Origin: Halichondria panicea
Lineage: Eukaryota; Porifera; Demospongiae; Suberitida; Halichondriidae
Direction: 5' to 3'
Length of the DNA: 64,000 bases
Assembly: GCF_963675165.1 (NCBI RefSeq)
Contig: NC_087393.1
Location: 869,502 to 933,501, forward strand
Shown here: one piece after another, positions 1-64,000 of the stretch
How positions within the stretch are numbered: position 1 is the first letter of the stretch
Layout of the letters: each line of letters begins with the position of its first letter
Program-made: the position numbers and the translations under genes
The notes under the pieces: model-generated
Seen by the model: the letters and a program-made list of their open reading frames with translations, nothing else
Database searches by the model: none
What the model was told of the DNA's origin: nothing

Positions 1-2065
1 CACCAATGTCTGAAGAGATCTCTCTTTTCTCTTTAGTGCCTCCTCAGTTGACCTTAGCTTGGCCTGCACCTCAATCTCAAGACATTTACTTTTCTCTAGC
101 TGTTTCTGAACGCTCTGTAGCTCAGTCTTTTGTGCGCTGTTTTTCTTCTCGAACTTAGTGCACTCCAATGTCAAGAGCTCTTTCATCGCCTCACTCTCCC
201 TGTTCATGTGCTCCTCAGCCAGTACCAACTTTTGTTGGCCTTCAAACTTGTGTATTTCTGATCGTTCCAATGCTTTCTTTGCGTCCAGTAGTTCGGTCTT
301 CAAAGCAGTGTATTTGTCAGCAAGCTCAGTGTTCTTTTTCAATAGCGCCTCCTTTGTCTCCTTCCAGACACTTCTTTCCTGTTCCAGACTCTCTTCATCC
401 AAAATCAACTTTGTCCGTGCCTCAAATTCAAGCAGCTCTGATCGCTCCAATTCTTTCTTCGTGTTCAATAACTCAGCCTCGATATAATTGCGATCCTCGA
501 TAAGCAACGTGCGGTTTGCCATCATCTGTTTTTCAATGTTCAGCCATTCTTTCCTTTTTCTCTCCATGTGCTCCTCTGCCAACATAACCAAGTTCTTGGT
601 ATCAGTCTCTTGTCGTTTAGAATCCTCCAATTCCCTTTTGACGTTAGTCATCTCAGCCTCCATGTCAGCAATACACTTCTCTACAAGCTTTTCATATTCG
701 GACACCAATGATTTTTTCGTTTTTGTCCATTCAGCCCGTTCGAGCTTAAACTTATCTTCTGACATTTTCGATCTTTTGTAAGACATCGACTTCATTAGTT
801 TGATTTGCTTCAGGTCATCATTCTTTTTAGCTAGTTCAAGCTGTAAGGTTATAAATTTTGATTACCATGCAATCATAGTAAAGAGTGTTATAATTATATA
901 TACCTTGAGGTGAGCATTATGTTTGGTAATGTCATGGAGCTCCTTGGACAGAGGGTTGAGAAGATCCTGGAGTGAGTCTGCATGTGTGGTTGCCTCTAAG
1001 AGCTTCGTAAGTAGAGTATCCCTCTCCAATGTCAGAATAGAGAGTTGGGACTCATTGTTGAGATTAATACCTATAAAGAGGTACAAAAAGTGCAATTATT
1101 AGTTTGTAAGCTACAACCAACTGTGACATTGCAGTCTAAGGGAAATTTGCAGCAACAACAGAATTGCATGATTATCTGCTCACCATATAGCGACTGGAAT
1201 TTCAATGCCAATGCCTTGCTTGTGGTAGTCCGTGCCCAGAGGTGGTACAGGGCAGTGCAAAGCACACACCCATACATAACAGTCACACATGTCAAGCCAA
1301 GATTTGGTCCCTATGAGAACAAACAATAATTATAATCAGCACATCAAGTTATAGCTCTTTGGCTCACCATGTGGTAGGTCCATTCATTCCAGTAGGAGTT
1401 GAGAAGATCTCCATAGGACAGTGTAGATCGATAGTGATGCAAGCGCAAGTAAGAGGCCGTTCCGCCAAATTCCGATTCTGATGCAAGGCTGACAGTTTCC
1501 AATTCCAATTCCAGATCAACTTCATACACGATGGTCGTGTAGTCAAACGCTTGTGTTTTTGAGTAATCAGTATCCAGAGTTGATGATAGGAGAAATGAGT
1601 TAAAATGCTTAAAATCCAGAGAGGTGTTCGCATGAACATGAGAGCCTTTATCGCTCAGTGGTGAAGAGTCGTTCGAAACAAGGTTTTCCCAAGCAGTTTG
1701 CAATACCTATGGAAAAAATTGATATAATTATAGCTAGCTAGCTAGTAAAAAAGCAATAAAAAGCAGCTCTTACGTCAATTTCTTTCAAGCAAAGTCCTTG
1801 CCTTGGGTTGAACAAGGCCCATTCTAAAGAGAGGGTAAAATCACTTCCTCCAAGAGACTGCAACTCATTCTGCAACTCATTCTTCAGGACTGTGCCTGAG
1901 CCTGTGATGAATAAATAAAGTATTACTAAAAATTAATGATCATTATTTTATTTTACCTAAGAAGCAGTTGGACAGTGTATTTTCTATCAAATGGGGAGGA
2001 GTTGAGAATCCGATTAGCACTGCTGCGGCCATGAGAATGGCACGTGCTGTGTTGCTTTCGAGCAT
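1..2065 (-). CDS. Coiled-coil single-TM protein, tandem copy A (3' end outside window)
   Basis: Family not recognised. Exons (+ coordinates) are 1957-2065, 1774-1901, 1368-1706, 1184-1310, 904-1070 and 4-840; the last exon lies beyond position 1. The start is MLESNTARAILMAAAVLIGF, which reads as a signal peptide or anchor. About 200 residues of predicted lumenal/extracellular sequence follow, then a hydrophobic segment (exon at 1184-1310, around LGLTCVTVMYGCVLCTALYHL), then a Lys/Glu/Leu-rich coiled coil. Every intron boundary matches copies B and C at the same phase, and lengths are identical except for two extra codons in exon 3. I see no stop in the exons inside the window, so this copy is probably functional. 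Position of the start is inferred: the frame is open upstream without another ATG. It lies head-to-head with dispanin copy 1. Confidence 0.72.
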
Positions 2066-2455
2066 CTTCTTGACCGAAGTAAACAATACTAGTAGCTGAT
2101 AAAATAATAGCCTTCTTTCTCACAATAGAACTCAAGAGATCTGCTTGCAGATTTTGCAGGAGAATGAATGAGTGATGAGTTGATCTACTATTGCCATGCA
2201 CACAAAAACGCATAAACGCTACATGACGTCATCCTATGCAGAGTGACGCGTCGGTAAATTTTTATGCCTATACCGATATGCGATATGCTGATAATTATAC
2301 TCATCTCTACATAAGGTAGCTCTCTTGATTTTCAGCTGTGACTAGAGCTATGCACTGCAGAATTATCGCAGCGCCATTTGCCTGTTGCAATTGAAAAAGG
2401 GTGGGGCTGCTGCATACTTACAGAGCATGCGCAAAACAGCAAACGGTTGTATGGT
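2066..2455. promoter_or_regulatory. Shared intergenic region of divergent module 1
   Basis: About 390 bp separate the coiled-coil copy A start (minus) from the first exon of dispanin copy 1 (plus). Equivalent regions exist in modules 2 (9276-9683) and 3 (14252-14682) and are similar in sequence, including a conserved CGCTACATGACGTCATCCTA stretch that holds a TGACGTCA CRE/ATF-like palindrome (about 2220-2240, 9421-9440, 14398-14417). A promoter role is inferred from position and conservation among the copies. Confidence 0.5.
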
Positions 2456-2737
2456 GTGTCTTTGTTCAAGTTTAAGTATTCAGCCATCACGGCCAATGAA
2501 GCAGGTAAGATTTATTGTAGCCAATAGCCATGTCTAAGCAGCTAGCTGGAAATTGTATGCAGCTTAGTTATACTTTATATAAATCTAACTCATCATAAAA
2601 TACAATCAGGCCTTACTTACAATCTTCTGTTGACCCTCCCCCCCCCCTGCAGATATCAAGAGTGAATGCAAAACACTGGAGGAGGAAGCAGAGAGTATAG
2701 TCATTGTGGATGTGAGTACTGAGTGATAAATAAGCAA

Positions 2738-3575
2738 TACAGTAGACTCTCGCTATTCCGGCTCTCTGAAGAACGGCCACCTCGATATACCAGCCATTTG
2801 GCTTAGCACGGAATGCTAGCTATAATATTATGTTTACTGCACAAAACTCACCCTGAAGTACGGCCACTCACTATTCCGTTTACCGGCCAGTGCTGGCTGT
2901 CCCAAACAAGATTTTCAACGTAATTTTATACGTACAGTATAGACTCTCCCTATTCCGGCTCTCTGAAGTACGGCCACTTCGATATACCGGCCATTTGGCT
3001 TGTCACGGAATGCTAGCTATAATAATTATGTTTACTGCACAAAACTCACCCTGAAGTACGGCCACTCGCTATTCCGTTTACCAGCCAGTGCTAGGTTTTC
3101 AATGTAATTTGATACGTATATTACGGCCGGATATGACGTTTTGGGTGTGGTTTAGCAAATAAAATTGGATTACACTGGTAGAGAACAGAATGATTCGATA
3201 TCCTACATTACCCTCGAGACAAGAACCGCAAAAGTAGTCATTAGATTCGAGGTAAGGTCGTTTTTAAGCCGCGGCTATTTCCTGAGCTACAGCCACCTTG
3301 CTATTCCGGCCAAGCTGCATAGTCCCAAGGGTGACCGGATTAACGAGAGTCCGGATATGACGTTTTGGGTGTGGTTTAGAAATAAATTGGATTACACTTA
3401 AATAGAGAACAGAATGATTCATTATCCTACATTATCCTCGAGACAAGAACCGCGTTATTAGATTCGAGGTAAGGTCGTTTTTAAGCCGCAGCTATTTCCT
3501 GAGATACAGCCACCTCGCTATTCTGGCCAAGCTGCATGGTCCCAAGGGTGACCGGATTAACGAGAGTCTACTGTA
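2738..3575. mobile_element. pogo/Tigger-like MITE with TA target duplication
   Basis: The ends are inverted repeats: CAGTAGACTCTCG at 2740 and CGAGAGTCTACTG ending at 3573, flanked by TA on both sides. The interior holds an imperfect tandem repeat of about 200 bp (starting near 2740 and 2938) built from CTATTCCGGCTCTCTGAAG and ACGGCCAC motifs, and a second pair of similar blocks at about 3130-3340 and 3350-3560. No transposase frame is seen. TA duplication plus CAGT termini fit the Tc1/mariner-pogo superfamily. The matching intron of the intact dispanin copy 3 lacks it. Confidence 0.75.
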
Positions 3576-3692
3576 ATGCCCCTAGCATGGCAACATGTGA
3601 GCTTCATGGTATAATTATAACTGGGATAGATTTTTAATTTGGGTCACTTGCACTCTATAAGCACTATGGAATGCACTCTTATTATAGGCTAC

Positions 3693-5834
3693 TTTAATTT
3701 GACAGCTCTGCAGAAGAAAGACGGGGGTGTTCGACCTATTGCCGTAGGCTGCACTCTTCGTCGTCTAGTTGCGAAACTAGCTGGACGCAAGATTATGGAC
3801 GAGATGGGAGAGCTCCTAGCCCCAAGGTATAGCTGGGCTATGGGGTGAGAGGTGGTGCAGAGGCAGCGGTTCATGTTGCTAGGCTATACTTGCAGGACAT
3901 TGACCCCAGCAAGGCCATTTTGAAACTAGATTTCAAGAATGCCTTCAATTCTATCCATAGGGACAAAGTTCTGGCTGCAGTTTTGGACCATGCCCAGGGC
4001 CTCTACCCTTTCATCCACTCAGCTTATTCCTCACCATTGTCGCTGTTCTGGGAGGACAAGACACTGCTATCAGCAGAGGGAGTGCAATAGGGGGAACATT
4101 TGGGGCCACTTCTCTTTTGTTTGTGCATCCACCACATGGGATCACAGCTCCAGTCAGAGTTGGGTTTCTTTTTTTTGGATGATGGTACTCTGGTAGGGAA
4201 TGTGGAAGACCTCAGACGTGATATTGAGGTGCTACAGCGTGTGGGTGCCTCAGTTGGCCTCGTACTGAATACAAAGAAGACTGAAATTATATCCTCCTCC
4301 CTCGAGACGTGTAACACAATCTTGTCCTATCTCCCTGGAGCTAAGATAGTAAATCCCTCGCAATCGTCCCTTTTAGGGTCATCAATCGGTGATGTTGCCT
4401 CCATCACTGATCTTCTTCAGGAGAAGATAACCATGTTGAGAAGAATGGGTGACAGGCTAAAACTACTTTGCACTCATGACGCCATCCTACTCCTCAAGCA
4501 CTCCTTTGCAATTCCAAAGCTCATCTATAATCTCAGGACTTCACTATGCTGCATTTCTTTCGCCAGCGCTGCAGGATTATAATGGCCACCTCAAGTCAAT
4601 TTTGAGCACTGTCACCAACATCCTCTTTGGGGAAGATGATCCTGCTTGGTTGCAGGCCACCCTTCCTGTAAATATGGGGGGACTTGGGATCAGGAATGTA
4701 GTGCAGCTTGCACCTTCAGCTTTTATAGCATCGGCTGCTGCCTCTTCAGACCTATAGTTCAACAAAATTTAATTGTTCCTCCAGCTCTCCAAGGCTGTCC
4801 TCTTATTAATGTAGAAGCCGTGGATGCCCAGTGGTCAGTTGGTCTCACCAATGCCCCACCAGAAGGTGCGGATAAGTGTAAACAGAAATCATGGGACACC
4901 ATAAAGGCATCAAATACAGCAGAAGGGCTTTTGGCAGATGCGCCAGATCCCAGATTGCTCGCTTACAGAGTGAAAGAGACGGGTGCCTGGCTAGATGTGC
5001 TGCCTATTTCTTCGCTAGGCCTAAGGATGAATGATAACACCATCAGAGTTGCTGTAGGCCTACGCCTTGGTGCCCCTCTATGCAGACCCCATTCCTGTTA
5101 TCACTGTGGAGCTGGGGTGGACAGTTTGGGCACTCATGGGCTCAGCTGCCGTAGCAGTGAAGGTCGACACCATCGTCATGCGGCTTTGAACGATATTGTG
5201 CATAGAACCCTCACCTCTGCAAAGATACCTGCACGCCTTGAACCATCAGGCCTACAACGGTCGGATGGGAAGCGCCCAGATGGCATCACCATGGTACCCT
5301 GGAAGTGTGGGAAGCTGCATGCTGGTGTGGGACGCGACCTGCCCGGACACCTTTCCCCCATCATACACCATAAGTGCTACCTCGGAGGCAGGGCTTGTAG
5401 CTGCAGGAGCAGAAGAGAGGATGGAGGCCAAATACACCAGCCTTGATTCGCTGCACTGCTTCACCCCACTAGCCATAGAGACTACAGGTGTTCTAGGGCC
5501 TAAGTCTAAGACATTATTTTGTTAAGGAATTAGGTGGGCGCATTGCACGTGTCACGGGAGATCAGAAGTCCTCCCATTACAGTTACTGCAAAGGCTGTCG
5601 GTCGCAGTACAGCGTGGAAATGCGGCCTCAGTGATGGGCACAATGGACTTGCAGACCCTCTCCCTCGAAACATTGGAACTTTGAATTACTACATTATTTA
5701 TTGTTGTACGAATTACACCTGGTCTGTACATGTATACGTATATACTATATATATTTTAATCTGTGAACTACATAATTTATTTTTCATCTTTAACTATTAT
5801 AATTATTGTAACGTAATTATTATATATTTAATTT
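3693..5834 (+). mobile_element. Non-LTR retrotransposon (LINE) fragment: reverse transcriptase, CCHC and PD-D endonuclease-like tail
   Basis: The element (3701-5826) is flanked by an 8-bp direct repeat TTTAATTT (3693-3700 and 5827-5834), a target-site duplication. Translated pieces give reverse-transcriptase blocks: KKDGGVRPIAVG, KLDFKNAFNSIHRDK, a GVQ-G-GPLLF region and a FLDDGTLVG catalytic box (normally Y-x-DD). Downstream comes a Cys/His motif (CYHCGAGVDSLGTHGLSC) and a KRPDG...WDATCPDT stretch resembling the restriction-like endonuclease of R2/CRE-type LINEs. The coding sequence moves between frames several times and the 5' end is missing, so it is dead and 5'-truncated. Clade assignment is tentative. 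It sits in intron 2 of dispanin copy 1. Confidence 0.75.
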
Positions 5835-6591
5835 ATGTTGTCCTTGGCCTTGCATGCTAAACTGAAACTACAACTCTCAGTAGGCAAAATGGAAGTTGAG
5901 AGAGTTCAGATTTTGTTTCGCTATTTGCAGTACAAGTTGATCGGTTTTGAGTATGGTGCTCCTGTGGGAGTGTCCCGTCCGAGCAACTATAGGGATAGGT
6001 TGCTCATGCAACAGCATGCTGCTGCTGCTGCTGCGCTGTTAAATGCTCCAACGATGTAAGCAGTTCGTCACAAAAAATTCAGTCTGTTCTACATTCATGC
6101 ATGTAATAATTATAATTATTATGGATGTGTACATTGTTTTGACACTGTAAGCTTGTGCATCAACAATAATTAATTTTTATAGTACCTTTATATTATTTTA
6201 AGCCTCTAGAAATTTATAGGTTTGCTGCCTTGTGCAGGTCAACTCCAATTAAGCTAAGAGTTGGGGACATGGAAGGAGCGAGGAAAGCTTCTGACAAGGC
6301 ACTCTGTTTCACCAACACTGCTGTGATGACTGGCCTATAGGCATTCAAACCGCCATTATTCTGCTTTTCGTGGCTATTCTGTTGGTACTTTAATTATTGG
6401 CTTATGATGCAGCTACTAAAGGATTTCGTTTCTAAGGCCATGCTGTAGAATGTTTTGAATGGTTGATTAATTGATTCACATTTACATTGTAACATTTACA
6501 TTGTAACGATCAACTATAACTATAATACAGTCATGCATAGCCATTGTCCAATAATCCAGTTCTGTGATTATTATAAGCTAGCTATAGCCAG

Positions 6592-9275
6592 CTATAGGGC
6601 ACCGTGTGACGAGAGGTCAGGTTCACTCGATATACCACTGTCCACAGCATCAACACGTCCACTAGCCACTTTGTGAGCAGAGCGGGGGGAATGTGGTACT
6701 GCACTGCGCCTTCTCTTTAGCAGTGCAATCTCTTCCCTGGCCAATTTAAGCTGCTTCTCTTCAGTAGCTTCTACCCTTTTCTGTGTCAGTAGGATAAACA
6801 ATAATTTTACTAGTTCACAATGATTATATACACGCTACTCACCAATGCCTGAAGAGATCTCTCTTTTCTCTTTAGTGCCTCCTCAGTTGACCTTAGCTTG
6901 GCCTGCAACTCAATCTCAAGACATTTATTTTTCTCTAGCTGTTTCTTAATGCTCTGTAGCTCAGTCTTTTGTGCGCTGTTTTTCTTCTCAAACTTAGTGC
7001 ACTCCAATGTCAAGAGCTCTTTCATCGCCTCACTCTCCCTGTTCATGTGCTCCTCAGCCAGTACCAACTTTTGTTGGCCTTCAAACTTGTGTATTTCTGA
7101 TCGTTCCAATGCTTTCTTTGTGTCCAGTAGTTCGGTCTCCAAAGCAGTGTATTTGTCAGCAAGCTCAGTGTTCTTATTCAATAGCGCCTCCTTTGTTTCT
7201 TTCCAGTCACTTCTTTCCTGTTCCAGACTCTCTTCATCCAAAATCAACTTTGTCTGTGCCTCAAATTCAAGCACCTCTGATCGCTCCAATGCTTTCTTCG
7301 TGTTCAATAACTCAGCCTCGATGTAATTTCGATCCTCAATAAGTATTGTGCGGTTTGCCATCATCTGTTTTTCAATGTTCAGCCATTCTTTTCTTTCCTG
7401 TTCCAGACTCTCTTCATCCAAAATCAACTTTGTCTGTGCCTCAAATTCAAGCAGCTCTGATCGCTCCAATGCTTTCTTCGTGTTCAATAACTCAGCCTCG
7501 ATGTAATTTCGATCCTCAATAAGTATTGTGCGGTTTGCCATCATCTGTTTTTCAATGTTCAGCCATTCATTTCTTTCCTGTTCCAGACTCTCTTCATCCA
7601 AAATCAACTTTGTCTGTGCCTCAAATTCAAGCAGCTCTGATCGCTCCAATGCTTTCTTCGTGTTCAATAACTCAGCCTCGATGTAATTTCGATCCTCAAT
7701 AAGTATTGTGCGGTTTGCCATCATCTGTTTTTCAATGTTCAGCCATTCTTTCCTTTTTCTCTCCATGTGCTCCTCTGCCAACATAACTAAGTTCTTGGTA
7801 TCAGTCTCCTGTCGTTTAGAACCCTCCAATTCCCTTTTGACGTTAGTCATCTCAGCCTCCTTGTCAGCAATATACTTCTCTACAAGCTTTTCATATTCGG
7901 ACACCAATGATTCTTTTGTTTTTTTCCATTGAGCCCGTTCGAGCTTAAACTTATCTTCTGACATTTTCGATCTTTTGTAAGACATCGACTTCATTAGTTT
8001 GATATGCTTCAGGTCATCATTCTTTTTAGCTAGTTCAAGCTGTAAGGTTATAAATTTTGATTACCATGCAATCATAGTAAAGAGTGTTATAATTATATAT
8101 ACCTTGAGGTGAGCATTATGTTTGGTAATGTCGTGGAGCTCCTTGGACAGAGAGTTGAGAAGATCCTGGAGTGAGTCTGCGTGTGTGGTTGTCTCTAAGA
8201 GCTTCGTAAGTAGAGTATCCCTCTCCAATGTCAGAATAGAGAGTTGGGACTCACTGTTGAGATTAACACCTATAAAGAGGTACAAAAAAGATAAGTGCAA
8301 TGTAGTTTGTAAGCTACAACCAACTGTACATTGCAGAATAATTTCTAAGGGAAATTTGCAGCAATAACAGAATTGCATTCATTATCTGCTCACCATATAG
8401 GGACTGGAATTTCAATGCCAATGCCTTGCTTGTGGTAGTCCGTGCCCAGAGGTGGTACAGGGCAGTGCAAAGCACACACCCATACATAACAGTCACACAT
8501 GTCAAGCCAAGATTTGGTCCCTATGAGAACAAACAATTATAATCAGCACATCAAGTTATAGCTCTTTGGCTCACCATGTGGTAGGTCCATTCATTCCAGT
8601 AGGAGTTGAGAAGATCTCCATAGGACAGTGTAGATCGATAGTGATGCAAGCGCAAGTAAGAGGCTGTTCCGTCAAATTCCGATTCTGATACAAGGCTGAC
8701 AGTTTCCAATTCCAGACCAACTTCATACACGATGGTCGTGTAGTCAAACGCTTGGGTTATCGAGTAATCAGTGTCCAGAGTTGATGAGAGGAGAAATGAG
8801 TTAAAATGCTTAAAATCCAGAGAGGTGTTTGCATGAACGTGAGAGTCTTCATCGTTTAGTGGTGAAGAGTCGTTCGAAACAAGGTTCTCCCCAGCAGTTT
8901 GCAATACCTATGGAAAAAATTTGACATAATTATAGCTAGCTCTAGCTAGCAAAAAAGCAATAAAATGCAGCCCTTACGTCAATTTCTTTCAAGCAAAGTC
9001 CTTGCCTTGGGTTGAACAAGGCCCATTCTAAAGAGAGGGTAAAATCACTTCCTCCAAGAGACTGCAACTCATTCTGCAATTCATTCTTCAGGACTGTGCC
9101 TGAGGCTGTGATGAACAAATAAAGTATTATTATCAGTTAGCTAGAATGATCATTATTTTATTTTACCTAAAAAGCAGTTGGACAGTGTATTTTCTATCAA
9201 ATGGGGAGGAGTTGAGAATCCAATTAGCACTGCTGCGGCCATGAGAATGGCACGTGCCGTACCACCTTCGAGCAT
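6592..9275 (-). CDS. Coiled-coil single-TM protein, tandem copy B
   Basis: Complete gene of seven exons: 9167-9275, 8978-9105, 8575-8907, 8394-8520, 8103-8269, 6843-8039 and 6592-6780. The phases close to one frame of 750 codons (749 residues). Order: N-terminal hydrophobic segment (MLEGGTARAILMAAAVLIGF), about 190 residues with little similarity to anything I know, a TM-like segment near residues 195-215, then coiled coil to residue about 685 and a basic/Ser-rich tail (KRRRSAVPHSPRSAHK). I infer an N-out, C-in type I membrane protein. Copy B is 117 residues longer than copy C because a 60-residue block beginning LNIEKQMMANRTILIEDRN is present three times. It is convergent with dispanin copy 1 and divergent from copy 2. 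Function unknown. Confidence 0.8.
7327..7750 (-). repeat. 180-bp in-frame tandem repeat inside coiled-coil copy B
   Basis: Three nearly identical 180-bp units lie in exon 6 of copy B (repeat starts near 7390, 7570 and 7750 on the + strand, running leftward). Each encodes the same 60 residues, including KALERSELLEFEAQTKLIL. Copies A and C have a single unit at the same place, so the expansion is specific to B. The unit length is a multiple of three, so the frame is kept. Confidence 0.9.
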
Positions 9276-9683
9276 CTTCTTGATTGAAGTAAACAATATC
9301 GTAGCTGATAAATAGCCTTCTTTCTCACAATAGAACTCAAGAGATCTGCTTGCAGATTTTGCAGGAGAATGAATGAGCGATGAGTTGATCTACTATTGCC
9401 ATGCACACAAAACGCATAAACGCTACATGACGTCATCCTATGCAGAGTGACGCGACGGTAAATTTTTGTGCCTACCATACCGATATGCTTACACATCTCT
9501 ACATAAGGTAGCTACATATTTGATTTAAGCTGTGAGCTATGCAATGCCTCATTATCGTACCTATATAGCGCCATTTGTCGTCGTTGCAATTGAAAAAGGG
9601 TGGGGCTGATGCAGACTAGCTTACAGAGCATGCGCAAAACTGCTTGTAGTTCATTGTAGCTGGTTGTGATATTCAATTGCATG

Positions 9684-11776
9684 ATGTTTTTGTTCAAGTT
9701 TAAGTATTCAACCATCATGGCCAATGAAGCAGGTAAGATTTATTGTAGCCAATAGCCATGTCTAAGCAGTTAGCTTGAAATTGCATGGAGCTTAGTTATA
9801 CTTTATAGATCTAACTCATCAAAAATACAATCAGGCCTTACTTACAATCTTCTGTTGACCCCCCCCCCTGCAGATATCAATACAAAACACTGGAGGAGGA
9901 AGCAGAGAGTATAGTCATTGTGGATGTGAGTACTGAGTGATAAATAAGCAATAATTCCCCTAGCCTCGACCCCAAGCCGATCCGTCTCCAATTGAACACT
10001 AGGTCGCCTCCTCGGCCTGGTATTGATTGTATCTGAGCGTGTATCTGGGTATGTGCTGTGGTTGCTTAGATATTCGCTCAAAACGAGTGAATAGAAATAA
10101 TAGTGTATGTAAGCATACTTACTCCGTAAAATCACCGTTAATAGTTTGTCAGAGATATAGCTATAGAGTGTGAGCTGTCTTGTGCGAAAGACAAGGCGAA
10201 GGAAGAAGGAGCACCACTCTTATATATGAAAGAACAGACCTAGGTTCTCAAGTTTCTGGCTATCTGTTGGCTACCTTTGATTAACTACACATTTAATACA
10301 AGCGCTTGATTAGACCATTGATCCAAATATACTTGGTGGAGTCTATCCTCAGACTCTGGCCATCAATCTCTTGTATACTATGCTCAGGGGTGTCCAAAAG
10401 TGGCTGCGTGCTGGGCCTGAGATGTATTGTCAAGGTGAGCGATGTAAATCAATAATATCCTTTCATCATTAGAAATTGTACACTATAGCCTATAGCCCAA
10501 AGATATGACATTATATACGGCACTGGCACTGGTGTTGTGTTAGCCTCCTTCACCGGCCTTCAAGGAAGTGCGACCTGGGATCGAGGCTATAGTGTTGTGT
10601 GGACCATCACTGTGAGTTACAAAATGTATAGTGGAATGATGAATTTAAAATCATATACTAATTTTTATACAGGAGCAAGATCGAACCGTTCCCCTCCAAC
10701 CCCCGTCGTACTCCTCCTAGCTGATGGGTGCGAACTCATTGAAAGAGGATGCCCCAGTGCCACTCGTGTCCTTCCCAAGGGGCCGATCTTATAGAACTAC
10801 CTGCACTAAAACTACTGACGTGGAATGGCTCTTTCAACACTTCTGGTTGCTATCCTGACCAGTGACGTCAGGATTCTACTGTCTCTTGATGCACTGTGAA
10901 CACATAATCTTTGTTATGCCACCTGGAAGCTCTTGTTTGAGATCTTCGCTTCTAAACGTCTGCATTTATTATGGACGCAGTACTGCTGTGCAGTATACTC
11001 TACAGATAACAGTATTAATTTCTAGTGTCATTATATCACTTTATTTTTAGCCAACTGTGATGAATGAAGACTTACAGTACATAGCACAAAATAATTCCTA
11101 CCAGTTTCCAGTCACGCCCAGATACAATCAATACCAGGCCGAGGGGCGACCTAGCGTTCAATTGGAGACGGATCGGTCTGGGGTCAATTAGGCAAAATAG
11201 AAGTTGAGAGTGTTCAGTTTTTAATGATTTCGTTTCGCTATAATTATTTGCAGTACAAGTTGGTTTTGAGTATGGTACTCCTGTGGCAGTGTCCCGTCCG
11301 AGCAACTATAGGGACAGGTTGCTTATGGCAACGGCATGCTGCTTGCTGCTGTGGTCCGCTGGCAGCTGTTAAATGCTCCAACGATGTAAGCAGCTCGTCA
11401 CAAAAAATTAAGTCTGTTCCTATAATGTATATACTACATTCATGCATGTAATAATTATAATGATTATGGATGTGTACATTATTTTGACACTGTAAGCTTG
11501 TGCATCAACAATATAATTATTTATAGTACCTTTATATTATTTTAAGCCTCTAGAAATTATAGGTTTGCTGCCTTGTGCAGGTCAACTCCAAGCTAAGAGT
11601 TGGGGACATGGAAGGAGCGAGGAAAGCTTCTGACAAGGCTCTCTGTTTCACCAACACTGCATGCTGTGATGACTGGCCTAGGCATTCTAACCGCCATTAT
11701 TCTGCTTTTCGTGGCTATTCTGTTGGTACTTATATTCATATTAATTGATGCAGCTACTAAAGGATTTCGTTTCTAA
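9684..11776 (+). pseudogene. Dispanin/CD225 gene, decayed copy 2
   Basis: Exon remnants are 9684-9732, 9874-9925, 11254-11385 and 11581-11776. The start codon is kept. Exon 2 lacks 7 bp relative to copy 3 and runs into a stop. Exon 3 lacks four bases after TACAAGTTG. The cysteine-cluster region has extra bases, and exon 4 has a 4-bp insertion (GCATGCTG in place of GCTG) before the transmembrane stretch. Part of intron 2 has been replaced by an inverted-repeat element (9959-11192). It is divergent from coiled-coil copy B and convergent with copy C. Confidence 0.82.
9959..11192. mobile_element. Non-autonomous DNA element with ~75-bp terminal inverted repeats
   Basis: The left end (about 9959-10040) and the reverse complement of the right end (about 11105-11192) share CCGATCCGTCTCCAATTGAA, then CGCTCGG-type sequence and TGGTATTGATTGTATCTG with few mismatches. 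The 1.1-kb interior has no credible transposase frame. Inside it, at about 10542-10589, is a very small TAGCCTC...GATCGAGGCTA element that recurs elsewhere in the window. It replaces much of intron 2 of dispanin copy 2. Superfamily not determined. Confidence 0.7.
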
Positions 11777-11920
11777 GGCCATGCTGTAGAATGTTTTGAA
11801 TGGTTGATTAATTGATTCACATTTACATTGTAACATTTACATTGTAACGATCAACTATTTATATATAATACAGTCATGCATAGCCATTGTCCAATAATCC
11901 AGTTCTGTGATTATTATAAG

Positions 11921-14251
11921 CTAGCCAGCTAGGGCACCGTGTGACGAGAGGTCCGGTTCACTCGATATACCACTGTCCACAGCATCAACACGTCCACTAG
12001 CCACTTTGTGAGCGGAGCGGGGGGAACGTGGTGGTACTGCACTGCGCCTTCTCTTTAGTAGTGCAATCTCTTCCCTGGCCAATTTAAGCTGCTTCTCTTC
12101 AGTAGCTTCTACCCTTTTCTGTGTCAGTAGGATAAACAATATTTTACTCGTTTACAATGATTATATACATGCTACTCACCAATGCCTGAAGAGATCTCTC
12201 TTTTCTCTTTAGTGCCTCCTCAGTTGACCTTAGCTTGGCCTGCAACTCAATCTCAAGACATTTATTTTTCTCTAGCTGTTTCTTAACGCTCTGTAGCTCA
12301 GTCTTTTGTGCGCTGTTTTTCTTCTCGAACTTAGTGCACTCCAATGTCAAGAGCTCTTTCATCGCCTCACTCTCCCTATTCATGTGCTCCTCAGCCAGTA
12401 CCAACTTTTGTTGGCCTTCAAACTTGTGTATTTCTGATCGTTCCAATGCTTTCTTTGTGTCCAGTAGTTCGGTCTCCAAAGCAGTGTATTTGTCAGCAAG
12501 CTCAGTGTTCTTATTCAATAGCGCCTCCTTTGTTTCCTTCCAGTCACTTCTTTCCTGTTCCAGACTCTCTTCATCCAAAATCAACTTTGTCTGTGCCTCA
12601 AATTCAAGCAGCTCTGATCGCTCCAATGCTTTCTTCGTGTTCAATAACTCAGCCTCGATGTAATTTCGATCCTCAATAAGTATTGTGCGGTTTGCCATCA
12701 TCTGTTTTTCAATGTTCAGCCATTCTTTTCTTTTTCTCTCCATGTGCTCCTCTGCCAACATAACCAAATTCTTGGTATCAGTTTCCTGTCGTTTAGAATC
12801 GTCCAATTCCCTTTTGACGTTAGTCATCTCAGCCTCCTTGTCAGCAATATACTTATCTACAAGCTTTTCATATTCGGACACCAATGATTCTTTTGTTTTT
12901 GTCCATTGAGCCCGTTCGAGCTTAAACTTATCTTCTGACATTTTCGATCTTTTGTAAGACATCGACTTCATTAGTTTGATATGCTTCAGGTCATCATTCT
13001 TTTCAGCTAGTTCAAGCTGTAAGGTTATAAATTTTGATTACCATGCAATCATAGTAAAGAGTGTTATAATTATATATACCTTGAGGTGAGCATTATGTTT
13101 GGTAATGTCATGGAGCTCCTTGGACAGAGGGTTGAGAAGATCCTGGAGTGAGTCTGCATGTGTGGTTGCCTCTAAGAGCTTCGTAAGTAGAGTATCCCTC
13201 TCCAATGTCAGAATAGAGAGTTGGGACTCACTGTTGAGATTAATACCTATATAAAGAGGTACAAAAAAGATAAGTGCAATGTAAAGTTATTAGTTTGTAA
13301 GCTACAACCAACTGTGACATTGCAGAATAATTTCTAAGGGAAATTTGCAGCAACAACAGAATTGCATGCATTATCTGCTCACCATATAGTGACTGGAATT
13401 TCAATGCCAATGCCTTGCTTGTGGTAGTCCGTGCCCAGAGGTGGTACAGGGCAGTGCAAAGCACACACCCATACATTACAGTCATACATGTCAAGCCAAG
13501 ATTTGGTCCCTATGAGAACAAACAAAAATTTGAATAAGCACATCAAGTTATAGCTCTTTGGCTCACCATGTGGTAGGTCCATTCATTCCAGTAGGAGTTG
13601 AGAAGATCTCCATAGGACAGTGTTGATCGATAGTGATGCAAGCGCAAGTCAGAGGCCGGTCCGTCAAATTCCGATTCCATTACAAGGCTGACAGTTTCCA
13701 ACTCCAGACCAACTTCATACACGATGGTCGTGTAGTCAAACGCTTGGGTTTTTGAGTAATCAGTGTCCAGAGTTGATGAGAGGAGAAATGAGTTAAAATG
13801 CTTAAAATCCAGAGAGGTGTTTGCATGAACGTGAGAGTCTTCATCGCTTAGTGGAGAAGAGTCGTTCGAAACAAGGTTCTCCCCAGCAGTTTGCAATACC
13901 TATGGAAAAAATTTTGATATAATTATAGCTAACTAGCAAAAAAGCAGCCCTTACGTCAATTTCTTTCAAGCAAAGTCCTTGCCTTGGGTTGAACAAGGCC
14001 CATTCTAAAGAGAGGGTAAAATCACTTCCTCCAAGAGACTGCAACTCATTCTGCAACTCATTCTTCAGGACTGTGCCTGAGCCTGTGATAAACAAATAAA
14101 GTATTAAAATTTTATTATCAGTTAGCCATTATTTTATTTTACCTAAAAAGCAGTTGGACAGTGTATTTTCTATCAAATGGGGAGGAGTTGAGAATCCAAT
14201 TAGCACTGCTGCGGCCATGAGAATGGCACGTGCCGTACCACCTTCGAGCAT
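11921..14251 (-). CDS. Coiled-coil single-TM protein, tandem copy C
   Basis: Complete seven-exon gene: 14143-14251, 13955-14082, 13567-13899, 13383-13509, 13080-13246, 12180-13016 and 11921-12118. Phases join into 633 codons (632 residues). Order: signal-peptide-like start (MLEGGTARAILMAAAVLIGF), an extracellular-type region containing SLEWALFNPRQGLCLKEID and a Ser/Thr-rich exon ending NSYWNEWTYHM, a TM-like segment (LGLTCMTVMYGCVLCTALYHL), then about 350 residues of heptad-rich coiled coil and a basic Ser/Pro tail. One copy of the 60-residue unit that is tripled in B. No homologue recognised. Head-to-head with the only intact dispanin gene, with 431 bp between starts, so the two are likely co-regulated. 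Confidence 0.82.
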
Positions 14252-14682
14252 CTTCTTGATTGAAGTAAACAATATCGTAGGTGATAAATAGCCTTCTTTC
14301 TCACAGTAGAACTCAAGAGATCTGCTTGCAGATTTTGCAGGAGAATGAATGAGTGATGAGTTGATCTACTATTGCCATGCACACAAAACTCATAAACGCT
14401 ACATGACGTCATCCTACCCAGGGTGACGCGACGGTAAATTTTTGTCCCTACTACCGTACCGATAATTATTATGCTTACACATATCTAGCTCTCTATACAA
14501 ATTTGATTTAAGTTGTGACTAGAGCTATACACTGCATAATTATCGTACCTATATAATTATATAGCGCCATTTGTCGGTCATTGCATTGAAAAAGGGTGGG
14601 GCGGCTGATGCAGACTAGCTTACAGAGCATGCGCAAAACAGCTTGTAGTTCATTGTAGCTGGTTGTGATATTCAATTGCGTG
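14252..14682. promoter_or_regulatory. Divergent promoter region of the intact module
   Basis: 431 bp lie between the copy C coiled-coil start and dispanin copy 3 start. The TGACGTCA CRE/ATF-type palindrome at about 14404-14411 is also present at the same place in modules 1 and 2. I see no TATA box at a clear distance from either start. Shared regulation is inferred. Confidence 0.5.
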
Positions 14683-15634
14683 ATGTCTTTGTTCAAGTTT
14701 AAGTATTCAGCCATCATGGCCAATGAAGCAGGTAAGATTTATTGTAGCCAATAGCCATGTCTAAGCAGCTAGCTGGAATTTGTATGCAGCTTAGTTATAC
14801 TTATAGATCTAACTCATCATAAAATACAATCAGGCCTTACTTACAATCTTCTGTTGACCCCCCCCCCCTGCAGATATCAAGAGTGAATGCAAAACACTGG
14901 AGGAGGAAGCAGAGAGTATAGTCATTGTGGATGTGAGTACTGAGTGATAAATAAGCATTTAGCATGCAACATGTGAGCTTCATGGTATAATTATAGATTT
15001 TAATTTTAGTCACTTGCACACAGTAAGCACTATGGAATGCACTCTCTTATTTTAGGCTCCTTAAACATGTTGTCTATGCATGCTAACTGAAACTACATCT
15101 CTCAGTAGACAAAATGGAAGTTGAGTGTTCAGTTTTTAATGATTTTGTTTCGCTCATTTGCAGTACAAGTTGATCGGTTTTGAGTATGGTGCTCCTGTGG
15201 CAGTGTCTCGCCCGAGCAACTATAGGGACAGGTTGCTCATGGCAACGGCATGCTGCTGCTGCTGTGGACTGGCAGCTGTTAAATGCTCCAACGATGTAAG
15301 CAGCTCGCCACAAAAAATTCAGTAATGTACTCCATTCATGCATGCAATAAGGATGTGTACATTTGACACTGTAAGCTTGTGTGTCAACAATGTAGTACCT
15401 TGTTAAGCCTCTAGGAATTTATAGGTTTGCTGCTTTGTGCAGGTCAACTCCAAGCTAAGAGTTGGGGACATGGAAGGAGCGAGGAAAGCTTCTGACAAGG
15501 CACTCTGTTTCACCAACACTGCTGTGATGACTGGCCTAGGCATTCTAACCGCCATTATTCTGCTTTTCGTGGCTATTCTGTTGGTACTTATATTTATATT
15601 CATTGATGCAGCTTCTAAAGGATTTCGTTTCTAA
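14683..15634 (+). CDS. Dispanin/CD225 (IFITM-like) protein, intact copy 3
   Basis: Exons 14683-14731, 14874-14932, 15164-15295 and 15443-15634 join to a 143-residue protein (132 if the second in-frame ATG at 14716 is used). The C-terminal half has the CD225 layout: a cysteine-rich intramembrane segment (LLMATACCCCCGLAAVKCS), the conserved loop NSKLRVGDMEGARKASDKA, and a C-terminal TM helix (MTGLGILTAIILLFVAILLV). In IFITMs the equivalent loop is KSRDRKMVGDVTGAQAYAS. The five adjacent cysteines are candidate palmitoylation sites. Family members are type II-like membrane proteins of the cell surface and endosomes; vertebrate IFITMs restrict virus entry, but a defence role here is only a possibility. 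Size fits the family (about 125-145). Confidence 0.85.
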
Positions 15635-15809
15635 GGCCATGCTGTAGAATGTTTTGAATGGTTGATTAATTGATTCACATTTCATTTTCTCATTGAATAG
15701 CTTATAATTATAATATATATAGTTCATCAATATTCTCATTCAGAAAAATTATGTTGAGTGAAAATTTAAATTCGATATAAAAAACAATAATTATTGATGA
15801 GTGGGGCTA

Positions 15810-16061
15810 TTACAAATTTCCTAAGATGTACAAACTCACAAACGCAATCAGCATCATCTGAAAGAAAATAAAAACAACAGCTAACATAGTGTTTGCTCGT
15901 AGGAACAGTTTAATGATTTTTGAGAAACTGTTTGGATTGGACTTGTTGAATAGAGCAGCTGTATTGGGCTTTGACTGATGTCTCCTGTCTCTTGGAAGGC
16001 TCTTACGAATACTGAGATGGTCCACTGGTATACCCTCTCTGCTCAACAGGGACTCTACACC

Positions 16062-16119
<58 letters not shown>

Positions 16120-16873
16120 GTGTGTGTATAATTATGTGTGTATGTTTGTATGTGTAACAAGGTGGTTAGGACATCGTACATAGCTAAGTTGATATAATAT
16201 GACTGTTAAAAATAACTGTCTGTCAATAAGAAACTATCAAGCAGAGCGCTAAGTGATAGGGAAACACATAATGCATACACTTGACTTTCACTAGTAATAT
16301 CTACATGATATTGATTGTACAGCACGTGTACATTGTGCAGAACACTTGCCTGCTTTTTCTCTGTCTGGTAGGCCAGTGGGAGCCTCTAGAAACAGCCAGG
16401 CCTCGCCGTTGTGAGAGAGATAAGAGGCAAATGTGATCAGGCTGCAACGGTCTAGAATCTAAGAGAGGGGGGGGGTAATAGGGGGGTTAATAGTAAAAGA
16501 ACTACATTACAGTGTGTGGTGATGCATACGTGTTTTTTGTTTTTTTACTGTGATTCTGTACCCAAAAGGAGGGCCAAAACTGTTTTAAGCACAACATTTG
16601 AAACTAAGCTTTCAGAAACACACAAACTAGATCACCAGATCGAAACTAAGTTACAAATGCTTGCAACTGCATACTCTACCTCTCATATTAACGCTTCTCC
16701 CTATGTACCTTTTGTTCAACGGGTACGGACCAGAATGTTTCCCCGTTCCTCTCCACCCGCCACTTGACTCGTCCGACCAACCAGATCCTGCCGTCCTTAT
16801 CCATGTAACCGGCATCCTCGATCCTCAGCCACACAAGACCATCATCATCTGTTAGTAATCTAGCAGCGTCCAC

Positions 16874-16925
<52 letters not shown>

Positions 16926-17614
16926 TGAGGGTATACAAAAAGTATCATTTGTGTGGGAGAAATTGTGTCAACTGTTCGCGTTACTAGCTCAAACGGAATG
17001 CTCACTTAAATTAATCTTTAAAAAGGTTGGCATCTGATGCCCTAATGTTAAACTTAGTGGTGGATCCTTGAGACCTTGTATTATCCTATCTAGTTAAGCA
17101 AGCAAAAAAAAAAAAAGGAGAACAAAAGAGCAAACGGCACAAAACCATACAGGTAGAAAAGGCAAACAGATGCCCGACCTTGAGAGTCGAGAATGATGGG
17201 TTAAAGAGTCTTTAACTGTGCACCAACACTCCCCATTCATCTGTTGCATTCAGAACAACTAGTATACTGAATAATTATTGTAGCTATTCACTTGGGGCCA
17301 TGCTGATTGTAAGCTATATTCACATTTGAGGTAATGCTGACATAAAGTATAGAACTTATCTTAGACTTGATATTGGCTGCTGTAATACTTCAACTTAGCT
17401 TGTGCATGGCTGTGTACTTGTGTAAACTAAATCTGACCTTGAGGGAGGCTTAATTTATAAGGTACAGGCCTGTATTGTCTGGGCCAGGTTTTGTGGTGGT
17501 AGTATCTGATAATGGGGATGGGTCTATGTGGTTCTTCTATAGGTGGCAAGCACAAAACTATCGTTAACCTCTAATTTTGGTTCTTAGAATTAGCACAAGG
17601 CATTAAACAGATAG

Positions 17615-17659
<45 letters not shown>

Positions 17660-19340
17660 AGGGAAGGTAAGTAACAAGATTAAGAAGTGTTTTGTGGTAG
17701 CCTCCGTTGCAGGCCTTTTTTCACAGAGAAAATACGGAAGGAATTGGAGGAACAAAGAGCGAAAGAAGGAAATGACTAATTAGCATTAGTTTGTGGTGGG
17801 TTTACCTGATATGTGTTGACGTGCCATCCTGATACAACGATCTCCCCAATCTCCCCGGGGGGTAACTCGTAGTCCCTAGCGATATTCACTGGGTCTGTGG
17901 GGGGTCCTGAGGAAAGGGAGAGGATATGCTGTCAGTTTAGCATAAAAGCACACTATTCAGCAACAAAATATAAGCAATGACGCTACTGGTATAATTATAC
18001 AATAATTATGGATCAACAAAACAGCATTCTAAGGTGAGCTACACAAATACATGTAACGCAATACACATGATTCATAGTGGATCCCGCACCGTCCAGTATC
18101 TTGATGATCTTGACGCTCCCCTTGAACACCGGCTGCCCCACACAATGGCCGACACTGTCCTCTCCCTCAAGCGCCATCTTTTCTTGTGCAAACACGACAC
18201 TCACCGGCTCAGCCTCGGTGGAGCCGTAAATAACAGCAGCTTTTCGTCCGGGGGTTACAGAAGCAATTTTCCTAAAGACCCCCTTATAGATTGGAGCACC
18301 CCCCACAGCTGTGTATTGGACCGGCAGACTGATGTTCTGTTTAATGGCATAATTGGCAATTTTCTCGACAAAAGCTGGAGAGCCTGTTATGGCCGTAGCG
18401 TTGAATTTCTTGGCTTGTTTGAGAACATCTGAAGGACTGAATTTAAGAATGTTGGGATAGATGAGGCAAGTAGAGCCAACCTGAGGGGAAAGAATGGAAC
18501 TTGTCTATTGTGGTCACTCTATAAGCAGGTCACCCTCAGTTAATGTAGACTCGCAAGCCAGCACTTTTTGCAGAGACTGGGCAAACTCTGTGCAGAGACT
18601 CATGCAATGTTTGCCACGATATTTGTCAATATCTATAATACAGCCAGGTTAATGGGCCCCAAAGTCTCCATAGCATGTATTCTAACTGTGCTACCAGGTA
18701 ACCTCTTTATTACAGCCATTGTTAGTCTACCCAACGACGCTGTAGACAGGTTCACTGAATTGATAAATGTGCCAGCTATGGAATGTACTGTACACAAATT
18801 CAAAAAAACCCTTTTGTAAAAAAACGGGGAAGTAGCTAGGGTTGCACTCAAACACCAAAGATAAATGCCCAATATTCACTGTCAGTTAAGAGTGTACCAA
18901 CACTACATGTACTGTACCTACATTAAGGAAGTGCAGTGGGAACACTGGCAGGTTGGTGATGAACACAGCATCCTTCTCCTCCAACCCAATCTCACTCTTA
19001 ATCACCGTCTCGTAGCTTATCGAGATTGCTTGGAACTGTTTCAACACAAAGCTGTGAGGGGGTGGGGCTAGTCATATAGCATGTGCATATATAGCCGTTG
19101 GATTTCATAGCCGTTGGATTGTGCTCAAGAAATAGCTACGTGTCAATTTGACTCGACCAACCTCACCTGTGTTTCCGTAGCAACAGTTTGGGCATGCCGG
19201 TACTGCCAGTAGTGAAGGTCACAAGGGCGTGGTCAACTGGTATGACCTCTGAGGGGTCAAACAGTTCGTGAGAGGTAGTGGGGAGAGTGAGGTCCCCCAC
19301 CTCCAGATGTGTAGGTATCAAGCTCAGCGAGGGGAGGAGG

Positions 19341-19378
<38 letters not shown>

Positions 19379-20856
19379 AGGGGGCGGTACTGTGTGTGTG
19401 TGTAGTTTGTGTGTGTGGGGGGAAGTACTGTGTGTGTGTGTGCGTGTGTGGAGGGGGCGGTACTGTGTGTGTGTGTGTGTGTGTGTATGGAGGGTATCTG
19501 TTACGATGATTCAATTTTATAACCCCATGCTTTTTTTCCATTTGGACCATTTGGGCTCGAAATAAATCACTGATCTAACCTCATCATAATTATCATAGCA
19601 CTACTACTAAATACACATTTTTATTTGGAAATCGAACATTTGGAACACAAGTTATGGACAATCAAAGATAGCTCTGAAAACGATCCTCACCCACTTGTAG
19701 GGTTTCACCTAGGATATAGGCTTGGGGGAGGAATATGGTGCGCATGATAGCACAAAGGAACATTTAGGTCATACTCACTTCTGAAATTGCTTACAGTTGG
19801 ACCAAATAATAGAAAATGAAGGTGAGAAGCTGAGCATTTTGAAGCTTCCCCCCACTAGATGAAACCCTGCTTGCAAATAATGGTGATGCTCCAGCTGACA
19901 AATTTGGACTGTACCAAAATCGGATCCAAATGTTAAGGTAACCAGAAGCTTGTTAGTATTACTGTACAGTATGTACACACACAGCTTATCTCTTCACCTT
20001 GATGTACTTGAACTTTGAACCTTTTTTCCAGATCCACACCGACGATTTGGCTACTGCTATGCAATGATCACATCTCTCCAGGCCCATGGATGGGTCAATG
20101 ATGATCACAGAGCCACCTGCAACCCAAGAGTACGGAGAAATACTGTAGTCAAAATTTTTTTCCAACAACTATAACTACATGCCAGAGTAGATACGACGAT
20201 TAATAAATTAGATGTTCGAGATCTATGCTTGTAGGCAGAGGGCGAGCGTGCCCCACAGATGCTTTGAATAGCTGATCTGATGAGCGAATGAGAGCTTGCA
20301 CCTCTTGCTATAATACAGCAAATACAACTTTTCTCCTCAGGGGAGGTAGGGAATATTAACTGATGATGATGTATTTCTTCAAGTACATGCTCCACTTACC
20401 TATAGCAAAGACAGCTATGGCGATAGCGTAGAAGTCAACTGAGACTGGAACGGTCATGAGGACTCGGTCGTTAGGGGACACGCCCCTCCACTTGAGGAGG
20501 GTGATGGTGGCAGTGATCTTCTCGTGGAGCTGGACACCTGTACAACAGTCATCACTGTTCACTGCCTGTACGAATGAGAGGGGGTGTGGTGTGGTGGGGG
20601 GGCAGTGATATGGGGAACGTACGTATAAAAGTAACGTTCCATCACTCATCAAATTAGTATAGCTAGCTATAAAATGGCTCAACATTACACACTCTAGCGA
20701 ACACCACCATGTACGTACCTATACCAGTACCACTGACTACTACAGCATGTACATATTCATTTAAGCGGAAATTAATAAACTTACCAGTAGCACTTTGTTT
20801 GGGTACTGTCTGAGGGACTTAAGAATATGAAAGGAGAAGTTGGACGTGGCCTCCAT
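15810..20856 (-). CDS. AMP-forming acyl synthetase/ligase (OleC/fatty-acyl ligase-like)
   Basis: Ten exons: 20785-20856, 20400-20565, 19998-20116, 19167-19342, 18922-19051, 18090-18480, 17806-17906, 16709-16873, 16350-16458, 15810-16060. All phases close to 560 codons (559 residues). Adenylate-forming motifs are visible: P-loop TFTTGSTGMPK (exon 4), VYGSTE-type A5 (AAVIYGSTEAEPVS, exon 6), and the A7/A8 hinge (EDAGYMDKDGRIWLVGR, exon 8). The C-terminus has KSLPRDRRHQSKPNTAAL, similar to the LPVD-RHNSKI end of OleC-type ligases, then a TM helix (LAVVFIFFQMMLIAFVSLYI). The expected reaction is ATP-dependent adenylation of a fatty acid or beta-hydroxy acid, membrane-bound. The intron after exon 9 has a GC donor. 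Substrate cannot be told from sequence. Confidence 0.8.
16065..16136. repeat. (GT)n microsatellite
   Basis: A GT/CA dinucleotide run in the last intron of the synthetase gene, immediately beside the acceptor of its terminal exon. Similar runs occur at about 16879-16925, 17619-17656 and 19343-19490 in other introns of the gene, the last as four blocks separated by GGAGGGGGCGGTAC-type spacers. Confidence 0.9.
16926..17805. other. Intron 7 of the synthetase gene, no coding signal
   Basis: About 930 bp of intron between exons 7 and 8 (16874-17805). Apart from GT microsatellites at both ends and a short A-run near 17104, I see no exon, conserved frame or inverted repeat. Confidence 0.6.
18540..18830. 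mobile_element. Nested small inverted-repeat elements
   Basis: The left part (from GTAGACTCGCAAGCC at about 18546) matches the MITE at 37108-37400. Within it, about 18640-18770 reversed reads as the ACAGTGAAACCTGTC...AACAATGGCTGTAATAAAGAGG element also found at 53217, 48330 and 62809. One family appears inserted into another, in intron 5 of the synthetase gene. Confidence 0.6.
19697..19868. mobile_element. MITE with GGGTTTCAYCTAG termini
   Basis: TAGGGTTTCACCTAGG at the left and the reverse complement CCACTAGATGAAACCC at the right bracket about 170 bp that contain CTTGGGGGAGGAA / TTCCCCCC arms. The same termini bracket the larger foldback at 41028-41722. It lies in intron 3 of the synthetase gene. 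Confidence 0.6.
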
Positions 20857-21060
20857 GGCTATATCTGATCCAGGGTTGACTGATTGATGAATGATGAGCA
20901 AATAATTGATGTCACCTTTAAAGTTCACACTAAAATTATGGATTTCTGGCCTAATGACCTTTGCACTCGCTACTCTTCTTCGCAATCTTTCTTGCCTCCA
21001 TCCACGTGGGCAGCAAATATTATGACCTTTGCACCCACGTGGCTAAAAAATAAACCTAAG
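20857..21060. promoter_or_regulatory. Bidirectional promoter region, synthetase and TSR3
   Basis: Only 204 bp separate the two start codons of these divergent genes, so the core promoters must share this stretch or overlap the 5' UTRs. The repeated CCACGTGG-containing segment around 21001-21045 (ATCCACGTGGGCAGC, ACCCACGTGGC) holds two CACGTG E-boxes. Regulatory use is inferred. Confidence 0.55.
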
Positions 21061-22555
21061 ATGCCCAAAAACAGACCCAAAGGGCCAGGGAAAGCCTCTC
21101 ACAGTGAGAAGGGAGCTAAGAGGAGTCAAGCCAAGAAATGGAGTCAGTCAGGACACAAGGAGACAGAGGTTGCAACAGGAGTTAGGTAGGCATTGTGTCT
21201 GCGGCCAAATGTATCCCTAGCCCTAGAAACAACCAATACTTTTACTAAACGTCTGAATTAAAGTGCCACTTGGACATTTCACCTAATAGTCCCCTTTGAT
21301 TTTCTCGAAACTATAATTGCTAAAGCTTCCAAAGAGCTACAGAATGCATTAGTTACTGTCAAAGAGTGGTTCTTCTTTCCACAGCTCAGATGGTGAAGGA
21401 GACGCCCTGTCAGACAGACTCTCCGCTATGGCAGTGAGTGGAGGAGACTCGACTACAGTACAACTGTCTATGTGGGTGGGTACATGCTCCATATATAATT
21501 GGTTTCTGTAGCATTAAAATTCTCACCCTATTGTTTAGTTTTGTTGGTTGCCAAATTCCATCAATGTGGATTATATATCATCTCTCTGTGTAGGACCTTG
21601 GACACTGTGACCCTAAGAAGTGTTCAGGACGTAAATTGTGTCGACTTGGGTTTGTTCGAACTCTTCATCTGTCTCATCGATTCCCCGGTGTGGTGCTGTC
21701 CCCAATGGGAGAGAAGTGTGTATCTCAGGAAGACAGAGACATTATGCTACAAAGAGGGTTAGCAGTGATTGACTGCTCCTGGGCAAAACTGGACTCCACC
21801 CCATTTGCTAAAATGAAAGGGGCTCACCCACGGCTACTACCGTTTCTGGTGGCAGCTAATCCAATTAATTATGGTCGGCCTTGCAAGTTATCGTGTGTGG
21901 AAGCTTTTGCAGCTGCTTTGATAATTACAGGTGCCCCCTGCACATGTGTCTGTGTGTAGATAATGATCGATAGTTTGTTTTTCCAGGTTTGCGTGACATT
22001 GGTGAAAGTTTACTTATGCAGTTCAAGTGGGGTCATGGTTTCTTATCACTAAACAGGTGCCCTCAATGTGACTTTCACTTACAACAGTTAGTCACCACAC
22101 GTTTAAGCACAATACACCACAGTGCCCTCAAGATAAACACATTAGCCAACTGTGCCAAGCTATTATGTCCTCTCTCCCGCCCCCCTCCCTCCCCACACAC
22201 AGTGAACTTCTTGAGAGATACTCACAATGCAGGACAGGTGCCGAGATCGTGAAGGCCCAACAAGAATGGCTTGAGCAGGAACGACTGCAAGCCAGTCAAC
22301 AAAGAGAAGGTACGTGTGACAAACTGCTATAGCGATATTTAATTGATTTGCTATCTCCTGTTGATTGCAGTGGACTACCCTCCAAGCTGCTCCAGTTCTG
22401 AAGACGACTGTGAATCAGAAACTGACGACAAGACATTGTTAGTTTTACACTTTACACAGTTTGCTAAATATATAATCTTTTTTCTTTCCTGCAGATCGTC
22501 TGATGATTTTACGGCTTGTGTTGCTAAAACGAGCACTAAAGAACACAATGATTGA
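21061..22555 (+). CDS. TSR3: 18S rRNA aminocarboxypropyltransferase TSR3
   Basis: Seven exons (21061-21185, 21385-21433, 21594-21930, 21987-22056, 22203-22309, 22371-22437, 22495-22555) join to 271 residues. TSR3 transfers the 3-amino-3-carboxypropyl group of S-adenosylmethionine onto a pseudouridine in the small-subunit decoding region (m1acp3-psi) during cytoplasmic 40S maturation. Family hallmarks: [80 protein letters not shown] and [11 protein letters not shown]. The N-terminus is basic ([18 protein letters not shown]) and the tail acidic ([13 protein letters not shown]), as is common in the family. A longer in-frame N-terminus from 20884 is possible but would overlap the divergent neighbour's 5' region. 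Confidence 0.95.
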
Positions 22556-22831
22556 TTTTATATGTTTTTTTATTCATTGACAACCATCTGTTATACAATC
22601 ATGTATTCATTGTGTGTTACTATTAATAGAATGATGTCACAAATCAATATAAACCACAGCTTGCGGTAGTCCAGAGTTTACTACAATAACATACATTATG
22701 TACCACAAAGTACAACGTATGACTCGTATTTTATATTGAACATACAATCTACAACTATTTACAAGACAAGAGTAGCTCAACGATCGTATATTGAACCCTC
22801 TATAACCAAGAGCTACTGTGAACCTTCAGCC

Positions 22832-23716
22832 ATGGGTCACTCTCAGTCAAGAAATCAATCAGACAACTCCGTCAAGACAAGAGGGACCAAACAAAAAAGC
22901 TCTAAAGACAAGCACAGACGGTCTCAACCGCTACCCCCCTCTAGCTCTAGCTCTCCTGACAAGACACCAGCCAACTTGACACGAGCCTCATCCCTCACCC
23001 AGGCCTCCAGCTCACCTAGGACCCCACCACAAAGCTCTCTCAAACAAGAGAAACCAACAGCCACAAGAAGTGGTACAGACAGGATCGTACCAGCAAGGCA
23101 GTTCCCACCGTCTATAGGCGGACAGGGTAACGGCAACAAGCACAGTCAGATCGAGAAGTACTTCACAAAGTATAAAGATGCCGGTGAAGACGCCATACTA
23201 GCCGATGGAATGGAGAAGTTTTGTGTGGATCTTGGCGTAGAGCCGACAGAGTTTATCGTACTGGTGTTAGCGTGGAAGTTTGAGGCGTCACAGATGTGTA
23301 GATTCACAAGAGAGGAGTTTGTTAATGGCTGTCAGAAGTTACGAGTACACGATGCCAAATCACTCAAAGAAAGATTCCCTGAACTCTCGGCCGAAGCCAA
23401 AAACGAAAGAAATTTTAAGGACTTGTATAATTTCACTTTTTCGTTTGGTTTAGACCACAGCACAGGTCAAAGGTCACTCCCCATCGACATGGCGGTTCCA
23501 CTATGGGATCTGGTGTTCTCGCTAAAAAGACCGGAGGTTTTGAATCGGTGGTTCGAGTTTCTGAAGCTCAACCAGATTCGTGGTATATCTAGGGACACTT
23601 GGAACATGTTTCTGCCATTCGTGGAGACCATTCTACCTGACATGACAAACTATGATGAATCTGAGGCTTGGCCTAGTCTCTTTGACGATTTTGTGGAGGC
23701 TGAGCTCGAGAAATAG
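22832..23716 (+). CDS. DCUN1D3: DCUN1D3-like cullin neddylation co-E3
   Basis: Single exon, 294 residues. The C-terminal half is the potentiating-neddylation (DCN1) domain: EKYFTKYKDAGEDAILADGM, CRFTREEFVNGCQKL, FKDLYNFTFSFGLDHSTGQR, LPIDMAVPLWDLVF, LNRWFEFLK and the DAD-patch-type end SEAWPSLFDDFVEAELE. Such proteins bind UBE2M/UBE2F and cullins and speed NEDD8 transfer. I chose the MGHSQS start because Gly2 and Ser allow N-myristoylation, as in vertebrate DCUN1D3, and the length then matches (about 304 in human); an in-frame ATG exists at 22736. The linker (residues 15-95) is Ser/Pro/Lys-rich and disordered. It starts only 276 bp after TSR3. Lack of introns is unusual here; a retrocopy origin is possible. 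Confidence 0.9.
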   Translation: MGHSQSRNQSDNSVKTRGTKQKSSKDKHRRSQPLPPSSSSSPDKTPANLTRASSLTQASSSPRTPPQSSLKQEKPTATRSGTDRIVPARQFPPSIGGQGNGNKHSQIEKYFTKYKDAGEDAILADGMEKFCVDLGVEPTEFIVLVLAWKFEASQMCRFTREEFVNGCQKLRVHDAKSLKERFPELSAEAKNERNFKDLYNFTFSFGLDHSTGQRSLPIDMAVPLWDLVFSLKRPEVLNRWFEFLKLNQIRGISRDTWNMFLPFVETILPDMTNYDESEAWPSLFDDFVEAELEK

Positions 23717-24986
23717 GCTATCATGTGACTTCAAAGCATTTTTCATATGCTCTTATGTTAGCTATGTATGTTGATTCATTAATTTTTGTATGTTTCTGTG
23801 TGTTTTAATATTCCTAACATGTACTGTGTTATGTACTAGTACGATTGTATTTGGTTTTTGTCATTCAATGATATTCAGTTGCACAGTAATTATAATTATA
23901 ATTAACATTTTTATCCCTAAAGGTCATCCACCCCCTCCTCGCTGAATGAACTGATCCCTAGTAACGATAATTACGGATATAATTATACAAATTCTACGAC
24001 TATAGCTATGTGTTTGAATGTGTGTGACGTATGTTGATTGGTGTTTTCTTTCAACATAATTACTAAACATTTTCACTTTACTGATAATATACATACAACC
24101 CCTCATGTTGTACACAGATATAGATATCTTCATAAAATGAGTGTTGTTCATTTCATACACCACGGCATATAATTATAGAGATTCACAAAATTTAATATAC
24201 ATAGCATCGTTGTATAATCATAATATCCGACCACAAACACAAACCACACATTTTTCATAGTATAAGCATAAACAGTATTATTTTCGTACATAGCGCACTC
24301 AAATTTGTACAGCGAAGCAGTCACGGCATGCAATTTTATAATAGCAGTTTTTGCAGACTCGAAACAAAAACCTTGAAGTAGCACGTCATTCACACCTCAA
24401 GGAAAGGATTTACATCAACGTAACGTAGGATTTGTGAGTATATAATTATCTCAGATCATGCACAGTTACTCCGGAGGAAGGAACGAATCGTCAATAATGC
24501 AGAAAGAGTTGGAGAGTCCATTTTATCGAAACAGTAATCGAACATTAATTTATACAACATGAAGAAACACCTATATATATTAATGGCCCAGTCTTTCACT
24601 TGATTCTTAGTACGTGTATTTTATAGTGTACACATTTGAGTAGACAAAATTAATGTTTTTTGTGGCTGGATTTAATCTAGCCTCGATCCCAGGCTGTACT
24701 TCAGGGGAGGCTGGATTTAATCACGCTGTGTATTGCATTTTGTGAAAATCTCCATAGTGCATATTAAATGAACAGTATAGTTATATTATATTGGTTTGCA
24801 TTGCTGCATCTGTGCACAAATTAATAAATGACAACATGAGGGGTTAAACATAAAACAATTTGCATTATAAAAACTAAGTGAAAATTTTGAAGTGGAAGAA
24901 TTCAGGTTGAAAGAGAACACCAATTAACGTACATGTATATACAGTTCACATTTAAACAACAACAAAAAACAATCAAATATTAGATA
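23717..24986. other. Convergent 3' intergenic region
   Basis: About 1.27 kb between the stop codons of DCUN1D3-like (+) and MRTF (-). AT-rich, with repeated TATAATTATA-type motifs and a short TAGCCTCGATCCCAGGCTG element fragment near 24677-24715. It presumably holds both 3' UTRs. No coding signal seen. Confidence 0.6.
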
Positions 24987-27900
24987 CTAACTGGACAGTC
25001 CAAGTTCTAACAGAGCCTTCTCATCCGACTGTACCAGTATTCCATTATGGTCGAGAAACGATCCGATATCGTTCCCAGGGGTCAGACCATTCAGCGAGGG
25101 GTTGGACGCCTTCATGAAATTGTTCCCTAAATGTCCGCTATTATCGTCCATAAATTGCATTTGAAACTGGTCTTGCGGTAGAGAACCTGGATTCGATTGA
25201 GAGCCAATATTTCCAAACACAGGTGAGAAGCCCCCCAGGCCGTTTCCAGCCGCCATATTCTCCAAATCGAGCCATCCAAGTTCGTTTCCGAGCATGACGT
25301 TTCCGGCCATGTTATAAGATCCGCTCCCGGCAGGTACATTTCTTGAGCCATCTTGACCAGGAATAGTGAGACATAGGTCTGAGCCAGTTAGCGTTTTCTG
25401 TAGTGAAGGGTTTTGGGAATTCAAAGCAGCTCCGAGCATGAGATTGTCGGAGCCTTGTCTTGGGGTGTGTTTTGTGGGACTTGTGTAGCTCAGGTGTGGG
25501 TGTGAGTTGAGTGTGTGATGGTGTGGGAGGGTGACGGGGTGAGACTGCGGCCCACCATGGAAACCTAAGTGTGTGTGTGGGGGGGGGGGGGGTTAGTGAG
25601 TGTATATGTGAGTGAACATTTTTTTAGCTTTAACTAGGATTGTAAATGCCTTATAACAAAAACAGGAAGATAGACAGACAAAAACGGAATTCCTTCATGT
25701 AAAGAATGTGCTACATGTAGCTGCACGCGTGAGCTCTATATTATCATGCACACATGTGTACAACATCTGTAAATACATTGAAAATGCAAAGCTACATCTG
25801 TAAGTATAGTTACTTTGTGGCTACACAGCCAATCCTTTGTTAGTGAAACTCGAAACTGTTAAAAATAATTATTAAGACTTCCTTTTACTTGTAATTACTT
25901 TAGCAAAACATAGATGCTCTTTAAACGAGGGTAAACACACATAAGCTAATCACAAGCAAATTCAGTAGCCCCCTCACCTGTACTGTCCCCCTTGATGATG
26001 TCCAGGAGGTCTGAGAAGCTTTCCCCCGTATCCATAGCCATATCCATGTCCATCATTATACCGTCCTGTGGTAGATTGTTCATGTCTCCGCCCACCACCT
26101 CCGAGTCAAACGACGCACTACTGTATGGGGGGAGGTAGACACATTTAGAGAACAATATTAACGCACAATACATGAGGATAGCATTTGGTAAAGAGTGTTC
26201 CTAAGGTTGTACAAATTAAGGTACTCAAGTAGGAAAAGGGTCATTAAACTAGATAACATATAATACACCACCTACGCACACACGAGAACATACCTATGTT
26301 GCAGCTGTCCTAGTTGAGGATGTGGCCCTGTCAGACTGATTGACCTTTGAACTGAAGCTTCGTAACTGGGAGGGTTCATCGGGTGAACTTTGACATTCAT
26401 GCTGTCAGGAACCGGCATCTGTCCAGGTCTAAGCGGGTCTTGGATCCGAGCCATCATTTCCGAGGTCAGACCAGATGCTACCACAGTGTTGTTATTACCC
26501 ATTAGGGAATTCTCAAAGTGTGCCACACTCGTTGTTATCATATTCATCGGGGTACTTGGAACCAGAAACGTGTCATGTGATCTCTGAGATATGAGTCCAT
26601 TGCTTGTAGTTGCCAGGGACGACGGTGTCGTGTTGCCGTGGACAATGGTAGTAGCAACTGTTGAATCATCCATCATCTCAGCCAGATCGTTCGAAGTTAG
26701 CGGACTAGAGGGTAGAGACCGTGCGGATTTGTCTCCTTGCATCTGTACTTTGCCCTCGTTTCCTCGATGCGATAGAGTGCCTCGATCTTTCTGATGGATA
26801 GATTGCTGATAAGTGGGTGGAGCTTGAGACGGGTACGAGGGCAGCTTGATGGCAACAAGTTCGTTCAAATCCGGACAGGGGGCTAGTGATTTGGCGCCCA
26901 TAGATCCTTTCTGACTGATGTAATTGCGTTTCTTTTGTTGTAACATTTCTTCAAACTCATGCTGTAGTGTTGAGGCCGGGAAAACTTCGGGGAGCATGGC
27001 AGGCATTGATTCGACTCTCATGGGTGGGTTGGTACTATGGTGCTTTAGACTTGTGTAAGAATGACTATGATGTAATCCGCCATTGTGCTGGTCTGAGGGG
27101 AACGTGAACACAGGGGAGTTTGTGGGAGACGAGGGAGACAATGTGAGAGGGTTGGAATCCACTGAGGAGGCAGTACCGAGACTAAAGGCTTGTCGTCGAC
27201 TATCTTTCGAGGAGTTGTCAGGGAGAGCTCTAGTGGGCAGCTGACGTTTGTTTGCGTCCAATAGCCTATCAACAAGTTCTGCTTTCTTGCCTGACACTAT
27301 TAAGCCCAGTTCTTTGCAGGCAGCTTTCAAATCGCTCACTTTGAGGTCGTCAAATCGAACGCTCGAAACGTTCTGTTTGTTGGGCATCTCAACGCTGATG
27401 ACTTGTGGTAGTTGCGGGATCACACTGAGTTGCTTAGGTAGACTGATGGGCATTTCTCCAGCTGCAGTGCTCACTGGTATACCAGCCTTCACAGCTGCTA
27501 GGGCAAGGCTCTTCTGCTCTTTGGAGAGCGAGTTAAACAAATCAGGCAACTTTTGCATCACAGCTCCATTCTGTTGCATTACTTGAAGCTGAAGATACAG
27601 CTGCTGTTGCTGAAGGAGCAAATCGTACGGATTGTTAGATTTGGGAAGGGCTTTTGGAGTCTGTTTTCCTCCCTTGGGGGTGCTCTTAGTAGGAGGTACA
27701 TATTCGTGGTAGCGAAGTTTTCGATATTTCTGTTGCTTCTGTTGCTTTTTTCTAGTTTGGCTCGGAGAAGGGGCTTTCCCTATACCGGATGACATAATCC
27801 CTGCAGTATGTGCGGCATTGTAAGAACCCATAGTGCTGGGGGGGTAAGTGGAGTTGAACCCGCGAGGGGACGGTATGGGGGGCGATCGATCTTCGTACGC

Positions 27901-28816
27901 ATCTCCAAAGGAATTTGACGGACTGAGAGAAGAGTCGCTCATCTTGCGTCTGTGTGCTTCCAAAGAGAGCGGTGATGCAAGGTCTTTAGTGGGGCTAACA
28001 TAACCGGTGTTCAATTGACTCGAGGTGGGGGCTGACGTGGCGATGGAGTGCCTCTGTAGCACAGGCTTGTGTTCAGACTCGCTGGCTGTTCGCTGCAGAG
28101 CAATGGAGGGGATGTCTTGGGACTGGCCACTTCCATCATCGTCGTGTGAGAATTTTTCGACATTTTCAATCACTGTGGCAAGCTCAGGTTCAAGAATTCG
28201 ATCTTTGATGAGTTGAATGGGGCCAGGACGATTAGCAAGTTTTTCGTTTAGGGAATCGACTTTTTTGTTTTTCATCAGCTGGACTTGCTTGGCTTGTAAG
28301 CCCGGGTCAATATTCATAAACAAATCTGTGTGTGTGTGTGTGAGTGTGAGTGTGAGTGAGTGAGTGTGTGTGTGGGCAGTGGGAGTGTGAGTGAGTGTGA
28401 GTGAGTGGGCGGTGGGAGTGTGAGTGAGTGGGCGGTGGGAGTGTGAGTGAGTGTGTGGGTGGGGGAGGTTTACAAAACTACAAAATGACTATGTTAGTAC
28501 ATAAACTCCGACCACAAGTGGACTCCACCACTATACATAATTATCAAATTAAGCTAATTGAATAAAGAAGGGAGTCTTCCACCACCCACCCACCACCAGT
28601 GTGGGGGCACCCAAAAGTGGTGAATGTGTACATTCTTACATCAATGGCAATACAACCTCCTAACATGTCTCTACAAGCTCACAATGAACTGTACATGCAG
28701 TGTGTACATTACAAGCTATAAACATAAAAATCCAAGAGAACGTGGCTAGAAGCCTATAGAAGCTGTTAGCTTTCGTCGCATTGCAACCGTTGAGCAGTTA
28801 CAGCTGGAACAGACAC

Positions 28817-28847
<31 letters not shown>

Positions 28848-31800
28848 CACAGTCAGCTTTACCGTATCCCTCGTGCGGCTACGCCTCGAGGCATAATTAT
28901 AGCCTCAGGGAGTACACATAATTGTACAAGTACTCTAGCTGCACTGTAGGTGTGAGCACAGTGAAAACTGACCTGGTAGGATGTTAAGCTGCTGCAGATC
29001 AGTTCTATCAGGACGATTGCGGAGCTTCTTCTGAAGATTGTCAGCATTCTGTGTGTGGAAGGAGGGGGGAATGACATGATCACCTGATGTATATATATGC
29101 AGTAGGATGTATAGAGAAATCTTACACAAACATACGTGTAGTCATGTTTCAAGGAAGTCATTGTTCCAATACACACATGTTAGGAGGTAATCATACCTCA
29201 TTGTCAATGAGCCTTTCAAAGGACCAAATATGAGCCAAAAACAAAAATTATAAACAAGCAATTACCGTTCACATTCAAAGTCTTATTTGTACGAGGTAAT
29301 GCACTGAGACTCACAATACATGCACGCGTACATATATGCTAGCAGGTCTTGATAGTATAATGATTACATGAACCTACCTTAGCTCTTTGCAGCTGCTGGG
29401 TTTGGGTGAATAGTTTTGGGGCCGTCGGTAGAGACAGAGCTGTGTGTGTGTGAGTGTGTGTGTGTGTGTGTGTGAGGGTGTGTGTGTGTGTGTGTGTGTG
29501 TGCTCGGGTGTGTGTGTACAGTACATACGATACGTCACTATTTGTTTATACACAGCACTTGGCCAGGTCACCACTCAGACATAGCTAGCTGTCCAAAAAA
29601 TCACTCCTTCTAGTCAAGAAATGCTAATTTCTACTCAAGAATGCTAGAACAATACATCTCCATGGTTTTATGATAGCTAGCTGGGGCAGTACAGTACGTG
29701 TAAGTGTCTTATCAACCATCTACATGTACGTACACTCTTTGCTGTATATTGCAAATAGCACGAGCTTGTAGTAAGGGACACAGTTCAGTGCACAATTTCA
29801 ATTCCAATATAAACACTACATCACTAAAACAAGCCTATAATAGGATCGTTTGAAACTAGTGTACGAAATCATTGAGCAGAAAATGGCAGGTACTCATTTG
29901 GGATTAACATAATCGACCAGCTGCTTCTAAGATGGTCGGCCACAAAACCGAACCAGTGCCATACAACCCGTAAAAGGCCTACAAAATGTAAGTCTGCAGT
30001 TGTATGCAAGTGGTACAAAATTGAGAGGTTTCCAAGGCTACTATACACCCAGCCACAGCTGTACACTGTACCGTAACACAAGCTAATGTCAATTGAGGTG
30101 TATTCCCAGCCAGCAATAAATATCCATTTCCTAACTCTACCCACGAACTAAAGCCGGAGCACTTGTACTAGCTCAGTTGATGCACTGAAAGAGGCCATTC
30201 AACTCAAAGCAAACCCAGACCCAAAAAGAGATCTAGTGAAATTAAACCACACCAAAAACATAATTAAATGTATTTTATAAACATGGATTGATGAGTGCCT
30301 GTATCTAATTTCCAACGGTTTTATGGATTAGCTTACAGCAAGAAAGGCGGGCATCAGTTTAAGTTTCACTGCTCAAGTTACAGCTAAAAATTATAAGTAC
30401 ACACACCATAACATGTAATAGAGGTTAGAAATGCACTACTGCAATCAGAGAAGATATCAAGTAATACAGGTGACAGAATTCTGACACCAATTAATACACT
30501 AATTTTTCACATTTACTGGATAATTAATCTTTCTTTGTGGATGTCAAACAGGCTAGGGGGTTGTATATCATTACACTGCATGTTAAGATGTTGCTACTGA
30601 AACAATTACAAAACACTCTAATGAAATTAAGGACAAGGCTTCAATGAACTCAATGCAATTAAGTGAACAGATCTGGCCAAAATATGACCACAGTAGCCAT
30701 CCTGGCTCTCTTAGCAACCACTGTAGACTACCCAAAGGTCGAAGTACGTAATAGACTGTGAGAAGATAAGAACCATCAAACGGCCATTAGATACAGCTGT
30801 GAAATCTAGCACAATACAGCATAGTGATTTAATTAATTATTATAACAATAATTATATCCACACAAAACAATACAGTACACACTCAATTATTGGAAGCGGC
30901 TGTTTCGTGCAGAGGAGTCAAACGTACAAAATGTATCATATAACACGAACAATAAGAGAGTAATTTCAGGGGCAGCTGTCATTAGAGTCTTTAATGTGGT
31001 CTGCTAGCACACCACACAAGACATATTGACTGTCCATCAATTAGCCCATGTAACGGATGGGTAGACAAACAACAATATAACATTATACACCCACACACTA
31101 TATTATGTGAATCCTTAAAGCCTGGCTAGTACGTCTCGACCACTTCATTCAGCAGCTGGACGTATAGTTATTATAGTCGTTTTGTTATATCTTTTTGATG
31201 ACTTCTTGTCCCCATATAATTATAGGAGTCGCCGAGCTCCCGGGAACAGTATAGCCATGCAGGCCTTATAGAATATCCTATCATGTAGTTCGTGTAGTTC
31301 ACATGCTATTCAGATATTGTTCCACACCCACATACAGCTAATACCATTGACAGACTAGACTAGAGCCCTACACAAAGAGCTATTCTAATTATAGTATTTG
31401 GAAAAATAGGATTGTTGCCAAACAGTCCTTGAGGTTAGAGCTCCACATATTCCCACACTGGCTGCATGCATATACACCTACATTGTGATTGGAATGGCCT
31501 CAGGCTATGCCCTGCAACAATGTGATTTGGATTGGCCTCAGGCTACACTCAGCAGTGAATATCTATCTACACAGTGCCATGGAAATGTGGGCCCCAGGCA
31601 CCTATCATTAGCTGGGAGCTTTGCCTAACTGGGTCCTAATGTCATTACGCTGGCCACAGTGCCAACTAGTGGTCAACATTGTAAGGCGTATTATAGAGTC
31701 ACCTTCACCAGCAAACAAACCAGGCCATACATTAATCAATCTCAAAAACCATAGATTAGATTAAGGAGAAAAAGTCTATCAATACCCAGTGTATGAAAGT

Positions 31801-34800
31801 ATAACTTGCACTGATGTCACCTGCACTCCCTAAGGCCATTGACTAGTGCACGTATCACAGAGCTAGCACACATTCCTGACCATGTAACTCACAGTGTAAG
31901 GGAAGTGGCTCACACTACCCTAAAGGGACGAACACAATCGGAAACAACAAGCACAGCTGTTGAACTAAGACCACATACACACACAAGTGTAGACTATCTC
32001 TCTACTATAGAGTACATGCAGCTACTGTATACGCAGCTATACTGCACACAGCTACTATTAGTACAACAACCAGTAGGTTGTACATAGGATTGACAGTGCA
32101 GTTGTGTGTGTTTTCAATTATTATTACACATTAATCTATACTCAGTACAGCTACTATAATTTATTCACAGCCATTAGTTAGTTAGTTGCAGGCAAATTAA
32201 AGGCCTGAGAGTCTTGAGACAGTTAATTAAATTAAATCAATACAATTATGCAATTACAGGAAAAGCTGGTGAAAATGCAAGTCACAATCAAATCAAAACA
32301 TTACAAAATAACAGTTATGTATTGAGTAATTGAATGTGAAACAACCATATATATATAAGGCCATATACCTATACGATGTGATGGGACGGTTTATTGGTAA
32401 ACAAGAGAAATACACGAGAGAGACCACCACAATAAAGGGGCTAGGTGAGGTAACACTAACAGAACAATACTATACCACTATACTCAACAATCCCATATTA
32501 TATAGCTACTACAAACGCTCGCTCGACCTAACACAATAGAAAAGAGAACAGGTGCTCAACAAAACCAGGCCCCTCATCAGCTACTAAATCATGACATCAC
32601 ACAAATTAATTTATTAGAGGATAACAGCAGGAACTCTACTACTAAGGAAATACTAGCTTTTGAAGTGGCCACAAAACCCCGCTTTAAATTATACAGTACA
32701 TTAGACAAGGTAGATTAATTGTGGACATAATTATCTATACAGTCAGGGATAACTCACGAGGTAGAATGTTCCTCTGGACGAGGTCTTGTCTCCCCACTCT
32801 GTGTCTGAGTCTCTTCTCGAGCTCTGCAATGGGAGAAAGCAACCATTGTTAGTGACAGAAATGAGAGGGCTCTTTACACAATATATCATACTGGAGAGTG
32901 GGGGAAAGAAAGGGGAGAGATTGGGGAAGGAAAGGGGAGACAGTGTATAGAGCTACACAACAGTATTGAACAGATACATTGAGCAACATTCAGCCAATGA
33001 GCATTGACAGCTGTGCTTACTGCTATGTTGCATGGTTACACAGAGGCCACCTCCAGCTACATGTACGAGGGACACATGACACCGATACATATAATTATGG
33101 GGGATGTATATAAACCTGCTGAGTGTATGGGTGCAGGTAGTTAGTGGTCACTAACGAGAGGGCACGAGGTAGCTGAGCCAACAAGCCTAACAGAACTGAA
33201 GCCAAATCTTCTGCAAACACCTGTCACTGGCCACAAAACCACTCACTTAGCGAGATCATTATAGCTACAATTATAATGTCAGTCTACAAAACCACTGATG
33301 GTTACCACTAGCTTCACTGTGATGAATGTTGCTTGTACAGAGCTATGGTCTATACAGTGGTAGTATATATATGAAATGCATGTTTCCAGGACATGCTTAT
33401 GCAATGGGGTATGTCAATGGGGTATGTGTAGGGGTCGAAAACAGGTGCTAAGTGGAGCACAATACCCACAGAAATGAGACGGATCATTAATTCGAAATTA
33501 ACACTTACAATATTCATTGTATGATTGAAAAGAAGTATCAGGTGTGACAAATAAAGCAATGGCCTGATTTTAAAGTATATTTACATAAAAAGATTCTGGG
33601 CAGTTTGAATTTTACACCACTTGAATTAGTAGACCACTTAACCACATGTACTACAACATGCCCCCAGGTTGTAGCTTAATAAGATACTACACACATAAAG
33701 CAAGATATAATTATGAGAACAAATTTTCAATTAGTGAATAATAACAATGAGCGGAAACAGTCACACCAGGAAAACAATACTAAATTACTCCCTAAAGACC
33801 ACCATACACCAGGAAACTTTCAGGCAATTCATTGCCTACTATGGTTGTTGTCTGGAAGTTGCCTGGTCCATTGTAGGCAATAAATTGCCTGAAAGTTTCC
33901 TGGTGTATGGTGGTCTTTAGGGAGTAATTTCCCAATATCCCCCACTCCCTCTACCAGTAGTAGGGCTTAGTACAGTCCCTGTGTTACGGTCTCTCCTGGA
34001 GACAAAAAGGCTTATAAATAATACTTATTAGTGGGACTGTAACCTACAACACAGCACATAGGGACGTTGTGTATTTCCCATGTCACTCAATTAGCTTCTC
34101 TTTGTGTCTTAAGCTCTCCAATTATTCTAAGCAAATGTGTCCAAATATTAGATTAACCACACAACAAGTTGGTGCATCGCCAGCATTGTAATGCCGAGAA
34201 TCATGAGTGATATAGGATGCTGACTAATAAACACTGTGAGTATTGTAATAATATCGATCGAGATAGTAGACTCTTACTTGCAGTATTGTAACGCCACAAG
34301 ATAGCTGGGTCTTGCTAATAAACACTGCAGTATTGTAATACGTAGAGATAAACGAAAACACACCAACCTATTTCCGATAGCTATCATACAGAAAGTTTAC
34401 ACAACCTCTTTCAATCACCAGCTTCAATCACTGAAAAGCATGACTAGGATAGCTGTTGGAAGCCAAGGGGGGCCTCGTCTTTAATGGGCACGATGGGAAC
34501 AATTTGATTAGTTAGTATCTAATTGAACACAATTTGATTTAAGTCAATACCTGTATCAACCACCATTGCCAAGCTACTGAACTAGCTACTATAGTACTCC
34601 TACAGTTGAGGCACCAGCTGCTGCATTTTACCATAGATAGAACAGTTCTATCTATTGATTTTACAGATGCAGGTATAGTTATTGCTCAGCAGACCAACTA
34701 TGACCAATGATAATTATATACATTGGAAGCTAACTAGCCATTGCAGCTCTATGCAAACTAATGGATTCCATATTCTGCATAGCACAAATGCTCAGATATA

Positions 34801-35621
34801 CATGCAAGCATAATTTATAATGTACAGGTTGTATATAATTATACCTAGGCTCCTGTGTAATAATTAACTAGTTACATGTGCAGTACAGTACATAGCCTTG
34901 TGCACAGCTACAGATTCTCTACATGCTGGTGTTCACTGCAGCTGTTCACTCTGCAGTATTTAATAGGGCCTACAGGCTAAGCTAGTCACACAACTAACCT
35001 AGTACAGTGCCACCATGGGGGGTCCTCATTTTAGTCACAGTGAGCTTGAATCCAGTGAGTATAGCAATCAATCTCTCCACCTATTAAACTGTTGCTGACT
35101 AGCTACTAATCACTCTTGGCTATTAGCTGTATATACAGTCAAGGCTGTGGTAAAATAGTTAGACAGACAGACAGGAAATACTAGGCACAGGATATAGCAG
35201 GGGTTGGACTTGAGAGTCGAGGCTTGTGGTCGAATAATGCATCTGCAGCAATAAGCACAATACTGTGCTGCCCCCACAATGCATCCACCATCGCTAGCTT
35301 TCGTGTAAATTCAAGTGTTACGAATCAGCCTAGTATGCATGTATGTAGACTATGTATGTATCATCGCCTACTGCAAATATTATGAGCCTACTCTGCCAAT
35401 ATGTAAACTGAATGACATTATGGCCACAAGTAATCACTACCAGCTACGTCAACAAGCACACACACCAGTGACAGTACACACACTAGCGCTAGACCAGAGC
35501 AATGGAACGCACCTTCCTCGATCATCGCCCTGTCTCTGGTCGTTACATCGACTGAGCTCTGAGGGGATGTGACAAAGTCAAGGAGGGGGTCCAGGAAGTC
35601 ATGTAGGTCTGATGCAGCCAT
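24987..35621 (-). CDS. MRTF: Myocardin-related transcription factor (MRTF/MKL-like)
   Basis: Seven exons: 35513-35621, 32758-32823, 29378-29439, 28973-29048, 26294-28325, 25978-26120, 24987-25564; phases close to 1022 codons. Three RPEL actin-binding motifs lie in separate exons: EKRLRHRVGRQDLVQRNILP, QKKLRNRPDRTDLQQLNILP and NEKLANRPGPIQLIKDRIL (the last preceded by LQAKQVQLMKNKK, like the basic NLS stretch). Then come a basic KLRYHEYVPP box, a Gln-rich LLLQQQQLYLQLQVMQQ segment, a SAP domain (FDDLKVSDLKAACKELG...VDRLLDAN), a short coiled coil near LQHEFEEMLQQKKR, and an acidic activation tail (DMDMAMDTGESFSDLLDII, EKALLELGLSS). This fits the SRF coactivator controlled by G-actin. Two long 5' introns separate exon 1 from RPEL2. 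Single myocardin-family member here. Confidence 0.93.
28326..28470. repeat. GTGAGT-rich simple repeat
   Basis: A stretch of GTGTGTGAGTGAGTGGGCGGTGGGAGTG units in the MRTF intron just upstream (genomically right) of the large RPEL3-SAP exon. Simple-sequence DNA close to the acceptor. Confidence 0.85.
28735..28900 (-). mobile_element. Interspersed repeat, CCTCGAGGCATAAT family, with (CAGA)n
   Basis: Reverse complement of the repeat at about 40568-40720: shared blocks are TACCGTATCCCTCG(T/C)GCGGCTACGCC, the following GAGGCATAAT, and TCCAAGAGAACGTGGCTAGAAGCC. An internal ACAGACAGACAG run is present. Related sequences lie at about 56912-57070 and 61674-61800. It lies in an MRTF intron. Confidence 0.65.
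29440..32757. other. Long MRTF intron 2
   Basis: 3.3 kb of intron between the RPEL1 exon and the next exon. It begins with GT microsatellites (about 29443-29520). The rest is AT-rich with no frame, exon-like homology or strong inverted repeat that I can support. Confidence 0.6.
32824..35512. other. Long MRTF intron 1
   Basis: 2.7 kb of intron between the first exon and the RPEL1 exon. Apart from the hairpin element at 33785-33927 and short repeated TAATAAACACTG(T/C)AG phrases around 34225-34340, I see no structured content. Confidence 0.6.
33785..33927. mobile_element. Near-perfect 143-bp hairpin MITE
   Basis: Two 55-bp arms starting TTACTCCCTAAAGACCACCA are inverted copies with a single mismatch, separated by a loop of about 32 bp (33840-33872). 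The near identity of the arms implies recent insertion or a fold-back origin. It lies in MRTF intron 1. Confidence 0.85.
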
Positions 35622-36034
35622 GGCTGAAGGGAAGGTGCGTGCAATCATGTGAGTGACATCTAAGCAACCAGACTTGTGTGTAGTGTAGTGATAATGACTG
35701 ATTGCAAACTAGCTTTATTTACATTAGACTATTATTTTTATTTAGCAAGCCAATATTCATATCATGTCTTTATGCAGTTGGCAGACCTTGGTCACGATAG
35801 TAGAGTAGTAGATGACTTGTATAAAGGCTTGATAGAGGCTTCTATAGACTTTGATACTATGTACTGGCGAGTAGTATAGTATAAGCTAGCTAGCTAGCTA
35901 TGTACGTACGTTGGCTTGATTGATGTGTCCTTTTAGAGATCTCCGTAAACTAGCCAATTAACATGATGTCACCTTGCTGACTCAGCATGTTTGTAGAAAC
36001 TACTGACCCCCGGCCCTGTGCTGATATTAATAAT
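35622..36034. promoter_or_regulatory. Bidirectional promoter region, MRTF and syntaxin-8
   Basis: 413 bp between the divergent start codons. It includes repeated GCTAGCTAGCTAGC near 35884 and no obvious TATA box at a suitable distance. Shared promoter use is inferred from the distance. Confidence 0.45.
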
Positions 36035-39000
36035 ATGCCTTCTTCAAGCAAGGATAACTGGTAAGGAGTCTATTATATAACACTTTAGGTATCCCACTGT
36101 ACAATCTCTAGGCTTTCTGTAGATGTGTACTGTCTTTAATTAGTGATCAAACCATGAGATTACTGGATATGATACACACTCTTCCTATAATTATAGGTTG
36201 CGTAACTATGAGGCCCTGGTGGAGTTAGGGGCGCAGATCGGAGTCAAGATAAGAGAGAGAGATGCCGGCGGGTACGGGAAAAAGGTACAGTTATAATTAC
36301 GGTGTTCCACATGTCTGCGTGTACGTGTGGCCCAGTACAGTGTATACGGTAATTATTTGGCAGGCTGCATTGAGGGGGGGGGCAAGGGGGATTATTCGCC
36401 CCCCCCCTAGGATCTGGCAGATTCAATTTGTACAGCTATAATTCTAATGACTTAGCCCCTCCTACATTTTAATTAGCCCCCCTTGATCCAAAGTCCTGGA
36501 TGTAGCCCTGTTTGGTACATGTACTTGTACTTGTTGGAGATGATTGGCTAATATGCGTGAATGTGGTTATGGTGTAGAAACTACTAGAGTGTGGTTAGTT
36601 TATCTTTATTCCCCCAGCATGAGAGCTGTTGTATTCACTTGTGGACATATTTAATGCTTTGTATACAAGCTGCTTGGTTGGTATTCACCCAGTGAGTGAT
36701 CCCATTGTGCTCTTCGACATGTGTACCGGTCTGTATACTGTATCTTAGGAGTGACCCCATTGTGCTCATCCACATGTGTTAAGAATAGCCACATTGTGCT
36801 TATGTGTACTGTGATAATGGAAACATATTGTACCTTGCTGTGTTGATAATGTCCACACAATACCTGGTTCATTTGCAAGCACAATAACGAGCTTCTATAG
36901 TTGAGCAATTATTTGCAAACCCTACGCCCTCAGGTGAGCTAGTACATGTAGTAGTATAAGTGCTTGTACATTGACAAGCTCAAGTTGAGCTATTATTTTT
37001 ACAAGAAATTGTTCTTTTTACAAGCATTGTAAATCGCTGTGTTTGTTTGACTGGTTCGTAGGTTCCTTACTGTTACAAACTTTATACTTTATAACCATGT
37101 TCAGTAGACTCGCAAGCCGTCACTGTTGCAGGCGAACAGTAGACTGGTCAAACTCCGTGTTGAGACTCGTGTAAGGTTTGCCATGATATTTGTGGCAACT
37201 AACCGCATGCGGTTACCACAAGATCAATGATAGTGACGTTTCACTAGAAAACTCTACGTATCACATGCAGTATACTGACGTCACGAAAACCGCAGCCACT
37301 TAAAATATTTTCTGATATGCTGACTGTGCAACACGAGTCTCAACACAGAGTTTAACCAGTCTACTGTTTGCCTGCAACAGTGACGGCTTGTGAGTCTAAT
37401 GTTCAGTGGGTGTAGAACTAGACAGTGTGGTTAGTTAATCTCAATCTCACTAAGTGCTTCCTTCCCATACGTGTGGGCGTTAGGTGCCCTTGTGTGGGTT
37501 TGTGGTGTGAGATGTGGTCAGTGTGCCTGCCGGTGTAGGGGTTGGTGCTCATTGCTACCATGTTAGGTTACTACTTCATGTGTGGTGGGCTATGTATGGT
37601 CGTTAATATATGAGACAATTGACTCTGTGCATTAGAGTGTCCTGATGAAGGGGAATACTCTAATTTTTTTCGACACTCTATTTCGTTGTGTCTATAAAGA
37701 CGTTATTGTTCTCTGTTTCCGATATGGCCAATCGATTTCAAGTTTGGATTTCTTGACCACCGAATTCGTGTGTATCCGCCCGCCCACATGCACAAGTACA
37801 TGTATATGTCATATACTATATAACAGTAGCTGTGTGTTTAATATGCTATTGTTTCCTCTATTATTTGTGATGATAGAATACGGAAATGTCTGAGTGCCAG
37901 TTTGTATTGGGCTTTCGACATGTGTCTATCTAAATCCCCCATGTACTTTGTCTGTATATTATTTTCCTCTTTCCTTCGCAGGCCAGCAGCACTATCAGCA
38001 AGTTGCTGTCTGAGTACCAACAGAAGTTGCAGTCTCTCAAAGGAGCTCTACACACGCTCTCCACCAACTACTCAATGTATCCTCATCATTATAGTGATGT
38101 AATTATGCACTCTGTGTGTGCGTGCATGTATACAGTGGCAACATTCAAGCGACTAATGAGATCACAAATATTTCTTTGTTCTTCTAACTGTTGCTAGACA
38201 GACCGCCCCCTGCCAAGTGGAGCCCCTTTATTATGAGGGGTTGTTTTGTTTCACAAACTGTACATTTGGGACTTGATAGCCTGGCCTTTATATCACTGTT
38301 GGCTTTCCTGAGGGGTGGCCAGTGAGGAAGAGTCCACTAGCTGTAATTTGTGTGCAGCTTTAATTCCTTCACCATTGACCAGCTCAGACCATGAGTACAC
38401 TCGGAGAAAAGAGATGATCGAGGAGCTCGATGTAAAGTGAGTATAATAATTATATAATCAGTCGACTCAGGTCAATAATAATTATTGTTGATTATTTTTC
38501 ACAGGTATGAACAGTTGAGCAAGTCACGACGGACAGGCTGGTCCACAAACACACCGAATGGGGGGAGCACTGAGCCATGGGAGGGGGGTGCTCCAGGTGC
38601 CGCCCAACGACTATCGATGGATGAGATTCGCCGTGAACAGCAAGAAATGATCACTGAGCAAGACCAAGGACTGGAGAACCTGTCCAAAGCTCTGCGTAGA
38701 CAAGCCGAGATGGGGTTGGCCATGCAGGGCGAAATTACTGAGCACAATGGTGAGTCTTTCTTTAGCCTCGATCCCAGTCCCTTGTTCTCCCTTCCTTGCG
38801 GCCTGGAATCGAGGCTAGCCTTTCTTACACTATATACCTATACATGTACTGTCGGTTTGCGTGAGCCGTACATGTACTTGCTCTCACGTATACAGTGGAG
38901 CCGAGCCTAATATCTTTGTAGCAGACCGATTTGGGGAGCAATTTTTGGCTATTATAAGAGGTGGCCTTTTTGAGGGATTGTTTGTACACAAACTGCTCAT

Positions 39001-39680
39001 TTGGAACCTGGCCTTTATATCGCAATTGGCCCTTCTTCAGGGGTGGTCATTAAGAGTGGTTCCACTGTATTGGCTACTGTGACCAATGTAATGTAATATA
39101 TAGCCTTGAGCTTATACGCACATGTAGCAATGTGTTTATTGATTAAGGTAACTGTACCTCTGATCACTTTACACTGTAGATAGAAGTATGAGGCTTTGAG
39201 ACTAATGATTGTGGTGATGGTTGTTGCTCCATGCAGCCCTGATTGACGAGATAGATGGTGCTGCCACCAAGACTGATGACAAGATACGCTTCCACACACG
39301 GAGGGTGGAGGAGGTACGGAGAAAAGACAGCTGCAAGTGTACCTGTGGTGAGTTACCAACGCAACGTGTCGGAATTAGTTGTAAAAATGAAGTTTCAGTT
39401 TTAAATGCCAACCTTACGTACAGCATTGCTACATTCACATCTAACCCCTCCACCCACACACTCTGGTTACTATTAGGTTACTACGCCATAACTGTACCTT
39501 TGTGTATACCACTCCTGATACCTTTGTGTATACCACACACAGCATCACTACATGCACAGCTAGTCTATTACCCCCCCCCCACACATACACACACACACTA
39601 CAGCTCTGGTGTCTACCATTCTCCTGCTGTTACTGGCCATTATTGTCATTGCAGCCGTACCCTACGGGGGAAAGGGATAG
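36035..39680 (+). CDS. STX8: Syntaxin-8 (Qc-SNARE), complete copy
   Basis: Seven exons: 36035-36060, 36197-36284, 37982-38076, 38383-38436, 38505-38749, 39237-39347, 39604-39680, joining to 193 residues (human 236). Order: short N-terminal helical region (WLRNYEALVELGAQIGVKI), linker, SNARE helix beginning DEIRREQQEMITEQDQGLEN and running to TKTDDKIRFHTRRVEEVRRK, a Cys-rich juxtamembrane piece (CKCTC) and a C-terminal anchor (LVSTILLLLLAIIVIAAV). Syntaxin-8 works in late-endosome/lysosome fusion with STX7, VTI1B and VAMP8. The aligned zero-layer Gln is His (EITEHNALID). Exons 3-7 are inside a segmental duplication (second copy 44134-47270). Confidence 0.9.
37108..37400. mobile_element. MITE with ~65-bp terminal inverted repeats
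   Basis: The left arm begins AGTAGACTCGCAAGCCGTCA and the right arm ends with its near-inverse TGACGGCTTGTGAGTCT. The arms also share TTGCAGGCGAACAGTAGACTGG-type sequence in inverted form. It lies in STX8 intron 2, just left of the duplicated segment. A related element is at 18540. Confidence 0.8.
38764..38819. mobile_element. Minute ~55-bp inverted-repeat element
   Basis: TAGCCTCGATCCCAG at the left and CTGGAATCGAGGCTA at the right form short inverted ends. Its duplicate is at 45364-45413; relatives are at about 10542-10589 (inside the 9959 element) and 24677. It lies directly after the syntaxin-8 SNARE exon donor. Confidence 0.6.
38894..39070. mobile_element. MITE with ACAGTGGA/TCCACTGT ends
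   Basis: ACAGTGGAGCCGAGCC at the left and GTGGTTCCACTGTA at the right are inverted ends of about 175 bp, with TA flanks. The same element is present at 45486-45664, so it was inserted before the duplication. Confidence 0.7.
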
Positions 39681-39858
39681 CTCAATCGAACATTGTCTGT
39701 GTTTGTGTGTGCCATTATAAGTTAAATGTTCACTCTTATTGTGTTTATCCATGTCAATTACAGTGTTGATGTAGATCTAATGGATATTGAGTGTACTTGG
39801 AAAAGAGCGTGTTAGGTATTTGCTAGAATTAAGAGCGAGCAGGCAGCAGCATGCCAGG

Positions 39859-40135
39859 ATGGACAAGGTGAAGGTGAACAAAGGGACTAAAGTACCAGTG
39901 GACCAAACTAAACAGCGACCAGGCTCAGCCAAGAAACCATCTCGTAAGATTATAGAGTATCTAGGTACACAGTTATATAAACACTGGCTAGCAATGTCCT
40001 CTTGTTTCTCTGTTAGACTCTCGTCGTAAGAGACCTCCGAAACGTCTTTCCCAGCGGCCCAACGATGTGTACATCAATCGTTCCTCCCAGTTTGCAGGGC
40101 AGCTGTCTCGTTGCAAGAGGATTTTCGATCAAGGG

Positions 40136-40170
<35 letters not shown>

Positions 40171-40468
40171 AGTGTATAGTTGTGGATGGATAGAATTGTG
40201 TCCACTGCTCGCATTACTAGCTCAAATGGAAAGCTCACTTAAACTGTATGTGTCTTGGTTATATATAGTATTATGTATTGTGTGTGTGATGCTATAGCCA
40301 TTACTGACCCTCCCCCTCAGGTTCCAAGAGGTAACGGTACATGGTCTAGGTGCTGCGATCCATCGAGCTATCAATCTGTCGTTGCAGCTGCGAGAGAACT
40401 ACACCCTCTCCACTCACACCACCACCTCCACCGTGCAGCTGGTGGACGACCTGGAGCCATTGACAGAT
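39859..40468 (+). pseudogene. POP7: POP7/RPP20 partial copy lacking the last exon
   Basis: Exons 39859-39943, 40017-40134 and 40321-40468 encode MDKVKVNKGTKVPVDQ through the Alba-like core (RPNDVYINRSSQFAGQLSRC, VTVHGLGAAIHRAINLSLQL) to ELVDDLEPLTD-type sequence, open and nearly identical to the complete copy at 46539-47731. The exon that supplies the conserved SSAIHIRLSRL strand is not found downstream; the intron runs into a repeat at about 40568 and the duplication ends. The product would lack the end of the domain, so it is probably a truncated gene unless another terminal exon is used. Confidence 0.75.
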
Positions 40469-40567
40469 GTATGTGAGTGGGTAATGGTCTTCTCATTAAC
40501 TTCCTACAACTGGCCTGCCTATTTTGAAGCAATCTTGGGTTCCTACAGCAAGATGAATGTGAACATA

Positions 40568-40720
40568 TGCTATTTACATTATTATGCCTCGAGGCGTAGC
40601 CGCGCGAGGGATACGGTATAGCTGACTGTGTGTCTGTTCCAACTGTTACTGCTCAATAGTTGTAATGTGACGAAAACTAACAGCTTCTATAGGCTTCTAG
40701 CCACGTTCTCTTGGATTGTG
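40568..40720 (+). mobile_element. Interspersed repeat, CCTCGAGGCRTA family
   Basis: ATTATGCCTCGAGGCGTAGC, followed by GGGATACGGTATAGCTGACTGTGTG and GGCTTCTAGCCACGTTCTCTTGGAT, matches the repeat at 28735-28900 in the other orientation. It interrupts the last intron of the truncated POP7 copy. Confidence 0.65.
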
Positions 40721-41027
40721 ATTCGTGGATTAGCAAACTAAAGCTTCTTTCTCGAGTTATGGCTAGTTTGACTCACATTAAAGGCTGTTGCAGTCTCTTC
40801 AGAATCTTTCATAGCATTATCTGTTCTGTTCGCACAAAGTTTCTTATAAGTTAGTCTTGCACTAAAGCGCTAGCTTTTTGTTAGCTACAAAAGTCAGAAA
40901 AGAGCTGTAAAACTAGCTATACTATAGCAGCCATTGACCTTGCAGACACACCCCTTATTTCTGTGTACGTAATGTGCATGCGCGCTCTCCCCCACGTGTG
41001 AGAGAATAAGATCCAGATCAGATCCAG

Positions 41028-41722
41028 GGTTTCATCTAGGATAAAAAATTTGGGGGGGAAGATTTGATTTTTTAGACATAAAATGTTTAGCTACGCTCAC
41101 TTTTGTGATTACATGCTTAGTCTAACGCATCACTACCTTATAGCAAGAGTGCATAAGAAGAGAAGAGTGTCGAACTACTGATACTTCTACACAAACACTG
41201 TGCACAAAGTAACATGACTCGCACGTGATAAAGTATTGTAAATTTACTAGTAATCTTCTAGTAAATGTTAACCGTCACGTTTTTAGGGGTGTGGTTATCG
41301 AACAATTCATTGTTTAATGTTCGCGTTCAACGTTCAGAGCTTGTGGAGCTGCTCACTGCACACTGATACGAGACGATCTCTTCACAAAAATTATATAAAT
41401 GAGACAATAGTTGAGTTGATCCTCTTCACTTGCACTCTTTACTCACTATTAACAACTTCTGTGCGTTGCGTAATTATGCGCAAACGTCATTGCGAGTTGC
41501 TCACGTGCAATTGACAGGATGTCATGTTACTTTGTGCACAGTGTTTGTGTAGAAGTATCAGTAGTTCAAAACTCTTCTCTTCTTATGCACTCTTGCTTAT
41601 AGTTAATCACATGAACTAAATGTGATGATGCCATGTAGTACTGATGTGATGATGTCATTTTTCTACAACATTTTGGGGGGGGAAGGTTCACCCCAGCCCC
41701 CCCCCCCCCACTAGATGAAACC
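41028..41722. mobile_element. ~690-bp foldback element with GGTTTCATCTAG ends
   Basis: GGGTTTCATCTAGG at the left and CTAGATGAAACC at the right are inverted ends, each followed by a G-run. Internal arms of about 75 bp (about 41142-41218 and 41522-41600) are almost exact inverse copies, including TACTTCTACACAAACACTGT. No coding capacity seen. Same terminal family as 19697-19868. Confidence 0.75.
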
Positions 41723-42261
41723 GAAGGCCTGAGATCCTTCTGGCAGAATCATCTTTTTCTTGAGGGCCTGGTAAGCTACCATATACTGTAACAATAGATA
41801 TAACAATATGCATGTACACAAGTCTTTTCTTCTCATCTTCTCAGTTATGATAGATATAAATATGCACTGAACTCCAGATTCTGGAAGAATCCTTTCTTGA
41901 GGCCACAAAACACTACAATGATACCATAACAACATTAGATGTATGTAATTACTTTTTATTCTCAGTGGAGGCTAACTTTAATGTAAAATTCATTACAAAA
42001 CACTCTTGAGCGAAAGCATAACATGGCGACAGGCATTAGCACAGTGCAGCTTGCAACACTCGTTGTTATTTGTTATGGTAAATATGTATTAGTAATTATT
42101 GCACGAGTGATTATGCAATAACTGCGTGGGAGAAGCATAATTATATAAAATTATAGTTATAATGAGATTCATGCATTCTGTATTCCTTATTTTGATACCA
42201 CAAAAAAGTGAGTTGTAGGAACAATATAAAAGACATCATTCCAACTTTCGTCCAAGCTTTC

Positions 42262-42349
42262 CTGTGCAAATATATGGCATATTGCACTGCAGTAACTTCG
42301 ATGTGTACCTGGCTTCACTGTGCAATATGCCATATATTTGCACTGTGGT
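42262..42349. repeat. Short inverted repeat
   Basis: GTGCAAATATATGGCATATT at the left and AATATGCCATATATTTGCAC at the right are exact inverse copies about 40 bp apart. A small MITE or a cruciform-forming sequence. Confidence 0.7.
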
Positions 42350-42661
42350 TTCTTTGATCTTTTGCTCAAACATGCAACAAATGACCCAATAAAGGATGGC
42401 CAGGAAACGAACAATTATGTGATGAAGTCTAGGACCTTAGCTGTACAAGATTACTGTTTTATTACTCTAACCATTACCCACTATAACAATTTGCTGTTCT
42501 ATTAATCACCACAAACCCACCACCTTATGTTATTTTGGGTATGTTGTAGCTTGGTCATTCACCTACACATTGGTATCAGCACCATTTCTTAGAAATGTTC
42601 CAATCGAAAGATATTTACATTTAAGTACAGCTACTCACAAATTTGTGGTAATCTACTGGAT

Positions 42662-42860
42662 GCACTGTATTATATAGGTGATGTATCAACCAATCCAAGT
42701 GTGGGTGATGTAATCTACTTTCTTGATAGATTACGTTACCTACGCTTGGATTGGTCAGTGTGCAAATTCCAAGCTTGTGACAGATACAGGAAGTCACGTT
42801 ACTCTCTGCATACATCTGATGTACAGTATGCCTACGTTCGATACTCTCTTCTTTATCATA
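42662..42860. mobile_element. MITE relative of the 61324-61618 element
   Basis: Shares CCAATCCAAGTGTGGGTGATG, TTGGATTGGTCAGTGTGCAA and TCTGCATACATCTGATGTAC with the element in the PRKDC intron at 61324-61618. The left arm is shorter than in that copy, so this one is partial. Confidence 0.65.
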
Positions 42861-43431
42861 ATTTATACTCTTGCTTATACATAAGTCACCCTATTATATA
42901 TAGGTGATATACTTATACATAAGTCACCCTCTTATATAGGTGATGTGCTTATATCCCTTTACTGGTCAAATTGTTGTAAATTTTACAACAACAATCTGGG
43001 AGGGAGCGTGCTATCAACTTGTGAATGTTGCATGATATTGGATTCTGTGGCAGATTGGATAGTGTCATGAATGCGATTATCCTTTGAAGTTCTGCTGAGC
43101 TGTTGAATTAGGACACGTGGACAATTATACACAATAGATTCATTATATCAAATGTGTGGTCGCCTGCAACTAATAATAACACTTCACTAAATCATTATGT
43201 GGGAACAAACAACTAAGCCGCCGTTAGCTGGAAGGGCGTGGGGAGAACACTGGGTCACTCTATAATTATACACAGTTGCAGTTATACATGTATACGTAGA
43301 ACATGTTCATATTCATGAATGAAAATGTAGCCTTTTGTAAAAATTACGTGCTGCTGATATTCCTACTATTCACTAATATATACGTTTTGGCCTAAGGCTA
43401 ACTAACACGATGTCACTGTTATCTCGGTCTC

Positions 43432-43866
43432 CTAAACTCGGTTGTACTGGCCTTGAGCTATCATCACTTGAGCCACTACGAACCTGACCGATGCAACGAT
43501 TCTGTCTCCTGTCGCCATGATTGGAAAATTATCAGGGTCCCCGGTTTCTGTGGCAACCAGATACTTCCCGTTGCTAGCTCGCATAACAATCACTCCCGGA
43601 CCATTTATATCCACAGTAAATTTGCTTGTTGGTTCAATCGTATCGCTCGAAACCACAATTTCGTCGGTGCTGCTCTTGTAATTAGCGTACTTTCCGTTGT
43701 CTGTTTTGAACGAGTAGGTACCGTCAGAATTTGAAACAACCGCCAACTGGCAATATCCGTCAGCCACTATCTTGTCAGCTTCAAGACGATCTCCATGTCT
43801 TGCGATTCGGCTGACATATTTCCCGTTGTAGGCTTGGAGGGTGATCCTGGACAGGGTGAGGGCCAT
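43432..43866 (-). CDS. Fascin-like beta-trefoil protein
   Basis: Single-exon frame of 144 residues. It has the fascin/actin-crosslinking trefoil pattern of recurring NGKY motifs followed by hydrophobic-x-A/V pairs: LQAYNGKYVSRIARHGDRLEA, FKTDNGKYANYKSS and MRASNGKYLVATETGD, with LEADKI and FTVDI strands between. Length equals one trefoil; canonical fascin has four. No signal peptide, so cytosolic. Actin binding or sugar binding are both possible for such single-trefoil proteins. A TATA box lies about 75-90 bp upstream, unlike its neighbours. It sits between the two copies of the STX8-POP7 duplication. Confidence 0.8.
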   Translation of the reverse strand: MALTLSRITLQAYNGKYVSRIARHGDRLEADKIVADGYCQLAVVSNSDGTYSFKTDNGKYANYKSSTDEIVVSSDTIEPTSKFTVDINGPGVIVMRASNGKYLVATETGDPDNFPIMATGDRIVASVRFVVAQVMIAQGQYNRV

Positions 43867-43941
43867 TGTTGACCAGAGAGACTTTGAGAAGAGTTCTTGG
43901 TTGTGATCTGATGCTTTTTGTCAATTGTCAATTTTCACTGG

Positions 43942-43953
43942 CTTTATATATAA
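43942..43953 (-). promoter_or_regulatory. TATA box of the fascin-like gene
   Basis: On the minus strand TTATATATAAAG lies about 75-90 bp before the ATG at 43866, leaving room for a short 5' UTR. It is the clearest core-promoter element I see in the window. Confidence 0.6.
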
Positions 43954-44133
43954 TTGGATATACTCCATCCTATAGTTTACAATCACCAAAGAATGCATGG
44001 TTAGCTTCCTCTGTGTCTGAGTGCTCTTCAGAATAATTAGCGTGTAATTTTCGAGGGTTATTATGTGGTTTTCGTGGTTGAATCATTGAGCACGAATATT
44101 TTACCCACGAATGAAATGAAGCTATTGTTATGG

Positions 44134-47100
44134 TGCCCTTGTGTGGGTTTGTGGTGTGAGATGTGGTCAGTGTGCCTGCCTGTGTAGGGGTTGGTACTCA
44201 TTGCTACCATGTTAGGTTACTACTTCATGTGTGGTGGACGAGGTATGGTCGTTAATATATGAGACAATTGACTCTGTACATTAGAGTGTCCTGATGAAAG
44301 GGAAACACTCTAATTTTTTTTCGACACTCTATTTCGCTGTGTCTATAATTATAGATGTTATTGTACTCTGTTTCCGATATGGCCAATTGATTTCAAGTTT
44401 GGATTTCTTGACCACCGAATTCGTGTGTATCCGCCCGCATGTATGCACAGTACATGTATATGTCATATACTATATAACATGCGGCTGTGTGTTTAATATG
44501 CTATTGTTTCCTCTATTATTTGTGATGATAAATGTCTGAGCACCAGTGTGTATTGGGCTTTCGACATGTGTCTATCTAAATCCCCCACGTACTTTGTCTG
44601 TATATTATTTTCCTCTTTCCTTCGCAGGCCAGCAGCACCATCAGCAAGTTGCTGTCTGAGTACCAACAGTCTCTCAACATCATTATAGTGATGTAATCAT
44701 GCACTCTGTGTGTGCGTGCGTGCGTGTATACAGTGGCAGCATTCAAGTGACTAATGAGATCACAAATATTTCTTTGTTCTTCTTACTGTTGCTAGACAGA
44801 CCGCCCCCTGCCAAGTGGAGCCCCTTTATTATGAGGGGTTGTTTTGTTTCACAAACTGTACATTTGGGACTTGATAGCCTGGCCTTTATATCACTGTTGA
44901 CCTTTCCTGAGGGGTGGCCAGTAAGGGAGAGTCCACTAGCTGTAATTTGTGTCCCGCTTTAATTCCTTCACCATTGACCAGCTCAGACGATGAGTACACT
45001 CGGAGAAAAGAGATGATCGAGGAGCTCGATGTAAAGTGAGTATAATAATTATATAATCAGTCGACTCAGGTCAATAATAATTATTGTTGATTATTTTTCA
45101 CAGGTATGAACAGTTGAGCAAGTCACGACGGACAGGCTGGTCCACAAACACACCGAATGGGGGGAGCACTGAGCCATGGGAGGGGGGTGCTCCAGGCACC
45201 GCCCAACGACTATCGATGGATGAGATTCGCCGTGAACAGCAAGAAATGATCACTGAGCAAGACCAAGGACTGGAGAACCTGTCCAAGGCTCTGCGTAGAC
45301 AAGCCGAGATGGGGCTGGCCATGCAGGGCGAAATTACTGAGCACAATGGTGAGTCTTTCTTTTGCCTCGATCCCAGTTCTCCCTTCCTTACGGCCTGGAA
45401 TCGAGGCTAGCTTTTCTTACACTATATAATCATCTCATGTACTGTCGGTTTGCGTGAGCCGTACATGTACTTGCTCTCACGTATACAGTGGAGCCGAGCC
45501 TAATATCTTTTTAGCAGACCGATTTGGGGAGCAATTTTTGGCTATTATAAGAGGTGGCCTTTTTGAGGGATTGTTTGTACACAAACTGCTCATTTGGAAC
45601 CTGGCCTTTATATCGCAATTGGCCCTTCTTCAGGGGTGGCCATTAAAAGTAGTTCCACTGTATAGGCTACTGTGACCAATGTAATGTAATATATAGCCTT
45701 GAGCTTATACGCACATGTAGCAATGTGTTTATTGATTAAGGTAACTGTACCTCTGATCACTTTACACTGGAGACTAATGATCGTGGTGGTTGTTGCTCCA
45801 TGCAGCCCTGATTGACGAGATAGATGGTGCTGCCACCAAGACTGATGACAAGATACGCTTCCACACACGGAGGGTGGAGGAGGTACGGAGAAAAGACAGC
45901 TGCAAGTGCACTTGTGGTGAGTTACCAGCGCAACGTGTCGGTAAAAATGAAATTTCATGCTTTTAGTTTGGAATGCTAGCTAGGCCAACCTTACGTACAG
46001 CATTGCTACATGCACATCTAATCCTACCACCCACACACTCTGGTTACTATTAGGTTACTATGCCATAACTGTACCTTTACCACCAGGAGTATTCATGCAC
46101 TCCTGATACCACACACAGCATCACTACATGCACAGCTAGTCTATTAACCCCCCCCCCCCCCACACACACACACTCTGGTGTCGGTTAGGCTCTACGTACA
46201 ACTGTACCTTTGTGTATACCACACACAGCATCACTACATGCACAGCTAGTCTATTACCCCCCCCCCCCCCCACACACACACACTACAGCTCTGGTGTCCA
46301 CCATTCTCCTGCTGTTACTGGCCATTATTGTCATTGCAGCCGTACCCTACGGGGAAAGGGATAGCTCAATCGAACATTGTCTGTGTTTGTGTGTGCCATT
46401 ATAAGTTAAATGTTCACTCTTATTGTGTTTATCCATGTCAATTACAGTGTTGATGTAGATCTAATGGATATTGAGTGTACTTGGAAAAGAGCATGTTAGC
46501 TATTTGCTAGAATTAAGAGCGAGCAGGCAGCGCACAGCATGGACAAGGTGAAGTCGAAGGTGAACGAAGGGACTAAAGTACCAGTGGACCAAACTAAACA
46601 GCGACCAGGCTCAGCCAAGAAACCATCTCGTAAGATTATAGAGTATCTAGGTACACAATTATATAAACACTGGCTAGCAATGTCCTCTTGTTTCTCTATT
46701 AGACTCTCGTCGTAAGAGACCTCCGAAACGTCTTTCCCAGCGGCCCAACGATGTGTACATCAATCGTTCCTCCCAGTTTGCAGGGCAGCTGTCTCGTTGC
46801 AAGAGGCTTTTCGATCAGGGGTACGTACATGTGTGTGTGTGTGTTGTGTGCGCGCATAGATACTATACATTTATGGTGTGTGGGTGTGTACAGTGTTATT
46901 TATAGTTGTGGGTGGATAGAATTGTGTCCACTGCTCGCATTACTAGCTCACTTAAATTGTGTGTGTCTTGGTTATAGTAATGTATTGTGTGTGTGATGCT
47001 ATAGCCATTACTGACCCTCCCCCTCAGGTTCCAAGAGGTAACGGTACATGGTCTAGGTGCTGCAATCCATCGAGCTATCAATCTGTCGTTGCAGCTGCGA

Positions 47101-47270
47101 GAGAACTACACCCTCTCCACTCACACCACCACCTCCACTGTGCAGCTGGTGGACGACCTGGAGCCATTGACAGATGTACGTGAGTGGGTAATGGTCTTCT
47201 CATTAACTTCCTACAACTGGCCTGCCTAGTTGTTTTTTGAAGCATTACTACAGCAAGAAATGAAATATGA
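44134..47270. repeat. Segmental duplication, right copy
   Basis: Matches 37492-40560 in the same orientation. It starts in the middle of STX8 intron 2 and runs into the last intron of POP7. Differences include a deletion in STX8 exon 3 and an extra copy of a CACACA/poly-C block before the last STX8 exon (about 46130-46280). Confidence 0.92.
44628..46404 (+). pseudogene. STX8: Syntaxin-8 partial duplicate without exons 1-2
   Basis: Carries counterparts of STX8 exons 3-7: about 44628, 44985-45035 and 45104-45348 (SNARE helix), 45806-45916 and 46288 onwards. The sequence encoding the N-terminus is absent, because the duplication began in intron 2. Exon 3 has an internal deletion that removes its end and donor site. 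In the last exon one G is missing (GGGGAAAGG for GGGGGAAAGG), so the tail after the membrane anchor runs on as ERDSSIEHCLCLCVPL. The SNARE helix itself is open and keeps the same His at the zero layer. Probably not functional. Confidence 0.8.
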
Positions 47271-47731
47271 ATGTGCACATAATTATGCTACATTATTGCT
47301 GTTATTTGTTACGGTAAAATATAAATTATATATAATTATGCAAAATTCTGTATAATATTGTTATGTTGCAGGATGTTGACTATCAGACTCAGTCGAGGCC
47401 CAGTTCTGCCATTCACATTCGACTCTCTCGACTCTCCCCACCACCCACACCACCCTCACTTCCTACACCACCCTCACACCCTACACCATCCTCACACCTT
47501 ACATCATTCTCACACCCTACACCACCCTCACACCCACCATCTTCACTCCCTACATCATCCTCACTTCCTACACCATCCTCACACCCTACACCATCCTCAC
47601 AAACTGCACAGCCCTCACAGTCGTCAACAAAGCAGAGTGGGCGGAGAAAGAGCTCAGGAAGCAAGAGTTCTGGTGGCAAAAGTTCAGACAGAAGCTCCAA
47701 AAGTAAAGACTACACAGCTAGAACTTTGTGA
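46539..47731 (+). CDS. POP7: RNase P/MRP subunit POP7 (RPP20), complete copy
   Basis: Exons 46539-46629, 46703-46820, 47028-47175 and 47372-47731 join to 238 residues. The core is an Alba-fold RPP20: RRKRPPKRLSQRPNDVYINR, SQFAGQLSRCKRLFDQG, FQEVTVHGLGAAIHRAINL, QLVDDLEPLTDDVDYQTQSR and SSAIHIRLSRL, matching human POP7 to its C-terminal NSAIHIRVFRV strand. POP7 pairs with RPP25 and binds the P3 RNA of RNase P and RNase MRP in tRNA and rRNA processing. After the core is an extra tail of about 100 residues, first Pro/Ser/His/Thr repeats (PPSHPTPSSH type), then a Ser/Lys/Gly-rich basic end (GRRKSSGSKSSGGKSS). Human POP7 is 140 residues, so the tail is lineage-specific. Confidence 0.9.
47445..47600 (+). 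repeat. Tandem CCTACACCA(C/T)CCTCACAC repeat in the POP7 tail
   Basis: Imperfect 15-18-bp units (CCTACACCACCCTCACAC, CCTACACCATCCTCACAC and variants) make the Pro/Ser/His-rich part of the POP7 C-terminal extension. Confidence 0.8.
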
Positions 47732-48145
47732 TACATGCAGCTTGTTGTTATTATTATTATTATTATGCACTTATTAATTTTACTAATTGTATTATATGAA
47801 TTTTGTGATTTGTATAATTATAGAGGTGTTATGTGGGACATGTGTTCTTTATAATTATTTGAGACCATGAAGATTTGCATGTATATTATTATTCCAGGGA
47901 ACTTGTATAGTGCTGGGGGCCTGGACTATGCCTGCACCAAAATTTAGATGGACTCATTACTGCATGGTTTTATGACAGTTGAAAGTGACGGATAATTATG
48001 ATTTTAAACAGACATTGAGTGGTGTACTGGTGTACCAATTAACTACACTCCAATTAACTTCAGTACATGTGGGACATGTACAACCAATATATAACTAAAT
48101 TAATATTAATGGGTTCTGTTCTGCGAAGAAAAATGATTTCGTGTT
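47732..48145. other. Convergent 3' intergenic region POP7/M6
   Basis: 414 bp between the POP7 stop (+) and the M6 stop (-). AT-rich with a short (ATT)n run at about 47748-47765. No coding signal. Confidence 0.6.
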
Positions 48146-49144
48146 TCACCGTGAGTTCTTTGAGAAGAAGCCATCTTGTTTTTGTGTCTGTCTGTAGTCG
48201 TAGTAGTCTCTGCCATTCACAAACTTGGCCGCATGAAGCACTAGGACAATGATCTGTATAAGGAGTACATAAGTGTGGTGTGACTGCATTGAGGTATGTG
48301 TGACTATAATATTATTATTTAATTATACAGTGAAATCTATCCTTGGGCAGACTAAACAATGGATGTATTAAAGAGGTGACTGCTAGACACAGGTCGAAAC
48401 ACATGCTATGGATACTTAGAAGCATATTGACCTTAATTGCTGTATTATAGATATAGAGTGTGACTCATGTATAGGGGGCCACAGTAGACTGCTTTTGTCA
48501 AGTTCACATTATTTTATTACAACGGTACATGTACGCTTGTCTGTAACCGGCTAAAATACAAGTAATAAATGAATGCACTGCTTTGCACTTACCAGCGCTA
48601 TGATTATGAGAATTGCAAACACCAGTGATACACAGAAGGCCAGTCCAGTGGTGAGTGCCTGAGGGAGGTTCATTAATAGTACCGATATTATACAGTATGC
48701 ACGTGTCCTTACCGTTGGACAAGCTTGTTCTAAAACTTGGCCACAGATCTCGTACCTATTGAACCCTATTATAGACACAAAGAAGTCATCAATCAAACAA
48801 ATCATTTCATGGTCGTATGCAGTTAAGTGCTCTGAATGTACACTGTACATGTTTGGGTTCTTCAAAGCATGCATGCAGCAGCATAATTATTAATGCATGT
48901 CTTCGAGCACTTCTAATGGTGGCATTTCTGAGCACTCTGCCTAAATTCTAAATTAGTGTTTGTTTGTTCACCAGAATCCACATATGTGACACAAGCATCG
49001 CGAGCCTCTGGGCAAGTGATGAGCCATTGAAGGTAGAAACTTAACACTCCTCCCAACCCAATGGAGATTATTAGCCATACCAGTATCAGGACAAACGTGG
49101 TAGCCATTACCTGCATGTGTGTGTGCGTGTGTGTGTGTGTGTGT

Positions 49145-49212
<68 letters not shown>

Positions 49213-51410
49213 CGTGTTGGTATTGACAGGTGTACTCTTGGTATTTAGTAGAAATGCTTCTAACATCTTAGTGAGGGATGGTGAACTTTGCAATAGCTAG
49301 ACACGTTCCAGTAAAATCATTCGGGTGTGTCTATGTGCTATAAGTGTTCTTGGCAGCGATCAATAGCCGCCCGACAAGATCACAATAAGCAAGAGGTGTA
49401 GGGAGTGTTCAATGCCCGCCTAAGTGGAGTCTAGTGTTTGCATTAGAGTCTACATTGCATATTTCCTATACATTATGCGTGCAACTTAATTTCGAACATG
49501 AGTGTCACAGCGCCTAATGCATATACCAAGTAATCACCGTGAAAGCTTTCACATAAGACATACGGTAAACATTAACATTATACAGAGCATGCATATGTAC
49601 ACATGTGAGTAGATGTAGAGAGTGTAAGTATAGACTTACTGCAATATTGAGGCAGTAAGATCTGACACAACACTTGACAGCACCGTGAAACAGTATGTCA
49701 CGGATATAGCCTGTGATGCAGTAGCTGGAAATAGTGAACAACACCAGAGGCACAATCGTCAGCACCACAGCTATTCCCACCACTGGACCCATCACGTTCA
49801 CTTCAGTCCTGCATGATGGAGGGAGGAGGAGGGCTAGTTGAGATCTACCCGACACAGTAACTTATATTAATTGTTGTGTACGCTTTGAATGCACGAACCG
49901 TGACTACTGCCGTGTCTGTTACCATGGCATGGTTGTCAAGTAATGCTAGTAGACAATGACCCACTGTAACACCCAACTATTGGCAGCCACAACAAGCTAT
50001 GGACATCACTTTGAATGCATAGAACTCTGCATGGGAACGGCAAACTGTAGATAGTCGCAACTATTGAGGTAGGTGGGCGTTGAGGGGGCTGCTTGAGCTA
50101 TGCATAGTATGCATGGGTTATAGAGACAATAATCATGTTTTTAAGGCTTTGCAGTTTCTAACCTGTTGTGATAGCCAAACTTACGTCAACTTACACCCCT
50201 ACACAACAACTTGAGTAAATATGTGGTTCGATGTCAAAACAATAGATAACAATGTTGTCTGGAAAGTAGTTATGATTTAACTTGGAGGGAGAGAAAAAAG
50301 CACAGGAAACCAACTTTGAACCATATCCAGTGGGTTTAAAATTGAATTACCTATATCTTGTACTGAATTGCAGCAACAAAGATCCCAAGTACGTTATTGT
50401 TTACTGCAATCGGACTATCTCGATTTTACAAACATACACCTTGAGCAGAAATGTGCGATGGAACAAACTTTCTGTTTGCTGTTAGAAACCAACACTATTT
50501 TTATCACTTCCTATATTATAGTTTCATTTTGTACACAAGTTGGTCATGGTTTTGTAAACACATGAATCGTTTCTTTCCCAATTAATTAACAGGACGGAGA
50601 TACTAAAGACTTCAACAAAGTGAGTCTCTTGTAAAACCTTTTAGCACAATCTCTATAGCACTGTAAAAAATGATGTGTGGTTTTCACGCAAAGTTGTCAG
50701 TTTTTGCCTGATATTTGCCACTATAGTTACGCACTTGCGTGAAAAAAACCACACATCATTTTTACAGTATGTGGAACCTCCGATAAAAGACCCTCCCAAT
50801 AAAGTATTAGGACACTGTATCCTATAAGCAGAGTGCAACATTAACTTTCAATGTCAAGATAAAACAACCCAAAAAAGTAAAATAGACAAACTTACATTAG
50901 TCCCAAAATTTCCTTTATATATTCATGCTGAGGTTCCACTGTATTTATACTAAAAATGAAAATTGATAAATTAAAGTGGATCATTCTACTCCTAACTCGC
51001 TAAAGTCTACTGCTATTATAAATGCAGACTGTTTTACGGAGCCCACAATAACAATACTACATGCAGTCAAGCATTACCCATTCTGCAGTCCAGAGATATT
51101 GTTGAGCTGAGAGACTCCATAGAACCCAGTGATGAAAAATCCTCCGAGATTAATGGCAGTGAAGATGAATGCAACCAGTGTGGTGAAGGGGGTGCTGTAA
51201 CAGCAGCTCTTGCAGCACTCCTCACCTGCATTGCATGCAGAGGCGTTATGAAGCAAGTTAGCACAATTATGCATGACTACCCAGTGTAGACACTTGGATC
51301 ATAGAAATTCCTAGCTACTTTACTACACATGCAATAGACATCAACTGCGGCACAAACAGCTACTATTACACACAAGCTAGCATTATAATGCACTTACAAT
51401 CAAAAGGCAT
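48146..51410 (-). CDS. M6/PLP (myelin proteolipid) family four-TM protein
   Basis: Seven exons: 51398-51410, 51078-51225, 49640-49808, 48972-49110, 48713-48765, 48593-48658, 48146-48253; phases close to 232 codons (231 residues). The N-terminus MPFDCEECCKSCCYSTPFTT fits the PLP/M6 pattern of a palmitoylated Cys cluster before TM1 (human M6: CFQCCTKCLGGVPFASL). TM2 ends ITGYIRDILFHGAVKCCVRSY, parallel to TTGAIKDLYGDFKITTCGRC in M6. TM3 is TFVLILVWLIISIGLGGVL. The second extracellular loop has four cysteines (TCPEARDAC, EIC, QACPT), as in PLP. TM4 is CVSLVFAILIIIALIIVLVL. PLP/M6 proteins shape membranes, filopodia and ion fluxes. The last exon replaces a read-through alternative (ALVSAKQCIH, stop near 48551), which could be an isoform. 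Confidence 0.85.
48329..48490. mobile_element. MITE fragment, ACAGTGAAAYCTRTC family
   Basis: ACAGTGAAATCTATCCTTGG followed by GGCAGACTAAACAATGG and ACACATGCTATGG, ending GGCCACAGTAGACTG. Same family as at 53217, 62809 and (reversed) 18640. Located in the last intron of the M6/PLP gene. Confidence 0.6.
49115..49210. repeat. Long (GT)n microsatellite
   Basis: About 95 bp of nearly pure GT next to the acceptor of M6/PLP exon 4. Confidence 0.95.
50659..50771. mobile_element. Hairpin MITE
   Basis: Arms of about 33 bp: ACTGTAAAAAATGATGTGTGG at the left and CCACACATCATTTTTACAGT at the right, with inverse TTTTCACGCAA / TTGCGTGAAAA continuing inward. No coding. In an M6/PLP intron. Confidence 0.8.
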
Positions 51411-51665
51411 AATTTTCTGAAGCCAGTGTTTAGTTCTTTCTTCTATAGTCTCTCTTGTTCTGTACACAATCAACAACTCTAGTCACTCAGGAGTCTTGCC
51501 AAGCCACAGTGTGCACAGTGCCATTACAAAACTTCCGGGACACACCTTAGCCACACACTAAAAATGGGCTATCTCGTAGATTGAAAGTATAGAAATCTGA
51601 TCTTCTGTTGTTGCAACTAAACTTGTCTCTCATTACCAAAAGTACCAGTGCAGCATGCATCCAAG
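51411..51665. promoter_or_regulatory. Bidirectional promoter region, M6/PLP and PRKDC
   Basis: 255 bp separate the two divergent start codons. No TATA box recognised. Shared promoter is inferred from distance alone. Confidence 0.45.
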
Positions 51666-54600
51666 ATGGAGGAGTTAGTGCAAGCTCTGTTCTCACTACT
51701 GCAATCCAAGCACAGCAACAGAGGCAGCCTTGCAGCTCAGTCAGCTCACGACCTCTACTCTGTATGCATTGACACTGTCTCTGAGACGGACATTGGTGAG
51801 AGCAGCTTGGCTAATTTAATAATACTGTACTGAAAATTGTATGCTGGTATCATATCATATTAATTAAACGCACTTGCATGCATGCAGCATACTGCTGCTC
51901 TGTATTGTTCAACAAGCAGACTGGAGTCCTGCGGTTTCTGAGAGAGATCTCCTCGCTGGACGAGGTGAGTGCATGCATGACAGCTCAAAAAGCAGCGATT
52001 AATTTATTATGGTGGTCAATAGCTACGTCTGTTCCCCTCAATTTTCGATGAATTATACAGACAGAGATAACATCCTTTCTCTTCATGAGCACCTGTACTT
52101 TACGGTTGATCAATCAACAGCATTTATTGTCTCTAAATAATTATTGTCCGTGTTTATGGTGAGGTATCTCGGAACACCCTACTTCAAATACAATATCCTG
52201 TAGTTTTCTGTGTGTAAAGAGACCCTACTCAACCTTTTGGATGGCTACTCTAAAATCCTCAAAGAGAGGGTGCTTCCTTATGCTGTGGAGATAAAGGTCA
52301 GGAGAGGGAGGAGCATGGCTACAAATTATGTTGTAAATTTGCCAATAATGGTTTGTTCATGGGCTTGTGGGATGTTTTATCCCTCCCAATGTACAGCAAG
52401 AGTCCATAATAAAAGAGAGTACACTTTTGTGTACTGTGTTGTGTGTTTGTTTACCTCTTGTTTAACATGTTATTATTTGTTGCCTCCCTTCACAGGAGGT
52501 GTGCAACATGTTGTTCTCCAGAGACAAGAGCAGTAGAGTCAAAAATGCTGTCTTTGCTCCACTGACCTCGGTGAGTGTGTGGTATAAGATGGTGAATGCT
52601 AGTACAGGGAAACCTGTCGATAGTGATCACCATTGGGGCTAGTACAGTAAAACCTGTCGATAGTGGTCACCATTGGGGCTAGTACAGTGAAACCTGTCGA
52701 CAGTGGTCACCATTGGGGCTAGTACAGTGAAACATGTCGACAGTGGGGGCTAGTACAGGGAAACCTGTCGACAGTGGTCACCATTGGGGCTAGTACAGTG
52801 AAACCTGTCGACAGTGGTCACCATTGGGGCTAGTACAGTGAAACCTGTCGATAGTGGTCACCATTGGGGCTAGTACAGTGAAACCTGTCGACAGTGGTCA
52901 CCATTGGCGCTAGTACAGTGAAACATGTCGACAGTGGTCACCATTGGGGCTAGCACAGTGAAACCTGCCGACAGTGGTCACCATTGGGGCTAGCACAGTG
53001 AAACCTGTCGACAGTGGTCACCATTGGGGCTAGCACAGTGAAACCTGTCGACAGTGGTCACCATTGGGGCTAGCACAGTGAAACCTGTCGACAGTGGTCA
53101 CCATTGGGGCTAGCACAGTGAAACCTGTCGACAGTGGTCACCATTGGGGCTAGTACAGGGAAACCTGTCGACTCACCATTGGGACTAGTACAGGGAAACC
53201 TGTCGACAGTGGTCACCATTGGGCAGACTAACAATGGCTGTAGTAAAGAGGTGGCCTGCCTGCTAACAACACAGATCCAAACACATACTATAGGGCCCAT
53301 TAACCTGGCTGTATTATTAATACAGTAGAACCTCGATTATCCGGCCCTCCATTATCCGGAACCTCGATTATCCGGCTTGGCAGTTTTCTTTTTATCAGAT
53401 TAAATAATTCTAAAAATGGGCGTGTCCCTAAAATGCGCATGCGCGTTGCAGCTGTTACCATGGAGACATACCTGCTTATCTTCTGCGCATGCGCAGACAA
53501 CCAGTGGCACTGCTGTTTATCAATAAAGTGGGTGGATCAAGGCGTGGTTTATCTATTCGGTTATCCGGCATATTCACTTATCCAGCCTGCTTCTGGAACC
53601 AAGGTGTCCGGATAATCGAGGTTCTACTGTAGGTAACCTGATTTAAGGGTGACTACAATAGCACTGTTACAGTAGTTGTAAGCAGAATAGCTTTTGTTGT
53701 GGGGCCTCTTCGACTGACGCATTTGATTGATTGTGCCCCCCCCCCCCCCCACACACACACACACACACACACAGGTGCTGAGACTGTGCGCAAGAACTGC
53801 TGAAGTAGAGTCATTGAACATACCCAAACTTATCGACAAGTGAGCTATAACTTCCGTTTTGTATTCCTGAATACATCATTAATTTTACATCTGCCAACGT
53901 TTGCAGATTTTTCCAAGCAACTACACAAGTCTCAAAAAACTCAGCTACAGGTCAGCAAAATTCACTTGGCATTTCTAGCACATGTAGGAAATGTAACACT
54001 AGTCCAATATCTCTCTCATTCCTGTATTTATTGCATTCCCATTCTTCCATTCCCATATCTTGATTCCCATGCTGCAGTGCGTGGTGGTATCTACCAGCTG
54101 CTGGGCACGCTGTGTGAGGTGTACCCAGAGCTCATGGTGGGTCACTCAGGGAGACTGGTCGACGTGTACGTGCGTACACTGAGGTCAGAGATGCTCGGCA
54201 AGGGCAGCAAGAAGCCCGAGATGTCCATCATTGGAGGTTGCCTCAGGGGACTCTGCTGCTATCTAGTCAACTTCTCCCAGTCCTTTGCTGAAGGTATGTG
54301 TGTGTGTACCTCTCAAATATCTGGGATCTAGCTTGGGGACACATAAGTCATTCACTGTGTGTATGTATGTTCCGTACTGAACAAGGTGCATGTGTGTGTG
54401 TGTATGTACCTCTCAAATTTGGTTGGGCTAGTTACTGCTCAGGGAGGTATGTGTTCCCTTCATGCATTCACTGTGTTCTTACAGTTACGTACTATGTACA
54501 TGTATAGTGTTGGTAATTTCCTCTGGTGCATTTTTAACTTGCTATCATTCATTCTACACCAAGAGTAGATAACTACTCCTAGTCTTGTTTTAACACAAAT

Positions 54601-57600
54601 AGCAGAATTATAGACTAAAGAACTTTTAATTGTCTATACGTATGATGTTGTTTTGTAGGTTCTGCGTATGCTCAGGACATATACAAGTGTGCTCGGAGGG
54701 CTATTGACCCCAAGGCATCCAGGACAAGGTTTGAAGTGCCCAGAGGTGAGAGCACTTGTTGCTATGGAGTCTCTATTGATGCACGTGCATGTACTACACT
54801 CCAGCTGGTATGGCTCTGATTGCAAAACATGCTGCACAGTTTAAAGAGTACCTGGCCAAAGATCACGAGGTTTGTCACTTTCTCCTCGCGTCATTTGATA
54901 GGTCACATGACCCTGCAGTACATGTACGACTGTCTGCTGGAGTGGGCGGAACACAACAATAAAGATAACAAGAACTCGGCAATTAGCGCCATGGAAGCTT
55001 TCTTTGAACAGGTGAGAGCTTTAATCAATCCATCTACTACCTCACCTCTCCCCCTATCTCTCTTACACTCTCTCCCTTTTTTCCCTACTATCCCCCAACT
55101 GTCTCCACCACCCCACCCCCCCACCCCCCAACTGTCTCCCCCTTCCTTCACTTTCCCTTACTCTACCCCATTCTCTCCACTCTCCATTCTTCACTACCCC
55201 TCCCCTCAACTACATAGGTCTCAGTAGTGGTGGTGGAGAAAGCCTCGGAGGATAGAGACACACACTATGCCATATTCAAAGAGTTTATGAGGAAGTTCCG
55301 CGGTATTATAGACAATCAGAGCAGCAGCAAGCGGCAGCTGGCAGTGGCCATCAAGGGATACGGACACTTTGCAGCGGTAAGCCAGCCCCCCACAGCCTTG
55401 TCTTTTACCCCCCCATGCACATATATAATTATGACCCCCCACAGCCTTGTAATGTGTACCTAAAGCCTTTTTACCCACCCCCGCACACGCACATATGACC
55501 CCCCACAGCCTTGTAATGTGTACCTAAAGCCTTTTTACCCACCCCCGCACACGCACATATGACCCCCCACAGCCTTGTAATGTGTACCTAAAGCCTTTTT
55601 TACCCACCCCCGCACACACACATATGACCCCCCACAGCCTTGTAATGTGTACCTAAAGCCTTTTTTACTCACCACCGCACACGCACACAACCCCCCACAG
55701 CCTTGTAATGTGTACCTAAAGCCTTTTTTACTCACCACCGCACATGCACACATGACCCCCCATAGCCTTGTAAAGTGTTCCTAAAGCCTTTTTACCCACC
55801 TCCGCACACGCACACATGACCCCCCACAGCCTTGTAAAGTGTTCCTAAAGCCTTTTTTACCCACTCCTGCACACGCACACATGACCCCCCACAGCCTTGT
55901 AAAGTGTTCCTAAAGCCTTTTTTACCCACCCCCGCACACGCACACATGACCCCCCACAGCCTTGTAATGTGTACCTAAAGCCTTTTTTACCCACCCCCGC
56001 ACACGCACACATGACCCCCCACAGCCTTGTAATGTGTACCTAAAGCCTTTTTTACCCACCCCGCCCACGCACACATGACCCCCACAGCCTTGTAAAGTGT
56101 TCCTAAAGCCGTCGGACATTCAGTTCATGTTTCAAGAGATGGCTAATCGCAGTGAGCAGCTCTTCTTCTCTCCCATTTTAGAGTCGGTGGAGGACAACCT
56201 CTTCCAACTCCCAGCATTCCTAGAGGCCTTGGCCGCTATCGTCAAGGAGATGAGAGAGGTGTGTGTGTGTGTGTGTGGGTGTGGGTGTGTAGTCAGTAAT
56301 GTGCCAAGAATGTTCCAAGTGGTGACTATCCTCAATCACACAAGTGTGCCTCTTTTACAGTCTTATTTTTGTCTAGAGGTGGTTAGTATACCAATCATCA
56401 GCTGCCAGTACTAGTGTGGACACATCCCTGTATCTGTGAGGGGAGGATCTTACTAGAAACAGTCTCGTATACATTGTACATGCATGTCCATAACCATTTA
56501 CAGATACAGCTGCATGTAATTAGATAATGGTACATGTAATGTTGACAACCCTCCCCCTGCAGTTGTCTGAGTTACTGCTTCACTCTCTGGAGAAGCTGAT
56601 GGTATTACTGTTTGAGTGCTACCCTCTCTTACCCCCCGTCACTCACAAGCCCGTGTATTTCGCCGTGTTAAAGTTGATACTGGGGCTCTCCACTAACTGG
56701 ACCACACTCAAGGCATTCTTGTCCCAGATAGGTGAGTGGGTGGGGTAGGGGGTGGGGCTTCTTGTATGACCAGGTACCGTTCACATTACTTACGTTGTTT
56801 ATTTCTGTTGCTGCAGTGTACCAAGGACTCATAAGGACGTGCTCACACCCACCTGTTATTGAAGTTGTGAGTTGGTCAAATGTTATAGCTAGACTATAAG
56901 TACTTTTGTTATGCCTCGGTGCGCATGCGCAAGCGAAGTATACGTTAGTGTGTGTGTCTGTGTGTGTAGACTGCTACAGCTGCTCAAGGATCAGTGAAGT
57001 GCAAGTAAGAGTTTCTATAGGCTTCTAGTCATGTTTTCTTGGATTTACAAAATAATGCTTGGTTCTCGAGTTATGCCTAGTTTTGCTTACTTGGAATGCC
57101 ATTGTAGCCTTTTCAGAAGAGTGCGTAGCAAAACTTGTTCACCGAGTGTTGCTACTCTACTTAGTAGTTAGCTCTGCACTAGAACGCTAGCTATTGGTAG
57201 CTGCAGGAGTGAGAAGAGACCTGCAAGGCTCTGCTGATGCAGCCATTAATTTTAGACTTGGACTTTTTTTTTGGCACATCAATCGTTTTTAACAACAATC
57301 ATGGTCGATCATTACCGTGCAGCAAAATTATGACAGCACCGGAGGTGGGTGCCAAAACTACTTAACATAAACTTATACACATTACCGTAGAAACTGGACA
57401 CACACACACTCACACACACACACACACACACTCACACACACCCACACACACACACACACTCACACACACACACACACACGTACCTCGCTTGCGCTTGCGC
57501 ATGCACACCGAGGCATAATAGTGTTCATCATGATATAAATTAGCGTGTGTGTAAGCTATTGCTCCATTGCTAGTAGCTAGCAGGTAGCAGCTTTATGTTA

Positions 57601-60600
57601 TGTGTAATGTAGCTTTGACACCTCCACCGAGGCACCAGCACCCGCAGTGCTTTCATTTATATGATGACTGACGTCTGATGACTAATACTTTACTCTGATA
57701 TAGTACACTAGATCCATAGTTTCAGTAATGTAAATACATCATGCATAATTTTGAGCTTAACTCCCCCAAAATTATATATAACGAATTATATAGTCTATTG
57801 CACAACAGTCTCATGAATAGCTAAATCTAAGTAAATTGTAAAGTATTTAATTCACACAGCCATGCAATCCAAAAAAAGTTTATTGTGTCATGGCAACGAC
57901 ATCGTTTTTCTTCACTATTGGGCTTTCACTGTTTTGCTGCTTAATTTTCTTGAAGAATGTTGTTGTCTTATCGATAAGAATTGGAAAGATGGCAGCAAGC
58001 ATAGCTATAAATAAATCGACAATAAAGACAAGCAAAGAAACTGTGGATGTGAATGGACCCACGTGGACTGATATCACGTAGAAAAATACACAGTACGATA
58101 TAATCGTCATCCATACGAGTATCACTATTATATTCATTAGCACTTTAGTAAACGTAGAACAGATACATGTACAAGTGCATGTAGATTTTCCCTCTGAACC
58201 TTCTGGTACAGCCTTATAGCCTTTTATTAGAACATTCCATACTGACTTGCACGTCTCCTCGTTTATTTTTAAAATCATTACTAAGTACACGTTCGTACTA
58301 AGAAAAATTGTTGTTGCAAGACCAAGATTAAAGCCAGTAGCTACTGGAGCTGCAGCTAGCCCCAAGAAGATATAAAAGATGTGGAAAGATAGTAGGTTAA
58401 CGGTTAGCTCAATAATAATGGTGGCTGCTACATACAACTTATTGCTCTTTAAGGTATCCCGCCATCCAGTGTGAGATTGAGACTTTTGTAAGGATTTGAG
58501 AGTGCAACAAAGAGTGATGATCAATACAACAGGATTATATACGAGGACAGATATCGCAGCACAAATGTAGTAGATGAGGATATCTTGAATGCTTGACGTG
58601 ACATTCAAAGTGATTACTAATGTATGAATGTCCCAAACAAATACAGTCAAACCAAGCAGAATAAATACAATAAAGAAGCCTATGAAAAATAAAAATTTCA
58701 AATCCTTTAAATCATGTCGAACATACACATATAGACCAATTAAAGGAACAGCAATTGGATTCAGCAGTTGAGTTAACATTATAGCAGCCACCAAGAAATA
58801 TCTCATGATTGCAAAATCGTTAACTTGCCTTAGCGGACAAACGTCGTTTACATGAATTTGAGGATCAAAGTAATAGATGGGATAACCCTGCTCATTCAAA
58901 GTACCAGTGCCATGAGTAAAGAATGACTGCTTGTGGAGGTAGAAGCTCTTTAGCTGTAGTAAATAAGCAACGTAATGGTAGTCCAGTAGACATGGTTTGA
59001 TACACATCGAATGAATTTGTATACAGACTGATAAAGAATAACAGTATGGTTCAGCAGACCAAGTGGGCGCTCATGCTCTAGGGATATTATTGGCCTCGCG
59101 GAACTGATCATAATTCATGAGTGAAAGGTCTATAGTACTGTGTACAGACCACAAAACCACAACAACTGCCCTACTGCTTCTATACTCTGAGTAAAGAAAC
59201 AACTGTTCTGCAAACCTCTAAACACTATTATAATAGCTATACTGTTAGCCTAGACTAGACCATGAATGGTACTTACATTAACTGTCATACTTTCCAGCAT
59301 CACGAGAATTGGAGGTGGATCCCTACAAATGTATAGCGGGTCATTGTAGCTTTCATTTTGTGCAGTCAACGTCAACGACTCATTTACATCATCACAAACA
59401 TGGTCCAGAATGAGGTGGGCTTCAGGCAAATTTACTTGGAACATGTACAGAGAGAGAGTTTGAAGGAGATCCGGACGGATAAAAAGGTTGATTGGAGAAG
59501 CATTCCAAAGAAACTTGAACATATAGCGTTCACTGAAGTCAAGTGTTTCGTTCTTTCCTAAATGCAGACCATGGACCCAATTTTCTAGCGCACTGCAAGA
59601 TGGTAGGCTGCCATTGCTGCTATTGACAGGATTCAATGAGCAGAAGTGGTAGTACACATAAAATGACATACTATCCTGATGATTACCAGGGGAGAATGCT
59701 CCATTTAATGTCTCCATGTTGACTGTCCGGTTAATCAGAGACTGTTGGAGGTCGTACTGAGTCCGAATGCACTTTTCTTCAGTACTGAATACATCCTGCA
59801 TTCCAAAGCAAAGCATTAGTAGAAGAAGATAAGTAGCCATAGCTAGCTGTACAAGTGACTGAGTACCAAAACTGTTTTTGCTTGCTGTTCTTCATAAGTT
59901 GCAGCATGCATAGGGAAAGCCCACACAAATTATTTTATAGGGGGTGCCCTACTATAATGGTATTATGTAATTAATCAACTTTCTACCAGAGATGCAAATT
60001 GTGTAGCCTGGGCGTGGCTGGATAAATTGTAGCCAGACCTTTTCTACAGGCAGAGAGGTCCATATTTAGCTATTACTATATTCCTATTTATAAAACAAGA
60101 GTAGATTATTGAAAAGGTGCATGGCGATAATGATTTAAGATCAGTTCTGTCTTCATTAATTATACACACTTGATAATGAATTGCTGTTAAACATTAATGA
60201 GACATGAACAAAATACCACAAGTGAACATTTCTCATCACCTTCTGTTTACACCCAAAATTCCATCACTACTAGATCTAGCAAGGATGGCACTAGAGCCAA
60301 TGTTATAGTTAACTTCATCGCACAAAAATCATGTAATCATGTACATACTGTAATAATATGGAACGTACACCATTTGGCATTAAGTCACATGTTTTATAAA
60401 GATCCCTAATTAAGGCTATTATCTCATAGTGAAACTCCAGCATTATAGTACCAATACTATAACTGATAGACGTAAAGGAAGTAATAACAATGGGTATAGT
60501 GTGATAGAAGAGGAGAGCTCATTGAAACTTTGGTGATAGTAATATACAGAATTGAGGTTGACATGTCGATCTATACGCGTATGGGAATAATTAAAATTTA

Positions 60601-61723
60601 GAAAGCCACGACAGTCAGATCGGGAAAAAAACTGTTTTTGTCGCATGCCTAAACATTTTAAGTATAGGTATCGGCCAGCTCGCTCCTGTTCTCGAGCACC
60701 TACTATGCTCCACCCAGCCTTCGCATGGCTTCCATTTGCTCTTGCATCTGCCTTATCTGCAGCTGATGTGCAGCCTCTTTTTCGGCATCGCGTCTATGTA
60801 TAAAATAAAAAGAGGGCATGCAACAGCAAAACATCAAAATCAAAATTGTGTATAAAAGCTATTGCTAATAGTAGCTTTGACACCTCCACCAAGGTGTCAG
60901 CACCCGCAATGCTTTCCAGTTTGTTAATCATGATCATATTAGCTACGTATTTATAGTATGATGTAATTTGGATAAATATCGTCCAAACTCTCTAGGGTGA
61001 TAGTGGTGTGGTTGCTACGGAGACCACTGATATCCTAGGCAACCGGCGACCATCGTACAAGAACTATGTTGACCTGTGGATACATATCCTGGATCCAACC
61101 AAACTAAAGGCAAGTCCAAGTCCGATCCCGATACCATAATTATAATTATGTCCCATTCCCATGTCCAGGGTCACAGTCTTACGTTCATGGATCCTGGAAC
61201 GAGGAAGGAGGTACACAGTTTGCTGTACGATGAAGTGGTGGGCTCAGTCATAAAGATCATCCACAGACTCGACCTCACAGCCAAGACCTCGCTAGAGCAA
61301 GAGGTTATTACCAAGAGTTTATGATAGAGAGAGAGTATCGAACGTAGGCATACTGTACATCAGATGTATGCGGAGAGTAACGTGACTTCCTGTATCTGTC
61401 ACAAGCTTGGAATTTGCACACTGACCAATCCAGTGTGGGTGATGTAATCTATCAAGAAAGTAGATTACATCACCCACACTTGGATGGGTTGATAGATTAC
61501 ATCACCCACGCTTGGATTGGTCAGTGTGCAAATTCCAAGCTTGTGACAGATACAGGAAGTCAAGTTACTCTCCGCATACATCTGATGTACAGCATGCCCT
61601 ACGTTCGATACTCTCTCTCTATCATAAACTCTTGTTATTACCAAAGCTCTTATAGACTAGCTGTACTGTGCATGTGTGTATTTTGTCTTGAGGCGGAGCT
61701 GCATGAGGAATACGGTAAAGCTG

Positions 61724-61769
<46 letters not shown>

Positions 61770-64000
61770 GTAACAACTTGTATCGGCTTCTAGCCATTAG
61801 CGTTTAGTTGTTACTTGCATGGTTTTGTCCTTATACTTGTGTATGAAAATGGTTTTCACTGTATAGTCGGAAGCTGTAGAGTCTGCAGATGATTCCAGTC
61901 CACCCACCACGAACTCTGACCCTGTGTCTGGGCTGTATCCGTCTGTGCCGAAAGACTTCCAGATTTTCATCAACCTTGTGGACTTGTGCAAGTACGTGCT
62001 CCCTCCCACACCACACACCTACACCACCACCCCACACACACACTTCCGCCCCCACACAGGTCGTTGTTCCCGTGTGTCCAGCCGTCACTATTCTCACAAT
62101 GGGTGCCCACCTTCGGCCGTGAGATGATAGTCCACTCCACAGCCCACCCCCTCATCAGCGGGTTCTACAAGCTGCTGGGTGTGGCTCTCAAGATGTGCTC
62201 CACCCTCAACTACTTCCAGGTACCACAACTAACCAAGGATATTGTCATGTCCTAGAATGTCTTGAAAAATGCTCTTTAAGTCAGTTCATTGACTTGCCAA
62301 TTTTTGTCCTGTCGATGAAATGTTGCCTTGAAAAGTACTCCTTATATAATTATAATAACATAATTATACTACATGTATATGCTCATTATAAGCTCCCTCA
62401 AAGTTATAGCTACGTAAGTAGTTTAAGTATACTGAAGATCAGAAGCATGCAGTTCAAGCAATTATAAGGAGATTAATTATTTTAATATAGGACATTCCTG
62501 ATCAGGAGACAGACGGTGATATTGCCATGGAAACGGACTCTAAAGGAGACGACAGGAGAGACTGTTTCATCCTGTTCAGGAAATTTGTCAGAGAGGCAAG
62601 CACAAAAACTCGTTGATTTGTGTACGTGACTATAATAATTCTTTGACTGTCAGGTTCTGGTTAGAATGAAACAGTACAAGGAGGAGCTATTGGTCTCTTG
62701 TCTGCAGCTGCTCCTCTCATTGCCAAAGGAGATAGTACAGCTGGAGATAAGCAGCCTTGTACCAGCTCTACAAGTGAGTTTTGCGCTGAAACCGTTTTTA
62801 TAGTCACAAGTAAAACCTGTTTATAGCGGTCACCCTTGGACAATCCAACATGAATGTAATAATATAGAGGTGGCCTGCTAATAATACGAGTCCAAACACA
62901 TGCTATGGAGGCCTATTAACCAGGCTGTAATAATTATAGAAGATGGCCTGCTTATAGGCTGACCACAATAGACAAGTTATCTACTTGTACGGCTTTTATT
63001 TACCAACTCTACCCTGTACTATTATACTGCCATAGACTACATTCAAACTTGGTCTAAGCTATCTACCGTTGGCCAGCACGGGATTGTCAGCCCTGGAGAA
63101 GTGGGCGGGGCAGCTCAGCCCCTCCCTCCTCCACCCCCCACTCAGAGCCGTGCTGCCATATCTCGATGAGTACCTCAAGACCAATGCTAACAGTAAGTCA
63201 TGTGACTTAGCTTTTTGAGTGACTATTGATGTATCATGTTATACGTACATGTATCATATCAGCTTGTTTCTCGATTTTATTGTTGTATAGCTCATGTACA
63301 GTCACGCTGTTAGTACCAATAGGTTACCGAGGTAAATACATGTATGCTATGCTAACTAGGATTGGCAGCGCTTTAGTACACATGTAAGGTTGAGGGTTGT
63401 CCTTCTGCTGTGCACACAGGTACAGAGTGTGACTCCGGTTCCAGTACGGTGGTGGTTCAGTCCGGTTCCACGAGAGCGCAGCGTCACAAGTCGGTCAAAG
63501 TAATTGCCAAATGGAAGGAGGGAATTGATGGAGCAGAGAGCCCTAACAACAAGGTACAGGCCTAACAACAACAAGGTACAGGTCCTAACAACGTACAGGT
63601 GCAAGTGTGCAAATGTATGCATCGCAAGTGGTGTTGTACATGTATACGTAAGCTTCTCTGTGGACTTACAATTAAGTGGTTTGTTAAATATCTCTATGAA
63701 AGCAAATTGTGATCTCAACTTGTTCGTGTACATGTACGTGTTCTGTACAGTAGTGCACATGACTGTAGCCGCCTTCACTAGCTAGAAGTTGAGATATCTG
63801 AAAAGTATGTGGCCACCTCTTAATAAGCCACGCCCCCACCCCCCCCGCCAGGTTCGGCGGCGGATTGTTCATTTCCTGGGCACCCTGGGGGGTCAGGTGA
63901 ACAGCAGTCTGGTAGAGAACGAGTCGGCAGCTGCCTTTGCCTCTCACGCTGTGGCATGGGACTCTCAGAACCGGCTTGAGTTCCCACTCCCGTTCCAAGA
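51666..64000 (+). CDS. PRKDC: DNA-dependent protein kinase catalytic subunit, N-terminal part (continues beyond window)
   Basis: 23 exons read in phase: 51666-51795, 51888-51964, 52204-52296, 52496-52570, 53775-53839, 53907-53950, 54078-54293, 54659-54745, 54805-54869, 54919-55011, 55218-55376, 56088-56258, 56563-56731, 56817-56866, 60996-61109, 61169-61303, 61867-61991, 62060-62219, 62491-62595, 62654-62773, 63036-63192, 63420-63553, 63852-64000+. They give about 897 residues that follow human DNA-PKcs collinearly from its N-terminal HEAT region to about residue 900: RVLPYAVEIK, GGCLRGLCCYLVNFSQSF, LAVAIKGYGHFAAPCKV, RRPSYKNYVDLW, SLLYDEVVGSVIKII, VPKDFQIFINLVDLC, HPLISGFYKLLGVALK, MKQYKEELLVSCL and FLGTLGGQVNSSLVEN. 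DNA-PKcs binds Ku-loaded DNA ends in non-homologous end joining; the kinase domain lies outside. Two introns start with GC. Intron 14 holds an antisense gene. Confidence 0.95.
52610..53220. repeat. 40-bp minisatellite, ~15 copies
   Basis: Unit GCTAGTACAGTGAAACCTGT plus CGACAGTGGTCACCATTGGG, repeated about 15 times in PRKDC intron 4 with few substitutions (TAGTAC/TAGCAC, ACATGTC/ACCTGTC, two shortened units). The unit equals the terminal sequence of the MITE family seen at 48329 and 62809, so it seems to have grown from the end of such an element. Confidence 0.9.
53221..53670. mobile_element. MITE with a pogo-like MITE inserted in it
   Basis: The outer element continues from the minisatellite (GGGCAGACTAACAATGGCTG, CATTAACCTGGCTGTATTA) and resumes at about 53633 (GGTAACCTGATTTAAGGGTG). 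Between them, at about 53324-53630, is an element with CAGTAGAACCTCGATTATCC and GGATAATCGAGGTTCTACTG ends and TA flanks, the pogo/Tigger signature; it has internal repeats of ATTATCCGG. Confidence 0.8.
53745..53773. repeat. (CA)n microsatellite at PRKDC exon 5 acceptor
   Basis: A poly-C and CA run immediately before the acceptor of exon 5, serving as its pyrimidine/CA tract. Confidence 0.85.
55385..56105. repeat. 64-65-bp minisatellite containing a 3' splice site and exon start
   Basis: About 11-12 units in PRKDC intron 11, each with GACCCCCCACAG, then CCTTGTAATGTGTACCTAAAGCC, then TTTTTTACCCACCCCCGCAC and a CACACG stretch. The last unit is the true boundary: CCCACAG then CCTTGTAAAGTGTTCCTAAAG, which opens exon 12 (PCKVFLKPSD, compare human PCKVINAKD). 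So the array repeats the acceptor plus the first ~23 exon bases. Confidence 0.88.
56912..57525. mobile_element. ~610-bp inverted-repeat element, GCCTCGGTGCGCATGCGCAA family
   Basis: TTATGCCTCGGTGCGCATGCG at the left and CGCATGCACACCGAGGCATAA at the right are inverted. Inside are (GT)n and (CA)n blocks next to the ends, and a GCTTCTAGTCATGTTTTCTTGGA segment shared with 28735 and 40568. No frame. In PRKDC intron 14. Confidence 0.7.
57880..59840 (-). CDS. Seven-TM receptor-like membrane protein nested in a PRKDC intron
   Basis: Two exons, 59277-59840 and 57880-58953, join in phase to 545 residues. A signal peptide (MATYLLLLMLCFGMQDVFS) is followed by an extracellular region of about 235 residues with many N-glycosylation sequons (NRT, NSS, NGS, NET, NAS, NES) and several cysteines. 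Seven hydrophobic helices follow: around YFLVAAIMLTQLLNPIAVPL, FLFFIGFFIVFILLGLTVFV, YYICAAISVLVYNPVVLIIT, AATIIIELTVNLLSFHIFYI, GFNLGLATTIFLSTNVYLVM, MNIIVILVWMTIISYCVFFY and VSLLVFIVDLFIAMLAAIFP. The cytoplasmic tail is short and Lys-rich. Layout is that of a GPCR with an ectodomain, but I see no DRY, NPxxY or GPS motif, so the family is unknown. Transcribed against PRKDC from its intron 14. Confidence 0.8.
59841..60995. other. Remainder of PRKDC intron 14
   Basis: 1.15 kb between the nested gene's start and PRKDC exon 15. It must hold the nested gene's promoter. A segment at about 60875-60925 (AGCTTTGACACCTCCACC...GCACCCGCAATGCTTTC) repeats one at about 57608-57655 in the same orientation. 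No other content supported. Confidence 0.55.
61324..61618. mobile_element. ~290-bp MITE with ~120-bp inverted arms
   Basis: The left arm runs from GAGAGTATCGAACGTAGGCA through CTTCCTGTATCTGTCACAAGC; the right arm is its inverse ending TGCCCTACGTTCGATACTCTC. The centre has three alternating copies of GATTACATCACCCACNCTTGG and its inverse. It begins about 20 bp after PRKDC exon 16. Confidence 0.85.
61674..61800 (+). mobile_element. Interspersed repeat fragment with (GT)n
   Basis: GAGGAATACGGTAAAGCTGACTGTGTG, a GT run (about 61727-61767) and CGGCTTCTAGCCATTAG match the 40568-40720 repeat in order. In PRKDC intron 16. Confidence 0.6.
62809..62975. mobile_element. MITE, AAACCTGTTTATAGCGGTCACC family
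   Basis: AAAACCTGTTTATAGCGGTC, then CATGAATGTAATAATATAGAGG, ACACATGCTATGG and CTATTAACCAGGCTGTAAT: the least degraded single copy of the family whose end makes the 52610 minisatellite. In PRKDC intron 20. Confidence 0.65.

Follow-up and report, generated by a model that had tools for sequence, protein, structure and literature searches.

Contig C17 of the sponge Halichondria panicea carries a tandem array of seven divergent units, each about 5 kb long, at C17:847-885 kb. Each unit places a gene for a coiled-coil membrane protein on the minus strand head-to-head with a dispanin gene on the plus strand. We consider it probable that this is an array of the coiled-coil gene, which has been amplified and maintained, and that the dispanin is a passenger.

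The window analyzed here is a stretch of 64,000 nt (C17:869502-933501) from a genome of 131.5 Mb in 39 contigs. It catches the end of the array: units 6 and 7 lie wholly and unit 5 mostly inside it, while four units and the first 277 bp of unit 5 lie upstream. Aligning the unit to the joined stretches (genome position on C17 = stretch position + 829501) gives unit starts at C17:847188, 852267, 858071, 863442, 869225, 876059 and 881402. A genome search with the protein encoded by exon 6 returned nine matches, representing seven copies on C17 only, and no extra unit was found in the 17.7 kb checked to the left of the array. The first-pass annotation of the window had described three copies of the pair; three divergent units do occupy window positions 1-15634, but the array totals seven. 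Its figure of about 430 bp between divergent starts compares with measured distances of 390, 408 and 431 bp in these three units. Its observation that the coiled-coil genes stay open and two of three dispanins have decayed holds within the window, although the last coiled-coil exon of unit 5 falls outside. False duplication of units in the assembly is unlikely, because silent-site divergence between copies is 4-9% and their intron inserts differ. Other frames in the window encode a SAP-domain protein (RPEL match below threshold), a protein that binds cullin and one that resembles fascin, as would suit an animal.

Table 1 Features of array units 5 to 7 in window positions.
Feature	Position	Strand	Details
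Coiled-coil membrane gene, unit 5, exons 1-6	4..2065	-	exons 1957-2065, 1774-1901, 1368-1706, 1184-1310, 904-1070, 4-840; exon 7 upstream of window; AG/GT internal boundaries, open frame
Palindrome TGACGTCA, unit 5 spacer	2224..2231	.	
Broken dispanin, unit 5	2456..6435	+	exons 2456-2504, 2653-2711, 5931-6055, 6238-6435; GTG in start position, exons 3 and 4 both frameshifted; intron 2 of 3.2 kb
Coiled-coil membrane gene, unit 6, 7 exons, 749 aa	6592..9275	-	exons 9167-9275, 8978-9105, 8575-8907, 8394-8520, 8103-8269, 6843-8039, 6592-6780; splice sites and frame intact
180-nt repeat, three times in unit 6 exon 6 (once in other copies)	7203..7862	-	
Palindrome TGACGTCA, unit 6 spacer	9428..9435	.	
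Broken dispanin, unit 6	9684..11776	+	exons 9684-9732, 9874-9925, 11254-11385, 11581-11776; exon 2 lacks 7 nt, exon 3 has indels, exon 4 has 4 nt inserted
Coiled-coil membrane gene, unit 7, 7 exons, 632 aa	11921..14251	-	exons 14143-14251, 13955-14082, 13567-13899, 13383-13509, 13080-13246, 12180-13016, 11921-12118; splice sites and frame intact
Palindrome TGACGTCA, unit 7 spacer	14404..14411	.	152 bp from coiled-coil ATG
Intact dispanin, unit 7, 4 exons, 143 aa	14683..15634	+	exons 14683-14731, 14874-14932, 15164-15295, 15443-15634

The fates of the two genes differ sharply. All seven coiled-coil genes are open whereas a single dispanin is intact, which bears out the earlier suggestion that the coiled-coil partner is under separate selection, here of the purifying kind. 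Summed over 21 pairs of coiled-coil copies, pN/pS is 0.344 (0.305 for residues 1-233, which take in the signal, ectodomain and transmembrane parts, and 0.376 for the remainder), and the recommended dN/dS check gave values of 0.24-0.47 for the individual pairs. Gap runs, counted as distinct start-end pairs so that a single event may be split or double-counted, number six in 2280 columns of the coiled-coil coding sequence, and all are multiples of three. The dispanin exons 2-4 contain 18 in 409 columns, four of them multiples of three, and the coiled-coil introns plus spacer (six of seven units for the spacer, unit 4 being dropped) contain 61 in 1171 columns, 18 of them multiples of three. The excess of in-frame gaps in the coiled-coil coding sequence is significant against both the dispanin (Fisher P 0.0016) and the non-coding columns (0.0013). 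At 44 gap runs per kb against 52 in introns and spacer, the dispanin exons decay at a near non-coding pace; the coiled-coil coding sequence has 2.6.

The dispanin had been identified from its sequence in the first pass, and the unit 7 protein confirms the assignment with a match to Pfam CD225 (46.5 bits vs. a cut-off of 27.1) over residues 54-117. Its hydrophobic windows span residues 60-78 and 114-132 of 143, with 11 residues after the second. The features that PMC3282796 describes for the dispanin family are a GD motif, A-X6-A, a double cysteine in helix 1, an aspartate before helix 1 and a splice site between the helices. Their counterparts in unit 7 are VGDMEG, ARKASDKA, ACCCCC, NYRDRLLM and the exon 3/exon 4 junction in the interhelix loop (KCSND/VNSK). 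The unit 7 protein thus shares domain, paired hydrophobic helices, motifs and splice site with the Dispanin / CD225 family (PF04505; IFITM, PRRT2, SynDIG1), from which it stands apart by five consecutive cysteines in helix 1 and by having six disrupted sister copies. Sponge dispanins as such have a precedent: PMC7653359 places a possible Dispanin C1 in O. carmela.

Units 1-6 have dispanins broken by frameshifts, stops or a missing exon, and none retains an open frame across both helices. Unit 4 has no recognizable exon 1, and the start position reads GTG in units 2 and 5, a second in-frame ATG being kept in unit 2. Several lesions are common to pairs of copies: units 1 and 6 have the same 7-nt deletion in exon 2, and exon 4 has a 10-nt deletion in units 2 and 4, an 8-nt deletion in units 1 and 3 and a 2-nt insertion in units 2 and 5; there are further indels besides. 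Because units 1-4 keep exon 3 in frame, some copies could still yield partial proteins.

The tree of coiled-coil copies, ((1,(3,5)),((2,4),(6,7))), has good support at all four inner forks. Its alternation along the array suggests that a two-unit block was duplicated, and the array may have grown by unequal exchange that included such a block. Units 1 and 3 have, in addition to their 8-nt deletion, 677 bp of dispanin intron 2 in common, and units 2 and 4 have intron inserts in common as well as the 10-nt deletion, which fits copying of dispanins that were already broken. Alternatively, the lesions may have spread by conversion. The 7-nt deletion and the 2-nt insertion defy the tree, as do exons 3-4 of the dispanin, in which units 1, 3 and 4 are closest; conversion or recombination has therefore mixed the dispanin halves. 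Gene conversion could also help keep the coiled-coil copies alike.

Each of the seven coiled-coil genes has seven exons with AG/GT internal boundaries and a single open frame of 631-749 residues. Two stretches of the protein are hydrophobic, with best windows at residues 9-27 and 194-212. After residue 233 of the unit 7 copy, the strongest self-match among periods of 20-139 falls at 60, and the unit 6 gene is 360 nt longer owing to two extra 180-nt repeats, which add two further 60-residue repeats. Exon 6 of unit 7, modelled alone and without an alignment, forms one helix over residues 28-278 of 279 (mean pLDDT 83). Global heptad periodicity is not evident, with power at period 3.5 not raised, and a local heptad test is modest (13 of 300 shuffles equally high). 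The protein would be expected to run from a cleaved signal peptide through a small outward-facing domain and one transmembrane (TM) segment to a helical rod in the cytosol, built from about four 60-residue repeats, with two more in unit 6. A fold assignment for the ectodomain was dropped, as the AlphaFold model of exon 3 has a mean pLDDT of 45. The tail of all seven copies carries VDSGISSEPDLSS, containing DSGISS, an exact instance of the DSGXXS motif that PMC5954166 describes for beta-TrCP substrates. This putative degron could mark the protein for regulated breakdown.

Pfam searches gave no family at E<=0.01 for any of four coiled-coil family members; at E<=1 the coiled-coil protein has two sub-cut-off matches (E 0.17 and 0.19). 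No PDB chain sequence matches it at E<=0.01, and the best PDB match of residues 1-233 (E 0.47) was taken as chance. Searches of prokaryote genomes and viral contigs with tblastn found no coiled-coil relative, and 5 and 11 pattern matches there were unconfirmed. Long-rod membrane tethers such as CLIMP-63, kinectin and the golgins combine one membrane anchor with a long cytosolic helical rod. Compared with these proteins as they are generally described, the coiled-coil protein is likewise predicted to have one anchor and a long helical rod. It differs from them in its SLEWxLF ectodomain motif, DSGI tail, 60-residue repeats and lack of a significant Pfam or PDB match. Judged by this anatomy, the chances are roughly even that it serves as a type I membrane tether or scaffold.

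Relatives of the coiled-coil gene occur elsewhere in the genome. The full protein gives at least 52 matches, 49 in the array and three weak ones (E 0.006-0.011) that correspond to the TM exon of genes on C7, C2 and C9. In these genes a predicted signal peptide, SLEW block, TM exon, helix-rich region and DSGI tail follow in the same order, the last exon of the C2 relative having been read by eye. Reverse searches with the C9 and C2 relatives each recover the TM exon of all seven array copies (E 0.0016-0.019). The tails of the three relatives read DSGISLS, DSGIFES and DSGIFLS, none an exact DSGXXS. Two short family fragments lie at C10:4050363 and C9:6400903. The C9 query also gave a weak match at C15:1823893 (E 0.028, 33% identity). 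The coiled-coil genes are a small undescribed membrane family without a significant Pfam or PDB match. CD225 has at least 37 matches in the genome, four in the array and 33 elsewhere; the listed matches outside the array comprise 20 at C17:662-682 kb, three others on C17, nine on C14 and one on C6. None of the listed matches is on C2, C7 or C9, and none of the 33 outside the array is near a coiled-coil family gene found by our searches.

The spacers keep the palindrome noted in the first pass: TGACGTCA is present in each window spacer, and in all seven units 151-158 bp separate it from the coiled-coil ATG. Spacer identity is 97.6% over seven units on the coiled-coil side and 86.8% over six on the dispanin side, where GAAAAAGGGTGGGGC is kept in six of six aligned units and GCATGCGCA in five of six. 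Since the coiled-coil half is so nearly identical anyway, we rejected survival of the palindrome within the array as evidence of selection and count the relatives' promoters alone. TGACGTCA lies 143 bp before the start codon of the C2 relative and 107 bp before that of the C7 relative; the C9 relative has half the palindrome, AACGTCA. In 134 kb there are 14 sites, five of them outside these promoters, and the probability that two of three relatives carry TGACGTCA within 200 bp is ~0.00017 against this local background. The palindrome therefore fits the promoter of the coiled-coil gene. It was found at none of eight loci at other dispanin exons, which cover 8 of the 33 matches, come from the cluster at C17:664-682 kb and, being 3 kb long, may miss promoters. 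CREB/ATF control of the coiled-coil promoter through this CRE-type palindrome is likely, with CREB itself as the presumed binding factor.

The C7 relative also seems to be one half of a head-to-head pair. Its apparent partner is a frame on the other strand that begins MAVQEVV (L035:6303); 217 bp separate the two start codons, and the palindrome falls within that gap. Pfam has no match for this frame or for the next frame tested, and a Myb-domain frame is found 2.5 kb further along the same strand. CREB is described as favouring bidirectional promoters in human cells (PMC2774331), so TGACGTCA may mark a class of bidirectional promoter and not a family. As in the CRE-containing bidirectional promoters described there, TGACGTCA sits between divergent starts less than 500 bp apart. 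What sets the present case apart from the CREB targets of that study is that the CRE is a candidate element and that the array and C7 do not share a partner gene. A possible but doubtful extension is a CRE-controlled tether family in which dose would be set by tandem copy number and rod length by the 60-residue repeats; the divergent promoter would be the conserved core, with an exchangeable partner (the dispanin in the array, a different gene at C7).

The first-pass annotation proposed a functional pair, that is, two co-regulated genes acting in membranes and amplified for that function. The close head-to-head starts in the three window units (390-431 bp), the one intact dispanin in unit 7 and the conserved dispanin-side elements GAAAAAGGGTGGGGC and GCATGCGCA fit such a pair, but the proposal does not stand up well. 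Six of seven dispanins are broken, by lesions common to copies whose coiled-coil genes are open, indels build up in dispanin exons almost as fast as in non-coding DNA, the spacer has diverged on its dispanin side, and C2, C7 and C9 have no CD225 among the listed matches. We therefore rejected the dispanin as a functional partner, and we regard amplification for a joint function as unlikely. Co-regulation of the two genes is possible, most of all in unit 7. On the preferred reading, the dispanin shares the short divergent promoter of the coiled-coil gene within the repeated unit. None of the present findings speaks for an antiviral role.

A neutral array, in which two neighbours were simply carried along and the coiled-coil gene looks intact as a young sequence homogenized by gene conversion, could account for the small divergence at silent sites, for introns 5 and 6 being nearly identical (98-99%, compared with 91-93% for introns 1-3) and for dispanin lesions that are common across the tree. 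We think it improbable, however: the non-coding rate predicts ~119 gap runs for the coiled-coil coding sequence, which shows six, all in frame; the dispanin exons of the same units have accumulated 18 in a far shorter alignment, and the coiled-coil pN/pS is 0.34. An immune or self/non-self recognition family with a diversifying ectodomain, the array being its repertoire, would be in keeping with seven open copies and with a main ectodomain exon and a rod that vary in length without loss of frame (333, 339 and 348 nt for the exon). It is very unlikely, given copies that are 97% identical in coding DNA, ectodomain-containing residues 1-233 slightly more constrained than the rod, and pN/pS ratios without a sign of positive selection. 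Under the preferred reading, an amplified and maintained coiled-coil gene with a passenger dispanin, selection would have kept the coiled-coil copies open, perhaps for their dose, while the dispanin would have been carried along and have decayed in all but the last unit.

Titles and abstracts retrieved for dispanin, IFITM or CD225 in sponges or Amphimedon, and for sponge tandem coiled-coil families, included none about this pair. Our analysis corrects the inviting idea that an antiviral-type gene is tied to a new partner: in the array, selection acts on the partner and for the most part not on the dispanin. What becomes of a shared divergent promoter when one of its genes dies repeatedly can be studied in this array as a natural experiment. 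The analysis further establishes a family of animal membrane proteins without a significant Pfam or PDB match, whose SLEWxLF block, TM exon and DSGI tail can serve as marks in searches of other sponges.

Dispanin exons are not confined to the array on contig C17: a genome search found further ones densely clustered at C17:662-682 kb (at least 20 matches to the dispanin domain CD225), 165 kb from the array. Among the matches listed by a separate search with the coiled-coil protein, no coiled-coil family match fell within this cluster. About 2.7 kb past the single coiled-coil relative on contig C9, two of the three frames tested matched the SID-1 dsRNA channel family. The minus-strand frame that follows the array has no Pfam match at E ≤ 0.01.

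Features in and around the array and beside the C9 relative (L010 and L037, other stretches of the genome with their own coordinates)
Feature	Position	Strand	Remark
SID-1 dsRNA channel family frames	L037 8449-8862 (C9:6330.5-6331.0 kb)		PF13965 match
Lysine methyltransferase-like exon	L010 4956-5327		left of array; PF10294 match
Frame after array	window 15810-16205	minus	simple-repeat stretch, hydrophobic C-terminus
Frames	window 3939-5525		unit 5 dispanin intron 2
Inverted repeat arms, 41 nt each	window 9968-10008 and 11145-11185		unit 6 dispanin intron 2

The frames within the second intron of unit 5's dispanin look like a portion of an inserted element; none of the three tested matched Pfam at E ≤ 0.01. 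In the corresponding intron of unit 6, the inverted arms, 93% complementary and spaced 1.1 kb apart, are probably the termini of an inserted element.
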